A stretch of 64,000 nt of DNA, taken from Solirubrobacter pauli (GTDB lineage Bacteria > Actinomycetota > Thermoleophilia > Solirubrobacterales > Solirubrobacteraceae). The notes beneath the pieces were generated by a model. It worked only from the letters and a program-made list of their open reading frames with translations, searched no databases and was not told the origin of the DNA. This document shows, piece by piece, positions 1-64,000 of the stretch. Both the position numbers and the translations under genes were made by a program. Location: positions 915,426-979,425 of the forward strand of contig NZ_RBIL01000001.1 in assembly GCF_003633755.1 (NCBI RefSeq). Direction: 5' to 3'. The first letter of the stretch is position 1; every line of letters begins with the position of its first letter.

Positions 1-732
1 GAGGTCCTGACCGAGGACGACGTGATCGAGGACCGCCCGCACGCGTACCACGGCGGTCGGGCGCGCGGGGAGATCGAGCTGGAGGACGTCAGCTTCCGGT
101 ACGCGCACGAGCGTCCCGCGTTGCAGGACGTGTCGATCAAGCTCCACGCCGGCCAGCGGCTCGCGCTCACCGGCGCATCCGGAGCCGGCAAGTCCACGCT
201 TGCCGCACTCGTCGCCCGCTTCTACGACCCGACGTCCGGACGCGTGCTGATCGACGGCCGCGACGCCCGCGACTGCGCCCAGGCCTGGCTGCGCGACCAG
301 ATCGCGGTCGTCCTCCAGGACACGGTGCTGTTCACCGGCACCGTGCGTGAGAACATCGCCTACGGGGCGGACGCCCCCGACGAAGCCGTCGTCGACGCCG
401 CCAAGGCCGCCGCCGCGCACGACTTCATCCAGCGCCTGCCCGACGGCTACGACACGCGGCTCGGCCCGCAGGGCACGGGCCTCTCCGGCGGTCAGCGCCA
501 GCGGCTCGGCATCGCCCGCACGCTGCTGCGCGACCCGCCGATCATCATCCTCGACGAGCCCACCACGGCGCTCGACCAGGACGCGGAGAACCAGGTGATG
601 GACGGCCTGGACCGCCTGATGCGCGGACGGACGTGCATCCTCATCACCCACTCGGCGCGGCTCGCGAGCACCGCCGACCAGATTCTCGAACTCGACCACG
701 GACGGATCACGGAGGCCACGACGCATGGCTAG
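1..732 (+). CDS. ABC exporter, nucleotide-binding half (5' end missing)
   Basis: Reads in frame from base 1, so the N-terminus and membrane domain lie outside the window; 243 residues remain. It is the ATPase part of an MsbA/LmrA-type ABC exporter. Visible motifs in order: A-loop tyrosine in FRYAH, Walker A GASGAGKST, Q-loop VVLQD, the exporter-style LFTGTVRENI stretch, signature LSGGQRQR, Walker B IIILDEP and H-loop ITHS. All catalytic residues are present. The substrate cannot be told from this domain. Its stop codon lies inside the next gene (8-base overlap), so the two are probably co-transcribed; together with a nucleotide-sugar epimerase this hints at export of an envelope lipid or glycan, which is inference. 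Confidence 0.93.
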   Translation, partial: EVLTEDDVIEDRPHAYHGGRARGEIELEDVSFRYAHERPALQDVSIKLHAGQRLALTGASGAGKSTLAALVARFYDPTSGRVLIDGRDARDCAQAWLRDQIAVVLQDTVLFTGTVRENIAYGADAPDEAVVDAAKAAAAHDFIQRLPDGYDTRLGPQGTGLSGGQRQRLGIARTLLRDPPIIILDEPTTALDQDAENQVMDGLDRLMRGRTCILITHSARLASTADQILELDHGRITEATTHG

Positions 733-1708
733 AGCGCTCGTCACCGGAGCCGCGGGGTTCATCGGCTCGCACCTCGTCGACGCCCTGCTCGCGGACGGCC
801 ACGCCGTCCTGGGCGTGGACTGCTTCAACGACAACTACGCCGCCGAGGACAAGCGCGCGAACCTGGCGGGCGCGAACGACCACGACGCGTTCGAGCTGCT
901 CACCGGCGACCTCGTCGACCTCGACGCGCACCGCCTCGTCGAGCAGAGCGACGTGATCTTCCACCTCGCCGGCGAGCCGGGCGTGCGCGGGAGCTGGGGC
1001 AAGCGCTTCGACCGCTACACGCACCACAACGTCGGCGCGACCCAGCACCTGCTGGAGGCGATGGCGGACGCGGGCGACGGCAAGCGGTTCGTGTACGCCT
1101 CGTCGAGCAGCGTCTACGGCGACGCGCTCACGCTCCCCACGCGGGAGGACGCGACACCGCGGCCGCTCTCGCCCTACGGCGTGACCAAGCTGGCCGCCGA
1201 GCACCTGTGCGTCCTCTACGGCGAGGAGCAGGACGTCAACACGGTCGCCCTGCGCTTCTTCTCCGTCTACGGCCCGCGCCAGCGGCCCGACATGGCGTTC
1301 CGCCGCTTCTGCGAGGCGATCGTCGGCGGCCGGCCGATCGAGGTGTTCGGCGACGGCCGCCAGTCGCGCGACTTCACCTACGTCGCCGACATCGTCGCCG
1401 CCACCCTCGCGGCGGGCTTCGCGGACACGCCGCCCGGACGGGTCTACAACCTGGGCGGTGGCGGCAGCGTGAGCGTCAACCGGGCGTTGGAGACGCTCGC
1501 CGCGCTCGCCGGCCGCCCGCTCGACGTCCGCCACGGCGAGCGCCAGGAAGGCGACGTCGCCGACACGGGCGCGGACACGGCCCGCGCCCGCGCCGAGCTG
1601 GGCTGGACGCCCGCGACCCCGCTCCGCGACGGCCTCGCCGCTGAGCTGGACTGGGTGCGCGAGCGCGCGGTCCCGTTTCCGCGCATGCGGAGCTTGAGCG
1701 CTTCTTGA
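725..1708 (+). CDS. NAD-dependent epimerase/dehydratase (nucleotide-sugar type)
   Basis: 327 residues, an extended short-chain dehydrogenase. The Rossmann motif G8-x-x-G11-x-x-G14 sits in TGAAGFIGSH. The catalytic set is a serine cluster near residues 127-129 with Y151 and K155 (YGVTK). The family converts UDP- or dTDP-sugars (UDP-glucuronate or UDP-glucose 4-epimerases, dTDP-glucose dehydratases) using bound NAD. Sequence such as VDCFNDNY resembles UDP-glucuronate epimerases, but the exact substrate is not certain. It overlaps the ABC exporter by 8 bases and starts with ATG, consistent with translational coupling. Likely role: supply of an activated sugar for surface polysaccharide. Confidence 0.9.
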   Translation: MARALVTGAAGFIGSHLVDALLADGHAVLGVDCFNDNYAAEDKRANLAGANDHDAFELLTGDLVDLDAHRLVEQSDVIFHLAGEPGVRGSWGKRFDRYTHHNVGATQHLLEAMADAGDGKRFVYASSSSVYGDALTLPTREDATPRPLSPYGVTKLAAEHLCVLYGEEQDVNTVALRFFSVYGPRQRPDMAFRRFCEAIVGGRPIEVFGDGRQSRDFTYVADIVAATLAAGFADTPPGRVYNLGGGGSVSVNRALETLAALAGRPLDVRHGERQEGDVADTGADTARARAELGWTPATPLRDGLAAELDWVRERAVPFPRMRSLSAS

Positions 1709-1753
1709 CGTTCGCTCCACACTCGCTTGAGGGGACGTCCCGATACGTCCCCC

Positions 1754-2170
1754 ATGTCCCGCTTCACGCCCAATCGCCCTGATCACCTCGTCGCCTCGAT
1801 CGTCGCCCTCGCCGAGCAGAGCAACCGCCTCGCGCTCGACGCCGCCATGGAGGCCGCTCGCGCCGACCGCGAGGGCCACACCGCCACCGTCGTCGACCAG
1901 ATCTGCCGCCTCGCGGTCGGCGCCGGCGTCTCCGCCGGCGAGATCGTCTGGCTCGTCACCGAGCTCGAGAGCGCGACCGAGGACCTCGGCCAGCTGGCCG
2001 AGGCCGGCGTCGCCGTCGCGGGCATGGAGTCGTGCATGATCGCGGTCACCGAGGCCGTGCAGGGGGTCGCCGACCGCGGCGCTCCCGTCGAGGTCTCCTC
2101 TTCTGCCGAAGCGCTGCGACGGGTCAGCGCCCAACTGGCAGAGCTGCTGCCACGCCTCCAGCCGGCCTGA
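1754..2170 (+). CDS. Orphan chemoreceptor signalling-tip protein (truncated MCP-like)
   Basis: 138 residues from ATG at 1754 (a TTG at 1727 is in frame but less likely). Residues about 13-55 reproduce the conserved hairpin tip of methyl-accepting chemotaxis proteins: an IVALAEQSNRLALDAA segment followed by MEAARAD and a VVDQICRLA turn, matching the family pattern of IA-Q-N-LALNAA-EAARA, VV and R-LA. The rest is an amphipathic helix ending in a Leu-heptad tail, as in the descending arm of an MCP. There is no membrane segment, HAMP or sensor domain, and no che genes are nearby. The protein could be a soluble helical adaptor or a relic of a receptor. Function unknown. Confidence 0.7.
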   Translation: MSRFTPNRPDHLVASIVALAEQSNRLALDAAMEAARADREGHTATVVDQICRLAVGAGVSAGEIVWLVTELESATEDLGQLAEAGVAVAGMESCMIAVTEAVQGVADRGAPVEVSSSAEALRRVSAQLAELLPRLQPA

Positions 2171-2177
2171 CGGACCG

Positions 2178-3308
2178 CTAGCCCGGAGGCTTGAGCCGGG
2201 CCAGTCGCAAGGCGAGGTGGCACAACAGCCGGTCCTCGCCGTCGTGCAGGTTCACGCCGGCCACTTCCTCGATCCGACGCAGGCGGTAGTACAGCCCGCC
2301 GCGGTGAAGGGACAACGCCGCGGCGGTGCGCTTCACATCGCCCGCGTGATCGAGATAGGCCTCGAGCGTCCGCACGAGCGACTGGTCCCCGGCCAGCAGC
2401 CGCCGGAGCCCCTCCGGCAGATCGTCCAGTGCCGCGTCCGGCAGCGCCGTCACCACGCGCTCCACGCCCAGCCCGTCCCAGCTCGCGGTCCCGCTCTCCT
2501 CGTGGGCCGCGACCCGCAGCGCCGCCAGCGCACGCCGGTAGGACGTGCCCGCGTCGCGCAGCGCCTCCACCGCGTCCCCCTGGCCGATCAGCGCCCGCGG
2601 TGACGCGAGCGCCCCGAGCGCCTCGAGCACCGCGGCGCTCCCCCGCTCGCCCGCCAGGCACACGAGCCGCTGCTCGAGCTCGGCGCACAGCGCCTGCTTG
2701 GCCGCCAGCCGCGCCCGCAGCCGGTCCAGCGCCTCCGCGCTCCACTCCTCCCCCGCCGGGCTCGCCGGTGCCGCCACCCACACCCGCAGCGGCCGCAGTG
2801 GCAGGTAGTGCTCGGCTTCGAGGTCGTGCGCGGCCTGCTCGGCGTGCGTGAGGTCGCTGCTCAGCAGCGCGGTCACGAGCTGCTGCTCGTGACGGCGGCG
2901 GACGAGCTGCGCGTCGGCGTCCGGGCCGACCAGCGCGGCGGCCTCCGCGGCGGCCGCCCGCGCGAGCCGGAGCTCGTCCGCGTTCACGGCCGGCTCCTCG
3001 AACAGCCACAGGTACCCGAGCCGGCGGCCGGCGCCCACGAGCGGGATGCAGACCCGCGCGCGCATGCCGATCTCCGGCCGGGCGGGGATGTGCACCGGGC
3101 CCGTGGCGGTGCGGATGCCCTCGGCGAACAGCGCCACGCGGGCGTCGTCCGGAGCGAGCCGGCCGAGGATCGACGCGGTGCGCACCGCGTCCAGCTCGCC
3201 GAACTGCGTGCTGTACGCGAGCGGCCGCAGCTCGGCGTCATCGATCAGCACTGGACGACCCAGGCTCAGGCTGAGCGAATCGACGATCTCCTGGAGCCCT
3301 CGGTCCAA
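2178..3308 (-). CDS. PucR/CdaR-family transcriptional regulator
   Basis: 376 residues from a TTG start. The N-terminal half looks like a GAF-type sensor (about residues 10-130, with GRPVLIDDAELRPLAYS and VCIPLVGAGRRLGYLWLF). The C-terminal end carries the PucR/CdaR helix-turn-helix, DVKRTAAALSLHRGGLYYR, followed by LRRIEEVAGV, the most conserved part of that family. Such proteins are activators of purine, sugar-acid or amino-acid catabolic genes. The gene lies 21 bases after the PHP phosphatase gene on the same strand, so the two are probably one transcript. The effector is unknown. Confidence 0.85.
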   Translation of the reverse strand: MDRGLQEIVDSLSLSLGRPVLIDDAELRPLAYSTQFGELDAVRTASILGRLAPDDARVALFAEGIRTATGPVHIPARPEIGMRARVCIPLVGAGRRLGYLWLFEEPAVNADELRLARAAAAEAAALVGPDADAQLVRRRHEQQLVTALLSSDLTHAEQAAHDLEAEHYLPLRPLRVWVAAPASPAGEEWSAEALDRLRARLAAKQALCAELEQRLVCLAGERGSAAVLEALGALASPRALIGQGDAVEALRDAGTSYRRALAALRVAAHEESGTASWDGLGVERVVTALPDAALDDLPEGLRRLLAGDQSLVRTLEAYLDHAGDVKRTAAALSLHRGGLYYRLRRIEEVAGVNLHDGEDRLLCHLALRLARLKPPG

Positions 3309-3329
3309 CGCGGGACCGAACTTACTCCG

Positions 3330-4097
3330 TCAGCGCGTGGAGTTGGCGCGTTCTTCCGTTTCCGGGAGCGCCAGGCGCGGGTTGCCCTCGCGGAGCAGGA
3401 AGCGCGGGTTGGACTGCGTGAGCCGGAACGCCTGGACCTCGCTGACCCCGAGCCGGCGCAGCGCGTCGTAGCCGTACGGGAGGATCTCCTCGCGGGTACC
3501 GGGGTGCGTGTCGGAGGCCAGGCAGTAGGCGCGGCCGCTCATCACGAGCTTGGTGGCGACCTCCTGCGGAGCGGGGCCGTGGGCGCCGAGCAGGCTGGAG
3601 ACGTTGACCTGCAGCAGCGCGCCGGCCTCGGTGTGCGGCGTGAGCCGGTCGATCGGGCCGCGGACCCGTTCCGGGTGGGCGAGCAGCAGGCCGTAGCCGA
3701 GGCGGGTGAGGCGCTCGACGGCGGCGTCGAAGTCGTCGTGCAGGCCGGCGAAGGGGCACTCGAGCAGCAGCCACTGGGCGTGCGACGGGCCCTGGGCGAT
3801 CAGCTGCAGCTCACGGTCGGCCAGCTCCAGCGCGTCCTCGTGCGCGAGCTCACCGCCCGGATGCAAGGTCACGTTCAGCCCTTCGGCGTGAATGGCATCC
3901 TGCAGCTCGGCGCGGCGGCCGGCGAGCTCGGAGATGTCGATGTGCGGGAAGTTCGAGCGCTTGATGTGCGAGGTCGTCGCGACGTCCAGCACGTCCTCCT
4001 GGTCCAGCAGACGTGCATAGCGGACGGCCGCTTCAAGGGTCCGCGCTCCATCGTCGAGGCCCGGCAGGATGTGGCAGTGGAGATCGACGTACGGCAT
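3330..4097 (-). CDS. PHP-domain protein, CpsB/YwqE tyrosine-phosphatase type
   Basis: 255 residues, the normal length for the CpsB/CapC/YwqE family of manganese-dependent protein-tyrosine phosphatases that act on capsule-polymerisation kinases. The first metal motif D5-L-H7-C-H9 in VDLHCHILPGLDDG is diagnostic, and further metal ligands are expected in TTSHIK, LLLAHPER and ASDTHPG, all present. No partner BY-kinase is in the window, although an epimerase and ABC exporter lie 1.6 kb away. It could act on another phosphate ester. It is the upstream gene of a pair with the PucR regulator. Confidence 0.85.
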   Translation of the reverse strand: MPYVDLHCHILPGLDDGARTLEAAVRYARLLDQEDVLDVATTSHIKRSNFPHIDISELAGRRAELQDAIHAEGLNVTLHPGGELAHEDALELADRELQLIAQGPSHAQWLLLECPFAGLHDDFDAAVERLTRLGYGLLLAHPERVRGPIDRLTPHTEAGALLQVNVSSLLGAHGPAPQEVATKLVMSGRAYCLASDTHPGTREEILPYGYDALRRLGVSEVQAFRLTQSNPRFLLREGNPRLALPETEERANSTR

Positions 4098-4199
4098 GGC
4101 CCTATAGGTGGTAACAGGCCGTCAGCAGCGGTCGTGTGCGACTTCACCTGTTCAAAACATTTGCTAACGCAACCAAGGGCGATCGGCATCATTGCCCCC

Positions 4200-4721
4200 A
4201 TGGCCCGCATTTCCCCGGTCGACGAGACCTCAGCGCCGCCCGAATCCGTGGAGCTTGCCGCCGCGCACGCTGCCACGGGCGGGCGGATGACGAACATGAA
4301 GTGGACCCTCGCGCATTCGCCGGTCGCGCTGGACGCGCTGCTGCAGTGGTATCCGCTGCACGACCAGATCGCGCCCGTGCTCGGCGAGCGGCGGACGTGG
4401 CTGTTCTGCCACGCGATCTCGACCGAGAGCGACTGCCTGATCTGCTCGACGTTCTTCCGGCGACTGCTGATCGACGCGGGCGAGGACCCGTCGAACCTGC
4501 AGCTCGACGAGCTCGACGCGCTGATCGTCGACCTGGGCCGCCGGCTGGCCGAGGACCCGCACACCGTCGACGACGCGATGCACGCGCGGCTCGCGGAGCG
4601 GTTCACGTCCTCGCAGGTCGTGACCCTGATCGCGTTCGGGGCGATCATGCTCGCCACCAACGTCTTCAACGACGCGATGGGCGTCGAGCTCGACGACTAC
4701 CTCGAGCGGTACGCGGCGTGA
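4200..4721 (+). CDS. AhpD-like/carboxymuconolactone decarboxylase-family protein
   Basis: 173 residues from ATG at 4200. The all-helical AhpD/CMD fold is indicated by C79-L-I-C82, the redox CxxC of AhpD-type proteins, and by the helix TLIAFGAIMLATNVFNDAM near the C-terminus. Family members are peroxidase partners or decarboxylases. The gene overlaps the next gene by four bases (GTGA), so it is translationally coupled to a mycofactocin-type dehydrogenase. No clear ribosome-binding site precedes the ATG. A redox or carboxylic-acid catabolic role is inferred; the substrate is unknown. Confidence 0.75.
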   Translation: MARISPVDETSAPPESVELAAAHAATGGRMTNMKWTLAHSPVALDALLQWYPLHDQIAPVLGERRTWLFCHAISTESDCLICSTFFRRLLIDAGEDPSNLQLDELDALIVDLGRRLAEDPHTVDDAMHARLAERFTSSQVVTLIAFGAIMLATNVFNDAMGVELDDYLERYAA

Positions 4722-5503
4722 TCGCGTTCATCACGGGCGCCGCCCACGGCCAGGGCCGCGCGACGGCGATCGCGCTCGCGGAGGACGGCTACGACATCGT
4801 CGCGCTCGACGTGGCGGCGCAGCTGACGTACCCCGCGTACCGCATGGGCTCGACCGAGGAGCTCGACTCGCTCGTCGCCGAGGTCGAGGGCCGCGGGCGC
4901 GAGTGCCTGCCGGTGATCGCCGACGTGCGCGACTTCGAGGCGGTCGACGCGGCCGTGACCGCGGCCATCGACCGCTTCGGCCGCATCGACGTCCTCTTCA
5001 ACAACGCGGGCATCTGCGCGTACGGCATGGCGCACGAGCTGACCGAGCCCGAGTGGGACGCGATGATCGACATCAACCTCAAGGGCGCGTGGATCGTCGC
5101 CCGGCAGGTGATCCCGCACATGATCGCGGACAAGCGCGGCGTGATCATCAACAACTCGTCGATCGCGGGGCTGCGCGGCATGGGGCGGCTGTCGCACTAC
5201 GCGGCCTCCAAGTGGGGGCTCACCGGGCTCACCAAGTCGTGGGCGATCGAGCTCGCGCCCCACGGCATCCGCGTCGTCTCGATCCACCCGACGGGCGTCG
5301 ACACGCCGCTCAACGACGGCCTGGCGGCGATGGAGGGCAAGACGCCGCAGGAGATCGCCGAGGCGTCGGCGGGCAACCTGCAGCCCGTGCCGTGGATCGA
5401 CGCGCAGGACGTGGCCGAGGCGGTGCGCTTCCTCGTGTCCGACAAGGCGCGCTTCGTCACCGGGTCGCAGTTCGTGCTCGACGCGGGGCTGCTGACCCGT
5501 TAG
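4718..5503 (+). CDS. SDR oxidoreductase, mycofactocin-coupled type
   Basis: 261 residues from GTG at 4718, which overlaps the previous stop. The cofactor motif is TGAAHGQGR, followed by NNAG, S-x(12)-Y-x3-K within SSIAGLRGM and YAASK. Between beta-2 and beta-3 it has the extra segment (AYRMGSTEELDSLVAEVEGRG) typical of SDRs whose NAD(H) is not exchangeable and that pass electrons to mycofactocin. No mycofactocin genes lie in this window. Its stop codon interlocks with that of the convergent SDR (TTAG at 5500-5503). Alcohol or sterol-type substrates are plausible but unproven. Confidence 0.85.
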   Translation: MIAFITGAAHGQGRATAIALAEDGYDIVALDVAAQLTYPAYRMGSTEELDSLVAEVEGRGRECLPVIADVRDFEAVDAAVTAAIDRFGRIDVLFNNAGICAYGMAHELTEPEWDAMIDINLKGAWIVARQVIPHMIADKRGVIINNSSIAGLRGMGRLSHYAASKWGLTGLTKSWAIELAPHGIRVVSIHPTGVDTPLNDGLAAMEGKTPQEIAEASAGNLQPVPWIDAQDVAEAVRFLVSDKARFVTGSQFVLDAGLLTR

Positions 5504-6411
5504 CGGTAGTCGGCGACGTTCGCGGGGCGGCCGTCCTCGATGAAGCGCCAGGCGTCCGGCCTGGAGCCGTCGACGTCGGTGAAGCCGTAGACCTGCGCGA
5601 GGCCGCCGCTGGAGAGCGACTCGCCGTTGAACCGGGCCTTGTCCGGGTCGGCGGCGAGCGCCGCCACCGCGCGGCCGACGAAGCGCGGCGTCTCCGAGAT
5701 CGCGAAGTCGGGGATCTTCGCGAGCGCGTCGCGCCAGTTGTCCTCGCGCACGCCGAAGTGCTCGAGCATCATCTCGCTGCGCAGCCAGCCAGGCGTGAGC
5801 GACACGGACGTGGCCTGGTGCTTCGCCAGGTCCTGCGCGTGCGCCCAGCCCATCCGGTTGATCGCCACCTTCGCGAGGTCGTAGAACGGCGACTCGCGGT
5901 AGGTCTTGGCGTTGTACTCGGTGGTGCCGTCGCCGACCTCGATGTGCAGGCCGCCCGGCTCCTGGATGAGCAGCGGAAGCGCGTAGTGGGCGGTGATCAG
6001 GTGCGTGTCGATCCCGAGGCGGAGCAGGCGCAGGCCGTTGGCGAGGTCGTGCTCCCAGACCGGGCTGGTCCACTCGAACAGGTGCTCGCCACCCCAGACG
6101 TCGTTGACGAGGACGTCGAGCCGGCCGTGGTCGGCGCGGATGCGGGCGACGAGCGCCTCCACCTGCTCGCGCTCGAGGTGGTCGGTCGGCACGGCGATGC
6201 CCGTGCCGCCCGCCTCGGTGACGAGCTCCGCGGTCCCTTCGATCGTCTCCTGCGTGCGGCCGTACTCCGACACCCGCTCGCGGGTGGTGCGGCCCGTCAC
6301 GTACACCGTCGCGCCGGCCGCGCCGAGCTCGGTCGCGATGCCGCGCCCGGCGCCGCGCGTGGCGCCCGCGACGAGCGCCACCCGGCCCTCCAGGGGTTTA
6401 TAAACGTTCAT
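5500..6411 (-). CDS. SDR-family oxidoreductase
   Basis: 303 residues from ATG at 6411; an in-frame GTG at 6447 would run into the neighbouring gene. The Rossmann motif is GATRGAGRG, then a TGRTT turn typical of NADP-preferring SDRs, DVLVNDVWGG in place of the usual NNAG, and a catalytic Y-x3-K in FYDLAKVA. The C-terminus carries an extended segment (GFTDVDGSRPDAW). It is transcribed divergently from a TetR regulator with only 19 bases between start codons, so it is the probable target of that repressor. The substrate is unknown. Confidence 0.85.
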   Translation of the reverse strand: MNVYKPLEGRVALVAGATRGAGRGIATELGAAGATVYVTGRTTRERVSEYGRTQETIEGTAELVTEAGGTGIAVPTDHLEREQVEALVARIRADHGRLDVLVNDVWGGEHLFEWTSPVWEHDLANGLRLLRLGIDTHLITAHYALPLLIQEPGGLHIEVGDGTTEYNAKTYRESPFYDLAKVAINRMGWAHAQDLAKHQATSVSLTPGWLRSEMMLEHFGVREDNWRDALAKIPDFAISETPRFVGRAVAALAADPDKARFNGESLSSGGLAQVYGFTDVDGSRPDAWRFIEDGRPANVADYR

Positions 6412-6430
6412 TCGGTTATTATTACCAGCG

Positions 6431-6961
6431 ATGCCTCGCCCTCGCACGCGATCCGACGAAGAGCTCCTGGACGCGGCCTACGCGCTGGTGCGCGAGGGAC
6501 GGCTGACGTTCGCCGCGGTCGCATCGGCGACGGGCCTGTCGGGCGCGACGCTCGTGCAGCGGTTCGGCACCAAGGAGGCGCTGCGGCGGCGCGCGCTGCT
6601 GCGGGCCTGGGACGGGCTCGAGGCGCGCACGCGAGAGCTCGCGGCGTCGGCGCCCGGTACGCCGGAGGGCGCCGTGGAGCTGCTCGTCGCGCTCTCCGGC
6701 CAGTACGACGAGATCGACCGCTACGCCGACAACCTGCTGATCCTGCGCGAGGACCTGCGGGACCCGGCGCTACGGGCGCGCGGCGCGGCGTGGGAGCGCG
6801 AGCTGCTCGCGGCGCTCGACGCGCGCTGCGGCGAGGGACGAGGCGCCCTGCTGGCGGCGCATTGGCAGGGCGCCGTGACCTGGTGGGCGTTCCGACCCGA
6901 GTCCGGCCCGCTCGACGAGACCCTGCGGAAGAGCCTCAGCGCGCTCGTCGCGTTGTTCTAG
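6431..6961 (+). CDS. TetR-family transcriptional regulator
   Basis: 176 residues. The N-terminal helix-turn-helix is clear: EELLDAAYALVREG, then LTFAAVASATGLSGATLVQRF and GTKEALRRRAL. The C-terminal ligand domain is helical and short. It is divergent from the SDR gene at 5500-6411; both start codons and the 19 bases between them must contain the promoters and probably the operator. A perfect 10-base palindrome GTTTATAAAC at 6396-6405 lies over the SDR start region. Control of the SDR and of itself is the standard arrangement, inferred here from position. Confidence 0.85.
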   Translation: MPRPRTRSDEELLDAAYALVREGRLTFAAVASATGLSGATLVQRFGTKEALRRRALLRAWDGLEARTRELAASAPGTPEGAVELLVALSGQYDEIDRYADNLLILREDLRDPALRARGAAWERELLAALDARCGEGRGALLAAHWQGAVTWWAFRPESGPLDETLRKSLSALVALF

Positions 6962-6968
6962 CCGCCGG

Positions 6969-7925
6969 TCATCCCGCGAGCCACCGCACGATCTCCGCCG
7001 CCGGCCGCTCCCGCGCCAGCGGATACGCCTCCCCCGCCCACAGGTTGAAGCCGTCCGCGTCGCCGGCCGCCCGCGCGGCGGCTCGGAGCTGCGCGGTGGC
7101 GTGGTGGATCTCGGGATACGCGATCGGCGCGTCGGGGTGCTCGGCCATGAACCGGTTGCGGACGCCGCGCGCGAGCCGCCCGCTGAACGCGCGCGTGAGC
7201 GCGGTCGGCGCGCTCCCGGTCACGAGCCGCTCGCGGTACGCCGCGACGGTCCCTGCCTCGTCCGCGAGCAGCAGCGCGGTGCCGACCTGCACGGCCGCCG
7301 CGCCGAGCGCCCGCGCGGCGCGCACCGCCTCGGGCGTGCCGATGCCGCCTGCGGCCACGACCGGGACCTCGACCTCCCCCAGCAGCTGAAGCAGGGACAG
7401 GAGGCCGATCGGCACCGTGTCGGGCGCGTCCACCCACGTACCGCGGTGCCCGCCCGCCTCGCCGCCCTGCGCGACGAGCACGTCGGCACCCGTCGCGATC
7501 GCCGCGCGCGCCTCGTCCGGGCTCGTGACGGTGACCCAGGCCTCCCCCGGGACATCCGGCAGCGGGTCCGGGCAGCCGAAGGTGTACGAGACCGCGGCGA
7601 TGTCCTCTCCCGCGAGCAGCGCGAGCTTCGCGTCCCAGTCGTCGTCTTCCCAGCGTGGCTCACCCAGCCCGGCGACATAGTCGGCGTAGGTCCCCGGATC
7701 GGCGCGCGGCCCGGGCACGAACAGGTTCACGCCGAACGGCTGGTCGGTCAGCGCGCGCGTCGCGGCGATCCGCTCGCCCAGCACCGACGCGCTCAGGTAG
7801 CCCGCCGAGAGGAACCCGAGGCCGCCTGCGTTCGAGACGGCCGCGACGAGCTCCGGGGTGGTCGGCCCACCCGCCATGGGGGCGCCGATGATCGGGACGG
7901 GACGGTCGTCGATGACCACGTGCAC
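6969..7925 (-). CDS. Nitronate monooxygenase-like FMN enzyme
   Basis: 318 residues, a TIM-barrel FMN protein of the nitronate monooxygenase / 2-nitropropane dioxygenase family (also related to FabK enoyl-ACP reductase). Diagnostic stretches are IIGAPMAGG near the N-terminus, PFGVNLF, the AQGGEAGGHRG motif and VVAAGGIGT plus GAAAVQVGTALL for FMN phosphate binding. The family oxidises alkyl nitronates such as propionate-3-nitronate with O2. It converges with the tetR gene, seven bases apart. Which of the class I activities it has cannot be told by eye. Confidence 0.88.
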   Translation of the reverse strand: MHVVIDDRPVPIIGAPMAGGPTTPELVAAVSNAGGLGFLSAGYLSASVLGERIAATRALTDQPFGVNLFVPGPRADPGTYADYVAGLGEPRWEDDDWDAKLALLAGEDIAAVSYTFGCPDPLPDVPGEAWVTVTSPDEARAAIATGADVLVAQGGEAGGHRGTWVDAPDTVPIGLLSLLQLLGEVEVPVVAAGGIGTPEAVRAARALGAAAVQVGTALLLADEAGTVAAYRERLVTGSAPTALTRAFSGRLARGVRNRFMAEHPDAPIAYPEIHHATAQLRAAARAAGDADGFNLWAGEAYPLARERPAAEIVRWLAG

Positions 7926-8004
7926 GTCTTATCACGACGTCCCGATGGTCGGATACCCGAGCGTGCGGAGCCGCACTATTGGTGGCTGTTAGCTTGCATC
8001 CCAG

Positions 8005-8036
8005 TTGTCACAAGGGTGTCACAAGCTTGTTACTAT
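8005..8036 (+). promoter_or_regulatory. Operator-like repeats with long-spacer promoter upstream of the 48-residue peptide gene
   Basis: The 9-mer TGTCACAAG occurs at 8006-8014 and 8017-8025 (11-base period). The second copy is followed directly by its near-inverse CTTGTTAC at 8026-8033, giving a dyad with one mismatch. A -35-like TTGTCA (8005-8010) and -10-like TACTAT (8031-8036) flank it with a 20-base spacer. A dyad inside a 19-20 base spacer is typical of MerR-type activated promoters; that link is inference, since no MerR gene is in the window. Confidence 0.45.
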
Positions 8037-8109
8037 CTCGGTGCGACCTGCCGATGAGGTAGGGAGCACTCCTCCCCATCTCCCCGTCACTCCTCCCCAA
8101 GGACGCACC

Positions 8110-8256
8110 ATGAGCAAGCTGGTCTCCGCCATCAAGCGGACGTTCGCCGACGCCGCCGCACCGACCGTGCACTTCCACCAGGGCACGACCAACTCGTTCC
8201 CCGAGGTCTGCCACGAGGGCGCCTGCGAGCGCCCGCGCCTGTCGGTCCGCGGCTAA
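8110..8256 (+). CDS. Small Cys/His protein of unknown function
   Basis: 48 residues from ATG at 8110, preceded by AAGGA at good spacing. An N-terminal basic amphipathic helix (SKLVSAIKRTFADA) is followed by VHFHQGTTNSF, then C-H-E-G-A-C and a basic end. The HxH and Cx4C could bind a metal or form a disulfide. I do not recognise the family. Its stop (TAA) interlocks with that of the convergent marR gene. It has its own repeat-rich upstream region at 8005-8036. It could be a metal-binding or stress peptide; a modified-peptide precursor is less likely, because no modifying enzyme is adjacent. Confidence 0.55.
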   Translation: MSKLVSAIKRTFADAAAPTVHFHQGTTNSFPEVCHEGACERPRLSVRG

Positions 8257-8687
8257 GCCGCAGCCTGGTCGGCCGGCTCTTCCGCCACCGCGCGGGAGAG
8301 CAGGTCGCGCAGCGCCGCCCGGTCCTCGGCCGTCAACGAGCCGAAGACCTCCTCCTCGAGCGACTCCATCGCACGCTCCGCGTGCCGCAGCGCCTCTTGG
8401 CCGGCCTCCGTGATCACCACGATGTGACGACGGCGGTCGGCCGGGTCGCGCCGACGCTCGACGAAGCCCTTGCCCTCGAGGTCGTTGAGCAGCAGGACGG
8501 TGTTGTTCGCGTCCATCTGCATCGACGCGCACAGGTCCTGCTGCGGCAGCCCACCCTCACGCAGGTTCGTGAGGACCATGTACGCCTTGAGCTTGAGGCC
8601 CAGCACATCCTCGCTCGCGCGGCGGTAGACGCTGCGCGTGAGCTTGATCAGCAGGACGATCGAGCCGGGCGATGGAGAGGCAGACAT
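8253..8687 (-). CDS. MarR-family transcriptional regulator
   Basis: 144 residues. The winged helix covers about residues 30-100: GGLPQQDLCASMQMDANNTVLLLNDLEGKGFVERRRDPADRRRHIVVITEAG, matching the recognition helix and the DxRxR wing of MarR. It is transcribed divergently from an MFS drug exporter. A perfect inverted repeat (8734-8756) lies between the two genes and overlaps the exporter start. Repression of the pump, relieved by a phenolic or drug ligand, is the usual logic. Its 3' end interlocks with the small peptide gene. Confidence 0.9.
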   Translation of the reverse strand: MSASPSPGSIVLLIKLTRSVYRRASEDVLGLKLKAYMVLTNLREGGLPQQDLCASMQMDANNTVLLLNDLEGKGFVERRRDPADRRRHIVVITEAGQEALRHAERAMESLEEEVFGSLTAEDRAALRDLLSRAVAEEPADQAAA

Positions 8688-8709
8688 GTGTCGAATCAGA
8701 GATTAGCGC

Positions 8710-8756
8710 TTGCGTGATCATCCGCGACGCCATATAGTCACTTTTATAGTGACTAT
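8710..8756 (+). promoter_or_regulatory. MarR-type operator/promoter for the MFS exporter
   Basis: An inverted repeat with perfect 8-base arms, ATAGTCAC (8734-8741) and GTGACTAT (8749-8756), is separated by seven A/T bases. A promoter TTGCGT (8710-8715), 17-base spacer, TATAGT (8733-8738) reads towards the exporter, so the left arm covers the -10 box. The exporter's probable GTG start is the first three bases of the right arm, implying a leader of only a few bases. Binding by the divergent MarR protein is inferred from position. Confidence 0.7.
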
Positions 8757-10212
8757 CCCTTCCCAAGTAGAGAGCGCCTCCCGGCGCACGTGGATGGCGC
8801 TGGTGGTCGTGTGTCTGGGTCAGCTGATGATGGTCGTGGACATGACCATCGTGAACGTCGCCCTCCCGGTCATCCAGCGCGACCTGCAGTTCTCCCAGGC
8901 CGACCTCACGTGGGTGGTCGGGGCGTACCTCATCTCGTACGGCAGCTTCCTGCTGCTCGCCGGCCGCCTCGGCGACCTGCTCGGCCGCAAGCGCGTGTTC
9001 CTCGCGGGCACGGCCATCTTCACCCTGGCCTCGCTGGCCTGCGGCATCGCCGACTCCCAGCTCACGCTGATCGCCGCGCGGTTCGCCCAGGGCTTCGGCG
9101 GCGCCATCGCCACCTCGGTCATCCTCGCCCTGATCGCGACCGACTTCCCGCGCCCGGATCAGCGCGTGAAGGCGATGGGCGCGTACATGTTCGTCGTCAC
9201 CTCCGGCGGGTCGCTCGGCCTGCTGCTGGGTGGCGCGCTCGTCGAGTCCGTCGACTGGCACTGGATCTTCACCGTCAACGTGCCGATCGGCATCGCGGTG
9301 CTCGTGCTCGGCACCCGGCTGATCGAGGACCGCCCGGGCCTCGGCCTGCGCGGCGGCATCGACATCGCCGGCTCGATCCTCATGACCACCTCGGCGATGA
9401 CCGCGGTCTACGCGATCATCACCGCCGCCGAGCACGGCTGGAGCTCCGCCCACACGCTCGGCTGGCTGGGCGCCGCCGCCATCCTCGGCGTGGCCTTCCT
9501 GGTCCTCCAGTCCCGCATCCAGAACCCGATCCTGCCGCTGCGGATCCTGCGCGTGCGCTCGCTGATCGGCGCCAGCGTCGTCCGCGGCTTCCTCGTCACG
9601 GGCATGTTCGGCACGTGGGTCATGGGCTCGCTGTACGTCGAGCACGTGCTCGGCTACGGCGCCTGGGCCACCGGCCTCGCGTTCCTCCCGATGACGTTGA
9701 TCGTCGGCCTGCTCTCGCTCGGCACGACCGCACGCGTCATGGGCGTGCTCGGCCCGGCGCGCACGGTGATCGTCGGCCTACTGATCGTGGTCGGCGCGCT
9801 CACGCTCTTGAGCACGGTCGGCGCGACCACGGCGTACTTCCCGACGCTGTTCTTCGCCTTCGCCCTCATGGGGCTCGGCATGGGCACGGCGATGCTGCCG
9901 CTGATGACGATCGCCATGAGCGACGTCCGCCCGGAGGACGCGGGCCTCGGCAGCGGCATCATCAACGTCTCGATGCAGCTCGCCGGCGCGCTGGGGATCG
10001 CGGTCCTCGGCACGCTCGCGTCCGATCGCTCGGCCGAGCTCACCCAGTCCGGCGACAGCGCCCTGCAGGCGCTGACCGGCGGCTACACCCTCGCGTTCGA
10101 GGTCGCCGCCGGAGCCGTCATCGTCGGCATCGTGATCGCCCTGGTGGCGCTCCGCATGCCGCCCCGCGAGCGCGAGCCCGTCCCCGGCTCAGAAGTCGCC
10201 GTCGAGGTCTGA
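8749..10212 (+). CDS. MFS multidrug exporter, EmrB/QacA (DHA2, 14-TM) type
   Basis: 487 residues from GTG at 8749; ATG at 8794 is a shorter alternative that would trim the N-terminal tail to one residue before TM1. DHA2 markers: motif with D and N in TM1 (LMMVVDMTIVNVALP), motif A GRLGDLLGRKRV in loop 2-3, and a TM5 segment GLLLGGALVE. Fourteen hydrophobic segments are visible. The family exchanges protons for drugs. Controlled by the divergent MarR at a dyad covering its promoter. The last 24 bases overlap the convergent sugar-kinase gene. Confidence 0.9.
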   Translation: MTIPSQVESASRRTWMALVVVCLGQLMMVVDMTIVNVALPVIQRDLQFSQADLTWVVGAYLISYGSFLLLAGRLGDLLGRKRVFLAGTAIFTLASLACGIADSQLTLIAARFAQGFGGAIATSVILALIATDFPRPDQRVKAMGAYMFVVTSGGSLGLLLGGALVESVDWHWIFTVNVPIGIAVLVLGTRLIEDRPGLGLRGGIDIAGSILMTTSAMTAVYAIITAAEHGWSSAHTLGWLGAAAILGVAFLVLQSRIQNPILPLRILRVRSLIGASVVRGFLVTGMFGTWVMGSLYVEHVLGYGAWATGLAFLPMTLIVGLLSLGTTARVMGVLGPARTVIVGLLIVVGALTLLSTVGATTAYFPTLFFAFALMGLGMGTAMLPLMTIAMSDVRPEDAGLGSGIINVSMQLAGALGIAVLGTLASDRSAELTQSGDSALQALTGGYTLAFEVAAGAVIVGIVIALVALRMPPREREPVPGSEVAVEV

Positions 10213-11097
10213 GAGCCTCGGCGGGGACGCACCCGCTCGCTCGCACGTCCGGGCGGCGACGGCACACGCGAACGCCGTCGCCGCCCGTACGGCATCCGGG
10301 TCGCCCAGGTCGGCGACCGCCAGGCCGGCCCTCGCCCAGTACGCGAGGAAGCCGCCGCCGAACGCGTCGCCGGCGCCGATCGTGTCCACGACCGTGATCG
10401 CCGGCGCGTCCACGTGCGCCTCGGTCTCGGCGTCCACGATCAGCGCGCCGTCGCCGCCGAGCGTGACGAGCGCGACCGGCACCCCGAGCGCCCGCGCCGC
10501 CTCGGCCACGCCGAGCCCGGGCTCCAGGTACGCGAGGTCGTCCTCGCTGACCTTGACCACGTGCGCGTGGCGCAGCGTCTCGCCGAGCCGCTCGCGGTAC
10601 GCCTCCCGGTCGGCGATGAACGTCGGCCGGCAGTTCGGGTCGACCATCACCAGCGCACGGTCGGCGACCGCCTCGACCACGGCCCGCAGGGCGCTCGCGA
10701 TCGGCTCCATCACGAGCCCGAGCGTCCCGACGTGCAGCAGGTCGACGTCGCGGGGCAACGCCGCGAGCGCGGCGTCGGGCGTGACCGACGGCGCGCTCGT
10801 GCCCTCCGTGTAGAAGCGGTAGGTCGCCGCCCCGCCCGCGTCGACCTCGGCCAGCGCGAGCGTCGTCGGCTTCGTGGTCGGCACGACCGTGTCCAGACGG
10901 ACGCCGTCCTCCTCCAGCCGGGCCCGCAAGGTCGCGCCGAGCCCGTCGTCGGACAGGCAGCCCAGGAAGTGCACGTCCTGGTCGAGCCGGGCCAGCGTGC
11001 GCGCCGTGTTGTACGGCCCGCCGCCCGGGTGCGCGGCCAACTGGTCCGCGTGCGGGACCAGGTCGATCAGCGCCTCTCCCCCAACGACGATCGTCAT
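10189..11097 (-). CDS. PfkB-family carbohydrate kinase (fructokinase-like)
   Basis: 302 residues, the usual size for ribokinase-fold sugar kinases. PfkB signature 1 is seen as GGGPYNTARTLARL near residue 25, and signature 2 as DTIGAGDAFGGGF near residue 245, with the catalytic Asp in GAGD. The internal VDPNCRP matches the fructokinase/2-keto-3-deoxygluconate kinase style (DPN-R). The enzyme phosphorylates a sugar or sugar acid with ATP in the cytosol. No sugar transporter is adjacent, so the substrate is open. It overlaps the convergent MFS gene by 24 bases. Confidence 0.88.
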   Translation of the reverse strand: MTIVVGGEALIDLVPHADQLAAHPGGGPYNTARTLARLDQDVHFLGCLSDDGLGATLRARLEEDGVRLDTVVPTTKPTTLALAEVDAGGAATYRFYTEGTSAPSVTPDAALAALPRDVDLLHVGTLGLVMEPIASALRAVVEAVADRALVMVDPNCRPTFIADREAYRERLGETLRHAHVVKVSEDDLAYLEPGLGVAEAARALGVPVALVTLGGDGALIVDAETEAHVDAPAITVVDTIGAGDAFGGGFLAYWARAGLAVADLGDPDAVRAATAFACAVAARTCERAGASPPRLSDLDGDF

Positions 11098-11158
11098 GGC
11101 CGAACCCTAGACCAACGCACTTGGGCACCGCCCGGCTGAAGCGGTTCAATCCGCGGTG

Positions 11159-12523
11159 ATGCGAACCGCCCTGACCCTGCTGTTCCTCCTGCTGCTCGCG
11201 CCCACGGCACACGCCGCGTCGGTCGCCTACATCGCCGACGGCGAGGTCTGGCTGGCCTCGCTCGACGGCAGCCAACGCGTGAAGCTGTCCGGGCCGGTGA
11301 CGAACGCGAGCGGCGCCTTCGAGAAGTGGAACGCGGTCGCGCAGGCCGACAATGGGCGCATCGTCGCTTCGCGCGTCGAGCCGGGCAAGATCTCGTCCCT
11401 CTCCTGGTTCCAGGTGTGGGAGCCGGACGGCACCTCCACCATCCAGGGCCCGCTCACCCGCACGGGCAGCTACGCGCTGCCCGTGTATCCGCTCGGCCTC
11501 GACCTGACCGCCAACGGCGGCGCGATGGCGTACGGCTTCTCCAACAGCAACTGCTGCCCCTCCGTGCTGGAGACCGGTACCTACGTGCGGGCCGTGGCGA
11601 GCGCCGCGATCCCTCCGGTGCGGATCGCCGGCCAGGAGGACCCGACGTTCTTCGGCGGTCGCCTGGTCACCCATGACCGCGAGATCGTCTACGCCCAGAA
11701 GGCGTCCGCGACGACGTACGGCGACGACTTCGCGGGCTGGCTGGACTCCAGCAACCCCTTCGGGCTGGAGGTCCGCCGCACCGACGTGGCCGCCAACGGC
11801 GCGGTGAGCGCGCTGGAGCTGGAGCAGTGGACCAACGGGACGCAGACCACCGGCAAGATCGAGCTCCTCTCCACCAACGGCGTCGACCAGAACCCGACGG
11901 CCGCGTTCGACTGCCTCGTGCCCTCCACCGGGATCGCCGTCGACGCCTCGCTCTCGCAGGACGGCACGCGCGTCGCGTGGAGCGACGCCGACGGCTTGAA
12001 GGTCGCCGGCGCGCCGACCGGCGGCACCGACTTCAACCCGTGCGTGCTGAGCGCGCCCGCGGTCGTGATCGCCCCCAACGGCACGAGCGCGTCGATCGGG
12101 CCGGCGAACGTCTCCGCCTTCCTTCCGCCGACGGCGCCGCCGCCGGGTCCGGGCACGGGCACCGGGACGGCGCCACCGCCGACCGCTCCGCCCACGAGCA
12201 CCCCGGCCGCCCCGACCGCGACGGTGCCCACCAAGGTCACGCGCGCCGCTTTGACCAAGGGCCTCGCGGTCAAGGTCACGGCGCCCGCCGCGGGCAAGGT
12301 CACGCTGACCGCGACCGTGCCCGCGAAGGCGCTGGGCAAGAAGGGCAAGGCGATCGTCGTCGCGACCGGTGCAGGCACGGCGAAGGCCGCCGGTCCGCTG
12401 ACGATCAAGCTCAAGCTCAACGCCACGGGGCGCAAGCAGCTCAAGCGCCTGAAGGGCAAGAAGGCGACGCTGCGGATCGCTCAGGGCGCCGGCAGCACCA
12501 CCAAGACGATCACGCTTCGCTAG
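11159..12523 (+). CDS. Secreted WD40-like beta-propeller protein
   Basis: 454 residues from ATG at 11159 (a GTG directly before it is also possible). A signal peptide (RTALTLLFLLLLAP, cleavage near AHA-A) is followed by propeller-like strands (VAYIADGEVWLASLDG, VAWSDADGLKVA) of the TolB/WD40 type. A Pro/Thr/Gly linker of about 40 residues leads to a C-terminal Lys-rich beta domain containing LKLNATGRKQLKRLKGKK. That last domain is a recurring module in secreted proteins of this bacterial group. Function unknown; probably cell-surface. Its stop interlocks with that of the convergent helicase gene. Confidence 0.75.
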   Translation: MRTALTLLFLLLLAPTAHAASVAYIADGEVWLASLDGSQRVKLSGPVTNASGAFEKWNAVAQADNGRIVASRVEPGKISSLSWFQVWEPDGTSTIQGPLTRTGSYALPVYPLGLDLTANGGAMAYGFSNSNCCPSVLETGTYVRAVASAAIPPVRIAGQEDPTFFGGRLVTHDREIVYAQKASATTYGDDFAGWLDSSNPFGLEVRRTDVAANGAVSALELEQWTNGTQTTGKIELLSTNGVDQNPTAAFDCLVPSTGIAVDASLSQDGTRVAWSDADGLKVAGAPTGGTDFNPCVLSAPAVVIAPNGTSASIGPANVSAFLPPTAPPPGPGTGTGTAPPPTAPPTSTPAAPTATVPTKVTRAALTKGLAVKVTAPAAGKVTLTATVPAKALGKKGKAIVVATGAGTAKAAGPLTIKLKLNATGRKQLKRLKGKKATLRIAQGAGSTTKTITLR

Positions 12524-14559
12524 AAGGCGGTGCTGAGGGCGAGCGGGAAGACCGCGGTGGCGCCCTGCCGCCGCAGCTGCCCCGCGATCATCGCCAGCGT
12601 CCAGCCGCTGAAGCGGATGTCGTCCACCAGCAGCGCGCCGGACTGCGGCGGGGCGGCGACGACCTTGAACGCCCCGCGCACGTTCGCCACCTGCTGGGCC
12701 GAGTTGGCCATCTCGCGCTGCGGCGGGTTGTCCGCGACGCGCTCGAGCAGCGGCTCGAACGGCAGGCCGAGCGCCGCCGCCAGCCGCGCCGCGAAGTCCG
12801 GGACGAGCGGGCCGGAGCGCAGTGACGGCACGGCCGTGACGTACGCGATCGGTGGCGACCACACGCGCACCGCCTCGGCGGCCGCGGCCACGAGCTGATC
12901 GTCGAAGCGGCCGGCGCCGCGGCCCTGCTGCACGAGCGGGTCCCAGCCGCCGTCGCCGAGGCGGGCGAGCGCGCGGCCCTCCTCCGCCCGGACGCCCTCG
13001 GCCAGCTTCTTCATCTTGCCCTCGGCGTCCGGGGCCATCTTCTTGACGTCGAGGACGAGCGGCTTGGAGCGGAGGTGCAGGGCGGCGGCGCGGACGAGCT
13101 CAGGGTCGAGCGGGCCGGCGAACCTGGGCCCGGTGCAGACCGCGCAGACGCCGCAGTCCGACGGGTCGGGGTCGTCGAGCTCCTCCTGCAGCGCGCGCAT
13201 CAGGCAGCGGCCGTCGGCGCCGAACGCGGCCATCGCCTCCTGCTCGCGCCGCCGCAGCGCGGTCACGTGCGCGTAGCGGTCACCGTCGTAGGTCCATGTC
13301 GCACCCGGTTGACGGACCCAGCGCGTGCCGTTGCGCGCCACCGCGCCCTCCACGTCGAGCACCTTGAGCATCGCCTCGATCCGGCCCTTGCCGAGGTTGA
13401 CGATCCCCATCAGCTCGTTCGTGGTCGCGCCGCCGCCGTCGTCCAGCGCCTCGAGCACGCGGTCCACCTGCTCCTGCCGCGGGAACGCCTGCTCGATGAA
13501 GAAGTCCTGGATCCGGCGGTCCTCGGCGCCGCGCAGCAGGACGACGTCGGCACGGTCGATCGCGCGGCCCGCGCGGCCGACCTGCTGGTAGTAGGAGATG
13601 ACCGAGCCGGGCGCCTGGTAGTGGACGACGAAGCCGAGGTCGGGCTTGTCGTAGCCCATGCCGAGCGCGCTCGTCGCGACCACGCACTTGAGCTCGTTGC
13701 GCAGCAGGCGCTCCTCGGTCGCGATCCGCGTCTCCGTGTCGACCTCGCCGGAGTACGACTGCGCGGGCACGCCGTGGGCCGACAGGAAGTCCGCGACCAG
13801 ATCGGCGTCTCGTTTGGTAAGCGTGTACACGATCCCCGAGCCGGGAAGCGAGGGCAAGAAGGTCGCCAGCCACGCCAGTCGGTCCGCCGGCGCGGGCTTC
13901 TCCACGACCTCGAGACGCAGCGACGCCCTCGACAACGGCCCCCGATACGTACGCAACGCTCCCGCATGCCCCAACGCCAACTGCTCCGTGATGTCGGCCA
14001 CGACGCGATCGTTCGCGGTGGCCGTCGTGCACAGCACCGCGACGCCCGCGGGGAGCTGCTCGAGCATGTCCTGGATACGGCGGTAGTCCGGCCGGAAGTC
14101 GTGCCCCCAGTCGCTGATGCAGTGCGCCTCGTCGATCACCAGCAGGCCGACGCGCTCGGCGAACAGCGGCAGCATCGTCTCGCGGAACTGCGGGTTGTTG
14201 AGCCGCTCCGGGCTGATCAGGAGCAGGTCGACGGCGTCCTCGGCCAGCAGGTCGCGGACCTCCGCCCAGGCGTCGCGGTTCGTCGAGTTGATCGTGAGCG
14301 CGCGGATGCCGAGCTTCTCCGCCGCCGCGATCTGGTTGCGCATCAGCGCCAGCAGCGGGGAGACGATCAGCGCCGGGCCTGCGCCCTTCTCGCGCAGCAG
14401 CGTCGTCGCGAGGAAGTACACGGCCGACTTGCCCCAGCCCGTGCGTTGCACGCAGAGCACGCGCGCCCGGTCCTCGACGAGGTCCGTGATCGCCTCCCGC
14501 TGGTGCTCGCGGAACGTCGCGTTCGGCCCGGCCAGTCTGTGCAGCAGCTCTTCCACCAT
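12520..14559 (-). CDS. RecQ-family DNA helicase with C-terminal phosphoribosyltransferase-like domain
   Basis: 679 residues. Helicase domain: motif I R39-T-G-W-G-K44-S, motif II D143-E-A-H with the RecQ aromatic loop SDWGHDFRPDY, motif III TTATAND, motif V SALGMGYDKPD, motif VI QQVGRAGRA. A RecQ zinc site follows (CLM, then DCGVCAVC). The last about 150 residues are not RecQ: they contain LLVDDIRFSGWTL (residues about 643-655), which matches the PRPP-binding loop of type I phosphoribosyltransferases such as ComF. There is no HRDC domain. It starts 14 bases from the divergent acyltransferase. Confidence 0.88.
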   Translation of the reverse strand: MVEELLHRLAGPNATFREHQREAITDLVEDRARVLCVQRTGWGKSAVYFLATTLLREKGAGPALIVSPLLALMRNQIAAAEKLGIRALTINSTNRDAWAEVRDLLAEDAVDLLLISPERLNNPQFRETMLPLFAERVGLLVIDEAHCISDWGHDFRPDYRRIQDMLEQLPAGVAVLCTTATANDRVVADITEQLALGHAGALRTYRGPLSRASLRLEVVEKPAPADRLAWLATFLPSLPGSGIVYTLTKRDADLVADFLSAHGVPAQSYSGEVDTETRIATEERLLRNELKCVVATSALGMGYDKPDLGFVVHYQAPGSVISYYQQVGRAGRAIDRADVVLLRGAEDRRIQDFFIEQAFPRQEQVDRVLEALDDGGGATTNELMGIVNLGKGRIEAMLKVLDVEGAVARNGTRWVRQPGATWTYDGDRYAHVTALRRREQEAMAAFGADGRCLMRALQEELDDPDPSDCGVCAVCTGPRFAGPLDPELVRAAALHLRSKPLVLDVKKMAPDAEGKMKKLAEGVRAEEGRALARLGDGGWDPLVQQGRGAGRFDDQLVAAAAEAVRVWSPPIAYVTAVPSLRSGPLVPDFAARLAAALGLPFEPLLERVADNPPQREMANSAQQVANVRGAFKVVAAPPQSGALLVDDIRFSGWTLAMIAGQLRRQGATAVFPLALSTAF

Positions 14560-14573
14560 GAGGACGGTAGGTC

Positions 14574-15650
14574 GTGGCGCGGATAACTCGCCCCCGCTAC
14601 GAGTCCTTCGACGGGATGCGCGGCCTCGCGTGCATCCTCATCGTCTGCCTGCACGTGTGGATGTACACCGACGCGAACTGGCCGCGGCCGGGGCGCACCG
14701 ACCTGCTCGACCGCGTCGTCGGCGAGTTCCGGATCGCGCTGATGTTCTTCTTCGTGCTGTCGGGCTTCCTGCTGGCGCTGCCGTGGGCGGCCGGGCGCAC
14801 GCCCAACCTGCGGCGCTACGCGGCGCGCCGGTTCGCGCGCGTGGCGCCGGGCTACTGGCTGGCGGTGGCCGGCTCGTTCCTGCTGCTGGCCGGCACGGGC
14901 CACGGCCGCGAGGTCGCGGCCCACGACCTGCCGAAGTTCATCTTCTTCATCCCGAACCTGTTCGAGGAGACGCGCAACCTGCTCGACCCGCCGATGTGGT
15001 CGCTGCACGTGGAGGTGAGCTTCTACATCGTGCTCCCGCTGATCGGGTTCGCGCTGCTGCGGGCGAAGCGGCCGCTGCTGTCGGTGTGCGCGGTGCTGAT
15101 CGCCGCCGGGCTCGTGTGGACGACGATCGGGACGCTCGAGGCGTGGCCGCCCGAGGTGACGTGGACGCTGCCGTCGTACATCGGCGTGCTCACGTGCGGG
15201 ATCGGCGCGGCCGTGCTCGCCCAGCGCCACCCGCCGCGCTTCATCGGCACGGCGGGGGTGTTGATCGTGCTGGCCAACTCGGTCTGGCACTCGAACGGCA
15301 CCGGCGACGTCGGGCACGCGGTCGGTGACCTGCCCGCCGCGGTCGGCTTCGGCCTGATCCTGTGGTCGATGGCCTACCGCGAGAGCCGGATCCTCGCGTC
15401 GCGCTTCATGGTCTGGACCGGCACCGTGTCGTTCGGCGTGTACCTGTGGCACATGCCGGTCCTGTTCTGGCTCGGGCTCAACGAGCGGCTGCCGGAGCGG
15501 TTCGTCCCGGCGGCGCTGTGGATCTTCCCGATCACGTTCGCGCTCGCGGCGCTCAGCTGGTACTTCGTCGAGCGGCCCGCGATGCGGCTGGGCGACAAGG
15601 TCGTGCCCTCGCGGTCGCCCCGCCGCTCGCCGCGTGCCGCCGAGAGCTAG
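14574..15650 (+). CDS. Acyltransferase 3 (OafA/YrhL-type) membrane protein
   Basis: 358 residues from GTG at 14574. About ten membrane helices. The family start is visible as [18 protein letters not shown], then [25 protein letters not shown] and [14 protein letters not shown]. These integral membrane enzymes transfer O-acyl groups to surface polysaccharide, antibiotics or lipids. No extracellular SGNH domain is attached. The acceptor is unknown. It converges with the lipoprotein gene, sharing stop bases CTAG at 15647-15650. Confidence 0.88.
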
Positions 15651-16315
15651 TTCGTGTTCACGGTGATCTTGGCCACGCCGATCACCAGCCCCGCCGTGAG
15701 CGCGTCGACGGCGAACGTCTGGTTGAGGAGGTCGGCCGCCTCCTGCTTGAGCTTGACGGTCGTGCCCTCGAGCTCGGCGGTGCCGTCGTCGTTGGTCTTG
15801 AGCGGGTTGAGCGTGCGGCCGTCGAGGAAGAACAGCGGCGCGCTCTCCGCGGCGACCTTCCCGTCCACCGTGACCTTGCCGGTGAGCACAGACTTGCCCG
15901 GGTCGATCACGAAGTCGGTCAGCTCGACCGTCTTCCCGCCGCCCGTGAGCGACAGGCCGGAGCCGTCGTGGTCGATCATGCCCTGCACGTACGGGGAGAC
16001 CGTGCCGGGCTTGTAGTACGTCACGTTGCCGCCGGTGATCGGGAAGCTGGCGACGCCGCTCTCGCTGATCTTCGCGGTGCCGAGCGGGGCCGGCGTGAGC
16101 TTGAGGTCACCGAGGGCGCTGACGAACCCGGCGTCGAGGGTGACGGCGGTGTCCTTGCCGCTCAGCGAGGGGATCTGCGCGACGGGCGCGGGCGTGCTGG
16201 TGCTTTGGGTCTGGCCGGAGGTGGCCGCGGTGGACTCGTCCTCGCCGCCGCAGGCGGTCGCGGTCACGGCAAGGGCGATCGTGGCGGCCACGGCCGCCAG
16301 GCGCTTCGGATGCAT
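15647..16315 (-). CDS. Putative lipoprotein with HtaA-like beta domain
   Basis: 222 residues from ATG at 16315. A signal peptide with a lipobox-like end (VTATAC, then GGEDES) is followed by a Ser/Thr-rich linker and one beta-rich domain of about 170 residues: [48 protein letters not shown]. The alternation resembles HtaA-type domains, some of which bind haem, but no haem ligand can be named here and the match is tentative. Probably anchored outside the membrane. Divergent from the STAND-LuxR gene, with about 70 bases between them. Confidence 0.65.
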
Positions 16316-16384
16316 CTCGTCTCTCGCTTTCGGAGGGGGTTGAGAGGAGGTGTGTCGCTTCTTCGTGTTAGCCCCCTGGACCGG

Positions 16385-19336
16385 ATGCGTGTGCGGGTTA
16401 GGGTTGGCGCGTTGGCTACTGGCGGACTTCTCGGACGACGGGCGGAGCTGGCCGCGATCGACCTCGCGCTCGAGCAGCGCGGCGGGGGTGTGCTGGCGTT
16501 CTCCGGTGAGGGCGGGATCGGGAAGACGCGGCTGCTGGACGAGCTGACCGCACGCGCCGGCGACGCGCTCGTGCTGTCGGGTCGTGCCTCCGAGTGGGAA
16601 CGCGAGCTGCCGTTCGGCGTCTGGGAGGACGCGCTGTCCGACCACGCCGCATTCCTCGGCGTCGACCGGCTCGAGCGCCTGCTCGGCGACCAGGTGGCGG
16701 AGCTGGCGGCGGTGCTGCCGCTGGTCGGCCAGGTACCGGCGGGTCTGCAGGACGAGCGCTTCCGCACGCACCGCGCCGTGCGCTCGCTGCTCGAAGGGCT
16801 CGCGCTGCAGCGGCCGGTCGTGCTGCTGCTGGACGACCTGCAATGGGCCGACGACGCGTCGCTGGAGCTGGTGGCCGCGCTGCTGCGGCGGGCACCGCGC
16901 GGGCGCGTGCTGCTCGCGCTGGCGTTCAGGCCGGCGCCGGTGCGGCCGTTGCTCGCGACCGCGCTGGCCACCGCCGGGCGCGACGGCCGCGTGATCGAGC
17001 ACGCGCTCTCGACGCTGTCGTTCGCCGACGCCGAGACGCTCCTCGGCGCCGACGTGCCCGCCGTCGTGCGCGGCGAGATCTACGAGGCCGGCGGCGGCAA
17101 TCCGTTCTTCCTCCAGCAGCTCGCACGCCAGGTGGCCGCGGGCCGCACGGTCACGGCCGGCCCGGGCGCGGCGGGCGTGCCGCAGGCGGTCGCACGCGCG
17201 CTCGACCAGGAGATCGCCGCGCTGAGCGAGGCGGGCCGCGCGCTGGCGCAGGGCGCCGCGGTGGCCGGCGACCCGGTCGACCTCGACCTGGCGATCGCGG
17301 CGGCCGGGCTGGACCAGCCCCAACAGGCCGCGCCACCCCCACACGGCGCGCCACCCGCGCACGGCGCGCCACCCCCGCACGGCGCCGCCTCCCTCGGCGA
17401 GCCGATCCACGCGGCCCCGTCCGGCGACGCGGTCGCCCTCGCTGCGCTCGACGAGCTCCTGGCGGGCACGCTGCTGGTCGCGACCGACGTGCCGCGGCGG
17501 TTCCGGTTCCGGCATCCCCTGGTGCGGCACGCGATCTACGAGTCGGCCGCCGGCGGCTGGCGGATCGGCGCGCACGGGCGCGCGGCGGCCGCGCTCGAGG
17601 CGCGCGGCGGGTCGCTCGCCGCGCGGGCACATCATCTGGAGCGGTGCGCGCGGCCGGGTGACGAGGTGGCGGTCGGTGTGCTGATCGAGGCCGGGCGCCA
17701 TGCCGCCGCGCGTGCTCCCGCCACGGCCGCCGAGCGGTTCGCCGCGGCGTTGCGGCTGCTGCCCGAGACGCCCGAGACGCTGTCCAGCCGGCTGGAGCTG
17801 CTGGTCGGGCTCGCGCAGGCCCGGGCGGCGACGGGGCAGCTCGAGCGCGCGTTGGAGTCGCTGGACGCGGGCCTGGACATGGTCGGCCCGGAGCTTGCGC
17901 CCGTGCGTGCGCGACTCGTCGCGGGCTGCGCGATGTGCGAGAACCTGCTCGGGCGGCACGCCGCCGCTCACGCCCGGCTGCTGAGCGAGCTGGCCGCACT
18001 CGGCGAGGGGTCGTTCGCGGCCGCCGACCTCGAGGTCGAGCTCGCCGCCGACGCGCTCTACGACAGCGACTTCGCCGGGGTCGTCGACTGGGCGCGACGG
18101 GCACGGGCGACCGCCTCGGAGGTCGGCGTGCCCGGATTCGCCGCCGTGGCGACCGCGCTCGAGTGCTTCGGCGCGCTCGGGCTGGGCGAGATCGCGACGG
18201 CGCAGGCGCTGCGCGCGGACGCGGCGGCGCGGTTGGACGCGCTCGACGACGGCGCGCTCGCGGGCCGGCTGGACACCGCCTACTACCTGGGCTTCGCGGA
18301 GTTCTTCTGCGAGCACTACGACGACGCGATCCGCCACTTCCGCCGCGGCATCGGCGTCTCGCGCGCGTCCGGGCAGGGCCAGTTCGTGATCCCGATGACG
18401 ATCGGGCTCGCGCACGCGCTCGAGGTCCGCGGCCGCCTCGACGAGGCGGCCGAGCACGCCGACGCCGCCGTCGAGGGCGCCCGCCTCTGGGGCAACCCGC
18501 AGATGCTGTGCTTCGCCCTCACCGCCGACGCCTGGGTGAGCGCGCTGCGCGGCGAGCTGGACCGTGCGCGCTCCGCCGGCGCCGAGGCGATGGCGCTGCT
18601 CGACGGCCTCGACGAGAGCGTCCTCTCGCGCGCCACCCGCGTCCACGTCGCCGCCGCGCAGCTCGAGGCCGGCGAGCCCGAGGGCTGCCTGGCGGCGATG
18701 AGCGCGGGCGGCGCGCCGGAGTTCCGCGGCGTCGAGCCGGGCCGCCGCGCCTGGCTGTACGCGATCCTCGCCCGCGCCGAGCTCGCCCTGGGCCGCCCGG
18801 ACGCGGCGGCCGACTGGGTCACGCGCGGCGAGGCGGCCGCGCACGGCCTCGGCCTCCCCTACGCCGAGGCCGCCGTGCTGTGCGCCCGCGCCCAACTCGA
18901 ACATGAGGGCCCTGGGGCTTTAGGTTCGGCCGCGGAGCTCGCGGACTCCGTCGGCGCGGTCATCCAGGCGTCCCGTGCACGACTGCTGGCGGGGCAGATC
19001 GAGGGCGACGTGGCGCTGCTCCAGCGGGCCGAGTCCGACCTCGCGGCGTGCGGCGCGCTCCGCCTGCGCGACGAGGCCGCGCGCGAGCTCCGGCGGCTCG
19101 GCGTGAAGACCGGCGCGCGCCGGCGGCGGGCGGCCGGCACGGACGGGCTCGCCGCGCTGTCCGGACGCGAGCGCGAGATCGCCGACCTGGTCGCGCTCGG
19201 CCGCACGAACAAGGAGATCGCGGCCGAGCTGTTCCTGTCGGAGAAGACGATCGAGAACCACATGACGCGCGTGTTCAGCAAGCTCGGCGTCTCACGGCGC
19301 ACCGAGGTCGCGAGCGCGGTCGGGCGCGACTCTTGA
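16385..19336 (+). CDS. LuxR-family regulator with STAND ATPase domain (MalT-like)
   Basis: 983 residues from ATG at 16385; a TTG at 16412 closer to [10 protein letters not shown] is an alternative start. N-terminal ATPase: Walker [13 protein letters not shown] (K47) and Walker [15 protein letters not shown] middle region of alpha-helical TPR-like repeats follows, and a LuxR helix-turn-helix sits at the end: [22 protein letters not shown] with SEKTIENHM. Such proteins are ATP-dependent switches; the ligand is unknown. A low-complexity linker of three APPxHG units is encoded at 17330-17383. Monocistronic by position. Confidence 0.88.
17330..17383 (+). repeat. Three 18-base tandem repeats inside the STAND-LuxR gene
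   Basis: Units at 17330-17347, 17348-17365 and 17366-17383 share the form GCGCCACCC followed by three variable bases, then CACGGC or a one-base variant. In frame they encode APP(P/A)HG. They fall in a loop between the ATPase and the helical region, so copy number may vary without breaking the fold. Confidence 0.8.
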
Positions 19337-19369
19337 TTCATTGAGCACTCAGCGGGGTACCGGGCGGGC

Positions 19370-20185
19370 ATGCTCCGACGACGCCCCGCTTCGCTGGTCA
19401 TCGCGCTTCTCGCCGTGCTGTCCGCCGCGCCGGCGGCGTCCGCCGACACGCAGTACGGCGGCTCCGGCCTGTACAAGGGCAAGGCGGTCGCCAGCCCGTC
19501 CATCACGCTGACCCTGCGCGACGATGGGACCGCCGCCGCGCGGGTCGCCTTCGCCTACAGCTGCCGCCGGGTCGCGAACTTCAGCTTCGTGATGCGCCTC
19601 ACCGGCCGCGTGCAAGGGTCGTCGTTCACGGTGACGGGGCGCACCCGGACACGCGGGCTCGGCACGATCCGCGTGTCGTTGCGCGGCACGGCCACGCCGG
19701 CGGACGCCACGGGCAACGCGCGCGTGCGGGTCCCGGGCTGCAAGGGGTACACCAACCCGTTCGTCGTGCGCACCGAGAGCGCCCCCGCCGGCGCGCCCGC
19801 TGCGCCGGCTCCCGGAACGCTGGCGCAGGGCTTCACGAGCCAGAGCGCCGCGGCGTTCCGGATGCCGGTCGCGTTGCGGGTGGCCGGCAACGGCCGGGTG
19901 TACGCGCGGTGGGGAGCCGTCCTCACCTGTGGCCGCGTCAAGGTGCCGATGGTCGACGTCACGCCGACGCGCGCGATCAAGCCCGACGGCACGTTCGGCG
20001 GCAGCGAGACCTACACGATCCGCTATCGCGGCTACAGCGAGCGCTACCGGGTCACGTTCCGCGGGCAGTTCCTCGCCGACGGCGTGAAGGGCACGCTCCG
20101 GGCCACGATGCGTGCCCGCCGGAACGGGCGCGCCCTGGTGCCCTGCCGGACCGGCGCGCACACCTGGACCGCCCGCGCGACGTAG
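19370..20185 (+). CDS. Secreted protein, unknown function, two beta repeats
   Basis: 271 residues. A signal peptide (RRPASLVIALLAVLSAAPAASA) precedes two related beta-rich halves of about 115 residues joined by an Ala/Pro linker near residues 140-150. Each half has a pattern of strands with one Cys pair (SCRR and PGCKGY; TCGRV and PCRTG), which suggests one disulfide per half in an exported protein. I do not recognise a named family. It follows the LuxR gene by 33 bases but no coupling is evident. Confidence 0.65.
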   Translation: MLRRRPASLVIALLAVLSAAPAASADTQYGGSGLYKGKAVASPSITLTLRDDGTAAARVAFAYSCRRVANFSFVMRLTGRVQGSSFTVTGRTRTRGLGTIRVSLRGTATPADATGNARVRVPGCKGYTNPFVVRTESAPAGAPAAPAPGTLAQGFTSQSAAAFRMPVALRVAGNGRVYARWGAVLTCGRVKVPMVDVTPTRAIKPDGTFGGSETYTIRYRGYSERYRVTFRGQFLADGVKGTLRATMRARRNGRALVPCRTGAHTWTARAT

Positions 20186-20216
20186 CCGTCGGGACCGGGG
20201 AATAGCCTCTCGGCGC

Positions 20217-21482
20217 ATGTGGAAGCTGCGCCGAGAGGGACAGGTCATCGCGCCGGACGAGCGGCTGCCGATGCCGGCGATGTTCGGGCTCGGAGCCCAG
20301 CACGTGCTGGCGATGTTCGGCTCGACGGCGATCGTGCCCGTGCTGATCGACTTCCCGGTCAGCACGACCCTGCTGTTCTCGGGCATCGGCACGCTGCTGT
20401 TCGTGCTGATCACGGGCAACCGCGTGCCGAGCTACACGGGCTCGAGCTTCGCGTTCATCGCCCCGGTGATCGCCGCCAGCGCCGAGGGCGGCCCGGAGCA
20501 GGCGCTGGGCGGCATCGTCGCCGCGGGCGTCGTGCTGGCGCTGCTCGGCCTCCTGATCGATCGCGTCGGCTATCGGATCGTCGAGTTCCTGCTGCCACCC
20601 GTGGTCACCGGCGCGATCGTGGCGCTGATCGGCCTCAACCTCGCGCCCGTCGCCAAGGACCAGTTCTCCCAACAGGCGGGGATCGCGCTCTTCACGCTGA
20701 TCGCGATCCTGCTGGCCACCGTCGCCCTGCGCGGCCTCGCCCAGAAGCTGTCGGTGTTCCTCGGCGTGGCCGCGGGCTACATCTTCGCCGCGATCCTCGG
20801 CAAGGTCGACTGGACCGCGGTCCACGCCGCCGACTGGGTCGGCTTCCCCGACTTCATGTCCCCGAGCTTCGACCTGAGCGCGATCCTGCTCGTCGTCCCC
20901 TCGGTCGTGCTCGTCCTGATCGCCGAGAACGCCGCCCACGTGAAGGCCGTCGCGGCGATGACCGAGCGTGACCTGGACCCGCTGATCGGCCGCTCGATCG
21001 CCGCCGACGGCGCCGCCACCACGCTCGCCGGCCTGTTCGGCGGCGTCGGCACCACCACCTACGCCGAGAACATCGGCGTGATGGGCCTCACCCGCGTGTA
21101 CTCCACGCTCGCCTACATCATCGCCGGCTGCATCGCGATCGCCCTCGCGCTGCTGCCCAAGTTCGGCGCGATCATCTCGGCCATTCCGGTCGGCGTCCTC
21201 GGCGGCGCCGTCACCGTGCTCTTCGGCCTCATCGCCGTCCTCGGCGCGCGCATCTGGATCGACAACCGGGTCGACTTCCGCGACCCCGTCAACCTCACCA
21301 CGGCCGGTGTGGCGTTGATCGTCGGCGCCGGCGACTTCACGCTGCACTGGGGCGACTACACGTTCGCGGGCATCGCGCTCGGCACGGTCGCGGCGATCGT
21401 CGCCTACCAGGTGCTGCGCGCCCTCAGCGCCGAAAGGCCTTCCCCTCCCATGGACCCAGGGCCAGGCCTGGGCTCCCGATGA
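20217..21482 (+). CDS. Uracil/xanthine permease (NCS2/NAT family)
   Basis: 421 residues from ATG at 20217. Membrane protein with 12-14 helices. The NAT family QH motif is seen as LGAQHVLAMFG near residue 25, and the NAT signature as ENIGVMGLTR near residue 285, including the helix TM8 Glu region AENAAHVKAV. These carriers take up uracil, xanthine or uric acid with protons. Related more to UraA/RutG than to fungal xanthine carriers, judging by VPSYTGSSFAF. The last 59 bases overlap the convergent glucosidase gene. Confidence 0.9.
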   Translation: MWKLRREGQVIAPDERLPMPAMFGLGAQHVLAMFGSTAIVPVLIDFPVSTTLLFSGIGTLLFVLITGNRVPSYTGSSFAFIAPVIAASAEGGPEQALGGIVAAGVVLALLGLLIDRVGYRIVEFLLPPVVTGAIVALIGLNLAPVAKDQFSQQAGIALFTLIAILLATVALRGLAQKLSVFLGVAAGYIFAAILGKVDWTAVHAADWVGFPDFMSPSFDLSAILLVVPSVVLVLIAENAAHVKAVAAMTERDLDPLIGRSIAADGAATTLAGLFGGVGTTTYAENIGVMGLTRVYSTLAYIIAGCIAIALALLPKFGAIISAIPVGVLGGAVTVLFGLIAVLGARIWIDNRVDFRDPVNLTTAGVALIVGAGDFTLHWGDYTFAGIALGTVAAIVAYQVLRALSAERPSPPMDPGPGLGSR

Positions 21483-22989
21483 GCGCCTCCTCGGCGCCCG
21501 TCCAGCCCTCGATCTCGACGACCACCGGGTCGCCCGTGAAGTTGCCGAGCACGAGCAGCTCCTCGCCGTCCAGGGAACGCGTGAAGGCGTAGACGCGCTC
21601 GTCGTCCGGGAGCCGCATGGTGAAGTCGCCGCGGGCGATCACGGGCAGCGAGTGGCGCAGCTCGATCAGCCGCCGGTAGTGGTGGAAGACGGAGTCCGGG
21701 TCGGCGACCGCGGCCTCCGCGTTGATCGCAGCGTGGTTCGGGTTGACGGGGATCCACGGCTCGCCGGAGGTGAAGCCGGCGTGCCGGGCGCTGGTCCACT
21801 GCATCGGCGTGCGCGCGTTGTCACGGCCCATCTTGCGCAGCGCGAGCAGCACGTCGTCGGGTGAGGCGCCGCCCTCCACCGCCTCGGCGTAGTGGTTGAG
21901 CGACTCGATGTCGCGGAAGTCCTCGATCGTGTTGAAGGGCGCGTTGGTCATGCCCAGCTCTTCGCCCTGGTAGACGTACGGCGTCCCGCGGTGCAGGTGC
22001 AGGACGGTGGCGAGCATCTTCGCGGCGGCCACGCGGTGCTCGCCGTCGTCGCCGAAGCGCGAGACCGCGCGCGGCTGGTCGTGGTTGTCCCAGTAGAGGG
22101 AGTTCCACCCGACGTCGGCCAGGCCCGCCTGCCAGCGGCCGAACGACCGCTTGAGCGCGGGCAGCTCCAGCGCCCGGATGTCCCACTTGGAGTCCGGGCC
22201 CTGGTCCAGCGCCACGTGCTCGAACTGGAAGACCATGTCGACCTCGCGGCGTGCCGGGTCGGTGTAGAGGCGGGCCTCCTCGACCGACACGTTCGGCATC
22301 TCCCCTACCGCGAGCAACCCCGAGCGCCCCTCGAACACCGCCTCGTGCATCTCGTGCAGGAACTCGTGGATGCGCGGCCCGTTGAAGTACACGCCGGTCG
22401 CGAGGTCCTTGGAGATGAGGTTGATGACGTCCATCCGGAACCCGTCGACCCCGCGGTCCAGCCACCAGCGCATCATCGAGTAGATCGCCTCGCGGACCTC
22501 CGGGTTCTCCCAGTTGAGGTCCGGCTGCTTGCGCGAGAACAGGTGCAGGTAGTACTCGCCGGACTCGGGGTCGAGCTCCCAGGCGGGCCCGCTGAAGAAC
22601 GAGCGCCAGTCGTTCGGCGGCGTCTTGCGCCACCAGTACCAGTCCCGCTTGGCCGGGTCGCGGAACCACGGGTGCTCGTCCGACGTGTGGTTCACGACCA
22701 GGTCGATGACGAGCTTCATCCCGCGCGCGTGCAGCCCCGCCAGCAGCTCGTCGAACACCTCGAGCGTCCCGAAGACCGGATCGACGTCCTGGTAGTCGCT
22801 GATGTCGTAGCCGTTGTCGTCCTGGGGCGAGGGATAGAACGGCGAGAGCCAGACGACGTCGACGCCCAGCTCGGCGAGGTAGTCGAGCCGGCCGATCACC
22901 CCGCCGAGATCACCGATCCCGTCGCCGTCGGAATCCGCGAAGGACCGCGGGTAGATCTGGTAGACGACCGCGCTCTGGAACCACGACAT
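21424..22989 (-). CDS. Alpha-glucosidase, glycoside hydrolase family 13
   Basis: 521 residues. GH13 conserved regions: DLVVNHTSDEHPWF (region I), GFRMDVIN with nucleophile D187, AVGE with acid/base E230, and NHDQPR with D304. The start VYQIYPRSFADSDGDGIGDL is typical of oligo-1,6-glucosidase, alpha-glucosidase and trehalose-6-phosphate hydrolase. No signal peptide, so it acts on imported maltose-, isomaltose- or sucrose-type sugars in the cytosol. It retains stereochemistry. No transport gene adjoins it; the preferred linkage is undecided. Confidence 0.92.
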   Translation of the reverse strand: MSWFQSAVVYQIYPRSFADSDGDGIGDLGGVIGRLDYLAELGVDVVWLSPFYPSPQDDNGYDISDYQDVDPVFGTLEVFDELLAGLHARGMKLVIDLVVNHTSDEHPWFRDPAKRDWYWWRKTPPNDWRSFFSGPAWELDPESGEYYLHLFSRKQPDLNWENPEVREAIYSMMRWWLDRGVDGFRMDVINLISKDLATGVYFNGPRIHEFLHEMHEAVFEGRSGLLAVGEMPNVSVEEARLYTDPARREVDMVFQFEHVALDQGPDSKWDIRALELPALKRSFGRWQAGLADVGWNSLYWDNHDQPRAVSRFGDDGEHRVAAAKMLATVLHLHRGTPYVYQGEELGMTNAPFNTIEDFRDIESLNHYAEAVEGGASPDDVLLALRKMGRDNARTPMQWTSARHAGFTSGEPWIPVNPNHAAINAEAAVADPDSVFHHYRRLIELRHSLPVIARGDFTMRLPDDERVYAFTRSLDGEELLVLGNFTGDPVVVEIEGWTGAEEALIGSPGLALGPWEGKAFRR

Positions 22990-22999
22990 CTGGCGGAGA

Positions 23000-23752
23000 C
23001 TACGGCTCCCAGCGGAAGCGGCGCACCGCCACCAGCAGCCCGGCGGCCGTCCAGATCACGATCGGGACGAGGTCACCGGCGTGGAAGCTCGTGCCCGGGG
23101 TGAAGCAGCTCCCGAACGCGGTGACGATGCGCGACAGCGGGAAGAAGTGCGAGACGTCGACGAGCCAGCTGGGCGCGCCGTCCAGCGGGAACCAGATGCC
23201 GCTGATGAACGACACGGGCAGGAACGTCAGCTGCGCGACCGGCATCGCCTGCTCGGCGCTCTTGACCAGCGACGCGACGGCCACGCCCAGCGACGCCAGG
23301 CACGCGCTGCCGAGCACGAGCGTGAGCACCGCGGCCGGCAGCGTGCGGGCGCTGATCTCCACCCCGAACGCGGGCACGGACACGAGGAACAGCACGAGGA
23401 CCGCGCCGATCCCGGTGAGCATGGCGCCGACGACCCACGAGCCGAGGTAGATCGACATCGGCAGCGGCGTCGCGCGCACGCGCTTCAGGAGCCCCTGGTC
23501 GCGCGCGGTGGCGATGCCCAGGATCAGCGACGTGTAGCACGCGGTGACGAGGCTGAACATCGCGATCGCGGGCGTGTAGAACTGCGCGAAGCGGATCTTC
23601 TCGCCGTACGCATCGACCTCCGCGTTGCCGTTGAGCGCGCTGAAGAGCACGATCAGGATCAGCGGGAACGCGAACGTGAACACGAGCGCACGGGGGTTGC
23701 GCAGGGTCAGCCGCACGCGGGCGACGAGCCACTGCTGCGTGAGGGCGATCAT
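23000..23752 (-). CDS. ABC-2 type transporter permease
   Basis: 250 residues from ATG at 23752. Six membrane helices in the ABC-2 pattern; LTLRNPRALVFTFAFPLILIV opens the domain and the conserved FISGIWFPLDGAPSWLVDVSHFFPLS stretch precedes the last helix. It pairs with the upstream ATPase gene: its ATG overlaps that gene's TGA (ATGA, 23749-23752). Together they form a daunorubicin/DrrAB-like exporter of drugs, lipids or peptides. The neighbouring divergent two-component system probably regulates it. Confidence 0.9.
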   Translation of the reverse strand: MIALTQQWLVARVRLTLRNPRALVFTFAFPLILIVLFSALNGNAEVDAYGEKIRFAQFYTPAIAMFSLVTACYTSLILGIATARDQGLLKRVRATPLPMSIYLGSWVVGAMLTGIGAVLVLFLVSVPAFGVEISARTLPAAVLTLVLGSACLASLGVAVASLVKSAEQAMPVAQLTFLPVSFISGIWFPLDGAPSWLVDVSHFFPLSRIVTAFGSCFTPGTSFHAGDLVPIVIWTAAGLLVAVRRFRWEP

Positions 23753-24645
23753 GCGGTCAGCTCCAGGTAGACGTCTTCCAGGGTGGGACGGGCGACGGTG
23801 AGCCCTTCGAGCTCGACGTCGTGGGCGGCGGCCCAGCCGAGCAGCGGCGCGAGGTCGCGCGTCGGCGAGACCGAGGTGAAGGTCGCGATCCCGCGCTCCA
23901 CGCGCGCGCCCGCGGGGAGCGTGATGCCGGGGACGACGCGGAAGCTCACGACCGACTCCTCCGAGCGCCCGAGCTTGTCCGGCGTGTTGTCGGCGATCAC
24001 GTTCCCGCGCGCGAGCACGACGACGCGGTCGGCGAGGTGCTGCGCCTCGTCCATGTAGTGCGTCGTCAGGAAGATGGTCTTGCCGAGCGCGCGCAGGGAG
24101 TCGATCAGCTCCCACGACTGGCGGCGCGCGGCGGGGTCGAAGCCGGTCGTCGGCTCGTCGAGGAAGACCAGCTCGGGGTCGCCGACGATCCCGAGCGCGA
24201 GGTCCAGCCGGCGCCGCTGGCCTCCCGACAGCTCGCGCGCCTTCGCGTCGCCGCGGTCGCCGAGCCCGACCAGCCCGAGCACCTCGTCGATGTCGCGCCG
24301 CTTGGGGTAGGCCGCCGCGTAGAGCACGAGCGCCTCGCGCACCTTGATCTCGAGGTCGAGCCCGGTCTCCTGCAGCACGACGCCGATCCGCTCGCGGAAC
24401 TCGCGCTCGCGGCGCGCAGGATCGAAGCCGAGGACGGACACGCTGCCGGCGTCCGCCTTCCGGTGCCCCTCGAGGATCTCGACCAGCGTCGTCTTGCCCG
24501 CGCCGTTGGGCCCGAGCAGCGCCAGCACCTCGCCGCGCGCCACGGTCAGGTCGACGCCGTCGAGCGCCACGTGGTCCCCGTAGGCCTTGCGGAGCCCGCG
24601 CACCCGGATCGCGTCGTTGGAGTCCAATGTCATGCCTCGAAGCAT
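23749..24645 (-). CDS. ABC-2 type transporter ATP-binding protein
   Basis: 298 residues from ATG at 24645, chosen because GGA lies six bases upstream; ATG at 24633 is an alternative. Walker A GPNGAGKTT, Q-loop VLQETG, signature LSGGQRRRL, Walker B LVFLDEP, H-loop TTHYMDE: the DrrA-type ATPase set. The C-terminal about 80 residues form the accessory domain ending in RPTLEDVYLEL, as in drug-exporting ABC-2 ATPases. Operon partner is the permease at 23000-23752. Likely regulated through the dyad at 24692-24711. Confidence 0.9.
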   Translation of the reverse strand: MLRGMTLDSNDAIRVRGLRKAYGDHVALDGVDLTVARGEVLALLGPNGAGKTTLVEILEGHRKADAGSVSVLGFDPARREREFRERIGVVLQETGLDLEIKVREALVLYAAAYPKRRDIDEVLGLVGLGDRGDAKARELSGGQRRRLDLALGIVGDPELVFLDEPTTGFDPAARRQSWELIDSLRALGKTIFLTTHYMDEAQHLADRVVVLARGNVIADNTPDKLGRSEESVVSFRVVPGITLPAGARVERGIATFTSVSPTRDLAPLLGWAAAHDVELEGLTVARPTLEDVYLELTA

Positions 24646-24691
24646 CGGTTTTCCGCGTCTCCCCGTCATCGGCGTAGAGGTCGAACCTGCC

Positions 24692-24711
24692 TCTCCACCC
24701 GTGGGTGGAGA
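24692..24711. promoter_or_regulatory. Perfect dyad in the ABC pump / two-component divergent region
   Basis: TCTCCACCC (24692-24700), GT, then GGGTGGAGA (24703-24711): perfect 9-base arms with a 2-base centre. It lies midway between the divergent ABC ATPase gene and the histidine kinase gene. A NarL-type response regulator, encoded next door, binds short inverted repeats as a dimer, so this is the best candidate for its site. Function inferred from position. Confidence 0.55.
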
Positions 24712-24768
24712 CGGCTTCAACCCTCGCGCCCATGAAGGAACCGGCGATGAGCCCTACCGTTCTGCGAC

Positions 24769-25878
24769 GTGAGGCTTCGCGACATCTCCCCGCCGGGCAA
24801 GCACGGCCCGCCCGTGGCGATGCGCGTGATCGCGGTCGCGTCGGTCGGGGCGATCTTCCTCTCGGCGCTCTTCACCGACCCCAGGCCGAGCTTCAGCCAG
24901 GACGGCCTGCTGGTCGTGCTCGCGATGCTGCTGATGGCGGTCGGCCTGACGCTCGGGCTCAGGCGCTACGAGTGGTGGCCCGGCGCGCGGTTCACCGGCC
25001 TCTGCGCGATCGGGGTCGCGGTGCTGATCTTCGCCGCGGTGCAACCCGACAGCGCCGGCTACGTCGGCGTGTACTTCATCGTCGTGCTCGCCGGGCTGCG
25101 GCTGGACCGCGAGGCGGCGGCGTTCGTCTGCCTGACCACGGTCGCCGGCCTCGTGCTGATCTTCGCCTTCGAGGACGAGGCCGTGGGCATGATCGTCGGC
25201 CTGCTGTTCAGCCTCGCACCGTGGTTCTTCGTCATGCGGCTCGTCCGCCGGCTCGCCGCCACCGCGAACGAGTTGCAGGAGTCGCGCACGGCGCACGCCG
25301 AGTCCGCGGCGCTCGCCGAGCGCGGTCGCGTCGCCCGCGAGCTGCACGACGTCCTGGCGCACAGCCTCTCCGCCCTCGCACTCCAGCTCGAAGGCGCGCG
25401 CCTGCTCGCGCAGAGCAAGGGCTCGGACCCGGAGGTCGTCGAGAGCCTGCAGCGCGCGCACCACCTCGCCACCACCGGGCTCTCCGAGGCACGTCAGGCG
25501 ATCAGCGCCCTGCGCGGCGACGACCTGCCCGCGATCGAGGACCTCGCCGCCGCGTTCCCCGGCGCCACGTTCACCGTCAGCGGCACGCCACACGAGCCGA
25601 CGTCCGAGGCCAAGCTCGCCCTCTACCGCACCGCCCAGGAGGCCCTCACGAACGTGCGCCGCCACTCCCGCGCTCCCGACCACGTGGACATCCGCCTCGA
25701 CTTCGCGCCGGACGGCACCACCTTGACCGTCCAGGACCACGGCGAGCAGGCGCCGGCCGTCAACGGCGGCGGCTACGGGTTGACCGGGATGCGCGAACGC
25801 GCCGAGCTGCTCGGCGGCCGGCTGAACGCGGGCCCGACGAACGACGGCTTCCGGGTGGAGCTATGGCTGCCGGTGTGA
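24769..25878 (+). CDS. Sensor histidine kinase, NarL-system (HisKA_3) type
   Basis: 369 residues from GTG. Five or six N-terminal membrane helices (about residues 18-165) without a large external loop suggest intramembrane sensing. The HisKA_3 phosphoacceptor is H193 in RVARELHDVLAHSLSAL, and the ATPase domain ends with EALTNVRRHSRAP and GYGLTGMRERAELLGG. Intramembrane kinases next to ABC pumps (LiaS/DesK style) usually sense membrane stress or the exported drug. It overlaps the response regulator gene. Confidence 0.9.
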   Translation: MRLRDISPPGKHGPPVAMRVIAVASVGAIFLSALFTDPRPSFSQDGLLVVLAMLLMAVGLTLGLRRYEWWPGARFTGLCAIGVAVLIFAAVQPDSAGYVGVYFIVVLAGLRLDREAAAFVCLTTVAGLVLIFAFEDEAVGMIVGLLFSLAPWFFVMRLVRRLAATANELQESRTAHAESAALAERGRVARELHDVLAHSLSALALQLEGARLLAQSKGSDPEVVESLQRAHHLATTGLSEARQAISALRGDDLPAIEDLAAAFPGATFTVSGTPHEPTSEAKLALYRTAQEALTNVRRHSRAPDHVDIRLDFAPDGTTLTVQDHGEQAPAVNGGGYGLTGMRERAELLGGRLNAGPTNDGFRVELWLPV

Positions 25879-26501
25879 GGGTCCTCCTGGCCGACGACCA
25901 GCGCGTCGTGCGCGAGGGCCTCGGCACGCTGCTCAACCTGCTCGAGGGCATCGAGCTCGTGGCCACCGCCGCGGACGGCGAGGAGGCGCTCCAGCTCGCG
26001 GCCGAGCACAACCCGGACGTCGTGCTGATGGACCTGCGGATGCCGCGCATGGACGGCACCGAGGCGATCAGGCGGCTCGCCGCGCGCGGCACCGCCAGCA
26101 TCGCCCTGACCACCTACGCCGACGACGCGTCCGTGCTCGGCGCGCTGCGCGCCGGCGCCCGCGGGTACCTCACGAAGGACGCGGGCGCGGAGCAGATCAA
26201 GGCCGCGGTCGAAGCGGTCGCCCGCGGCGAGGCGGCGCTGGACCCCGCGATCCAGCATCACGTCCTCGCCGCGGTGAGCGCCCCCGCGCAGCCCGGCCTT
26301 CCGGACGAGCTGACCCCCCGCGAGGCCGAGGTGCTGGCCTTGATCGCGGAGGGCCTGACCAACACGGAGATCGCAGAGCGGCTGGTGGTGTCACCGGCGA
26401 CGGTCAAGAGCCACGTCAACCACCTGTTCGCCAAGATCGGCGCGCGCGACCGCGCGCAGGCCGTCGTGTACGCGTACGCGAACGGCCTGGCGCGGGCCTA
26501 G
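25863..26501 (+). CDS. NarL/LuxR-family response regulator
   Basis: 212 residues from ATG at 25863, overlapping the kinase gene by 16 bases; a GTG at 25875, overlapping the stop as GTGA, is an equally good start. The receiver domain has acidic pair DD and phospho-acceptor D57 in VVLMDLRMP, with conserved Thr/Lys in ALTTYA and YLTKDA. The LuxR helix-turn-helix is LTPREAEVLALIAEGLTNTEIA with VSPATVKSHVNHLF. Partner of the kinase, and probable regulator of the ABC-2 pump. Its stop interlocks with the convergent MFS gene (CTAG). Confidence 0.93.
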   Translation: MAAGVRVLLADDQRVVREGLGTLLNLLEGIELVATAADGEEALQLAAEHNPDVVLMDLRMPRMDGTEAIRRLAARGTASIALTTYADDASVLGALRAGARGYLTKDAGAEQIKAAVEAVARGEAALDPAIQHHVLAAVSAPAQPGLPDELTPREAEVLALIAEGLTNTEIAERLVVSPATVKSHVNHLFAKIGARDRAQAVVYAYANGLARA

Positions 26502-27877
26502 GCGGCTTCGGGCGCCAGCGCGCCGACGGGCGTCCCCGGACGCGGGCGGAACAGGAACAGCGCCGCGAACGCGCCGACGGCACCGATCGCCGCCCCCGCG
26601 TACATGACGTCCTGCAGGCTCCCGGCGATGTCGCCGGTGGACACGAGCGTGCCGAGCGCGGCGATGCCGACGGCGACCCCGGCCTGGCGGGCCGTGTCGT
26701 GGATGCCGGTCGCGAGGCCGGCGACGCGCTCCGGCACGTCCAGCGCGACCGCGCTGACGGCCGGGTTGAAGAGGCCCGTGCCGGCCATCGAGACGATGAA
26801 GCCGATCTGCAGCTCCAGCCACGACATGTCCGGGCTGATCAGCAGCGCGCTGATGACCATGCCCAGCGACGCGAGCCCGAGGCCGCCGGCTATCAGCACG
26901 CCCGGCTGGACCTTGCCCGCCAACTTGGCCGTCCCGGCCGCGCAGAACAGGTTGACCATCGTGCCCGGCACGAGCACCAGGCCGGCCTCCATCGGCGAGT
27001 AGCCCTTCACGTCCTGCAGGAAGATCATGATGTAGATGAAGGTCGAGAACAGGCCCGCGGAGATCGCCATCGCGGCGAGCTGCGCCCCGGCGAAGCGGGG
27101 GTTGCGGAACATGCCGAGCGGCACCATCGGCGCGCTCGAGGTCGCCTCGATGTAGATGAACGCCGCCAGCAGGCCGGCGGCCGCCGCGAGCGCCGCCACG
27201 ACCGGGCTCGAGCCCCAGCCCTCTTCGGCCGCGTTGAGCAGGCCGTAGACGAGCGCGAAGAGGCCGCCGACGAGCGTGATCTGGCCGGGGATGTCGATCT
27301 TCGGCGGGTTCGGGTCGCGGGACTCGGCGAGCCGGGTCAGGCAGATGACGAGCACGACGATGCCGATCGGCACGTTGACGAGGAAGACCCACTCCCAGCC
27401 GGCCACCTCGGTCAGGAGGCCGCCGACGAACGGGCCGAGCGCGAACGACGCGCCGATCGTGGCGCCGTAGGCGGCGAACGCGCCCGTGCGCTCCTGCGGC
27501 GTGCGGAACGCGTGGCTGAGCAGCGCGAGCGAGACGGCGAACATGAGCGCGGCGCCGATGCCCTGCACCGCGCGCGCCGCGATCAGCAGCTCGATCGAGC
27601 CGGAGGCGGCCGCGGCGGCCGATGAAGCGGTGAAGACGGTCACGCCGAGCGCGAACAGCTTGCGGCGCCCGTAGCGGTCGGCCAGCGAGCCGGCCGTCAG
27701 CACCACGCTGGCGAGCGCGAGCGTGTACGCGTCCAGGACCCACTTGAGCATGTGCAGGTCCGTGTCGAGGTCGGCCTGCAGCGTCGGCAGCGCCGTGTTC
27801 ACGACCGCGATGTCGAGCATCAGGATCGCGGTGGCGGCGAGCACTGCGGCCAAAGTCCATTTCTGAAGGCGTGACAT
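26498..27877 (-). CDS. MFS drug exporter, EmrB/QacA (DHA2) type
   Basis: 459 residues from ATG at 27877; longer in-frame starts lack a family-like N-terminus. TM1 has the DHA2 motif LMLDIAVVNTALPTLQ, loop 2-3 motif A is GSLADRYGRRKLF, and TM5 has the motif C-like SFALGPFVGGLL. Fourteen membrane helices. Related to, but distinct from, the exporter at 8749-10212. No regulator gene adjoins it. The substrate is likely a drug or toxic metabolite. Confidence 0.9.
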   Translation of the reverse strand: MSRLQKWTLAAVLAATAILMLDIAVVNTALPTLQADLDTDLHMLKWVLDAYTLALASVVLTAGSLADRYGRRKLFALGVTVFTASSAAAAASGSIELLIAARAVQGIGAALMFAVSLALLSHAFRTPQERTGAFAAYGATIGASFALGPFVGGLLTEVAGWEWVFLVNVPIGIVVLVICLTRLAESRDPNPPKIDIPGQITLVGGLFALVYGLLNAAEEGWGSSPVVAALAAAAGLLAAFIYIEATSSAPMVPLGMFRNPRFAGAQLAAMAISAGLFSTFIYIMIFLQDVKGYSPMEAGLVLVPGTMVNLFCAAGTAKLAGKVQPGVLIAGGLGLASLGMVISALLISPDMSWLELQIGFIVSMAGTGLFNPAVSAVALDVPERVAGLATGIHDTARQAGVAVGIAALGTLVSTGDIAGSLQDVMYAGAAIGAVGAFAALFLFRPRPGTPVGALAPEAA

Positions 27878-28035
27878 GCAGCACACGATCGGCCACCGGG
27901 TTTGTCCGCGCCTTGCCGTTACCTTGCCAATCGGGGTGTTGCTAACCGACAACCTGCAGACCGGTCGCTAGCCTGTAAGGACTGCCACCGGCTCGTCCCC
28001 GTGTGGCCCTGCCCCCGACGAAGGGACGGATGCAC

Positions 28036-28245
28036 ATGGCGTCCAGCTCCAAGAAGCGAACGACTTTCGCCAAGCTCAACCGTGAGCAGAAGGTGCGCGA
28101 GAAGCGCGCCGAGAAGAACGCGCGCCGCGAAGCGCGCAAGCACGAGCCGGTCGGTTCGACCGCTCCCGTCGAGGCCGTCGAGTCCGATCTGGACCTCGAA
28201 ATCGATCTCGACAAGCACCCCGCCGTCACCGGCGAGCAGATCTAA
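28036..28245 (+). CDS. Small charged protein, unknown function
   Basis: 69 residues from ATG at 28036 (AAGGGA nine bases upstream; an ATG at 28030 is in frame). Strikingly bipolar: residues 5-40 are Lys/Arg-rich and helical (SKKRTTFAKLNREQKVREKRAEKNARREARK), while the last 25 are acidic (VESDLDLEIDLDKH). Such a layout suits RNA or ribosome contact with a self-masking tail, but this is inference. Ends just before a strong hairpin at 28266-28298. I do not recognise a named family. Confidence 0.6.
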   Translation: MASSSKKRTTFAKLNREQKVREKRAEKNARREARKHEPVGSTAPVEAVESDLDLEIDLDKHPAVTGEQI

Positions 28246-28265
28246 ACCCGATCTGACGCGGCGGA

Positions 28266-28298
28266 ACGCGCCCACCGGCAAGCCGCCGGTGAGCGCGT
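28266..28298. terminator. Hairpin between convergent genes
   Basis: Stem ACGCGC, one mismatch, CACCGGC; loop AAGCC; then GCCGGTG, mismatch, GCGCGT. Thirteen pairs in all. It lies between the ends of the small charged gene and the M64 peptidase gene, so it could serve both strands. No T-run follows on the plus strand. Confidence 0.6.
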
Positions 28299-28313
28299 AA
28301 ACGTCGCCCCCGC

Positions 28314-30569
28314 TTACGGGGTGGTCGTGGACAGCGTGAACGTCAGGGTCTTCGCGTACGTCCCCGTACGCAGCCCATCGCTCGCGTTGATCCGCTGAGC
28401 GAAGCTGAGCGTGACCTCGTCGTTCGTCGCCGGCGCCGGGTAGGTCAGCAGCGTCGACGGGATCGTCTTCGGTGCGGAGCCCACGCCCAGCGGCGACGTG
28501 GCCGAGAGCTTCAGCGGCTCCGGCAGCGCGAACGCGCCGTTGACGAGGTGGCCCGGGTTCGCGCCCGAGTCGGACACCGACAGCGTGGCCTCGCCGGCGG
28601 TCGAGGTGACGGAGGCGAGCTGGCTGGCCGTGTAGTCGGCCTGCTTGCCCGGGACGAACGCGCCGAACACCGGCGGGGTCGCGCCCAGCGACAGCGCGAG
28701 CGTCGCCGGCACCGTGCCGCCGACGGTCCCGACCTCGCTCTTCTCCGGGTCGATGTAGTTGGCGATGAACTTCTTCGGCGCGGAGATGTTGCCCGCCGCG
28801 TCGATCGCGCGGTACTCGATCACGTGCTTGCCGTACGGCAGCCGGCCGTAGTTGAGCGCGTCGATGTCGGTGCCCGTGACGGAGAACTGGAACGGGGCGT
28901 TGGCGTCGGTCGGCCAGCCGTAGAAGTTCTGCCAGCCGTCGCCGTCGACGCGGTACTCGGGCACGACGTAGCCGGGCTGGTCGTCCGTGGCCGTGACCTT
29001 GAACGAGAACGGACCCTCGAAGATGTACTCGGGGATCTCGGCGCCGGGCTGCGACAGCGTCGCCTTCGGCGTGGAGACGGCCACGGTCGTGACCGCGTCC
29101 TTGGCGTCGACGGTCCAGGTGCGGGTCGACTCGCCGACGGTCGCCGTCAGCGTGTGCGTGCCGCCGTTGAGGTTCAGGTCGCCCAGGTGCAGCGTGCGGC
29201 CGTCGGCGGCGGCGGTGACGGCGGCGCCGTCAAGCTTCCAGGCGACGGTCGGGACGCTGCCGTCGGCCGGCTTGCTGACCACCACGTTGACGACGTCGGT
29301 GCGGCCGATCGCGCGGTCGTTCTGCGTGCCGCCGGTGATCGTGGCGGGCGCGGCAGTGCCCGCCGGGTTCGCCTCGTCCTTCACCGTCCACGTGAGCACG
29401 CGCTTGAGCGCCGTGGAGCTCTGGATCGCGGGATCACGCACGAACGGCGTCGGGTCCGAGATCGTCGCCGTGACCGTGTGCGTCTGGCCCGAGGTCAGCA
29501 GCAGGTCGCCGAGCTTGAGCGTGCGGCGGTTGGCCGAGCTCGGCACCGCGGTGCCGTCGAGCGTCCACGCGACGTTGAGGTCGTGGTCGACCGGCTGCAC
29601 CGTGTCCACCCACAGCGTGTCCTTGTTGCCGACCGGGGCGGTCGTCGGGGTCGAGCCGTCCACCAGGTTCACGCGCGAGGCGATCCGCTGGGTCATGATC
29701 TCGAGGCCGACCTGATCGTAGTAGTAGCCGAGCGACTTCATGATCGAGTGCGCGCTCGGGCGGTACACGCAGTCGGCGAAGTACAGGCCGCCGGCGTAGC
29801 GGTCGATGATGCCGCCGGACAGGCTCGGCTCGCCGAGCCAGCGCCACCACTTGCGCTGCGTGGCCTTCATCTGCTCGACCGTCAGCAGCGTGTGGTGCGC
29901 GGAGGACGGCTCGCCGCCCGTGTAGCAGCCGCCGTACACGCCGCGCGTGTAGTAGTCGTACTCGTCCTGGAGGTTGCCGAGCGAGTGGCCGATCTCGTGC
30001 GGGCTGATGAGCGCCGACATCGAGTTGCCGCCGGTCGCCGTGGCGTTCGCGCCGCCGGCACCGCCGTAGGTGCTCGAGTTGCCGATCGCGAGCCGCTGGG
30101 AGACGCCCGGCGCGAGCGCCGTGTAGCGCTGCAGCGCGGCGTTGTTGACGGTCACCAGGCGCTGCACGCTGCCCGCGTTGCAGCCGCCCCAGAAGCCCAT
30201 CCCGAGCACGGTGTCCCGGCGCGGCGACGTCAGGCTCGAGTCGCAGTCGATCCCCGACTCGGCGGAGATGATCTCGATCGCGTAGACGTTGATGTAGTTG
30301 CGATAGCTCTTGTACGGCTCGATGCTCCACATCACGTTGAGGTGCTTGTCCACCTCGGCGCGGAACTTCGGCATGTCCGCCTCGGTGTAGCCGTCACCGG
30401 CGATCACGAGGTTGAAGCGGTTCGTCGCCGGACCGGTGACCTGCAGCGGCACGACCTTCGCGCTGCCGACCCCCGTCGACGGGATCGTCTGCGCCTGCGC
30501 GGACGCGGAGACCCCCAGCGCAGCGACCACCGGCGCGACCCACAGCGCCATCCTGGCCAACCTTCTCAT
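28314..30569 (-). CDS. Secreted M64-family metallopeptidase with Ig-like repeats
   Basis: 751 residues. Signal peptide to about residue 27 (cleavage after AQA). The peptidase part has FNLVIAGDGYTEADM and the zinc motif H191-E-I-G-H195 followed by SLGNLQDEYDY, which matches the M64 family (clostridial IgA peptidase group). Beyond about residue 300 come two repeats with VDTVQPVDHDLNVAWTLDG and KPADGSVPTVAWKLDG, a third Ig-like region, and a C-terminal beta domain. Likely secreted and zinc-dependent; the substrate protein is unknown. Confidence 0.85.
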   Translation of the reverse strand: MRRLARMALWVAPVVAALGVSASAQAQTIPSTGVGSAKVVPLQVTGPATNRFNLVIAGDGYTEADMPKFRAEVDKHLNVMWSIEPYKSYRNYINVYAIEIISAESGIDCDSSLTSPRRDTVLGMGFWGGCNAGSVQRLVTVNNAALQRYTALAPGVSQRLAIGNSSTYGGAGGANATATGGNSMSALISPHEIGHSLGNLQDEYDYYTRGVYGGCYTGGEPSSAHHTLLTVEQMKATQRKWWRWLGEPSLSGGIIDRYAGGLYFADCVYRPSAHSIMKSLGYYYDQVGLEIMTQRIASRVNLVDGSTPTTAPVGNKDTLWVDTVQPVDHDLNVAWTLDGTAVPSSANRRTLKLGDLLLTSGQTHTVTATISDPTPFVRDPAIQSSTALKRVLTWTVKDEANPAGTAAPATITGGTQNDRAIGRTDVVNVVVSKPADGSVPTVAWKLDGAAVTAAADGRTLHLGDLNLNGGTHTLTATVGESTRTWTVDAKDAVTTVAVSTPKATLSQPGAEIPEYIFEGPFSFKVTATDDQPGYVVPEYRVDGDGWQNFYGWPTDANAPFQFSVTGTDIDALNYGRLPYGKHVIEYRAIDAAGNISAPKKFIANYIDPEKSEVGTVGGTVPATLALSLGATPPVFGAFVPGKQADYTASQLASVTSTAGEATLSVSDSGANPGHLVNGAFALPEPLKLSATSPLGVGSAPKTIPSTLLTYPAPATNDEVTLSFAQRINASDGLRTGTYAKTLTFTLSTTTP

Positions 30570-30659
30570 CCTTGGTAACCCCTCTCGTTCCTGCGTTTAA
30601 CCGCCCGAAACGCTAACGGGGCGGTCCGCTTGGGTCACCGACCAGCTGTCGAAAGCTGG

Positions 30660-31589
30660 CTAGCCGACGAGCTGCAACTGCGGCCGGCGCGACTCGTAGC
30701 GCGCGGCGACGCCTTCCAGGATGTCGAGCATCGCCTGCGTGGCCGGCGTGCGGTGCGCGTCGACGGCGGTCGCGGCGTACACCTCGCGCACGGGGGTCTC
30801 GCGCCCGAGCGACCGGATCACGATGTCCTCGCGCACGCTCGTGAGGCCGAGCTCGGCGATCAGCGACACGCCGACACCCGCCGCGACGAAGCCCTGCATG
30901 GCGGTGTAGTCGTCGGTCTGGAAGGCGATCCGCGGCTCGAAGCCGGCGATCGCGCACGCGCGGTTGATCAGCCGGTTGCACTCGCAGTCCGTGGTGCCGG
31001 CGATCCACGGGTCGTCCGCGAGGTCCGACAGCCGCAGCGCCCGCTTGCGCGCGAGCGGGTGGTCGGCGGGCATGGCGACGAACATCGGGTCCGACAGCAG
31101 CTGCTGGCGGGCGATGCCGTCGGCCTCGTCGCGGACGCGCGAGTCGAACCCGAGCGCGAGGTCCAGCTCGCCGCTCTTGAGCAGCGGCGCGGAGTCCTCG
31201 GGCTCGGCCATGATCAGCGAGAGCTCGACGCCCGGGTGCTCGGCGCGGAACGCCGCGATCGCGAGCGGCATCAGGGACGCGGCGGCGGACTCGAACGCGG
31301 CCAGGCGCAGGCGACCGCCGCGCAGGCCGGCAATGGCCTCCAGCTCGGCCTCGGCCTCGCCGAGCCGGGCGAGGATCGCGTCCGTGTGGCGCACGAGCGC
31401 CTCGCCGGCCTCGGTCAGCCGGATGCCGCGTGCGTTGCGCTGGACGAGCGTGCAGCCGGCCTCGCGCTCGAGCGCGGCGACCTGCTGGCTGATGGCGCTC
31501 TGCGTGAACGAGAGCGACTCCGCGGCGGCGCTGAACGAGCCACGGACGGCGACTTCGCGGAGGACCCGCATGCGGCGGACGTCGAGCAT
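30660..31589 (-). CDS. LysR-family transcriptional regulator
   Basis: 309 residues. The N-terminal winged helix is canonical: MLDVRRMRVLREVAVRGSF then SAAAESLSFTQSAISQQVAALE. The two-lobe effector domain follows from residue 90. Divergent from the mini-GNAT/EamA pair; a dyad at 31619-31647 fits the LysR T-N11-A pattern. A weak hairpin (CCAGCT/AGCTGG, 30642-30659) follows its stop. Probable activator of the EamA exporter operon, which is the common arrangement for amino-acid or metabolite efflux. Confidence 0.9.
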   Translation of the reverse strand: MLDVRRMRVLREVAVRGSFSAAAESLSFTQSAISQQVAALEREAGCTLVQRNARGIRLTEAGEALVRHTDAILARLGEAEAELEAIAGLRGGRLRLAAFESAAASLMPLAIAAFRAEHPGVELSLIMAEPEDSAPLLKSGELDLALGFDSRVRDEADGIARQQLLSDPMFVAMPADHPLARKRALRLSDLADDPWIAGTTDCECNRLINRACAIAGFEPRIAFQTDDYTAMQGFVAAGVGVSLIAELGLTSVREDIVIRSLGRETPVREVYAATAVDAHRTPATQAMLDILEGVAARYESRRPQLQLVG

Positions 31590-31618
31590 CAGTGCTTCTT
31601 ATACCACCGACAGCGAAA

Positions 31619-31647
31619 GGTCATTTGAACTGATGGCGGTAATGACC
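31619..31647. promoter_or_regulatory. LysR-type dyad in the divergent intergenic region
   Basis: GGTCATT (31619-31625) and AATGACC (31641-31647) are perfect 7-base arms separated by 15 bases. It lies between lysR and the mini-GNAT gene. Spacing and A/T content fit a LysR recognition site; binding is inferred. Confidence 0.5.
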
Positions 31648-31697
31648 GAAACTAGATCTCACGCATTACCGATCGCCCAACGTTCCAGGAGAACACC

Positions 31698-31958
31698 ATG
31701 TCCGCTCTCGCTTTCAACCTCGCCCCTACTGTCGTCATCCGCGCCGCCCGTGGCTCTGACGGTCCCGCCCTCCGCCGCCTCGCCGCGCTGGACTCGCACG
31801 AGCTCCTCACCGGCGATGTCCTCGTGGCGGAGGCGGACGATCAGATGGTCGCGGCGCTCTCCGTCGACACCGGCGAGAAGGTCGCCGACCCGTTCGTCCG
31901 CACCGCGGACGTCGTGGACCTGCTCGCCTACCGCGCCCGGGGGCTTCGCACCTCGTGA
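31698..31958 (+). CDS. Short GNAT-like protein (N-terminal half only)
   Basis: 86 residues with a strong AGGAG upstream. Residues 10-50 follow the first strand and helix of GNAT acetyltransferases (VVIRAARGSDGPALRRLAALDS, then DVLVAEADDQMVAALSVD), but the acetyl-CoA-binding half with the R/Q-x-x-G-x-G/A loop is missing. The end (PFVRTADVVDLLAYRARGLR) is helical. The reading frame is intact with no downstream remnant, so it is a real short protein rather than a recent break. It overlaps the EamA gene by GTGA and is probably its operon partner. Confidence 0.6.
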   Translation: MSALAFNLAPTVVIRAARGSDGPALRRLAALDSHELLTGDVLVAEADDQMVAALSVDTGEKVADPFVRTADVVDLLAYRARGLRTS

Positions 31959-32893
31959 GCGCCATGGAGGCCTCGCCCCGGGTCGTCCCCACTCGGGTCG
32001 AGGCCGCTCCCCCTTGGAAGGTCTGGTCGGCGCTCTGGATCGTCTACATCGTCTGGGGCTCGACCTACCTCGCCATCGCGCTGATGGTCGAGACGATCCC
32101 GCCCCTGCTCGGGGCGGGCACCCGCTTCATGCTCGTCGGGCTGATCCTGCTGCCGGTCCTGGCGTGGCGCAAGGGCGCCCGCGTCTGGCGGCCGACGCGC
32201 GCCGAGCTGCTCTCGGCGGGCTTCGTCGGCCTGATGCTCCCGGGCGCGAACGCGGTCATCTCGGTGGCCCAGAAGACCGTGCCGTCGGGGCTCGCCGCGT
32301 TGCTCGTGGCGTCGATCCCGCTGTGGGTGATCCTGCTGCGGCGCGCGACCGGCGAGCGGATCTCCTGGCAGTCGCTCGGCGCCGTGCTCGTCGGCTTCGG
32401 CGGCCTCGTGCTGCTCCTGCACCCTGAGGGCGAGGCGACGATGATCGGCCTGCTCGCGTGCGTGTTCGCCGCGTTCATGTGGGCGCTCGGCTCGTTCTCG
32501 TCCCCGCGCATCTCGCTCCCGCGCGACCCGCTCGTCTCCACCGCCTGGCAGAGCCTGCTGGGCGGCGTCGCCGTGTTCCTGGCCGGCGTCCTGACGGGCG
32601 AGCTGCCCGACGTGCACTTCGACGAGTTCTCCGGCCGCTCGATCGGCGGCCTGCTCTACCTGATCACGTTCGGCTCGCTGCTGGCCTTCACGTCGTACGC
32701 GTGGCTGCTCCAGAACGCCCCGATCTCGAAGGTCTCCACGTACGCGTACGTGAACCCCGTCGTCGCCATCGCCCTCGGTTGGCTTGTTCTCAACGAATCG
32801 ATAACCCCAACCACACTTCTAGGCGCTGGAATCATCGTTGCCTCCGTCGCGCTCGTCATCCGTGTCGAAGCGCCCAAGGCGGAGAAGACGTAG
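31955..32893 (+). CDS. EamA-family (DMT) transporter
   Basis: 312 residues from GTG at 31955. Ten membrane helices in two EamA repeats: WIVYIVWGSTYLAIA opens the first and GLLACVFAAFMWALGS the second; the second ends with SKVSTYAYVNPVVAIALGWLVL, typical of RhaT/YdcZ-like DMT carriers. It exports amino acids, nucleosides or similar metabolites. Coupled to the short GNAT-like gene, with LysR control likely. Followed by a strong terminator at 32915-32964. Confidence 0.9.
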   Translation: MSAMEASPRVVPTRVEAAPPWKVWSALWIVYIVWGSTYLAIALMVETIPPLLGAGTRFMLVGLILLPVLAWRKGARVWRPTRAELLSAGFVGLMLPGANAVISVAQKTVPSGLAALLVASIPLWVILLRRATGERISWQSLGAVLVGFGGLVLLLHPEGEATMIGLLACVFAAFMWALGSFSSPRISLPRDPLVSTAWQSLLGGVAVFLAGVLTGELPDVHFDEFSGRSIGGLLYLITFGSLLAFTSYAWLLQNAPISKVSTYAYVNPVVAIALGWLVLNESITPTTLLGAGIIVASVALVIRVEAPKAEKT

Positions 32894-32914
32894 GTCCCGA
32901 CCGGACCCACACCC

Positions 32915-32973
32915 GGGGGCGCGGAGCGATCGTCCTGCTGGCGCAACGTCCGCTCCGCGCCTCCTCCCTTTCT
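32915..32973 (+). terminator. Rho-independent-like terminator after the EamA gene
   Basis: GGGGGCGCGGAGCG (32915-32928) pairs with CGCTCCGCGCCTCC (32951-32964): 14 pairs with one G-T, loop 22 bases, followed by a pyrimidine-rich tail to CTTTCT at 32973. The long loop is unusual. It isolates the next gene's operator. Confidence 0.6.
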
Positions 32974-32996
32974 TAAACGTCCAGGACGTTTATCTT
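32974..32996 (+). promoter_or_regulatory. 19-base palindrome over the LLM oxidoreductase promoter
   Basis: TAAACGTCC (32974-32982), A, GGACGTTTA (32984-32992): perfect 9-base arms around one base. A -10-like TATCTT (32991-32996) overlaps the right arm, placing the transcript start at or next to the ATG at 33004. A dimeric repressor (TetR size) would fit. No ribosome-binding site is visible, so the mRNA may be leaderless. Confidence 0.6.
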
Positions 32997-33003
32997 CAGC
33001 GCG

Positions 33004-33828
33004 ATGCGCGTAGGCATCCAACTTCCCGAGGTCGAGCGCGAGGTGCGCTGGCCCGAGTACCTCGCGATGGCGAAGGCCGCCGAGGAGGTCGGGTTCGACT
33101 CGATCTGGGTCGGCGACCATCTGCTGTATGACGGGCCGGACCGCGCGCCGTGGGAGGTCTGGACGCTGATGAGCGCGCTGGCCGCGTCCACGCAGCGCGT
33201 GACGATCGGGCCGCTGGTCGCGTGCGCGGGCTTCCACCCGCCCGGGCTGATCGCGAAGATGGCCGCGACCATCGACGAGGTCAGCGGCGGGCGCTTCACG
33301 CTCGGGCTGGGCTCCGGCTGGAACCGGCGCGAGTTCGCCGCCTTCGGCATCCCGTACGACAAGCGCGTGTCGCGCTTCGAGGAGGCGTTCACGATCATCC
33401 GCGGGCTGCTCGCGGGGGAGCGCGTGACGCTCGACGGCCAGTTCCACCAGGCCGACGACGTCGTGCTGCTGCCGCCCCCGGCGCGCACCGTGCCGCTGAT
33501 GCTCGGCTCCAACGGCCCGCGCATGCACGCGATCGCCGCCGAGCACTGCACGAGCTGGAACACCTGGTGGGAGGACTACGGCAACACGCCCGAGGGGTTC
33601 GCCGAGCTCCAGGCGCGGTTCGCGCCGCATCTGGAGCGCAGCGCGTGCATGCTCGTCCAGCTGGACGGCCGGCCGCGCGAGCGCGTCACGGATGTCCCGG
33701 CGGTGACCGAAGCACGGTTCGCGGAGCACATCCGCGAGCTGGGTGAGGCCGGCGCCGACGAGGTGATCGTCGTCGCCAGCCCCATCGACGAGCGCTCGAT
33801 CCGAGCGCTCGGGGAGAAGCTGCCCTAG
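33004..33828 (+). CDS. LLM-class flavin-dependent oxidoreductase (F420-type)
   Basis: 274 residues. Luciferase-like TIM barrel: MRVGIQLPEVEREV start, GFDSIWVGDHLLY, KMAATIDEVSGGRFTLGLGSGW and RVSRFEEAFTIIRGLL are typical of F420-dependent LLM enzymes of actinobacteria. Length is slightly below the usual 290-330. F420 rather than FMN is favoured by the family match, but is not proven from sequence. Starts right behind a palindromic operator and ends in an interlocked CTAG with the convergent desaturase gene. The substrate is unknown. Confidence 0.87.
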   Translation: MRVGIQLPEVEREVRWPEYLAMAKAAEEVGFDSIWVGDHLLYDGPDRAPWEVWTLMSALAASTQRVTIGPLVACAGFHPPGLIAKMAATIDEVSGGRFTLGLGSGWNRREFAAFGIPYDKRVSRFEEAFTIIRGLLAGERVTLDGQFHQADDVVLLPPPARTVPLMLGSNGPRMHAIAAEHCTSWNTWWEDYGNTPEGFAELQARFAPHLERSACMLVQLDGRPRERVTDVPAVTEARFAEHIRELGEAGADEVIVVASPIDERSIRALGEKLP

Positions 33829-34766
33829 CCGACGGGCTCGGCGACCTTCTCCTCTTCCTGCTTCTTCTTGACGGGCTTCTCGGCGCCGATCAGCTTCTGC
33901 GCCTGACGCTCCGGGGTGATGGTCACGACGTCCCAGGCGAGGCCGAGCTTCTTCATCAGGCCGATGACCATCTGCGACGGGTCGATCTCCCACCACTTGA
34001 GGCCGTGGGCGGCCGAGCGCGGGAAGGCGTGGTGGTTGTGGTGCCAGGACTCGCCGAACGACGGGATGGCGAGCCAGAAGACGTTGGTCGACTTGTCCTC
34101 GACGTCGAAGCGGCGACGGCCGAAGAAGTGGCAGACCGAGTTGACCGACCACGTGACGTGGTGCTGGAGGAAGATGCGCACGAAGCCGCCCCAGATGAGG
34201 CCGGTGAGCGCGCCCTTCAGGCTCCAGCTGAGCAGCCCGCCGAGGATGGCCGGGATCAGCAGCGACGCGACGACGATCAGGGGGAACTTGCGGTTGAGGA
34301 TCCGCATCGTGCGGTCCTCGGCGAGGTCCTTCGCGTACTTGCGCGCGGACGCCTCACCGTGCGTCTCGAAGAGCCAGCCGACGTGCGAGTGCCAGAGGCC
34401 CTTCAGCGCACCGCTGACGCCGCTGCCGTGGCCGACGTGCGGCGAGTGCGGATCGCCCTCGACGTCGGTGTGCGCGTGGTGCTTGCGGTGGTCGGCGACC
34501 CAGTCGATGACCGGGCCCTGGACCGACAGCATGCCGAGGTAGGCGAAGACGTAGCGCGTGAAGTTGTGCGTCTGGAACGCACGATGCGTGAGCATCCGGT
34601 GGAAGCCCACGGTGACGCCGAGCCCGCTCAGCAGGTACATGAGCACGAAGACGGCGACGTCGGACCAGCCCAGCCAGCTGCCCCACAGGAGCGGGATCGC
34701 GGCGGCGGTCACGGCAAAGGGGATGAAGACTGCAGCCATGTTCACACGGCGCTCGAGGCGAGTCAT
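33825..34766 (-). CDS. Acyl-CoA/fatty-acid delta-9-type desaturase
   Basis: 313 residues from ATG at 34766 (GTG at 34784 also possible). Membrane-bound di-iron desaturase with all three His boxes: HRMLTH, HRKHHAHTD and WHHNHH. Four membrane helices. It introduces a cis double bond into a saturated acyl chain using O2 and reductant, usually to keep the membrane fluid. The C-terminal tail is a Lys/Glu-rich extension (KPVKKKQEEEK). It stands alone; an AsnC gene lies downstream on the same strand. Confidence 0.92.
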   Translation of the reverse strand: MTRLERRVNMAAVFIPFAVTAAAIPLLWGSWLGWSDVAVFVLMYLLSGLGVTVGFHRMLTHRAFQTHNFTRYVFAYLGMLSVQGPVIDWVADHRKHHAHTDVEGDPHSPHVGHGSGVSGALKGLWHSHVGWLFETHGEASARKYAKDLAEDRTMRILNRKFPLIVVASLLIPAILGGLLSWSLKGALTGLIWGGFVRIFLQHHVTWSVNSVCHFFGRRRFDVEDKSTNVFWLAIPSFGESWHHNHHAFPRSAAHGLKWWEIDPSQMVIGLMKKLGLAWDVVTITPERQAQKLIGAEKPVKKKQEEEKVAEPVG

Positions 34767-34838
34767 GACCTGGAGGCTATGCACAGCGCGTGCGGGTTTC
34801 TTCCCTGCTGCCCGCGAATTATGAACGCGTTTTTGTGC

Positions 34839-35279
34839 TCAAGCCTCAAACGGACGCTCGAACAGCGTGCTGAGCACGATCTGCGTCTGCGTCCTGGTGA
34901 CACCCGGATGGTCCCGGATCCGCTCGAGCGTCTCCTCCAGATGGGCCGTGTCACGCGCCCGCACGTGCACGACGGCGCTCGCCTCACCGGCCACCGTGTA
35001 GGCCGCCTCGACCTCCGGATGGCGCTCCACGGCGTCCCGCACCTCGTTGGCCGGCATCCGCCCCTCGCAGTACAGCGAGACCAGCGCGTGCGTCGTCCAA
35101 CCGAAGCGGCCGGGGTCCACCCGGGCCGTGTAGCCGCGCACGACCCCCTCGGCCTCGAGCTTGTCCACGCGGCGCTTGACGGCCGGCGCCGACAGCGACA
35201 CCCGCATCCCGATGCTCTGGAAGGACCGCCGCGCGTCCTGCCGGAGGAGCGCAACGATCTGACGGTCGACTTCGTCCAT
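34839..35279 (-). CDS. Lrp/AsnC-family transcriptional regulator
   Basis: 146 residues from ATG at 35279. N-terminal helix-turn-helix MDEVDRQIVALLRQDARRSF then SIGMRVSLSAPAVKRRVDKLE, followed by a RAM-type effector domain (HALVSLYCEG, AAYTVAGEASAVVHV). Divergent from HPPD with 66 bases between starts; imperfect arms GGCGCA (35302-35307) and TGCGCC (35326-35331) are a possible site. AsnC proteins bind amino acids, so control of tyrosine catabolism by tyrosine or phenylalanine is a natural inference. Confidence 0.9.
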   Translation of the reverse strand: MDEVDRQIVALLRQDARRSFQSIGMRVSLSAPAVKRRVDKLEAEGVVRGYTARVDPGRFGWTTHALVSLYCEGRMPANEVRDAVERHPEVEAAYTVAGEASAVVHVRARDTAHLEETLERIRDHPGVTRTQTQIVLSTLFERPFEA

Positions 35280-35345
35280 GGGACGGCCAGCATCCCACAT
35301 CGGCGCAACGGATCGGCATTGAGTGTGCGCCAACAACGGCGGATC

Positions 35346-36473
35346 ATGAAGCGCATGTCGACCCAGCCCATCGTCGCGCCCAGCAAGACGGAAGACTTCA
35401 TGCCGCTCCACGGCATCGACCACGTCGAGTTCTTTGTCGGCAACGCGCTCCAGGCCGCCGCGTTCTGGGTGAAGAACCTCGGCTTCAAGGAGGTCGCGTA
35501 CGCGGGGCTGGAGACCGGTGTGCGCGACCGCGCGTCGCACGTCCTCGAGCAGGGCCGGATCCGGATCGTGCTGACGGGTGCACTCGTGCCCGGGCACGAG
35601 ATCGGCGAGCACGTCGCCCGCCACGGCGACGGCGTGAAGGTGATCGCGCTCGGCGTCCCGGACGTCGACCACGCCTATCGCGAGGCCACCGCCCGTGGCG
35701 CGCGGGGCGTCGAGGAGCCGCACGACGTCTCCGATGACCACGGCACGCTGCGCCGCGCCTCGATCGCGACCTACGGCGACACGCTGCACACCTTCGTGGA
35801 CCGCAAGGGCTACAAGGGCGCGTTCATGCCCGGCTACGCGCCGCGCGACCTCGACACCGGCGACGCCGGGCTGCTGGCGATCGACCACATCGTCGGCAAC
35901 GTCGAGCTCGGCCACATGGACGAGTGGGTCAAGTACTACGAGGACGTCTTCGGCATGCGGGAGATGCTCCACTTCTCCGACGACGACATCTCGACCGAGT
36001 ACTCGGCGCTGATGTCGAAGGTCGTCACCAACGGCAACGGCCGCGTGAAGTTCCCGCTCAACGAGCCGGCCGAGGGCAAGCGCAAGTCGCAGATCGACGA
36101 GTACCTGGAGTACTACGGCGGTGCGGGCGCGCAGCACATCGCGGTCGCGACGCGGGACATCGTCGGCACGGTCGAGCAGCTCAAGGCGCGCGGGATCGAG
36201 TTCCTCAACACGCCCGACACCTACTACGACGACGCCCCGGACCGCGTGGGCGAGATCGCCGAGGACTTCGAGGACCTCAAGCGCCTCGGCATCCTCGTCG
36301 ACCGCGACGACGAGGGCTACCTGCTGCAGATCTTCACGAAGCCGATCGGCGACCGCCCGACCGTCTTCCTCGAGGTGATCGAGCGTCACGGCGCGCGCGG
36401 GTTCGGCGACGGCAACTTCAAGGCGCTGTTCGAGGCGATCGAGCGCGAGCAGGCGCTGCGGGGCAACCTGTAG
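35346..36473 (+). CDS. hppD: 4-Hydroxyphenylpyruvate dioxygenase
   Basis: 375 residues from ATG at 35346 (ATG at 35355 also in frame). Two vicinal-oxygen-chelate domains. The iron ligands are H181 (AIDHIVGNV), H264 (AQHIAVA) and E343 (FLEVIERHG); the spacings of 83 and 79 equal those of the Streptomyces enzyme. The ending GFGDGNFKALFEAIE is family-typical. It converts 4-hydroxyphenylpyruvate, O2 to homogentisate and CO2 in tyrosine degradation. First gene of an operon: three bases separate it from the mini-serpin gene. Confidence 0.95.
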   Translation: MKRMSTQPIVAPSKTEDFMPLHGIDHVEFFVGNALQAAAFWVKNLGFKEVAYAGLETGVRDRASHVLEQGRIRIVLTGALVPGHEIGEHVARHGDGVKVIALGVPDVDHAYREATARGARGVEEPHDVSDDHGTLRRASIATYGDTLHTFVDRKGYKGAFMPGYAPRDLDTGDAGLLAIDHIVGNVELGHMDEWVKYYEDVFGMREMLHFSDDDISTEYSALMSKVVTNGNGRVKFPLNEPAEGKRKSQIDEYLEYYGGAGAQHIAVATRDIVGTVEQLKARGIEFLNTPDTYYDDAPDRVGEIAEDFEDLKRLGILVDRDDEGYLLQIFTKPIGDRPTVFLEVIERHGARGFGDGNFKALFEAIEREQALRGNL

Positions 36474-36476
36474 GAC

Positions 36477-37343
36477 ATGCTCCTCGACCAGCTCGCCGGT
36501 GACGTCGTCTACTCGCCGTACGGGCTGCAGCGTGCGCTGAGCGTGGTGCGCGAGGGCGCGACGGGCGAGACCCGGCGCGCCCTGGAGGCGTTCACGATGC
36601 CACCCGAGGTGCCGGGCGTGCTGTCGGCCCAGGCGGCCTGGCTGCACGCCGACTACCGGCCGGGCCCGAAGCTCACGCTCGACACGGGCCCGCTGGAATT
36701 GGACGCGATCAACGCCTGGTCGAGCGAGAAGACGCACGGGATGGTGCCGCGGATCCTCGAGGAGTTGAGCGCCGACGAGATCGCGGTCATCACCGACGCC
36801 GAGTACCTGAAGGCCCGGTGGCGGCTGCCGTTCGAGGGCACGCGGCGCGCACCGTTCGAGGGCGCCGGCGAGGTCGACATGATGACCGTCGAGGGCCGCT
36901 TCGAGCACGCCGACGACGCGATCCGGCTGCCGTACGCTGAGCACGACCTGCGGTTCGCGGCGATGCTCGGCGAGTGGCACGACGTCGAGTGGCGGCGCGG
37001 CCAGGGCACCGTCGAGCTGCCGCGCTTCTCGACCACGAGCTCGCTGGAGCTCGACCGGCTGCTCGGCCTGTCGCTCGAAGCGGGCCACGACCTGGACGCG
37101 CTGATCGAGGGCCCCGGCCTGAAGGGCCTGAGCCGGATCATCCAGCGCGCCCGCGTGGACGTCGACGAGGAGGGCACGACCGCCGCCGCCACCACCGCGG
37201 TGACCATGCGTGCGGTGTCGATGCCGCTCGACCCGTTCCACATCGTCTTCGACCGGCCCTTCACCTGGGTCATCGAGCACGCGCCGACCGGCACGGCCCT
37301 GTTCGCCGGCCGCGTCGTCCACCCGACCTCGAGGAGAGACTGA
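36477..37343 (+). CDS. Mini-serpin (serine-protease-inhibitor fold)
   Basis: 288 residues, no signal peptide, so cytosolic. Serpin landmarks: DVVYSPYGLQRAL near residue 9 (strand 6B/helix B), INAWSSEKTHGMVPRIL at 78-94, ITDAEYLKARWRLPFEG at 105-121, the proximal hinge EEGTTAAATTAV at 231-242, and FDRPFTWVIEHAPTGTALFAGRVV at 258-281. Aligning the hinge (G233 = P15) puts the scissile pair at V247-S248. Normal serpins have 350-400 residues; helix A and part of the helix D region are missing or short. It starts three bases after HPPD and overlaps the homogentisate dioxygenase start (TGATG). Whether it inhibits a protease is unknown. Confidence 0.85.
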   Translation: MLLDQLAGDVVYSPYGLQRALSVVREGATGETRRALEAFTMPPEVPGVLSAQAAWLHADYRPGPKLTLDTGPLELDAINAWSSEKTHGMVPRILEELSADEIAVITDAEYLKARWRLPFEGTRRAPFEGAGEVDMMTVEGRFEHADDAIRLPYAEHDLRFAAMLGEWHDVEWRRGQGTVELPRFSTTSSLELDRLLGLSLEAGHDLDALIEGPGLKGLSRIIQRARVDVDEEGTTAAATTAVTMRAVSMPLDPFHIVFDRPFTWVIEHAPTGTALFAGRVVHPTSRRD

Positions 37344-38524
37344 TGCGCTACCACAGCCTCGGCCGGATCCCGGCCAAGCGCCACGTGCAGTTCCGCGACC
37401 CGGACTCGTCGGCGAACGGCAACGCGCCGCTGCTGGTCGAGGAGGTCATGGGCTTCGAGGGCTTCTCGGGCAACGAGTCGATCCTCTACCACCTGTTCTC
37501 GCCCTGCCGCGTGAAGGAGGTCGGCGCGTTCACGCCGATCGTGCTCGAGGAGTGGGTGCCGGAGACGCACGTGCACCGCCTCACGCACACGATGGAGATG
37601 GCGCCCTCCGGTGACGCCGTGCTCGGCCGCCGCGTGCTCCAGTACAACGGCGACGTCGAGATCGGGATCTGCGTGCCCGAGCGCGAGGCGGACTACTTCT
37701 ACCGCGACGGCGAGGGCGACGAGGTCATCTTCGTCCACGAGGGCAGCGGCGTCGTGGAGACGATCTTCGGGTCGCTGGAGTACCGCAAGCACGACTACGT
37801 GGTGCTCCCGCGCGGCACCACCTACCGCTTCCGCTTCGACGAGCCCCAGCGCTGGCTGACCTTCTACACGCCGGGCGAGATCGAGACGCCGAACCGCTAC
37901 CGCAACCGCTACGGCCAGCTGCTCGAGCACGCGCCCTTCTCGCAGCGTGACTTCCACCCGCCGGCGGAGCTCGTCACGCACCGCTCGCGGGACGAGCACC
38001 ACGTCAAGGTCCGCGTCCGCGGCGGCTACCAGGACTACGTGCTCGACTACCACCCGCTCGACGTGGTCGGCTGGGACGGCTACGTGTACCCGTACACGTT
38101 CAACATCCACGACTTCGAGCCCAAGGCCGGCCGCCTGCACCAGCCGCCGCCCGCCCACCAGACCTTCCAGGGCCCGAACTTCGTGATCTGCTCGTTCTGC
38201 CCGCGGATGCTCGACTGGGACCCGATGGCGATCGCGCTGCCGTACCACCACTCGAACGTCCAGAGCGAGGAGGTCATGTACTACGTCGACGGCGACTACG
38301 CCGCGCGCAAGGGCGTGGAGATCGGCTCGTTCACGCTGCACCCCAGCGGCCTGCCGCACGGCCCCCAGCCCGGGACGGTCGAGAAGACGCTGGGCATCAA
38401 GGAGACGTCCGAGCTGGCCGTCATGTGCGATACGTTCCGGCCCTTGAAGCTGACGACGCTCGCGCGCGACCTCGACGACCCCAGCTACGCGTACTCCTGG
38501 TACGAGGACCCCGTTGCCGGCTAG
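37343..38524 (+). CDS. hmgA: Homogentisate 1,2-dioxygenase, short type
   Basis: 393 residues from ATG at 37343 with GAGGAGAG just upstream. Cupin-fold; the iron ligands are H303, E309 and H339 (YHHSNVQSEE and LPHGP), with spacings 6 and 30 as in the human enzyme. Shorter than the about 440-residue classic form; the N-terminal lobe is reduced. It opens homogentisate to maleylacetoacetate. Same operon as HPPD; the isomerase and hydrolase that usually follow (hmgC/hmgB) are absent here. The next gene overlaps by 11 bases. Confidence 0.9.
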   Translation: MRYHSLGRIPAKRHVQFRDPDSSANGNAPLLVEEVMGFEGFSGNESILYHLFSPCRVKEVGAFTPIVLEEWVPETHVHRLTHTMEMAPSGDAVLGRRVLQYNGDVEIGICVPEREADYFYRDGEGDEVIFVHEGSGVVETIFGSLEYRKHDYVVLPRGTTYRFRFDEPQRWLTFYTPGEIETPNRYRNRYGQLLEHAPFSQRDFHPPAELVTHRSRDEHHVKVRVRGGYQDYVLDYHPLDVVGWDGYVYPYTFNIHDFEPKAGRLHQPPPAHQTFQGPNFVICSFCPRMLDWDPMAIALPYHHSNVQSEEVMYYVDGDYAARKGVEIGSFTLHPSGLPHGPQPGTVEKTLGIKETSELAVMCDTFRPLKLTTLARDLDDPSYAYSWYEDPVAG

Positions 38525-39599
38525 GAGCTTCCGCTGGCAGGACGGCGAGCGGCTGATCGTCTTCGGCGAAGGCGCGGCCGCGCACGCCGTCGAGACGCTC
38601 GGCGGTCCCGGCTACACGCTGCTGACGACCGAGCGGGCGAAGGAGGCCGCGCCCGGCGTCGTGACCGCCGCCGGCGAGGTCCACATCGTGCCCGCGGGTC
38701 ATGTCGACGACCTCGCCGCGTCGCTGCTCGACGTCGTCGGCGGCGACCGGATCGTCGCGCTGGGCGGCGGGCGCGTGGTCGACGTGGCCAAGGCGATCGT
38801 CGCCGCGCAGGCCGCGGGCGCGGGCGGAGACGCCGTGAGCGCCAGCGGCGCCTACCCGGGCACGCCCGGGGCGGGCCGGGCGGCCGCTGACCACCGGGCG
38901 TTCGCCGGGCCGCCGCGGGCGCTGGCCGTGCCGACCACGCTGTCGGGCGCGGAGATGACCCGGATCCACCGGCACGCCGACGGCGTCGCCGAGTCGACCC
39001 CGCGCGTGCGCCCGGCCGTCGTGATCATCGACCCCGCGCTCGCGGCCTCGCAGCCGGTCGAGGCGCTGGCGGCGAGCTCGCTGAACGCGCTCGGCCACGC
39101 GGTCGAGGCGCCGTGCGTCACCGGTGCCAACCCGGTCGCGACCCTCGCCGCGCACGAGGCCGCGCGCCTCCTCGCGGCGGGCTGGCAGGGCGCCGAGCCC
39201 GACCGCGAGACGCTCGCGCTCGGCTCGCTGCTCGCGGGGTACGCCCTGGACAACTCCGCGCTGGCGCTCCACCACGTGCTCGCGCAGACGCTCGTCCGCG
39301 TCGCCGGTCTCGCCCACGGCCCGGCGAACGCCGCGATGCTGCCAGTGACGATCGGCGCCCTCGCCGCCCGCACGCCGGAGGCGATCGAGGCGCTGAACGC
39401 CGCCGTCGGCGAGGACGTGGCCGAGGTCGCGCTGCGCATCCGCGCCCGCTCCGGCGCGGGCGGCCTGCGGGATCTCGGCGTGGACCCGGACGTCCTGCGC
39501 GGCTGCGCGGACGCCGCGGCCGCCCGTCCCCAGCTCAAGCTCACACCTCCGCCCGCCGACCGCGACGAGATCCTGTCGCTGTACGAACGCGCGCTCTAG
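38514..39599 (+). CDS. Maleylacetate-reductase-like iron-type alcohol dehydrogenase
   Basis: 361 residues from TTG at 38514. Fe-ADH fold with NAD motif ALGGGRVVDVAKAI. The helix SSLNALGHAVEAPC has Asn where metal-dependent Fe-ADHs have the ligand Asp; this substitution is seen in maleylacetate reductases, as is ALHHVLAQTL and LAHGPANAAMLP. The family reduces maleylacetate to 3-oxoadipate. In this operon the upstream product would be maleylacetoacetate, so the true substrate is open. Ends 11 bases before a region of repeats at 39611. Confidence 0.8.
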   Translation: MPARSFRWQDGERLIVFGEGAAAHAVETLGGPGYTLLTTERAKEAAPGVVTAAGEVHIVPAGHVDDLAASLLDVVGGDRIVALGGGRVVDVAKAIVAAQAAGAGGDAVSASGAYPGTPGAGRAAADHRAFAGPPRALAVPTTLSGAEMTRIHRHADGVAESTPRVRPAVVIIDPALAASQPVEALAASSLNALGHAVEAPCVTGANPVATLAAHEAARLLAAGWQGAEPDRETLALGSLLAGYALDNSALALHHVLAQTLVRVAGLAHGPANAAMLPVTIGALAARTPEAIEALNAAVGEDVAEVALRIRARSGAGGLRDLGVDPDVLRGCADAAAARPQLKLTPPPADRDEILSLYERAL

Positions 39600-39610
39600 C
39601 GGGCGACCTG

Positions 39611-39653
39611 ACCGAAAGTCCGCATATACCGGAAAGTGGGGTTTAGAAACCCC
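39611..39653 (+). promoter_or_regulatory. Direct repeat and perfect dyad before the 72-residue gene
   Basis: ACCGAAAGT (39611-39619) and ACCGGAAAGT (39629-39638) are near-identical copies 18 bases apart. The second runs into a perfect inverted repeat, GGGGTTT, AG, AAACCCC (39638-39653). It lies between the end of the aromatic operon and the small gene, so it may be a weak terminator, an operator or both. No T-run follows. Confidence 0.45.
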
Positions 39654-39669
39654 GTCAACGGTCGATGAC

Positions 39670-39888
39670 ATGAGCAACATGCACGTTCCCGGAGATGCGA
39701 ACGCTTGGGCGTGGCCGCCCGTCGGAGACGTCGAGGAGCCCGCGCGCACACCGCTGTGGCTGATTCGCACGCTCGCCACCGCGCTCGCCGCCGAGGACCA
39801 GCCGAGCATCGAGCACCGCCGGCACGTCGCGCGCCAGATCGCGCGCACCGCCGAGGAGCTCGAGCGCTCCCTCGCCGACGCGAGCTAG
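39670..39888 (+). CDS. Small protein, unknown function
   Basis: 72 residues from ATG at 39670. The N-terminal part is Trp/Pro-rich (NAWAWPPVGDVEEPARTP), then WLIRTLATALAAEDQPS, then an amphipathic helix RRHVARQIARTAEELERSL. No membrane segment or signal peptide. I do not recognise a family. It is an independent unit: a dyad-rich region precedes it and a textbook terminator follows. Codon use is like its neighbours. Confidence 0.6.
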   Translation: MSNMHVPGDANAWAWPPVGDVEEPARTPLWLIRTLATALAAEDQPSIEHRRHVARQIARTAEELERSLADAS

Positions 39889-39913
39889 CCTCCCGCCGGA
39901 TTCCAGCCGCACC

Positions 39914-39937
39914 GGGCGCCCAGTGGGCGCCCTTTTT
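39914..39937 (+). terminator. Rho-independent terminator
   Basis: GGGCGCCC (39914-39921), loop AGT, GGGCGCCC (39925-39932), then five T. It ends the small gene at 39670-39888. Confidence 0.9.
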
Positions 39938-40022
39938 CGTGCCCGTACAACGACGAACGGCGCCCGACTCGACCCCCGAAGGGATCGGTCGGACGCCGTC
40001 GGCGCCGCGGTTCGGGGTGGAG

Positions 40023-43000
40023 CTAGCCGCGCGCGAAGGTCGCGGACGGGCTCCAGGTCGTGCCGTTCCAGACGCGCGACTTGCCGTCGTAGCTGACGAC
40101 GACGCAGTACGTCGGCGAGCCGCAGTCGATGGCCGCGGACTTCTGCGCGACGTCGGACGTCTTCGTCCAGGTCGCGCCGTTCCAGGTCCAGAGCGGCGCG
40201 TCGGTCGCACCGGCGCCGCCGGCGACGCAGATGTCACCCGCGACCGAGCACCCGACCGGGTCGATGTACAGCGTGGTGCCACCGCTGGTCACGTTGACCG
40301 GCGTGAACGCCGTGCCGTTGTACTGGCTCGTGCCGTAGCCCGAGTAGCCGGCGAAGCAGTTCGTGGTCGAGGTGCAGGCCAGCGAGTTGCCCGGGTGCGG
40401 CTGGTCGGCGAGGACGGTGACCGTCGTGCCGTCGAACCGCCCGGCCTTCGGGTTGCCGATCATCACGCAGCTGTTGACCGCGGGGCAGTTGATCCGCGAC
40501 CAGCCGCGGGTGCCGCTGCTGGCGTACGGCGCCGACCAGGCGGTTCCGTCCCACTTCCACAGGCGCGGGACGGTGTCGTCCTGGACGTTGTCGTACAGCG
40601 CGCCGGCGGCGACGCAGAACGTCTGGGAGGCGCACGAGATGTCCCACACCTCGTAGGCCGGGACGTCCGGGATCGCCGTCCACGCCGTGCCGTCCCACGT
40701 GGCGACCTTGCCGTTGTGGTTGCCGGTCATGCACCACGTCTCCGACACGCAGGTCACCGGGACGAAGTACATGGTCGTCGCCGGCAGGCCGGAGGCGACC
40801 GCGTTGCTCCACTCACCCGAGGCGCTGCGCGTGTACGAGTTGTTCTTGCTGTCGACCGCCATGCACCACGTCGTGGTCGGGCAGTCGAGGTCGCGCGCCG
40901 GCAGCGGCGCGCCGTAGACCTGCAGCGTGAGCTGCTTGGTCGCGACCGCGCTGTCGGCCGACACGACCTTGACCGTGAAGGTCGCGGTGCCGGTCGTCGT
41001 CGGCGTGCCGGTGATCTCGCCGGTGGAGGCGCCGAGCGTCAGGCCGGTCGGGAGCGTGCCGCTGTCGATGCTCCACGTGTACGGGCCCGTGCCGCCCAGC
41101 GTCGCCAGCGTGGTGCTGTACGCGGTGTTCTGGTCGGCGCCCGGGAGCGTCGCGGACGTGGAGATCGTCATGCCGGGCGGCTCGAGCTCCAGCGCGACGG
41201 TGCGCTCGGCGCTGACGTTCCGTGAATCTGTGACCTTCAGCTTGACGTTGAAGGTTCCGGTGACGGTCGGCGTGCCGGTGAGCTTGTTGCCCGCGACGGA
41301 CAGGCCGGTCGGCAGCGTCGACGGATCGGCCGACCACTGGTACGGCGCGCGGCCGCCGAACGCGGTCAGCGCCTGGTCGTAGGCCACGCCGTTCATGCCC
41401 TGCGGCAACGAGCCGGTCGTCACCGTGAGCGCGTCGAGGTCGATGATCGTCAGCGCGACGTCGGCGGTCTTGGTACGACCGTCGGCGTCCTTGACCGTCA
41501 CCGCGAGCGGCGCCGTCGACGGGCCGGTCGGCGTGCCGGAGACCACGCCCGCGGCGCTGACCGCCAGGCCGGCCGGGACGTTGGTGGCGCTCCACGTGTA
41601 GGTGCCGCGGCCGCCGGACGCCGACAGCGTCTGCGAGTAGGCGACGTCGGCCTTGCCCTGCGGCAGGGTCGTGGTGCCGATCGCGAGCGGCGCCGGGTCG
41701 ACCGCGACGGTGAACGCGCGCGTCGCCTCGTTGCCGTCGAGCCCGCGGACCTTCACGGTGAAGGTCGCGGCGCCGATCGCCGTCGGCGTGCCGGTGATCG
41801 TGTCCCCCGCGAGCCGCAGGCCGGCCGGCAGGGCGCCGCCGCTGACGGTCCAGGTGTACGGCGTCACGGCGCCGGCCGCCTCGAGCTTGGCCGAGTACGG
41901 CGTGCCGGTGACCGCGCCGCGGAGCGCCGTCGTGGCGATCACCGCGGGCGGCGTCTTGGTGAGGATGTCGTACGAGCGCAGGGCCTTCTGGCCGAGCGAG
42001 TCCTTGGCGGCGATCTCGACGCTGCGCGTGCCGTAGCCGGTCGCGGTGCCGGTGATGCGGCCGTCCGACTCCAGCTTGAGGCCGTCCGGCAGGCGGCCGC
42101 TGTTGACCGCGTAGGTCAGCGGCGCGCGCGAGGACGTGGCCGCGACCTTGGCGCTGTAGGCCTTGCCGCGCTCGGCGTCCGGAAGCGTCTTGGTCGTGAA
42201 CGTCGGGACCGGCGGCTTGTCGGCCTTCGCGATCGTCCAGTCCTCGGACCAGATGTCGCGGATGCCCTTGTCGAAGTTGAACTTCCAGACCTTGAAGCGC
42301 AGACCACCACCGGCCTGCAGGCCGCCGGAGAGGCGCCACCACGGATCCTTGGCCGTGTCGGCCTTGAGCTGCATGAAGAGGTCGGCGGTCAGGTACGGGC
42401 CGGCGACGTCGTAGAAGTCGAACATCAGCTTCGGGCCGATCGCGGCCTTGATGTTCAGCGTGCCCGACGGGGTCGGCTTGTAGGTCTTGAAGGAGGCCTT
42501 GGCGCTGCCGTACGGACCGAACTTCGAGCCGTCCCACTGGACGCCGAACTCGGTGTCCAGCGACTGCTCGACCCACGTCGAGATGCGCGCGCCGACGGAC
42601 GCCTCGCCCGTGACCTGGAAGTTGAGCTTGGGCACGATCACGACCGGCACGGGGCCGACGGAGAACGTCCACGGCGAGAAGCGGTAGTCCTTCGGGAGCA
42701 GGTCGAGCTCGAGCTCGCACTTGGCCTCACCCTCGATGCCGACCTCGATGCGCGCGTCCTGATGGAGCTTGACGCCGACGAAGGCCTTGATCGTGAGCGG
42801 CGCCCACACGCCGCCCCACGCGATGCCGACGTTCGTGCCGGCGTTGAAGTTGACGTCGCCGTCGATCGTGGCGCGCGCGCCGGTCGAGCACGAGTAGGGC
42901 CGCTCGAAGCCCTTGTTCTCGGACTTGGCGGCGAACGCCTTCGGCTTGTCCTGCAGCGAGAAGCCCGGCTGGATGCGCTTGAGGCCGGCGCCGGGGTTGC

Positions 43001-43766
43001 CCGCGGCGATCGCGTCCTCGAAGTCCTCCTTGGACATCTCGAGCTTCGGCTCGGCCTCGATCTCGGCCTGCGGGCCGATCGCGGTGAGCGGCGCGGGGCC
43101 GCCGACGGCGATCGTCTTGTCGCCCTCACGGCGGACCGCCGCGACCTCGACGAGCATGCCGCCCGGGGTCTGCGGGCCGACGCCGGCCGCCAGGACCGTG
43201 CCCGGCTGGACGAGCGCCTGCGGGTCCTCGACCACGACCTCGCGGACGCCGTTCGGGTCACCCTGGACCGTCTGGATGGCGCTCGGCTCGGCGACGCGGG
43301 TCTTGCTCTCGACGTGCTGCATGAAGCGCACGCCGACCCAGCCGGCGACGCCCTTGCGCAGCTTCGCGCGGGTCTGGTGGTACGTCGCGAACGTCGTGAC
43401 GTCCTGGCCCGGGATCGAGTCGGCGACGATCGTGTAAGTGCCGGGACGGACCTTGCGGAACGTCGTGGACTTCGAGATCACGCGCTTGAACTTCTTGGGC
43501 CCGGTGACCGTGACGCGCGGGGTGCTGCCCTTCGGGGCGAACTTCACCGAGACGCGCAGCGACGTCTTCTTGCGCTTGGTGGTGGCGACCTTCGCCTTCT
43601 TGCCCTTGGCCTTGTCCCACGACGAGCGTTTGAGCACGATCGAGCGGGTTTGACCTTGATCGCTGCAGGTTGCGGGTGCGCAGATCGGCGCGGCCGCTGA
43701 AGCGGCGGCGGGCAGCGCGAGGCCGAGCAAGCTGGCGACGACGAGGACGGGACGGAACTTCGGCAA
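40023..43766 (-). CDS. Large secreted modular protein: Ig-like repeats plus seven Cys-pair repeats
   Basis: 1247 residues, signal peptide to about residue 25. Residues about 26-290 are Lys-rich and beta-like; about 290-510 form a large beta domain rich in aromatic residues (SPWTFSVGPVPVVIV, VWKFNFDKGIRDIW). Then come five He_PIG-type Ig repeats (each about 85 residues, with patterns like LPAGLRLAGDTITGTPT and LPTGLSVAGNKLTGTPT). The last about 300 residues hold seven repeats, each starting with a Cys pair (CPTTTWC, CVSETWC, CASQTFC, CPAVNSC, CTSTTNC, CSVAGDIC, CGSPTYC) and having WNGTTW-like ends, as in a seven-bladed propeller. Likely surface or secreted adhesion protein. Confidence 0.85.
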   Translation of the reverse strand: MPKFRPVLVVASLLGLALPAAASAAAPICAPATCSDQGQTRSIVLKRSSWDKAKGKKAKVATTKRKKTSLRVSVKFAPKGSTPRVTVTGPKKFKRVISKSTTFRKVRPGTYTIVADSIPGQDVTTFATYHQTRAKLRKGVAGWVGVRFMQHVESKTRVAEPSAIQTVQGDPNGVREVVVEDPQALVQPGTVLAAGVGPQTPGGMLVEVAAVRREGDKTIAVGGPAPLTAIGPQAEIEAEPKLEMSKEDFEDAIAAGNPGAGLKRIQPGFSLQDKPKAFAAKSENKGFERPYSCSTGARATIDGDVNFNAGTNVGIAWGGVWAPLTIKAFVGVKLHQDARIEVGIEGEAKCELELDLLPKDYRFSPWTFSVGPVPVVIVPKLNFQVTGEASVGARISTWVEQSLDTEFGVQWDGSKFGPYGSAKASFKTYKPTPSGTLNIKAAIGPKLMFDFYDVAGPYLTADLFMQLKADTAKDPWWRLSGGLQAGGGLRFKVWKFNFDKGIRDIWSEDWTIAKADKPPVPTFTTKTLPDAERGKAYSAKVAATSSRAPLTYAVNSGRLPDGLKLESDGRITGTATGYGTRSVEIAAKDSLGQKALRSYDILTKTPPAVIATTALRGAVTGTPYSAKLEAAGAVTPYTWTVSGGALPAGLRLAGDTITGTPTAIGAATFTVKVRGLDGNEATRAFTVAVDPAPLAIGTTTLPQGKADVAYSQTLSASGGRGTYTWSATNVPAGLAVSAAGVVSGTPTGPSTAPLAVTVKDADGRTKTADVALTIIDLDALTVTTGSLPQGMNGVAYDQALTAFGGRAPYQWSADPSTLPTGLSVAGNKLTGTPTVTGTFNVKLKVTDSRNVSAERTVALELEPPGMTISTSATLPGADQNTAYSTTLATLGGTGPYTWSIDSGTLPTGLTLGASTGEITGTPTTTGTATFTVKVVSADSAVATKQLTLQVYGAPLPARDLDCPTTTWCMAVDSKNNSYTRSASGEWSNAVASGLPATTMYFVPVTCVSETWCMTGNHNGKVATWDGTAWTAIPDVPAYEVWDISCASQTFCVAAGALYDNVQDDTVPRLWKWDGTAWSAPYASSGTRGWSRINCPAVNSCVMIGNPKAGRFDGTTVTVLADQPHPGNSLACTSTTNCFAGYSGYGTSQYNGTAFTPVNVTSGGTTLYIDPVGCSVAGDICVAGGAGATDAPLWTWNGATWTKTSDVAQKSAAIDCGSPTYCVVVSYDGKSRVWNGTTWSPSATFARG

Positions 43767-43856
43767 GGCGACACTCCAAGGGATCGGGTACTCCCTGGTC
43801 GGTCGCCCGCCTTGAGGCGAACTTTAGGACGCGGTCAGCGCCCTGCCAAAAGCGCG

Positions 43857-44081
43857 CTAGGTGAGGAGGATCGCCATGGTGTTCACGACGAACAGCACGG
43901 CGAAGATGATCGTCCAGCGGTCCAGGTTCTTCTCCATCAGCGAGCCACCGGAGGTGCCACCCGCGACGCCGACGCCGAACGCGCCGGACATGCCCGCGTC
44001 CTTGCCCGAGTGCAGGAGCACCAGGAAGATGACCCCGACGGCGAGGAAGACCTGAAGGACGCTGAGAACCGTGTTGACCAT
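43857..44081 (-). CDS. secG: Preprotein translocase subunit SecG
   Basis: 74 residues, typical SecG length. Two membrane helices: VLSVLQVFLAVGVIFLVLLH and WTIIFAVLFVVNTMAILL, joined by a Gly/Ser-rich loop (GKDAGMSGAFGVGVAGGTSGG) with the family's GSLMEKNLD. It assists SecYE during protein export. Its start lies nine bases after the ccmI-like gene, so it is the last gene of the ccmE-F-I unit here, not next to the pgk-tpiA cluster. Confidence 0.88.
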   Translation of the reverse strand: MVNTVLSVLQVFLAVGVIFLVLLHSGKDAGMSGAFGVGVAGGTSGGSLMEKNLDRWTIIFAVLFVVNTMAILLT

Positions 44082-44090
44082 GACGGCGGC

Positions 44091-44369
44091 CTAGGGTAGC
44101 GGGTCGATCTGATCGAGACGCTTCAAGATGTCGACGGCTTCGGCGCGGAGCGTGCGATCGAGCGTCTTCCAGTCCGTCTCGCTGAGCTTGCCCGTCCGAT
44201 AGTCCAGCTCGGCGTCGCGGATCTCCCGGTACTTCGCCTCCTTGAGCGCGTCCAGCTCAGCGCGCTCGGCCTCCAGGCGCTCGTCCGTCTCGCGCCCCTT
44301 GCCGCGCAGCGGCTGGGTGACGGTGAGCACGGCGCCGGCGACGACCGCGAGGATGACGAGGAACTCCAT
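44091..44369 (-). CDS. Small CcmI-like membrane protein
   Basis: 92 residues. One N-terminal membrane helix (MEFLVILAVVAGAVLTV) followed by a charged coiled-coil helix (DERLEAERAELDALKEAKYREIRDAELDYRTGKLSE). This corresponds to the membrane-proximal part of CcmI/CycH, which holds apocytochrome with CcmF and CcmH; the TPR half is absent. It shares one base with the ccmF stop codon (TGATG in reading direction), which supports a role in cytochrome c maturation. Confidence 0.65.
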   Translation of the reverse strand: MEFLVILAVVAGAVLTVTQPLRGKGRETDERLEAERAELDALKEAKYREIRDAELDYRTGKLSETDWKTLDRTLRAEAVDILKRLDQIDPLP

Positions 44370-46561
44370 CAGGCGGGGACGCTCTCGGCGGGCTCGGGCT
44401 CGCGGACGTCCTTGCCCACGCGCGCGGCGTACTTGGCGCTCGTGATCTTCGTCAGGCCGCGCTTGGCCGGCCAGCCGGCGAGGATGCCGCCGAGGACCGC
44501 GATCAGCGATCCCAGCCAGATCCACGTCACGAGCGGGTTGACCTCGAAGCGGAAGCGGGCGGGCGGCGGGTTCTCGGCGTAGGCGTCGGTGAGGCCCTGG
44601 AGCGCGACCGCGAGGAACTCGTTCGCCTGGTCGCCGGTCAGGTCGTCGGCGGCCTTGTCGAAGACCTCGTCGCCCTCGTCGATCTGCGGGCGCAGCTTGG
44701 CGATGTCCGGCGCGACCGCGGCCCACGTGTCCTCGCCGAGCGACGCGTCGAGGGCGACCTCGGTCGTGGCCTCGCCGTCGAAGAAGCGGGAGACCGGGCC
44801 GAGCGAGGTGTCCTGGGACGGGAAGTAGTCCTTCGACGTGTGCATCGGCTTGCCGTCGACGCGCAGGTCGGCGCCGAAGACGATCCGCTCCAGCCGGCCG
44901 TTCGGCGCGGCGACGAGCTCGGACGTCGGCTTGACGTAGGTGAACTCGCGGCCGCCGACGATCGCGGTCTCCCCCGGGCGCAGCGCCACGTCGCGGACGT
45001 CCTTGAACGACGAGGACGCGGCCACGCCGACGAAGATCACGACGATGCCGATGTGCACCGTGTAGCCGCCGTAGCGGCGGCGGTTGCGCTTGACCAACTG
45101 CACCAGCGCGACCGGGACGGCCTCCTTGGCGACGGCGCGGCGGGCGCGGGTCCCGCGCCAGAACTCCTGCACGACCGTGCCGAGCACGAACGCGCCGAAC
45201 GTGAACATGATCAGCGCCGTCACCGAGCCGCTGACGCCGAACGCGAGCAGCGCGACGAGCACCGCGACCGCGAAGATCGCCGGCTTGCCGAGGTTGCGGC
45301 GGAAGTTCGACGCGGTCGCGCGGCGCCAGGCGATGACGGGGCCGATCGCGGTCAGCAGCACGAGGATCAGCGCCAGCGGCACGATGAAGCGCTCGTACAC
45401 GGGCGGGCCGATGTTGCGCTGGCGGCCGGTGACGGCCTCGGCGATCAGCGGGAAGAAGGTGCCCCAGAAGACGACGAAGCACATCGCCACGAGCACGAAG
45501 TTGTTCAGCAGGAAGACCGCTTCGCGCGAGAGCAGCGAGTCCAGCCGGTGCTCGGACTTGAGCGACTCGTGGCGGGTCGCGACCAGGAAGATCGAGCCGG
45601 CGATCATCACGGCGAGCAGGATCAGGAACGGCACGCCGAGCGTGGAGGCGCCGAACGCGTGGATCGAGTTCAGCACGCCGGAGCGCACCAGGAACGTGCC
45701 CAGGATCGAGAGCACGCCGGTGGCCAGCACGAGCGACACGTTCCACGTGCGCAGCATCCCGCGGCGCTCCTGGATCATCACGCTGTGCAGGAACGCGGTG
45801 GCCGTGAGCCACGGCATCAGCGACGCGTTCTCCACCGGATCCCACATCCAGTAGCCGCCCCAGTCGAGCTCGTGGTAGCTCCAGCGGGCGCCGAGGACGA
45901 TGCCGAACCCGAGCGCGCACCAGGCGGCGAGCGTGAACGGGCGCGTGGAGCGGATCCACTCCGCGTCGAGCCGGCGCGTGATCAGCGCCGCGATGCCGAA
46001 CGCGAACGGCACCGCGAACAGCGTGTAGCCGCTGTAGAGCATCGGCGGGTGGATCATCATCCCCGGGTCGCGCAGCAGCGGGTTCAGCCCCGCGCCCTCG
46101 GCGACGATCCGGTCAGCGCGCGTGAACGGCGACTCGCCGAAGAGCATCACGCCCGCGAAGAACGCGCCGAAGCCCAGCAGCACCGCGGTCGCGTACGGGG
46201 CGAGCGCGCGCAGCTTGTGACGCGTGATGAAGAGGATGATGCTCGACCACAGGCCGAGCGAGAACAGCCACAGCAGCAGCGAGCCCTCCTGGGAGGACCA
46301 CATCGCGGTGAGCCGGTAGAAGAGCGGCGTCGTCGTCGAAGAGTGCGACGCGACGACGGCGAACTCGAAGTCCGAGCGCACGAACGCCGCCTCGAGCAGC
46401 ACGAAGGCGACGGCGGTCGCGCCCGCCATCGCGTACGCCGCGCGACGGCCGGACGCGACGAAGTCACGCCTGCGGGCCCGAGCGCCGTACAGCGAGGCCG
46501 CGATCCCGTAGAGCGCGGCCGCGAAGGCGACGATCAGGCAGGCATGACCCGCGTTGATCAC
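44369..46561 (-). CDS. ccmF: Cytochrome c haem lyase CcmF
   Basis: 730 residues, close to the 650-720 norm plus a longer periplasmic tail. About 14 membrane helices. The haem-handling WWD region WGGYWMWDPVENASLMPW is exact, and the conserved SHSSTTTPLFYRLTAMW and IHPPMLYSGY stretches are present. A soluble loop of about 170 residues near the end (GETAIVGGREF, VAALDAS) is followed by the last helix. It attaches haem to apocytochrome CxxCH motifs at the outer membrane face. Coupled to ccmE upstream (one base apart) and the ccmI-like gene downstream. Confidence 0.95.
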   Translation of the reverse strand: MINAGHACLIVAFAAALYGIAASLYGARARRRDFVASGRRAAYAMAGATAVAFVLLEAAFVRSDFEFAVVASHSSTTTPLFYRLTAMWSSQEGSLLLWLFSLGLWSSIILFITRHKLRALAPYATAVLLGFGAFFAGVMLFGESPFTRADRIVAEGAGLNPLLRDPGMMIHPPMLYSGYTLFAVPFAFGIAALITRRLDAEWIRSTRPFTLAAWCALGFGIVLGARWSYHELDWGGYWMWDPVENASLMPWLTATAFLHSVMIQERRGMLRTWNVSLVLATGVLSILGTFLVRSGVLNSIHAFGASTLGVPFLILLAVMIAGSIFLVATRHESLKSEHRLDSLLSREAVFLLNNFVLVAMCFVVFWGTFFPLIAEAVTGRQRNIGPPVYERFIVPLALILVLLTAIGPVIAWRRATASNFRRNLGKPAIFAVAVLVALLAFGVSGSVTALIMFTFGAFVLGTVVQEFWRGTRARRAVAKEAVPVALVQLVKRNRRRYGGYTVHIGIVVIFVGVAASSSFKDVRDVALRPGETAIVGGREFTYVKPTSELVAAPNGRLERIVFGADLRVDGKPMHTSKDYFPSQDTSLGPVSRFFDGEATTEVALDASLGEDTWAAVAPDIAKLRPQIDEGDEVFDKAADDLTGDQANEFLAVALQGLTDAYAENPPPARFRFEVNPLVTWIWLGSLIAVLGGILAGWPAKRGLTKITSAKYAARVGKDVREPEPAESVPA

Positions 46562-46562
46562 G

Positions 46563-46967
46563 TCAGGTGTTGGTCTTGTCCGCCGTGAACTTCGACGGGC
46601 ACTTCGTGATCAGGGTGCCGACCTGGCCCACGTACACGTCGCCCTGCTTGACCACGTCGACGACGATCTCACGGTCGGCGCGGAACGGGTCCGGCAGGCG
46701 GCCGGCGTAGGTGACCGGCACGGAGACCGAGCCCTCGCGATCACGGACGCGGAAGTACGTCGTGTCGCCCTTGGTCTCGTAGCCCTTGACCACCTTGCCG
46801 ACCAGCTGGTACTTGGCGCCGGGGGTCGGCGTGGCGTTGACCAGCTCGGACGGCTGGCGGGCCTCGGTCGAGGCGGAGAAGCTCGTCAGCGCCAGGGCGC
46901 CGGCCAGCAGAACGGCCGCGCTCAGGGCCACGACGAAGCGGATGGTGCGCTTCCGTGACGGATCCAC
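46563..46967 (-). CDS. ccmE: Haem chaperone CcmE, Cys-type variant
   Basis: 134 residues. One N-terminal membrane anchor, then the OB-fold domain (YQLVGKVVKGY, VRDREGSVSVPVTYAG, VVVDVVKQGDVYVGQV-like strands). In most CcmE the haem is bound through His in HxxxY; here the motif is C123-P-S-K-F127, so Cys replaces His and Phe replaces Tyr. Cys-type CcmE is known from archaea and some bacteria, typically as CxxxY. It receives haem from CcmABC(D), which are not in the window. First gene of the minus-strand arm. Confidence 0.85.
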   Translation of the reverse strand: MDPSRKRTIRFVVALSAAVLLAGALALTSFSASTEARQPSELVNATPTPGAKYQLVGKVVKGYETKGDTTYFRVRDREGSVSVPVTYAGRLPDPFRADREIVVDVVKQGDVYVGQVGTLITKCPSKFTADKTNT

Positions 46968-47090
46968 ATCTGCAGTATGGCGCGCCCATGACGGAAGCGG
47001 CGCTAACGAATCTCAACACCGGAAACTGAAACCTCCGGGAAGACCTGCCGTTAACGGGTTGGAGAGATGCACATCACGAGTTCACTGACC

Positions 47091-47273
47091 ATGCCTCGCC
47101 GACGCTCTCGCAAGCGCGGCAAGAACGCCACCAGCCCCGGCCGGGAGCGCAACAAGCGCGCCAACGTGAGCCAGGACGCCGCCACCTACAGCTGCTCCTG
47201 CGGCTACATCTTCAAGGCCGCCGTGACCACCAACGTCGGCTGCCCGCACTGCGGCACCGATCAGGCCTGGTAG
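47091..47273 (+). CDS. Small zinc-ribbon protein
   Basis: 60 residues from ATG at 47091; ATG at 47067 with GGAGAG directly before it would add eight residues. A very basic head (PRRRSRKRGKNATSPGRERNKR) is followed by a single zinc ribbon with CSC and CPHC (YSCSCGYIFKA, VGCPHCGTDQ). The two knuckles, C-x-C and C-x2-C, could hold one zinc. Basic plus ribbon is a nucleic-acid or ribosome-binding layout. No named family recognised. Confidence 0.65.
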   Translation: MPRRRSRKRGKNATSPGRERNKRANVSQDAATYSCSCGYIFKAAVTTNVGCPHCGTDQAW

Positions 47274-47301
47274 GCGCTCAAGGGGGGCCTCGGCGGCGCC
47301 G

Positions 47302-47808
47302 ATGAGCGTCCCGATGCCACCTTTCGCGCCTGAGCCGCAGTCGCAGTACGCCCACGGCACCCCGTACTCGAGTTGGCGCCGCCGCGTCGCCGCCTACCTC
47401 GTCGACTTCCTCGTGCTGCTCGCGCTCTACGGAGTGCCCCTGGCCGCCTCCTGGGTGGCCATCTACGCGGTGACCGACGACGACGCGACGGCCGAATCCT
47501 GGTCGGCAATCGCGCTCTACGCGCTGATCCCGATCGTCACGCTGCCCTACTACGCGCTCACGATGCGCCGCGGTGGCGCCCGCAACGGCCAGACGTGGGG
47601 CAAGCAGGCGCTCGGCATCCGCGTCGTTCGCCAGACGGGCGAACCGGTCACCGGCGGCTTCGCGCTCCTGCGCGAGATGCTGGTCAAGAACCTGCTGCTG
47701 GGCATCTGCGGGATCGTCCAGCTGATCGACTTCCTGTGGCCGATGTGGGACGACTACCGGCAGTCGCTGCACGACAAGATCGTCAGCACGTTCGTTGTGC
47801 GAGCCTGA
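47302..47808 (+). CDS. RDD-family membrane protein
   Basis: 168 residues. The family signature is seen in SSWRRRVAAYLVDFLVLL (Arg and Asp in the first helix), with a second helix pair around IVTLPYYALTMRRGG and GQTWGKQALGIRVVR, typical of RDD proteins. Three to four membrane helices. Function in transport or as a chaperone is not known for most members. Six bases separate its stop codon from the next gene, so co-transcription is likely. Confidence 0.85.
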   Translation: MSVPMPPFAPEPQSQYAHGTPYSSWRRRVAAYLVDFLVLLALYGVPLAASWVAIYAVTDDDATAESWSAIALYALIPIVTLPYYALTMRRGGARNGQTWGKQALGIRVVRQTGEPVTGGFALLREMLVKNLLLGICGIVQLIDFLWPMWDDYRQSLHDKIVSTFVVRA

Positions 47809-47813
47809 GGCGC

Positions 47814-48125
47814 GTGGCCACCGCCGACCTGACCGTGATCGCCCTCGGGCGCGCCGACGCGAGCGCGTCCGCCTACATCGCCGCCATCCAGCGCCGCCTG
47901 GCCGAGCAGGACCGGGTGCGCTACGTGATGCACGCGATGGGCACCTCGCTGGAGGGGGCGACCGCGGACATCCTCGCCCTCGTCGGCGAGTTGCACGCGG
48001 TGCCGTTCGAGCAGGGCATCCCGCGCGTCTACACCGTGCTCAAGCTCGACGAGCGGCGCGACCGGCCGGACCAGACGCTGGCCGACAAGGTGGCCTCGGT
48101 CGAGCGGCGCCTGGCCGAGTCGTGA
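47814..48125 (+). CDS. MTH1187/YkoF-type thiamine-binding protein
   Basis: 103 residues from GTG at 47814. One alpha-beta domain of the Thiamine_BP family: LTVIALGRADASASAYIAAI, YVMHAMGTSLEGATADI with the family's H-x-x-G-T-x-x-E-G, and RVYTVLKLDERRDRP. These proteins form tetramers that bind thiamine or related pyrimidines; the cellular role is unsettled. Downstream of the RDD gene. No THI-box sequence seen nearby. Confidence 0.82.
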   Translation: MATADLTVIALGRADASASAYIAAIQRRLAEQDRVRYVMHAMGTSLEGATADILALVGELHAVPFEQGIPRVYTVLKLDERRDRPDQTLADKVASVERRLAES

Positions 48126-48161
48126 CGGCGGAGACGCCGCACGACAAGATGGCTGCCACGG

Positions 48162-48190
48162 TTGTCCTGAAGGCCGACCTCGCGTAGTCT
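48162..48190 (+). promoter_or_regulatory. Promoter-like sequence upstream of rsgA leader
   Basis: TTGTCC (48162-48167), 17-base spacer, TAGTCT (48185-48190). The start point would be near 48197, five bases before a 12-codon reading frame. Read by eye. Confidence 0.4.
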
Positions 48191-48201
48191 CCCTCTTCGT
48201 G

Positions 48202-48237
48202 ATGCACCGCCTTCACATCTTCGCCACGACTCGCTAA
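48202..48237 (+). other. Possible leader peptide upstream of rsgA
   Basis: ATG to TAA, 11 residues (MHRLHIFATTR), starting just after the expected transcript start and about 75 bases before rsgA. No matching gene family. Position suggests attenuation or translation-sensing, but it may be chance. The 48238-48313 stretch is otherwise a C-rich region with no further feature seen. Confidence 0.2.
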
Positions 48238-48313
48238 ACGGGTTTCAGGCCGGCGCGCCTGGAGCCCGCTCCACGCCCGAGTCCTTCTTGCGAATTGATG
48301 TGGAGATCCTCCG

Positions 48314-49255
48314 TTGCACTCTCAGCTCACCCGTGCGCGGGTGCTTGCGCAGTACCGCGGCCACTGGCTGGTCGCGTCCGAATCCGATGAGGCCCCGCGG
48401 CTCCTGACCGCCCGCGGGCGGCTGGCCGAGACGCCCGTCACCGGCGACTGGGTCGGCGTGGACGACGGCGGCGCGATCGCGCACGTCTTCGACCGGGCCG
48501 GCACGATCATCCGGCGTGTCCCGGGCGAGCAGGGCAAGCCGGTGTCGGCGCAGATCCTCGCGGCGAACGTGGACCTCGCGCTCGTCACCGAGCCCCTGCC
48601 CGACCCGAAGGCTCGGCGGCTCGAGCGCTTCGCCGCGCTCGCGGCGGCCGGCGGCGTGCCGGTCGCGGTCGTCCTCACCAAGACCGACCTCGTCGACGAC
48701 GGCTACGTGACCGCCGCCGCGCTCGCCCGCCGGATGGGCGTCGCCGACGCGGTCGACGTGAGCGCCGTCACCGGCGAGGGCCTGGGCGTCGTGCGCTCGC
48801 TGCTGGCGCCGGGCACGACGGCCGTCCTGCTCGGCGCGTCCGGCACGGGCAAGTCCACCCTCGTCAACGCGCTCCTCGGCGAGGAGCGGATGAAGACGGG
48901 CGAGGTCCGCGCCTCCGATCGCCGCGGGCGCCACACCACGGTCACCCGCGAGCTGCTCGCGCTGCCCGGCGGCGCGTTCCTGATCGACACGCCGGGCATC
49001 CGCGTCGCCGGCCTGTGGGACGGCACCGGCGAGTCCTTCGCCGACGTCGACACGCTCGCCGCCGACTGCCGCTTCAGCGACTGCGAGCACCGCACCGAGC
49101 CGGGCTGCGCGGTCCGCGACGCGATCGACCCCGAGCGGCTCGCCGCCTGGCGCAAGCTCCAGCGCGAGCTCGCCTGGGTGACCGACCGCCGCGCGGCCCA
49201 GCGCCAGCGGGACGAGTGGCACAAGCAGATCACGAAGCAGCTGCGACAGCGCTAG
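48314..49255 (+). CDS. rsgA: Ribosome small-subunit-dependent GTPase RsgA
   Basis: 313 residues from a TTG start, with GGAG at 48302-48305 that can pair with CTCC at 48309-48312. Circularly permuted GTPase: G4 LTKTDLV comes before G1 GASGTGKST and G3 DTPGIR. The N-terminal OB fold is VTGDWVGVDDGG and the C-terminal zinc site is C-RFSD-C-EHRTEPG-C. It matures the 30S subunit by releasing assembly factors. Terminated with tRNA-Gly by the shared hairpin 49262-49291. Confidence 0.93.
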   Translation: MHSQLTRARVLAQYRGHWLVASESDEAPRLLTARGRLAETPVTGDWVGVDDGGAIAHVFDRAGTIIRRVPGEQGKPVSAQILAANVDLALVTEPLPDPKARRLERFAALAAAGGVPVAVVLTKTDLVDDGYVTAAALARRMGVADAVDVSAVTGEGLGVVRSLLAPGTTAVLLGASGTGKSTLVNALLGEERMKTGEVRASDRRGRHTTVTRELLALPGGAFLIDTPGIRVAGLWDGTGESFADVDTLAADCRFSDCEHRTEPGCAVRDAIDPERLAAWRKLQRELAWVTDRRAAQRQRDEWHKQITKQLRQR

Positions 49256-49261
49256 AAACGC

Positions 49262-49291
49262 CGAGAGCCCCGCCGTACGGCGGGGCTCTCG
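49262..49291. terminator. Bidirectional hairpin between rsgA and tRNA-Gly
   Basis: CGAGAGCCCCGCC, GTAC, GGCGGGGCTCTCG: 13 perfect pairs, the whole a palindrome. It lies between the 3' ends of rsgA (plus) and tRNA-Gly (minus), so it can end both transcripts. No long T-run follows either way. Confidence 0.75.
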
Positions 49292-49299
49292 ACAATCAA

Positions 49300-49370
49300 G
49301 CGGGTGAGGGGAATCGAACCCCCATTTTTGGCTTGGGAAGCCAACGTCTTAGCCATTGGACAACACCCGC
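49300..49370 (-). tRNA. tRNA-Gly (anticodon CCC)
   Basis: 71 bases read on the minus strand, 5' GCGGGTG to 3' CACCCGC. Acceptor stem 7 pairs; anticodon stem TTGGC/GCCAA around loop TTCCCAA, anticodon CCC at 34-36 (reads GGG); T-arm GGGGGTTCGATTCCCC. CCA is not encoded. Clear cloverleaf. Confidence 0.95.
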
Positions 49371-49409
49371 GCGAGTCGAGAGTGTAACCGACCCGGCTAG
49401 CCTGAGCCC

Positions 49410-49949
49410 GTGCGGATTTTCTGGCCCGTGACGATTGCGGCTGCGTTGCTCGTGGGCCTGCTGGCGTACGGCGTGTTCTCCAAGGGCGGGGACACCACGC
49501 TCGACGAGGCGGTCGCCAAGGGCGAGCGCCCGATGGCCCCCGTGGCCGCCCTGCCCGTGCTCGGCGCGGACGGCCAGTCCTCGCTCGCCGACTACAAGGG
49601 CAAGGTCGTCATCCTCAACGTGTGGGCCTCCTGGTGCGACCCGTGCCGCGAGGAGATGCCGCTCCTGCAGAAGACGCACGCGAAGATCGCGTCCCAGGGC
49701 GGGATGGTGCTCGGCGTCGACACGCAGGACGCCTCGGACAAGGCGCTGGAGTTCCTGAAGGAGGTCGACGCGTCGTTCCCGAGCGTGCGTGACCGGGACC
49801 GCGAGTACGGCCGGCGGTTCGGCGTGAAGGGCTATCCCGAGACGTTCATCATCGACCGCAAGGGCCGGATCGCGGCCATGCAGCGCTTCCCGGTCGACCA
49901 GGCCTGGCTGGACAAGCACCTCCCGAAGCTGCTAGCAGAGAAGGCGTGA
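49410..49949 (+). CDS. ccmG: CcmG/ResA-type thiol-disulfide oxidoreductase
   Basis: 179 residues from GTG. One N-terminal membrane anchor, then a thioredoxin fold facing out: active site C76-D-P-C79 in WASWCDPCREEMP, cis-Pro in GYPETF. It keeps apocytochrome c thiols reduced for haem ligation. First of three coupled genes, ccmG-ccmH-ccdA; overlaps ccmH by GTGA (49946-49949). Confidence 0.9.
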   Translation: MRIFWPVTIAAALLVGLLAYGVFSKGGDTTLDEAVAKGERPMAPVAALPVLGADGQSSLADYKGKVVILNVWASWCDPCREEMPLLQKTHAKIASQGGMVLGVDTQDASDKALEFLKEVDASFPSVRDRDREYGRRFGVKGYPETFIIDRKGRIAAMQRFPVDQAWLDKHLPKLLAEKA

Positions 49950-50389
49950 AGTCCGCACTCGTCACGCTCCTGGCGGCCCTGCTGCTCGTCGTCGCCGCTC
50001 CCGCCGCCGCGCAGGAGGCCTCGCTCCCCGACATCGAGGACGAGGTCATGTGCGTCGAGTGCGGCACCGTGCTCAGCGTCTCCAACTCGCCGGTCGCGAT
50101 GCAGGAGCGCCAGTTCATCCGCGACCAGATCGCGCAGGGCAAGAGCAAGGACGAGATCAAGGACGCGCTCGTGGACGAGTACGGCGAGGCCGTCCTCGCC
50201 GACCCCGGCACCGAGGGCTTCAACGCCACGCTGTGGGTCGTGCCGATCCTGGTCACGCTGCTCGCGCTCGCCGGGATCGTGTTCGCGGTGCGCCGGTGGC
50301 GCGGACGCACGCCCACGAGCGAGCCGGAGCCGCCCCCGCCGCTGAGCGCCGAGGACGCGCGCCGCCTGGACGCGGAGCTGGGCCGATGA
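49946..50389 (+). CDS. ccmH: Cytochrome c maturation protein CcmH
   Basis: 147 residues. Signal sequence, then the redox motif C36-V-E-C39 in EVMCVECGT, helix MQERQFIRDQIAQGKSKDEI and DEYGEAVLADP, then one C-terminal membrane helix and a Pro-rich tail. The canonical CcmH has RCxxCQN; here the two Cys are kept with altered flanks. It exchanges disulfides with apocytochrome together with CcmG. Overlaps ccdA by ATGA. Confidence 0.88.
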   Translation: MKSALVTLLAALLLVVAAPAAAQEASLPDIEDEVMCVECGTVLSVSNSPVAMQERQFIRDQIAQGKSKDEIKDALVDEYGEAVLADPGTEGFNATLWVVPILVTLLALAGIVFAVRRWRGRTPTSEPEPPPPLSAEDARRLDAELGR

Positions 50390-51132
50390 CCGGCGGCGTC
50401 GACACCACGGTCATCGCCGCCTTCGCGGTGGGCTTCATCTCGTTCATCTCGCCGTGCGTGCTGCCGCTCGTGCCCGGCTACCTGAGCGCCGTCTCCGGCT
50501 ACAGCCTCGCCGACATGAAGTCCGGCGACCGCGGCCTGGCGAAGATCCTGCTGCCCGCGATCGTCTTCTGCCTGAGCTTCACGGCGGTGTTCGTCGCCCT
50601 GGGCATGACCGCGACCGGCCTCGGCAGCACGCTGCAGGACTCACGCGGCACGCTCGACAAGGTCGCCGGCGCGATCATCATCGCGCTCGGCGTGTTCTTC
50701 CTGCTGACGCCGTTCGTCCCCCGCCTGAACAAGGAGTGGCGGCCGGACGCGCTGATCAGCCGCGCCGGCTCGGGTGGCCCGCTGATCGCCGGCGCCGCGT
50801 TCGCGGTCGCCTGGTCGCCGTGCGTGGGCCCGACGCTCGGCACGATCCTCAGCGCCGCCGCCACCCAGGACACGGTCGGCAAGGGCGGCATCCTGCTCGC
50901 CTTCTACTCGCTCGGCCTGGCCGTCCCGTTCCTGCTGACCGCGGTCGCCTTCACGCGCATGACCACCGCCTTCGCGTGGCTACGCAACCACTACCTGATC
51001 ATCACCGCGATCTCCGGCGCGATCCTGATCACGATGGGCGTGATGCTGTTCACCGGCGAGCTCGCGAACCTCAACATCAAGGCCCAGGAGTGGTTGGACG
51101 ACCTGGGCCTGAACTTCTTCAAGTCGGTCTGA
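50386..51132 (+). CDS. ccdA: Cytochrome c biogenesis protein CcdA
   Basis: 248 residues. Six to seven membrane helices. The reactive Cys are in FISPCVLPLVPGY (C24) and AWSPCVGPTLG, the diagnostic pair of CcdA/DsbD. It carries electrons from cytosolic thioredoxin across the membrane to CcmG. The stop codon is adjacent to the stop of the convergent gene at 51133, inside an 18-base palindrome. Confidence 0.92.
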   Translation: MTGGVDTTVIAAFAVGFISFISPCVLPLVPGYLSAVSGYSLADMKSGDRGLAKILLPAIVFCLSFTAVFVALGMTATGLGSTLQDSRGTLDKVAGAIIIALGVFFLLTPFVPRLNKEWRPDALISRAGSGGPLIAGAAFAVAWSPCVGPTLGTILSAAATQDTVGKGGILLAFYSLGLAVPFLLTAVAFTRMTTAFAWLRNHYLIITAISGAILITMGVMLFTGELANLNIKAQEWLDDLGLNFFKSV

Positions 51133-51148
51133 TCAGCGCGCGCTGATC
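51131..51148. repeat. 18-base perfect palindrome at convergent gene ends
   Basis: GATCAGCGC followed by its exact inverse GCGCTGATC. It covers the last bases of ccdA and the end of the convergent gene 51133-51435. It may be a weak two-way hairpin or chance from coding constraint. Confidence 0.6.
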
Positions 51149-51435
51149 GCCTCGCGCAGCGCGACGAAGTCCGCGTCGGAGATCGTCACCGACAGCAGCT
51201 GGTCCGGCGTGCCGGCGTAGATCACGACCTCGTCGCCGTCGCGGTAGCCGCCGACGACGTGGCCGGCCTGCGGGCGCGTCGCGCGCCCCTCCTCGGCCAG
51301 GATCGTGAACGTCTCGATCGCGGCGCGCAGGTTCGCGGCCGGGATGAAGACGCACTGCGGCCCGTTGCAGAGCACGAGGCCGCGGTTGTCGGCGTGGATG
51401 TAGGGCGCCGGGAGCTTCGCGTTGACGGTGATCAT
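51133..51435 (-). CDS. Conserved-looking protein of unknown function
   Basis: 100 residues. Alternating strands and helices (GLVLCNGPQCVFIPAANL, GGYRDGDEVVIYAGTPDQLLSVTI, DADFVALREAI). Two Cys in LCNGPQCV (C-x4-C) could bind a metal. No named family recognised. It lies five bases after argS on the same strand and may be co-transcribed with it, though its product looks unrelated to translation. Confidence 0.65.
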   Translation of the reverse strand: MITVNAKLPAPYIHADNRGLVLCNGPQCVFIPAANLRAAIETFTILAEEGRATRPQAGHVVGGYRDGDEVVIYAGTPDQLLSVTISDADFVALREAISAR

Positions 51436-51440
51436 TGGCC

Positions 51441-53084
51441 TTACATCGACTCGGGGGACGAAACGCCCAAGAGCGTAAGCGCTGAGGCCAGCGTGCGTCG
51501 CGTTGCCACGCTCAGCGCGATCCGGAACGCGCGCCGGTCCGCGTCGGGCTCCTTGAGGACGGGCGAGTCACGCCAGAAGGCCGAGAACGCCTGCGAGAGC
51601 TCGAGCGCGTAGGTCGCGATCCGGTGCGGCGCGCGGCGGTCGGTCGCCTCGCGCACCTCGCCCGGGTAGGCGAGGACGCGGCGGACGAGCTCGCGGTCGG
51701 CGTCGTTGAGGCCGGAGGCCGCGGCCGGGCTCGCGAGCGCCGCCTCGGCCTCGCCCGGCTCGAGGTTGCGCATGATCGAGGACAGCCGCGCGTGCGCGTA
51801 CTGCACGTAGTAGACCGGGTTCTCCGGGTCCTGCTTGGAGGCGAGCTCGATGTCGAGGTCGATCGTCGAGTCGTGCGAGCGGCTGAGCATGAACCAGCGG
51901 GTGGCGTCCACGCCGATGCGCTCGATCAGCTCCGACAGCGTCACGAAGTCGCCGGCGCGCTTGGACATCTTCGCCCGGTCGCCGCCCTCGACGATGTGCA
52001 CGAACTGCAGGATCGGCACCTCGACGCGCTCCGGGTCCTCCCCCAGCGAGCTCGCGATCGCCTTCAGGCGTGCGATGTAGCCGTGGTGGTCGGCGCCGAG
52101 CACGTAGATCGCCTTGTCGAATCCGCGGCGGAACTTGTCCTCCTGGTAGGCGACGTCGGCCGCGAAGTACGTCGGCGCACCGGTGGAGCGCTGGAGGACG
52201 CGGTCCTTGTCGTCGCCGAACTCGGTGGTGCGCAGCCACAGGGCGCCGTCGGACTCGTACAGGTGCCCCTGCTCACGCAGCCGGTCGAACGCGAGGGCGA
52301 TCGGCGAGGGGTCGGGTGGGTGGGCCTCATGCAGCGAGCCCTCGAGGAAGTACGTGTCGAAGTCCACCCGGTAGGCGTGCAGCGTCTCCCGGATGCCTTC
52401 CATGATCAGGCTCGAGGCCTCCGCGCCGAGCTCGGAGGCGGTGCGGTCGGCGGCGTTCGGGATCTGCTTGGCCAGCTCGGCGACGTAGTCGCCCTTGTAG
52501 CCGTCCTCGGGCACGTCCTCGCCCCGCGCCAACGCGCGCACCGACGCGCCCAGCCGGTCGATCTGGCCACCGGCGTTGTTGAAGTAGTACTCGCGGGAGA
52601 CCTCATGGCCGGACAGCTCGAGCATCCGCGCGAGGGCGTCGCCGTACGCGGCGTGGCGCGCGCTGGCGGCGGTCATCGGGCCGGTCGGGTTGGCCGAGAC
52701 GTACTCGACGTTGACGCGCTGCGCCACCTCCGGCTCGCCGTGGCCCCAGGCGTCCCCGGCCTGCAGGACGCCATGCGTGGCGTCCACGTACCAGGCGTCG
52801 GCCAGGAACACGTTGAGGAAGCCGGGCCCGGCGACCTCCACGCGGTCCACGCTCGCCCCGAGGCGCTCGCTCAGCTTCGCGCCCAGGCGCTCGGCGACCT
52901 CGCGCGGCGGCGCGCCCAGCGAGGGCGCCAGCAGCATCGCGGCGTTCGTCGAGTAGTCGCCGAAGCCGGCCTTCTTCGGCCGCTCGAGGCTCAGGCGCCC
53001 CTTCGGCGCGGGATCGCCGTCACGGAGGTCTCCGGCGGCCGCCTCGACGGCCGCCCGCAGGTCGTCGATGGGGTGCACGCGCAT
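51441..53084 (-). CDS. argS: Arginyl-tRNA synthetase (altered HIGH motif)
   Basis: 547 residues, full length. N-terminal tRNA-binding domain (PGFLNVFL), class I core, and C-terminal anticodon-binding helices (QYAHARLSSIMRN). KMSKR is intact at 372-376. The HIGH motif, normally HVGH in the stretch NPTGPLHVGH, is T138-A-A-S141, so both His are lost. The rest of the active site (EYYFNNAGGQI, GADHHGY) is standard. Essential enzyme: charges tRNA-Arg using ATP. It is the sole ArgRS seen here. Confidence 0.93.
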   Translation of the reverse strand: MRVHPIDDLRAAVEAAAGDLRDGDPAPKGRLSLERPKKAGFGDYSTNAAMLLAPSLGAPPREVAERLGAKLSERLGASVDRVEVAGPGFLNVFLADAWYVDATHGVLQAGDAWGHGEPEVAQRVNVEYVSANPTGPMTAASARHAAYGDALARMLELSGHEVSREYYFNNAGGQIDRLGASVRALARGEDVPEDGYKGDYVAELAKQIPNAADRTASELGAEASSLIMEGIRETLHAYRVDFDTYFLEGSLHEAHPPDPSPIALAFDRLREQGHLYESDGALWLRTTEFGDDKDRVLQRSTGAPTYFAADVAYQEDKFRRGFDKAIYVLGADHHGYIARLKAIASSLGEDPERVEVPILQFVHIVEGGDRAKMSKRAGDFVTLSELIERIGVDATRWFMLSRSHDSTIDLDIELASKQDPENPVYYVQYAHARLSSIMRNLEPGEAEAALASPAAASGLNDADRELVRRVLAYPGEVREATDRRAPHRIATYALELSQAFSAFWRDSPVLKEPDADRRAFRIALSVATRRTLASALTLLGVSSPESM

Positions 53085-53093
53085 TGACGTTAG

Positions 53094-53504
53094 CTAGTGG
53101 TGGTAGGGCTCGTTGGCCAGGATCTTGTGCGCGCGGTAGAGCTGCTCGAGGAGGACGACGCGCGCCAGCATGTGCGGCAGCGTCATCGGTCCGAAGGACA
53201 GCTTGTGGTGCGCCCCCGGCAGCTCGACGCCGAACGCCCCGCCGATCACGAAGCACACGTCCAGGCCGCCCTGACGGCGGTCCTCGACCCAGGTGCTGAA
53301 GGCCTCGGAGGTGTAGGTCCGGCCGCGGCTGTCGAGCAGGCAGACGTACGCGCGTTCGGGGATGCGTCGCAGCAGCGCCTCCTCGTCGGCGACCTCGATC
53401 ACGTCCACGCGGGCGTAGCGGGTGAGCAGCTTCGCGTAGTGGTCGAGGTCGTCGGCGTACGGAGTGCCCTTGGCCTTCCCGACCGCGACCACGGAGTAGT
53501 GCAC
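53094..53504 (-). CDS. rlmH: 23S rRNA pseudouridine-1915 N3-methyltransferase RlmH
   Basis: 136 residues, a short SPOUT enzyme. The SAM-binding knot is seen as FVIGGAFGVELP and FGPMTLPHMLARVVLLEQLYRA; the ending NEPYHH matches the usual N-x-PYHH terminus. It methylates pseudouridine 1915 in 23S rRNA helix 69. Nine bases upstream of argS on the same strand, so argS is likely co-transcribed. Divergent from the DUF3467 gene. Confidence 0.95.
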   Translation of the reverse strand: MHYSVVAVGKAKGTPYADDLDHYAKLLTRYARVDVIEVADEEALLRRIPERAYVCLLDSRGRTYTSEAFSTWVEDRRQGGLDVCFVIGGAFGVELPGAHHKLSFGPMTLPHMLARVVLLEQLYRAHKILANEPYHH

Positions 53505-53524
53505 GGTGTGGGATGCTAGGCCGG

Positions 53525-53827
53525 ATGGCCCCAGACGACCGCGAGCGGCATTTCAACCTGCACACCACGCCGGAGGTGATGGCGGGCGTGTACGCGAACT
53601 TCGCGACCGTCTCCCACTCCGACTACGAGTTCACGCTGACGTTCTCACGCGTGGACCACGAGGTCGAGGCCGACGAGGTGCCCGGCGTCGTCGTCTCACG
53701 CGTGTCCCTCTCGGCCAAGGCGATGCAGGAGCTGATCGCCGCGATGCAGGACAACGTCTCCAAGTGGCAGACCCGCGAGGGCATCAAGCGCCTCCCCGAG
53801 ACGCGGCCGGACTTCAGGGACCAGTAG
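53525..53827 (+). CDS. DUF3467-family protein
   Basis: 100 residues from ATG at 53525. The fold signature is visible as YANFATVSHSDYEFTLTFSRVD and SRVSLSAKAMQELIAAMQDNV, a small beta-rich protein with a C-terminal helix. Similar proteins in many bacteria have no firm role. Its last 14 bases overlap the convergent protease gene. Confidence 0.75.
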   Translation: MAPDDRERHFNLHTTPEVMAGVYANFATVSHSDYEFTLTFSRVDHEVEADEVPGVVVSRVSLSAKAMQELIAAMQDNVSKWQTREGIKRLPETRPDFRDQ

Positions 53828-54998
53828 CGGCCAGCGCCTGCCCGATGCGCTCCATCGTGGTGGGGTGCGTCCCCATCAGGAGCTGCTGCCAGCCGGGCGG
53901 GTCGGGATCGCCGACGTTCTGCACCGTGATCCGGCGCTCGAAACCCACCATCGCGTCCGGCTCGCCGGTCATCCGCAGCGCGAAGTCGTCGGCGCGGCGC
54001 TCGACCGCGCGTGAGAGCTGGTTGGAGATCAGCGTCAGGGCGGGCGCGACGAGGGCGAGGCTCAGCACGGCGGCCGGGACCGCGGTCGTGCCCGGTCGCG
54101 CCAGGCGCTCGGTCGCGCGGGCGACGACGAGCGTCCCCAACGGCGCGACGAGCGCCAGCCACAGCAGCCCGCCCGGCACGTCCTTGAACTTGACGTGGCC
54201 CAACTCGTGCGCGACGACGAGCCGCGTCTCAGCGGGCGTGAAGTCCTTCAGCAGCGTGTCGTAGAGCACGACGCGCTTCGTGTGGCCGAGGCCGGTCACG
54301 TACGCGTTGGCGGCGGTCGTGCGGCGGGACGCGTCGACCTCGTAGACCTCGCCGACCTCCACCCCGGCCTTGCGGGCCAGGTCGAGCACGTCGTCCCGCG
54401 TCTCCCCCGCGGCGAGCGGCGTGAAGCGGTTGAACACCGGGTCCAGCAGCACCGGGCCCAGGTAGGAGAACAGCACCGCGAAGCCCGCGACGGCCGCGGC
54501 GCCGGGCGCCCACCAGTCGCGGCCGAAGCGCCGCATGCCGACGACCAGCAGCGCGCCGCCACCGGCCGCGAGCACGCCGGCGATCGCGGTCGACTTGGCC
54601 GTGTCCGCCGCCCAGCCGCCCCACGACTGCGTGACCAGGCCGACGTCCTTGGCGCGTTGGCGCGCGGCGGCGCGGAGCGGGAGCGCGGCCGCGGTGGTCG
54701 CGAGCGTGATCGCCGCGGCGGCCGCGGCGCCGGTCAACGCCGGGCGACGCCCGTCCCGCGGCGCGTAGCGGACCGCGAGGATGACGATCCCGAGCTCCAC
54801 GGCCGTCCGGCCGCCGTACAGCCACAGCTGCCCGTTGCGGAAGTTGACGGCGCGGTCCAACTCGGACCTGCTGAAGTAGGCTCGCGGGTCCGCCTCCACG
54901 ACGGGATATCGCTCCTTGGGCCGCAGCAGGAGCACCGCTGCCTCCGCGACGACGATCGCGGCGACCACGGCAACGGGAAGGCGGAGCCTCTGCGGCAC
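53814..54998 (-). CDS. M48-family membrane metalloprotease (Ste24/CAAX-protease-like)
   Basis: 394 residues. Five or more membrane helices, with an N-terminal domain of the Ste24 type (FSYLGPVLLDPVFNRFTPL). Zinc motif HELGH in VVAHELGHVKFKD, third ligand Glu in AVERRADDFAL. In eukaryotes the family trims prenylated proteins; in bacteria it acts in membrane protein quality control. Divergent from the metallophosphoesterase gene. Confidence 0.9.
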   Translation of the reverse strand: MPQRLRLPVAVVAAIVVAEAAVLLLRPKERYPVVEADPRAYFSRSELDRAVNFRNGQLWLYGGRTAVELGIVILAVRYAPRDGRRPALTGAAAAAAITLATTAAALPLRAAARQRAKDVGLVTQSWGGWAADTAKSTAIAGVLAAGGGALLVVGMRRFGRDWWAPGAAAVAGFAVLFSYLGPVLLDPVFNRFTPLAAGETRDDVLDLARKAGVEVGEVYEVDASRRTTAANAYVTGLGHTKRVVLYDTLLKDFTPAETRLVVAHELGHVKFKDVPGGLLWLALVAPLGTLVVARATERLARPGTTAVPAAVLSLALVAPALTLISNQLSRAVERRADDFALRMTGEPDAMVGFERRITVQNVGDPDPPGWQQLLMGTHPTTMERIGQALAATGP

Positions 54999-55015
54999 CG
55001 AATAGACGCTACGCC

Positions 55016-55747
55016 ATGCAGGTCGCCATCTGCTCCGACATCCACGGGAATCGCCACGCCTTCGCGGCCGTGATCGCCGCTGCGCGCGAAGCGGGCGTCG
55101 ACGAGATGTGGTGCCTCGGCGACCTCGTGGGCTACGGCGCCGAGCCGGACGCGTGCGTCGCGCTCGCCGACGAGCACTGCGCGCTCGTGCTCGCGGGCAA
55201 CCACGACCTCGCCGTCACCGGCGCGCTCTCGCTCGAGGACTTCTCACGGGGCGCGGCGCTCGCCGCCCGCTGGACGCAGCAGACGATCACGCCGGACACG
55301 ATGGAGTGGCTGAGCGAGCTCTCCCCGGAGGGCACGCGCCAGGGGATCGGGCTCTTCCACGCCTCGCCGCGCGACCCGGTGTGGGAGTACGTGCTGTCCA
55401 ACCTGACGGCCGAGCTGTGCTTCGACTCGACCGACTTCCGCGTGTCGTTCATCGGCCACTCGCACGTGGCGCTGTCATTCACGCGTGAAGAGGGCGAGCC
55501 GGCGTCGGGCACGACCCGGCGCGCGGGCACCGAGCTGGACGTGTCCGTGCACGAGTGGCTGATCAACCCGGGCTCGACCGGGCAGCCGCGCGACGGTGAC
55601 CCGCGCGCGGCTTGGCTGCTGCTGGACATCGACGCCAAGACCGCCGTCTATCAGCGCACCGAGTACGACATCGCCGGCGCGCAAGCCGCGATCCGTGCGG
55701 CGCGGCTGCCGGACTCCCTCGCCGAGCGACTGCAATACGGGCAGTAA
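55016..55747 (+). CDS. Metallophosphoesterase (YfcE/MJ0936 type)
   Basis: 243 residues. Metal motifs in order: SDIHGN (start), GDLVGYG, GNHD, and GHSH with a second His in FHAS. The family hydrolyses phosphodiesters such as 2',3'-cAMP or acts on phosphorylated proteins. Upstream of a lipoprotein/kinase pair with 13 bases to the next gene, so possibly one operon and the phosphatase counterpart of the kinase; that link is inference. Confidence 0.88.
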   Translation: MQVAICSDIHGNRHAFAAVIAAAREAGVDEMWCLGDLVGYGAEPDACVALADEHCALVLAGNHDLAVTGALSLEDFSRGAALAARWTQQTITPDTMEWLSELSPEGTRQGIGLFHASPRDPVWEYVLSNLTAELCFDSTDFRVSFIGHSHVALSFTREEGEPASGTTRRAGTELDVSVHEWLINPGSTGQPRDGDPRAAWLLLDIDAKTAVYQRTEYDIAGAQAAIRAARLPDSLAERLQYGQ

Positions 55748-55760
55748 CCTCGATACGTCG

Positions 55761-56248
55761 ATGAGACGCGCCCTGCCCTTCTTGGCCGTCGCCTTCCTGG
55801 CGGGCTGCGGACAGTCCAATCCGGAGCTGATCCCGCAGTCCAACGCCGACGCGATGGTCGAAGCCGCCGACGCCATCCAGGCCGCCTGCGAGGCGGAGGA
55901 CCGCTCGACCGTCCGGCGTCAGATCCGGCTGATCGAGCGCGAGATCGACGGGCTGCCGAGCGCGACCGACAAGCAGCTGCGCGAGAACCTGCGGGCCTGG
56001 GTCAAGCAGATCGAGGACGGCGTCGGCGACGACTGCCGCGCCGAGGAGACCCCGACGCCGACGCCGACCGAAACGGCCACCGAGGAGCCGACGGAGACGC
56101 CCACCGAGACGCCGACGGAGACGTCGACGCCGGAGCCGACCGAGACGGCGACGCCCGAGCCGACCGAGACCGCGACGCCCGCCCCCACGGAGACGCCCGC
56201 GCCGACCGAGCCGCCCGTCGAGCCCACCACGACCCCCGAGGTGCCGTA

Positions 56249-56249
<1 letters not shown>
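55761..56249 (+). CDS. Putative lipoprotein with Thr/Pro/Glu-rich tail
   Basis: 162 residues. Lipobox LAGC at residue 16. A helical region of about 70 residues (AMVEAADAIQAACEAED, REIDGLPSATDKQLRENL) precedes a tail of about 65 residues made of TPTET/EPTET-like units (56047-56246). The tail resembles an unstructured, wall-spanning stalk and is a possible phosphorylation target, being Thr-rich. It shares one base with the kinase start (TAGTG). Confidence 0.75.
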
Positions 56250-57439
<1,190 letters not shown>

Positions 57440-57455
57440 ATGAAGGCCCTGGGCT

Positions 57456-58283
57456 TCAGGTCCGGGCGACGAGGATGGTGAGCGGCAGCGCGTAGCCGTC
57501 ACCGGTGCGATGCGGCTCGGCCAGCTCGGCGAGTCGCTCACGGACGCGGGCGCGCTCCTCGTCGGACGCCGCCTCGATCCGGGCAGCCGTGCGGACGGTG
57601 CCGCCGCGGACGCCGTCCCACAGCGCGTCGAGCGAGTCGACGCGAAGGGCGTCGCGCACGACGCGCACGGCGACGTCGCGCGCCGGCGGGGCGGCGCGCT
57701 CGCCCGCACGCGGGTCCGGCTCGTCGTCGGCTCGCGCGAGCAGCGCGGCCAGCGCGTCCTTGCTCGCGTAGCGCTCGGAGTCGGGGCCGTCGGGGACACC
57801 GCCGAGCCCGGCGGCGGCCGCCGCCGGCAGCGCGAGGAACGCGACCTCGTCCTCCGGGCCCCAGGCGGCGAGGGCGACGGTGCGTGCGACGCGGCGCAGC
57901 TCGCGCACGGCCGCCTCGGCGTCCGGCGTGTGGTTGACGAGGAACGCGCCGAGCGCGACGTCGAACGCGCCGTCCGGGAACGGGAGGGCTTCGGCGTCGG
58001 CCTGGAGGAACGTGAGGCCGGGGTGGCGTCGGCGGGCCTCCGCGACCATGCCCTCGGCGAGGTCGACGCCCGTGACCTGCGCGCCGCGGTCGGCTGCGGC
58101 GGCGGCCAGCGTTCCGGGCCCACAGCCGACGTCGAGCACGCGGTCGCCCGGCCGGACGAGGTCGAGCAGCGGCGCGATCGCGAAGCCGGTCGCGCGCGAC
58201 ATCAGCGCGTCGTAGGTGCCGGCCCGCGCGCTCCAGCCCGAGGCCTCGAACGCCTTGAACGCCGCGCCGCGCTCCTCGCTCAT
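57456..58283 (-). CDS. SAM-dependent methyltransferase
   Basis: 275 residues. Class I fold: motif I VLDVGCGPGTLA, acidic end of beta-2 in VTGVDLAEGMV, LPFPDGAFDVALGAF (motif IV). UbiE/BioC-like small-molecule type. Its ATG overlaps the tgt stop (ATGA, 58280-58283), so it is the second gene of a tgt operon. It may act on a tRNA or an unrelated metabolite; not told by sequence. Confidence 0.85.
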   Translation of the reverse strand: MSEERGAAFKAFEASGWSARAGTYDALMSRATGFAIAPLLDLVRPGDRVLDVGCGPGTLAAAAADRGAQVTGVDLAEGMVAEARRRHPGLTFLQADAEALPFPDGAFDVALGAFLVNHTPDAEAAVRELRRVARTVALAAWGPEDEVAFLALPAAAAAGLGGVPDGPDSERYASKDALAALLARADDEPDPRAGERAAPPARDVAVRVVRDALRVDSLDALWDGVRGGTVRTAARIEAASDEERARVRERLAELAEPHRTGDGYALPLTILVART

Positions 58284-59488
58284 CGCGCGCCGGCGAGCTC
58301 CCACGGCGCGGCGCCCGCGCGCACCGCCGCGGCGGCGGCCGGCAGGCGGCCCTCGTCGATCGCGTCGCGCAGCTCGGCCATCAGGCGCTGGAGGTAGTAA
58401 AGGTTGTGGATCGTGAGCACCCGCTGCGCCGTCTGCTCCTTGGCCTTGAGCAGGTAGTGGATGTACGCGCGGGAGTAGCCGGGCTCGCAGCTCGGGCACG
58501 GGCAGCCGTCGAGGATCGGCTCATCGGACTCCTTCCAGCGCGCCTTGGCCAGGTCGACGCGCCAGCGCTTCTCCGGGTCCGGGACCACGGCCATGCCGTG
58601 CCGGCCGATCCGGGTCGGCATCGCGCAGTCGAACGTGTCGATGCCGAGCTCGACGCCGCGCACGAGGTCGTCGACCTCGCCGATGCCGAGCAGGTGCCGC
58701 GGCTTGCCCTCCGGCAGCTCCTCGATCGTCCACTCGACGACGGTGAACATCTGGTCCTTGGTCTCGCCGAGCGTGCCGCCGATCGCGATGCCGCCGAGGT
58801 ACTCGCGCGCTACGACCTCCTGCGCGGACGCGCGGCGCAGGTCCTCCTCCACGCCGCCCTGGACGATCCCGTACAGGTTCTGTCCCTCAGGTCCATGCTC
58901 GGCGTGCCAGGCGATGCAGCGGTCCAGCCAGCGGTGGGTGCGCTCCGTGGAGCGCGCGGTGTACTCGCGGTCGGCGTGGAACGGCGTGCACTCGTCGAAC
59001 ACGAGCGCGATGTCCGAGCGCAGCGAGGCCTGGACCTCCATCGAGGTCTCCGGGCCCATGAACCTGGTCGAGCCGTCGAGGTAGGAGCGGAACGTGACGC
59101 CCTCCTCCTCGATGCCGAGGATCGCGCCCGAGCGCTCGCCGACGAACTGGGCGGCGCGCCCCTTGATCTCGTCGGCCACGGTGCCGTGCCCCATCGAGAA
59201 CACCTGGAAGCCGCCGGAGTCCGTGATGATCGGCTTGTCCCAGCGCTGGAACTCGTGCAGGCCGCCGAACGTGCGGATCAGCTCGTGGCCGGGCGTCAGG
59301 AACAGGTGGAACGTGTTCCCGAGCACCATGTCGAACCCGAGCGCCTCCGCCTCGCGCACCTCGAGCGTCTTGACGACCGCCTTGGTCGCGAGCGGCACGA
59401 ACGCCGGGGTGCGCACCTCGCCGTGCGCCAGCTTCAGGGTGCCGGTGCGGGCGTACGAGCCCGGGGCACGGGTGCGAATCGAGAACAC
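58280..59488 (-). CDS. tgt: tRNA-guanine transglycosylase
   Basis: 402 residues from GTG at 59488. TIM barrel: ITDSGGFQVFS, IGIDTFDCAMPTRIGRHG with the nucleophile Asp, SMEVQASLRSDIALVFDECTPF, and the zinc site C-x-C-x2-C (CPCPSC) with a later His (YIHYL). It exchanges guanine 34 for the queuine precursor in tRNA with GUN anticodons. Its start codon directly follows a 9-pair hairpin (59489-59514), which may hide or replace the ribosome-binding site. Confidence 0.93.
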   Translation of the reverse strand: MFSIRTRAPGSYARTGTLKLAHGEVRTPAFVPLATKAVVKTLEVREAEALGFDMVLGNTFHLFLTPGHELIRTFGGLHEFQRWDKPIITDSGGFQVFSMGHGTVADEIKGRAAQFVGERSGAILGIEEEGVTFRSYLDGSTRFMGPETSMEVQASLRSDIALVFDECTPFHADREYTARSTERTHRWLDRCIAWHAEHGPEGQNLYGIVQGGVEEDLRRASAQEVVAREYLGGIAIGGTLGETKDQMFTVVEWTIEELPEGKPRHLLGIGEVDDLVRGVELGIDTFDCAMPTRIGRHGMAVVPDPEKRWRVDLAKARWKESDEPILDGCPCPSCEPGYSRAYIHYLLKAKEQTAQRVLTIHNLYYLQRLMAELRDAIDEGRLPAAAAAVRAGAAPWELAGAR

Positions 59489-59514
59489 GGGGGCGGCACG
59501 TTAGCGCCGCCCCC
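59489..59514 (-). terminator. Hairpin between hsp20 and tgt
   Basis: GGGGGCGGC (59489-59497), 8-base loop, GCCGCCCCC (59506-59514). It follows hsp20 by 24 bases and abuts the tgt GTG, so it can act as an hsp20 terminator or as a structure controlling tgt translation. No T-run. Confidence 0.5.
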
Positions 59515-59538
59515 GCGGGGTGTGACTGAAAGCTCGGG

Positions 59539-60027
59539 CTACGCGGCGGCCGGCTCGGCGTCCTGCGACTTCGCCTCGATCGTCTTCGGGGCGATCGAGA
59601 TCTTGCGCGGCTTGCGCTGCTCGGGCTTCGGGATCCGGACCTCGAGCACGCCGCGGTCGAAGCTGGCCTCGACGGCCTCCGGGTTGATGCCCTCGGGCAG
59701 CGTCAGCGAGCGCGAGAAGGAGCCGAAGGCGCGCTCCACGCGGTGGTAGCCGTCCTTGTTGGTCTCGTGCGTCGCCTTGCGCTCGCCCGAGACGGTCAGC
59801 ACGCGGTCCTCGACCTCGATGTTGACGTCCTCCTCGGAGAGCCCCGGCAGGTCGGCGTGCAGGACGAAGTGCTGCTCGGTCTCCACGAGGTCCATGGCCG
59901 GCATCCAGCGACGCATCGTGCCGCCGTTGCCCTGGGCCGGCGTGTCGAAGACGGTGCCGAACAGGCGGTTCATCTCGTTCTGCAGCGTGGTGAACTCACG
60001 AAGCGGTTCCCAACGAACGATGGCCAT
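59539..60027 (-). CDS. Small heat-shock protein Hsp20
   Basis: 162 residues. Alpha-crystallin domain about 45-135 (FVLHADLPGLSEEDVNIEVED, SGER, LPEGINPEAVEASFDRGVLEVRIPK) with a short N-terminal arm (LREFTTLQNEMNRLF) and a C-terminal tail. It holds unfolding proteins as an ATP-independent chaperone. A strong sigma-70-like promoter (60073-60102) and an inverted repeat at 60063-60074 precede it; GGAGGA at good spacing gives a strong start. Confidence 0.93.
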   Translation of the reverse strand: MAIVRWEPLREFTTLQNEMNRLFGTVFDTPAQGNGGTMRRWMPAMDLVETEQHFVLHADLPGLSEEDVNIEVEDRVLTVSGERKATHETNKDGYHRVERAFGSFSRSLTLPEGINPEAVEASFDRGVLEVRIPKPEQRKPRKISIAPKTIEAKSQDAEPAAA

Positions 60028-60062
60028 GACTCGATCCTCCAGGTTACGCGGTGTGAAAACCT

Positions 60063-60102
60063 CTTGTCCGCAAGTATAGAAATCTCAGTCCCTACGTATC
60101 AA
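60063..60102 (-). promoter_or_regulatory. Promoter and dyad for hsp20
   Basis: Read on the minus strand: -35 TTGATA (60102-60097), 18-base spacer, -10 TATACT (60078-60073). CTTG-CGGA-CAAG (60074-60063, minus) overlaps the start point. It is not the CIRCE or HAIR consensus, so another repressor may act. Confidence 0.65.
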
Positions 60103-60136
60103 GTGATGGAGCCTAAAAGGTTCCTTAAACGACGAA

Positions 60137-60154
60137 AGCCGCCCGGAGGCGGCT
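60137..60154 (-). terminator. Terminator after the marR gene
   Basis: AGCCGCC, 4-base loop, GGCGGCT: seven pairs, followed on the minus strand by a T-rich stretch (TTTCGTCGTTT). Ends the gene at 60170-60640. Confidence 0.7.
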
Positions 60155-60169
60155 CGCGGACGGCGAAGC

Positions 60170-60640
60170 TCAGTCCGTGGAGGCGGCGCCCGGCAGCACG
60201 CGCTCCCAGGCGGACGCGAAGGTGCGCAGCTCGTCCTCGGAGAAGTGCGTGAGGAAGCGCTCCCGCACACCCTCCAGGTGCGTGGGACGTGCGCGCTCGA
60301 GCAGCTCCGCGCCCTTGTCCGTGAGGACGGCGAAGCAGCCGCGGCCGTCGTCCGTGCACGTGTCGCGGACGAGCAGGCCGTCACGCTCCAGCCGGTCGAC
60401 CAGGCGGGTCATGCCGGACCGCGACAGCAGCACCGAGTCCGCGAGCTCGGCCATCCGCCGCTTGCGGTTCGGCGCCGACTCCAGCGTGATGAGCACTTCG
60501 TACGAGCTCAACGGGAGGTCGTGCGCCGCCGCCAGCTCGGCGTCCAGGGCCTTCACGAGCGCTGTGTGCACCCGCAAAAGCCCCCGCCAGGCCGCCAGCT
60601 CCGTCTCCGTCAGATCCACGCGTGTCTCAGGTACCGCCAT
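60170..60640 (-). CDS. MarR-family transcriptional regulator
   Basis: 156 residues from ATG at 60640. Winged helix around residues 55-115 (RKRRMAELADSVLLSRSGMTRLVDRLERDGLLVRDTCTDDGRG) with the DxRG wing. A dyad GTTGC-GTGG-GCAAC (60663-60676) lies just upstream and fits the MarR TTGC-N4-GCAA form, so self-control is likely. No target gene lies next to it; the glycolytic genes upstream are on the same strand. Confidence 0.88.
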   Translation of the reverse strand: MAVPETRVDLTETELAAWRGLLRVHTALVKALDAELAAAHDLPLSSYEVLITLESAPNRKRRMAELADSVLLSRSGMTRLVDRLERDGLLVRDTCTDDGRGCFAVLTDKGAELLERARPTHLEGVRERFLTHFSEDELRTFASAWERVLPGAASTD

Positions 60641-60662
60641 ACGCACGCAGTGTAGCGGCGTA

Positions 60663-60676
60663 GTTGCGTGGGCAAC
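60663..60676. promoter_or_regulatory. MarR-type operator upstream of marR (60640)
   Basis: GTTGC, GTGG, GCAAC. Perfect 5-base arms, 23-36 bases upstream of the marR start. TTGC-N4-GCAA is a common MarR-family core. Confidence 0.45.
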
Positions 60677-60699
60677 GGGTAATTGTCAGGTCAAACGAA

Positions 60700-62196
60700 C
60701 TACGTCCCGAGCAGTGAGCGGCCCGTCATCGCCGACGGTTGCTCGATGCCCAAGAGCGCCAGCGCCGTCGGCGCGACGTCGGCGAGGATGCCCTCGCCGT
60801 CGAGCGAATCGGCTCCCGCGGTGACGATGAACGGCACCGGGTTGAGCGAGTGCGCCGTGTTGACGGACCCGTCCTCGTTGAGCATGTGGTCGCAGTTGCC
60901 GTGGTCGGCCGTGACCAGGCACGCGCCGCCGGCCGCGTGCACGGCCTCCACGACGCGTCCGAGCTGCTCGTCGACGGTCTCCACGGCCTTCACGGCCGCC
61001 TCGATCACGCCCGTGTGCCCGACCATGTCCGGGTTCGCGAAGTTGATGATCGCGAACGCCGGCTTCTCGGCGTTGAAGTGCTCGACGAAGCCGTTCGCCG
61101 CCTCGACCGCCGCCATCTCCGGCTTGAGGTCGTACGTCGCGACGTCGCGCGGGGACGGCGCGAGCTCGCGCACCTCGCCCGTGTACGGGTGCTCCTCGCC
61201 GCCGTTGAAGAAGTACGTCACGTGCGGGTACTTCTCGGTCTCGGCGACGTGCAGCTGGCCGAGGCCCTCGTCGGCGATGACCTTGCCGATCGTGATCGCC
61301 GGCCGCTTGGGCGGGAACACGACCGGATAATCCCAGTCCTCGTCGTACTCGGCGAGCGTGATGTAGCGGTCGATGACCTCCGCCCCACCGCGATCGACGT
61401 CCGAGAACGACGGGTCGCACAGCGCGAGCGTGATCTCGCGCATCCGGTCGGGCCGGAAGTTGAACGCGATCACGGAGTCGCCGGGGCGGATCTTCGCCTC
61501 CTCGCCGACCGTCGTGGCGGCGATGAACTCGTCCGTCTCGCCACGCTCGTACGCCTGCTCGGCCGCCTCCGGAGCGGAGTCGACGTGGTGCTCGGCGTTC
61601 CCGTGCACGAGCAGGTCGTAGGCCTTCTGCACCCGGTCCCAGCGCTTGTCGCGATCCATCGCGAAGTAGCGGCCGATGACCGTTCCCACGCGGCCGCCCC
61701 ACGACTCGACGTCCGCCAGGTACCGCTTGCCGCCGGTGGGCGACGTGTCCCGGCCGTCGGTGAAGGCGTGGACGATCACGTCGCCCGACGCTTTCGCGTT
61801 GGCGAGCTCGATCAGCGCCTTCAGGTGCCGGTCGGAGGAGTGCACGCCGCCGTCGGACACGAGCCCGATCAGGTGCACGCGCGGCGCATCCTCGAGCGCG
61901 CCGAGCAGCACCTCGTTCTCGGCCAGCGTGCCGTCTTCCACGGCCTTGTCGATGCGCGCCAAGTCCTGCGGCACGATCGCGCCCGCGCCGAGGTTGAGAT
62001 GGCCGACCTCCGAGTTGCCCATCTGCCCCTCGGGCAGGCCGACGCTCGGGCCCATGGCCGTGAGCGTCGTGTGCGGGCGGGTCTTCCACAGCTCGTCGAA
62101 GACCGGGGTCTTCGCGAGCGACACGGCGTTGCCCGGGCCGTCGGGGGCGAGCCCCCAGCCGTCCAGGACGATGAGCGCGACGTGCGGGACGGTCAT
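60700..62196 (-). CDS. gpmI: 2,3-Bisphosphoglycerate-independent phosphoglycerate mutase
   Basis: 498 residues. Alkaline-phosphatase-like fold with D12 (VLDGWG) and catalytic S62 (MGNSEVGHLN), later metal motifs DPSFSD, MVGHTG and TADHGNCDH. It moves phosphate between C3 and C2 of glycerate in glycolysis. Its ATG overlaps the tpiA stop (ATGA, 62193-62196), so it is the last gene of pgk-tpiA-gpmI. Confidence 0.95.
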   Translation of the reverse strand: MTVPHVALIVLDGWGLAPDGPGNAVSLAKTPVFDELWKTRPHTTLTAMGPSVGLPEGQMGNSEVGHLNLGAGAIVPQDLARIDKAVEDGTLAENEVLLGALEDAPRVHLIGLVSDGGVHSSDRHLKALIELANAKASGDVIVHAFTDGRDTSPTGGKRYLADVESWGGRVGTVIGRYFAMDRDKRWDRVQKAYDLLVHGNAEHHVDSAPEAAEQAYERGETDEFIAATTVGEEAKIRPGDSVIAFNFRPDRMREITLALCDPSFSDVDRGGAEVIDRYITLAEYDEDWDYPVVFPPKRPAITIGKVIADEGLGQLHVAETEKYPHVTYFFNGGEEHPYTGEVRELAPSPRDVATYDLKPEMAAVEAANGFVEHFNAEKPAFAIINFANPDMVGHTGVIEAAVKAVETVDEQLGRVVEAVHAAGGACLVTADHGNCDHMLNEDGSVNTAHSLNPVPFIVTAGADSLDGEGILADVAPTALALLGIEQPSAMTGRSLLGT

Positions 62197-62954
62197 GCCT
62201 GCTGCGCCGCCTTCACGATTGCGCCGAAGGACTCGGCGTCCAGCGAAGCGCCACCGACGAGCGCGCCGTCGATGTCCGGCTGGCCGAGGATCTCGGCCGC
62301 GTTGTCGGGCTTCAGAGAGCCGCCGTAGAGCACGCGCACGGCGTTCCCGGCCTCCTTGTCGAAGCCCTGCACGAGCGCGCGGACGAAGCCGCACGTCTCC
62401 TGCGCCTGCTCCGGCGTGGCCGTCAGGCCGGTGCCGATCGCCCAGATGGGCTCGTAGGCGACGACGACGGTGGAGAGCTGGTCGACCGGCACCTTCTCCA
62501 GACCCTCCTGGACCTGGTGACGCAGCCGGCGCTCGGTGTCGCCCTGCTCGCGCTCCTCCTCGGTCTCACCGACGCAGAGGATCGGGATGAGCCCGGCCTC
62601 CAGCGCCCGCGGGACCTTCAGCTGCAGCGCGCGGTCGGTCTCGCCGAAGTACTGCCGGCGCTCGGAGTGCCCAAGGATCACGCCCTGGACGTCGATCTCG
62701 GCCAGCATCGGGGCCGAAACCTCGCCGGTGAACGCGCCCGAGTCCTTCTCGTGCATGTTCTGCGCGTAGACCTGGACCGCGCTGCCGCGGGCGCTGTCGA
62801 CGACCGCGCTCAGCGACAGGAACGAGGGCGCGACGACGACGTCGACGTCCTCGACCGCGCCGACCCGCGGGAGGAGCCCCTGGATGAGCTCCTCCGCCTC
62901 GGCGATCGTGTTGTTCAGCTTCCAGTTGCCGGCGATGAACGGTTTGCGGCTCAT
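62193..62954 (-). CDS. tpiA: Triosephosphate isomerase
   Basis: 253 residues from ATG at 62954. Catalytic residues: K12 (GNWKLN), H96 (ILGHSERR), E168 (AYEPIWAIGTG), and the phosphate loop YGGSLKPDN. Interconverts dihydroxyacetone phosphate and glyceraldehyde 3-phosphate. It overlaps pgk by ATGA and gpmI by ATGA, a fully coupled trio. Confidence 0.96.
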   Translation of the reverse strand: MSRKPFIAGNWKLNNTIAEAEELIQGLLPRVGAVEDVDVVVAPSFLSLSAVVDSARGSAVQVYAQNMHEKDSGAFTGEVSAPMLAEIDVQGVILGHSERRQYFGETDRALQLKVPRALEAGLIPILCVGETEEEREQGDTERRLRHQVQEGLEKVPVDQLSTVVVAYEPIWAIGTGLTATPEQAQETCGFVRALVQGFDKEAGNAVRVLYGGSLKPDNAAEILGQPDIDGALVGGASLDAESFGAIVKAAQQA

Positions 62955-64000
62955 GACAGGGCCTTCACTCCCGGCAATTCCTTGCCCTCGATCAGCTCCA
63001 GCGAAGCTCCGCCGCCCGTGGAGAGGTGGCTGACGCGGTCGGCCAGCCCGAACTGGGCCAGCGCCGCGGCGGAATCCCCGCCGCCGACGACCGTCGTGGC
63101 GTCGGTGGCGGCCATCGCCTCGGCGACGGCCTTCGTGCCCGCGGCGAACGGCTCGAGCTCGAACGCGCCCATCGGGCCGTTCCAGAACACCGTGCCCGCC
63201 GCGGCGATGATGGAGCCGTAGCGCTCCGCCGTCCCCGGCCCGACGTCCAGGCCCATCCAGCCCTCGGGCACGTCGATGCCGTCGAGCGGCTGGACCTCGG
63301 TGTCGGCGCTGAACGCGCGGCCGGCGACGAGGTCGGACGGCAGCTCGAGCTTCTCGTTGCCGAGCAGCGCCTTGGCGGGCTCCAGGCCCTCCTCCTCGCA
63401 CAGCGAAGCCCCGACCTCATGGCCCTGGGCCTTGAAGAACGGGAAGCACATCGCGCCGCCGATCAGAACCGTGTCCGCCTGCTCGAGGAACGCCTCGAGC
63501 ACGCCGATCTTGTCCGTCACCTTCGCGCCACCGACGACCGCGACGAGCGGCCGCTTCGGGTCCTCGAGGATGCCGTTGAGCGTCGTGACCTCACGCTCGA
63601 GCAGGCGCCCCGCGGCCGACGGCAGCAGGTGCGCGACCGCCTCCGTGGAGGCGTGCGCGCGGTGCGCCGCGCCGAACGCGTCGTTGACGTAGACGTCGGC
63701 GAGCGCCGCGTAGCGCCTCGCCAGGTCCTCGCTGTTCTTGGTCTCGCCCTCGAAGAAGCGGACGTTCTCGACCATCACGACGTCCCCGGCGGGGACGTCA
63801 TCGAGGTCGGGCGCCAGCGCGACGTCGGTGCCGAGCAGCTCGGCCAGGCGGTCGGCCGCCGGCTTGAGCGAGAACTTCGGGTCCGGACCGCCCTTGGGGC
63901 GGCCCAGGTGGGCGAGCAGCACGAGACCGCTCGCCCCCTTCTCGCGCAGCTCCTTCAGCGTGGGCAGCGCAGCCTGGATGCGGGCGTCGTCGGTGATGTT
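62951..64000 (-). CDS. pgk: Phosphoglycerate kinase (5' end outside window)
   Basis: The C-terminal 349 residues; the gene continues past base 64000 and lacks only about the first 25-50 residues. Seen: DDARIQAALPTL, HLGRPKGGPDP, NDAFGAAHRAHAS, VVGGAKVTDKIGVLEAF, and the nucleotide loops FWNGPMGAFE and STGGGASLEL. It makes ATP from 1,3-bisphosphoglycerate. Head of the pgk-tpiA-gpmI unit here; gap may precede it. Confidence 0.96.
   Translation of the reverse strand, partial: NITDDARIQAALPTLKELREKGASGLVLLAHLGRPKGGPDPKFSLKPAADRLAELLGTDVALAPDLDDVPAGDVVMVENVRFFEGETKNSEDLARRYAALADVYVNDAFGAAHRAHASTEAVAHLLPSAAGRLLEREVTTLNGILEDPKRPLVAVVGGAKVTDKIGVLEAFLEQADTVLIGGAMCFPFFKAQGHEVGASLCEEEGLEPAKALLGNEKLELPSDLVAGRAFSADTEVQPLDGIDVPEGWMGLDVGPGTAERYGSIIAAAGTVFWNGPMGAFELEPFAAGTKAVAEAMAATDATTVVGGGDSAAALAQFGLADRVSHLSTGGGASLELIEGKELPGVKALS

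Follow-up and report, generated by a model that had tools for sequence, protein, structure and literature searches.

Typical serpins comprise 330-500 residues with eight to nine helices (PMC10090351, text available in part), and an inhibitory consensus of approximately ExGTEAAAA is given for positions P17-P9 in the accessible portions of PMC8233489 and PMC10090351. The functions of prokaryotic serpins are called relatively enigmatic in the available text of PMC8233489, a phylogenetic study of the superfamily, where cytoplasmic housekeeping is hypothesised for some of them. Among reduced forms, CrmA of cowpox virus has been called "a minimal serpin" (PMC7863939, available in part), and Spi1C, a metagenomic serpin of 214 aa related to partial serpins, was reported to inhibit trypsin and chymotrypsin (PMC3225930, available in part). 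The serpin of Bifidobacterium longum is encoded in a small operon; it is flanked by a LacI regulator and under carbohydrate control, and it has been suggested to inhibit intestinal proteases (PMC8012564, available in part). The preliminary description of the locus analyzed here knew of no operon that combines a serpin with tyrosine degradation; in agreement with this, none of the titles and abstract openings listed from the open-access literature described an operon of this kind or linked a serpin to homogentisate, a 4-hydroxyphenylpyruvate dioxygenase (HPPD) operon, bacterial tyrosine catabolism or Solirubrobacter.

The window (i.e., the whole stretch of DNA analyzed, 64,000 nucleotides of Solirubrobacter pauli) contains a gene for a minimal serpin of 288 aa with an ATG start (36477..37343, + strand), which lies between the genes for HPPD and homogentisate 1,2-dioxygenase (HGD), the pair that marks tyrosine degradation, all on one strand. 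This HPPD-serpin-HGD order was found in all seven Solirubrobacter genomes, each with a single serpin locus. The serpin matches Pfam PF00079 with 128.1 bits (E 6.5e-37; cut-off 27), a cut-off that the serpins of all seven genomes pass; 177 distinct PDB sequences match it at E <= 0.001, the best 60 of these 177 all being serpins, and serpins were likewise matched in the best 60 rows when the profile of a 22-row alignment was compared to the PDB. A profile of six mini-serpins returned nothing from the PDB at E 1e-30, a threshold that proved too strict, and NCBIfam assigned no family to the serpin. As the reading frame is unbroken in the window and in the six other genomes of the genus, it is not a chance open reading frame. 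Along with the AlphaFold2 (AF2) serpin fold reported below, the Pfam and PDB matches bear out the earlier identification of a 288-residue serpin; homology and predicted fold identify the family, and the protein departs from typical serpins in size and helix count. The protein was also said to have no signal peptide, and no signal-like stretch was detected in residues 1-60, where the maximum 19-residue hydropathy is 0.72 for the window serpin and ranges from 0.49 to 0.83 across the six distinct mini-serpins (the window one included).

On profile evidence, the identity of HPPD (35346..36473, + strand) is secure (NCBIfam TIGR01263, 445 bits; cut-off 277). The HPPD gene is divergent from a gene for an Lrp/AsnC-type regulator (34839..35279, - strand; Pfam AsnC_trans_reg, 71 bits, and HTH_AsnC, 53 bits, with matches reported from 35276, i.e., one codon short), their starts being separated by 66 bp, and the regulator adjoins HPPD in the window as well as in the six other Solirubrobacter genomes. 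HGD (37343..38524, + strand) scores above the Pfam cut-offs for HgmA_N and HgmA_C, and its PDB matches are three sequences, every one a homogentisate 1,2-dioxygenase; against NCBIfam hmgA it reaches 59.8 bits, far below the cut-off of 510.75. Judged from these matches, the protein is a divergent member of the homogentisate 1,2-dioxygenase family (a divergent HgmA), and this divergent HGD may form a subfamily of its own that deserves a separate model. Far under the hmgA cut-off as it is, HGD yet has HPPD as its neighbour in 22 of 23 loci of other genera. The start of an iron-containing alcohol dehydrogenase-type gene (38514..39599, + strand; Pfam ADH_Fe_C, 73.7 bits) overlaps the HGD end; a gene of this type follows HGD in six of the seven genomes (in G001 cut by the contig end) and was not seen after HGD in G002. 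A promoter and terminator scan was not informative: nothing promoter-like was detected, and terminator-like sites numbered two against 1.0 expected. Just beyond the operon, a 1247-aa open reading frame (40023-43766, - strand) carries repeated "GTPT"-containing motifs that are Ig-like in appearance; no NCBIfam family matched it at E <= 0.001.

The serpin gene was described as starting three bases after HPPD and overlapping the start of HGD, and both junctions were confirmed: the HPPD stop codon TAG (36471-36473) is followed by GAC and the serpin ATG (36477), while the serpin stop codon TGA (37341-37343) shares a base with the HGD ATG (37343) in the sequence TGATG. The two dioxygenase neighbours support the proposed membership of the serpin in a tyrosine operon. 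Moreover, a Shine-Dalgarno-like AGGAG for HGD (37332..37336, + strand) is located inside the final codons of the serpin gene, 6 nt ahead of the HGD start codon. Since AGGAG, like TGATG, was found in seven of seven Solirubrobacter genomes, the serpin gene carries the likely HGD ribosome-binding site. In five of the seven genomes, the HPPD stop and the start of the serpin share a reading frame, as might be seen if an HPPD-serpin fusion had been split by a false stop or if the serpin were a pseudogene. However, TAG is present in all seven genomes, the two frames differ in G004 and G002, and the serpin frames are intact, so that we give an annotation artefact a negligible chance; a fusion or split gene was ruled out by the conserved HPPD stop and by the two genomes with differing frames.

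To place the gene order among relatives, 232 genomes of the order were compared. HGD matches at E <= 1e-40 were obtained in 36 of them, i.e., 7 Solirubrobacter genomes (named close relatives being Solirubrobacter phytolaccae, taibaiensis, deserti and sp. CPCC 204708) and 29 others. One strain number, CPCC 204708, is shared by S. deserti and Solirubrobacter sp., and the serpins of the two corresponding genomes, G001 and G006, are identical; the seven genomes therefore represent six independent strains. Among the 23 HGD loci examined from the 29 genomes of other genera, 22 have HPPD directly before HGD without a serpin, and one (L077) shows no HPPD within the available flank. The distance from HPPD stop to HGD start in the 22 serpin-less loci ranges from -4 to +58 bases, and eight of them have a one-base stop/start overlap, the same as that between serpin and HGD in Solirubrobacter. 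The serpin-less arrangement in 22 of 23 loci indicates that the two-gene unit is older and that the serpin was inserted later; by gene order, the serpin joined this pre-existing unit on the stem lineage of Solirubrobacter and was then retained. The comparison of gene order in relatives, which the preliminary description had put forward as a check, thus had two outcomes, the order being kept across Solirubrobacter and not found in other genera of the order. A stray gene was ruled out, as the locus is present in seven of seven genomes of the genus.

Pfam serpin matches were found in 15 of the 232 genomes, i.e., 7 Solirubrobacter and 8 of other genera, and the serpins of the latter have frames of 360-580 aa (one begins at a contig edge and one is frame-broken near its end). 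The flanks available for 63 serpin loci from outside Solirubrobacter (60 distinct places), which for 41 loci extend only about 1.5 kb, contain no HPPD, HGD, regulator or dehydrogenase. Several serpins per genome were also observed: G240, a genome of the same class, has serpin matches on three contigs (C160, C124 and C21), G762 has on C138 (L111) a broken second copy beside an intact one, and two loci (L023 and L028) contain a second serpin frame.

The mini-serpin profile matched 30 of 399 genomes of the class and 56 of 396 genomes of the phylum; the two samples have genomes in common with one another and with the order sample, and results from them do not imply absence more widely. Matches outside Solirubrobacter scored at most 115.6 bits, as compared to 565-575 bits for the four Solirubrobacter genomes sampled. 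Frames of less than 380 aa outside the genus accounted for 14 rows from 12 genomes, consisting of full-length serpins split into two or more frames (five genomes, including the second copy in G762), pieces at contig edges (two genomes), C-terminal fragments of 60-134 aa (four genomes) and one gapped, frame-broken serpin. None of these 12 genomes contains a short unbroken frame that spans the N-terminal part as well as the hinge, and no comparable intact short serpin was found outside Solirubrobacter in the order, class and phylum samples; a wider distribution of the mini form was thus not borne out by the class and phylum profile searches. In a quick maximum likelihood tree of 65 rows (leaving out three duplicates, one partial row, the extra frames of three loci and the G006 serpin, which equals that of G001), the mini-serpins formed one clade (100) on a stem of 1.9, with two Pullichristensenella (Bacillota) rows as neighbours (91, unstarred). 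Because of this long stem branch, the tree does not settle the origin of the mini-serpins.

Among the HPPD, serpin and HGD genes, that of the serpin evolves fastest, with NG86 dN/dS values for the window against the six others of 0.29-0.61, as compared to 0.09-0.31 for HPPD and 0.12-0.23 for HGD. In tblastn identity to the window proteins across the genus genomes, the serpin ranges over 51-82%, HPPD over 82-96% and HGD over 90-95%. The serpin of G005 is without about 10 residues at s4C/s3C, and that of G002 (L039, 8628-9647; 339 aa) has a low-complexity proline- and alanine-rich linker in place of helices G and H; going by these sequence losses, shrinkage of the serpin is still going on in the genus. 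The G002 serpin is the deepest-branching mini-serpin, and its linker is perhaps a remnant of stepwise loss. Rapid evolution and lineage-specific losses, along with the AGGAG near the gene's end and the TGATG junction in all seven genomes, would be expected if the serpin gene were a passenger, retained mainly for the HGD ribosome-binding site and the translational coupling of HGD while the protein erodes. We consider this improbable, as no stop or frameshift occurs in the window or the six other genomes, dN/dS is below 1 in all seven pairs computed, and relatives join HPPD straight to HGD, at the distances given above, with no serpin needed.

Structure prediction against known serpins, another check named in the preliminary description, came out in favour of the family assignment. 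AlphaFold2, run on the 22-row alignment, predicted a serpin fold (mean pLDDT 89.4, pTM 0.79), and the best 50 rows of both Foldseek and VIA-align were all serpins. The best VIA match by Z was 1mtp (Z 25.6, rmsd 2.0 over 243 residues), followed by miropin; CrmA (1f0c) aligned with a Z of 24.6 and an rmsd of 2.3 over 240 residues, and it had the top target-normalised TM (0.71) among the best 50 Foldseek rows. As a control, the full-length relative L018 was folded from the same alignment rows, which gave nine helices at a pLDDT of 93.5, and the elements of the mini-serpin, named after the standard serpin scheme, were mapped to this control through the alignment. The predicted model contains the sheet-A core, sheets B and C and helix F; in total, it keeps strands s2A, s3A, s5A, s6A, s4C, s3C, s1B, s2B, s2C, s4B and s5B, helices B and F, and most of helix I. 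On the other hand, zero residues align to control helices D and G, no helix is present at the E and H positions, helix A is a stub, helix C is about half its length, and strand s1A, of which two of six residues remain, was counted as missing. Most of the lost elements are outer helices. With 288 aa, and with helices D, E, G and H absent, A a stub and C halved as compared to nine helices in the control, the protein is thus outside the typical serpin size and helix count. The earlier account, which had helix A and part of helix D missing and the hinge kept, was right about a loss of scaffold with a retained hinge and too modest about its extent, as the deletions are larger than claimed. The loop forms a strand after the hinge in the models of both the mini-serpin and L018, and cleaved, loop-inserted chains match best; since the full-length control is identical in this respect, the AF2 loop state says nothing special about the mini-serpin and was discarded as evidence.

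The structural matches listed include thyroxine- and corticosteroid-binding globulins; as the operon deals with aromatic acids, the mini-serpin could be envisaged as a globulin-like carrier that binds an aromatic metabolite derived from tyrosine. The ligand pocket of these globulins uses helices A and H, however, and in the mini-serpin helix A is a stub and helix H is gone. As the globulins also match no better than other serpins, we regard a carrier function as very improbable.

The proximal hinge and unprimed loop (residues 231-247, P17-P1; 37167..37217, + strand) were placed by alignments, in which the hinge is alignable with full-length relatives, and by a model strand at residues 233-247. 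Positions P17-P9 read EEGTTAAAT (231-239), with T or R across the mini-serpins instead of the consensus E at P13, and P15 to P1 comprises 15 residues, a normal loop length. The hinge EEGTTAAATTAV at 231-242 was confirmed as previously described, as was the predicted scissile bond V247-S248 (37217/37218, + strand), which we take, by standard serpin counting, to be P1-P1'. Mean pairwise identity among the six distinct mini-serpins is 0.67 overall, 0.79 for P17-P9, 0.80 for P8-P1 and 0.24 for P1'-P6'; in conservation, P1'-P6' ranks lowest among 283 six-residue windows, and only one drop elsewhere in the protein is larger than that past residue 247. R245 (P3) and V247 (P1) are invariant across the mini-serpins. 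The hinge itself is unexceptional: 57 of 280 nine-residue windows equal or exceed P17-P9 in conservation (for P8-P1, 58 of 281 eight-residue windows do so), and of all mini-serpins that of G002 has the hinge that diverges most. Overall, this pattern of sequence conservation fits an insertion strand and a fixed cut site, with the exposed side left free. A Val at P1 suggests elastase- or HtrA-like specificity.

The organism's own genome (7.1 Mb) contains 20 S8 (subtilisin-type) and 10 Trypsin_2 matches. For 24 of these 30 frames, the upstream 19-residue hydropathy is at least 1.6, i.e., signal- or membrane-like, and among the six below this value (L137, L140, L145, L147, L152 and L155), L137, L140 and L147 are signal-bearing by eye. 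No obvious cytosolic trypsin- or subtilisin-type target was thus found in this crude scan, which covered those two families with true starts not fixed. The lack of an evident cytosolic protease target, the large scaffold loss and the fixed place between HPPD and HGD in seven of seven genomes favor a non-inhibitory serpin, the reduced body of which would bind or stabilise HPPD or HGD as a chaperone or assembly factor, the loop being merely a structural strand. Conversely, the small-residue hinge is kept and the conservation edge is located exactly at P1-P1', and in 22 of 23 HGD loci examined from other genera of the order, HPPD and HGD manage without a serpin; we therefore think such a partner of the dioxygenases rather unlikely.

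Our own preference is for a cytosolic, loop-inserting minimal serpin that is co-translated with tyrosine catabolism and works as a suicide trap, a reading we hold with evenly balanced belief and disbelief. It is preferred because the parts for loop insertion are kept (hinge, s2A/s3A/s5A/s6A, helix F and most of sheets B and C), whereas the loss of four helices and s1A could abolish the metastable state required for trapping. Starting from the observed sequence, gene order, conservation and predicted fold, we propose that a serpin gene, presumably of an exported ancestor, entered the ancestral HPPD-HGD pair in the Solirubrobacter ancestor, and that the inserted serpin was then stripped of its export signal and of a large part of its helices. 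The serpin would now be cytosolic and apparently co-translated with both dioxygenases, its putative expression lying behind the divergent Lrp/AsnC-type regulator. The presumed target, a serine or cysteine protease inside the cell that tolerates Val at P1, would cut V247-S248, after which the loop (233-247) would insert as strand 4A and the protease would be trapped and so inhibited. As a possible physiological role, coupling to tyrosine breakdown could restrain proteolysis or, in line with the guarding of the dioxygenases suggested in the preliminary description, protect HPPD and HGD, while amino acids are burned. A fuller version, in which loop-inserting trapping proceeds without D, E, G, H and s1A, in the cytosol, on one conserved target accepting Val at P1 and co-translationally wired to amino acid catabolism so as to coordinate tyrosine breakdown with proteolysis, is offered tentatively and seems to us doubtful in its entirety. 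In our judgement, the suicide trap ranks above a non-inhibitory dioxygenase partner, and the latter above a translational-coupling passenger.

The role of serpins inside bacteria is an open question that this operon could help answer, as throughout a genus a serpin is fixed here in a single metabolic operon, the history of its insertion can be read, and serpin-free relatives provide natural controls. If the trap works, the reduced body would show how much of the scaffold loop insertion can spare. The mini-serpin has the serpin fold, hinge, loop strand and sheets A, B and C in common with full-length prokaryotic serpins, i.e., 1mtp from a thermophilic prokaryote, miropin (5nct/5ncu) and chloropin (PMC10090351, text available in part). 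Most of the 22 relatives listed start with a signal- or lipoprotein-like segment (as judged by eye), whereas none was seen in the mini-serpin; the frames examined in relatives are at least 360 aa long (contig-edge and broken pieces aside), as compared to 288 aa, without helices D, E, G and H, in the mini-serpin. The B. longum serpin belongs to a small operon, the output of which follows nutrient state; the Solirubrobacter serpin is likewise part of an operon, in which its partners are tyrosine dioxygenases, and no signal sequence was seen in it. Spi1C resembles the mini-serpin as a short bacterial serpin, and with Spi1C at 214 aa the 288-aa protein cannot be called the shortest reported. CrmA, which lacks helix D, is similar to the mini-serpin in combining a reduced scaffold with retained loop machinery. 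CrmA, however, is a viral caspase inhibitor, while the Solirubrobacter protein is bacterial, carries Val at P1 and, as compared to the full-length control, has lost helices D, E, G and H together with strand s1A.
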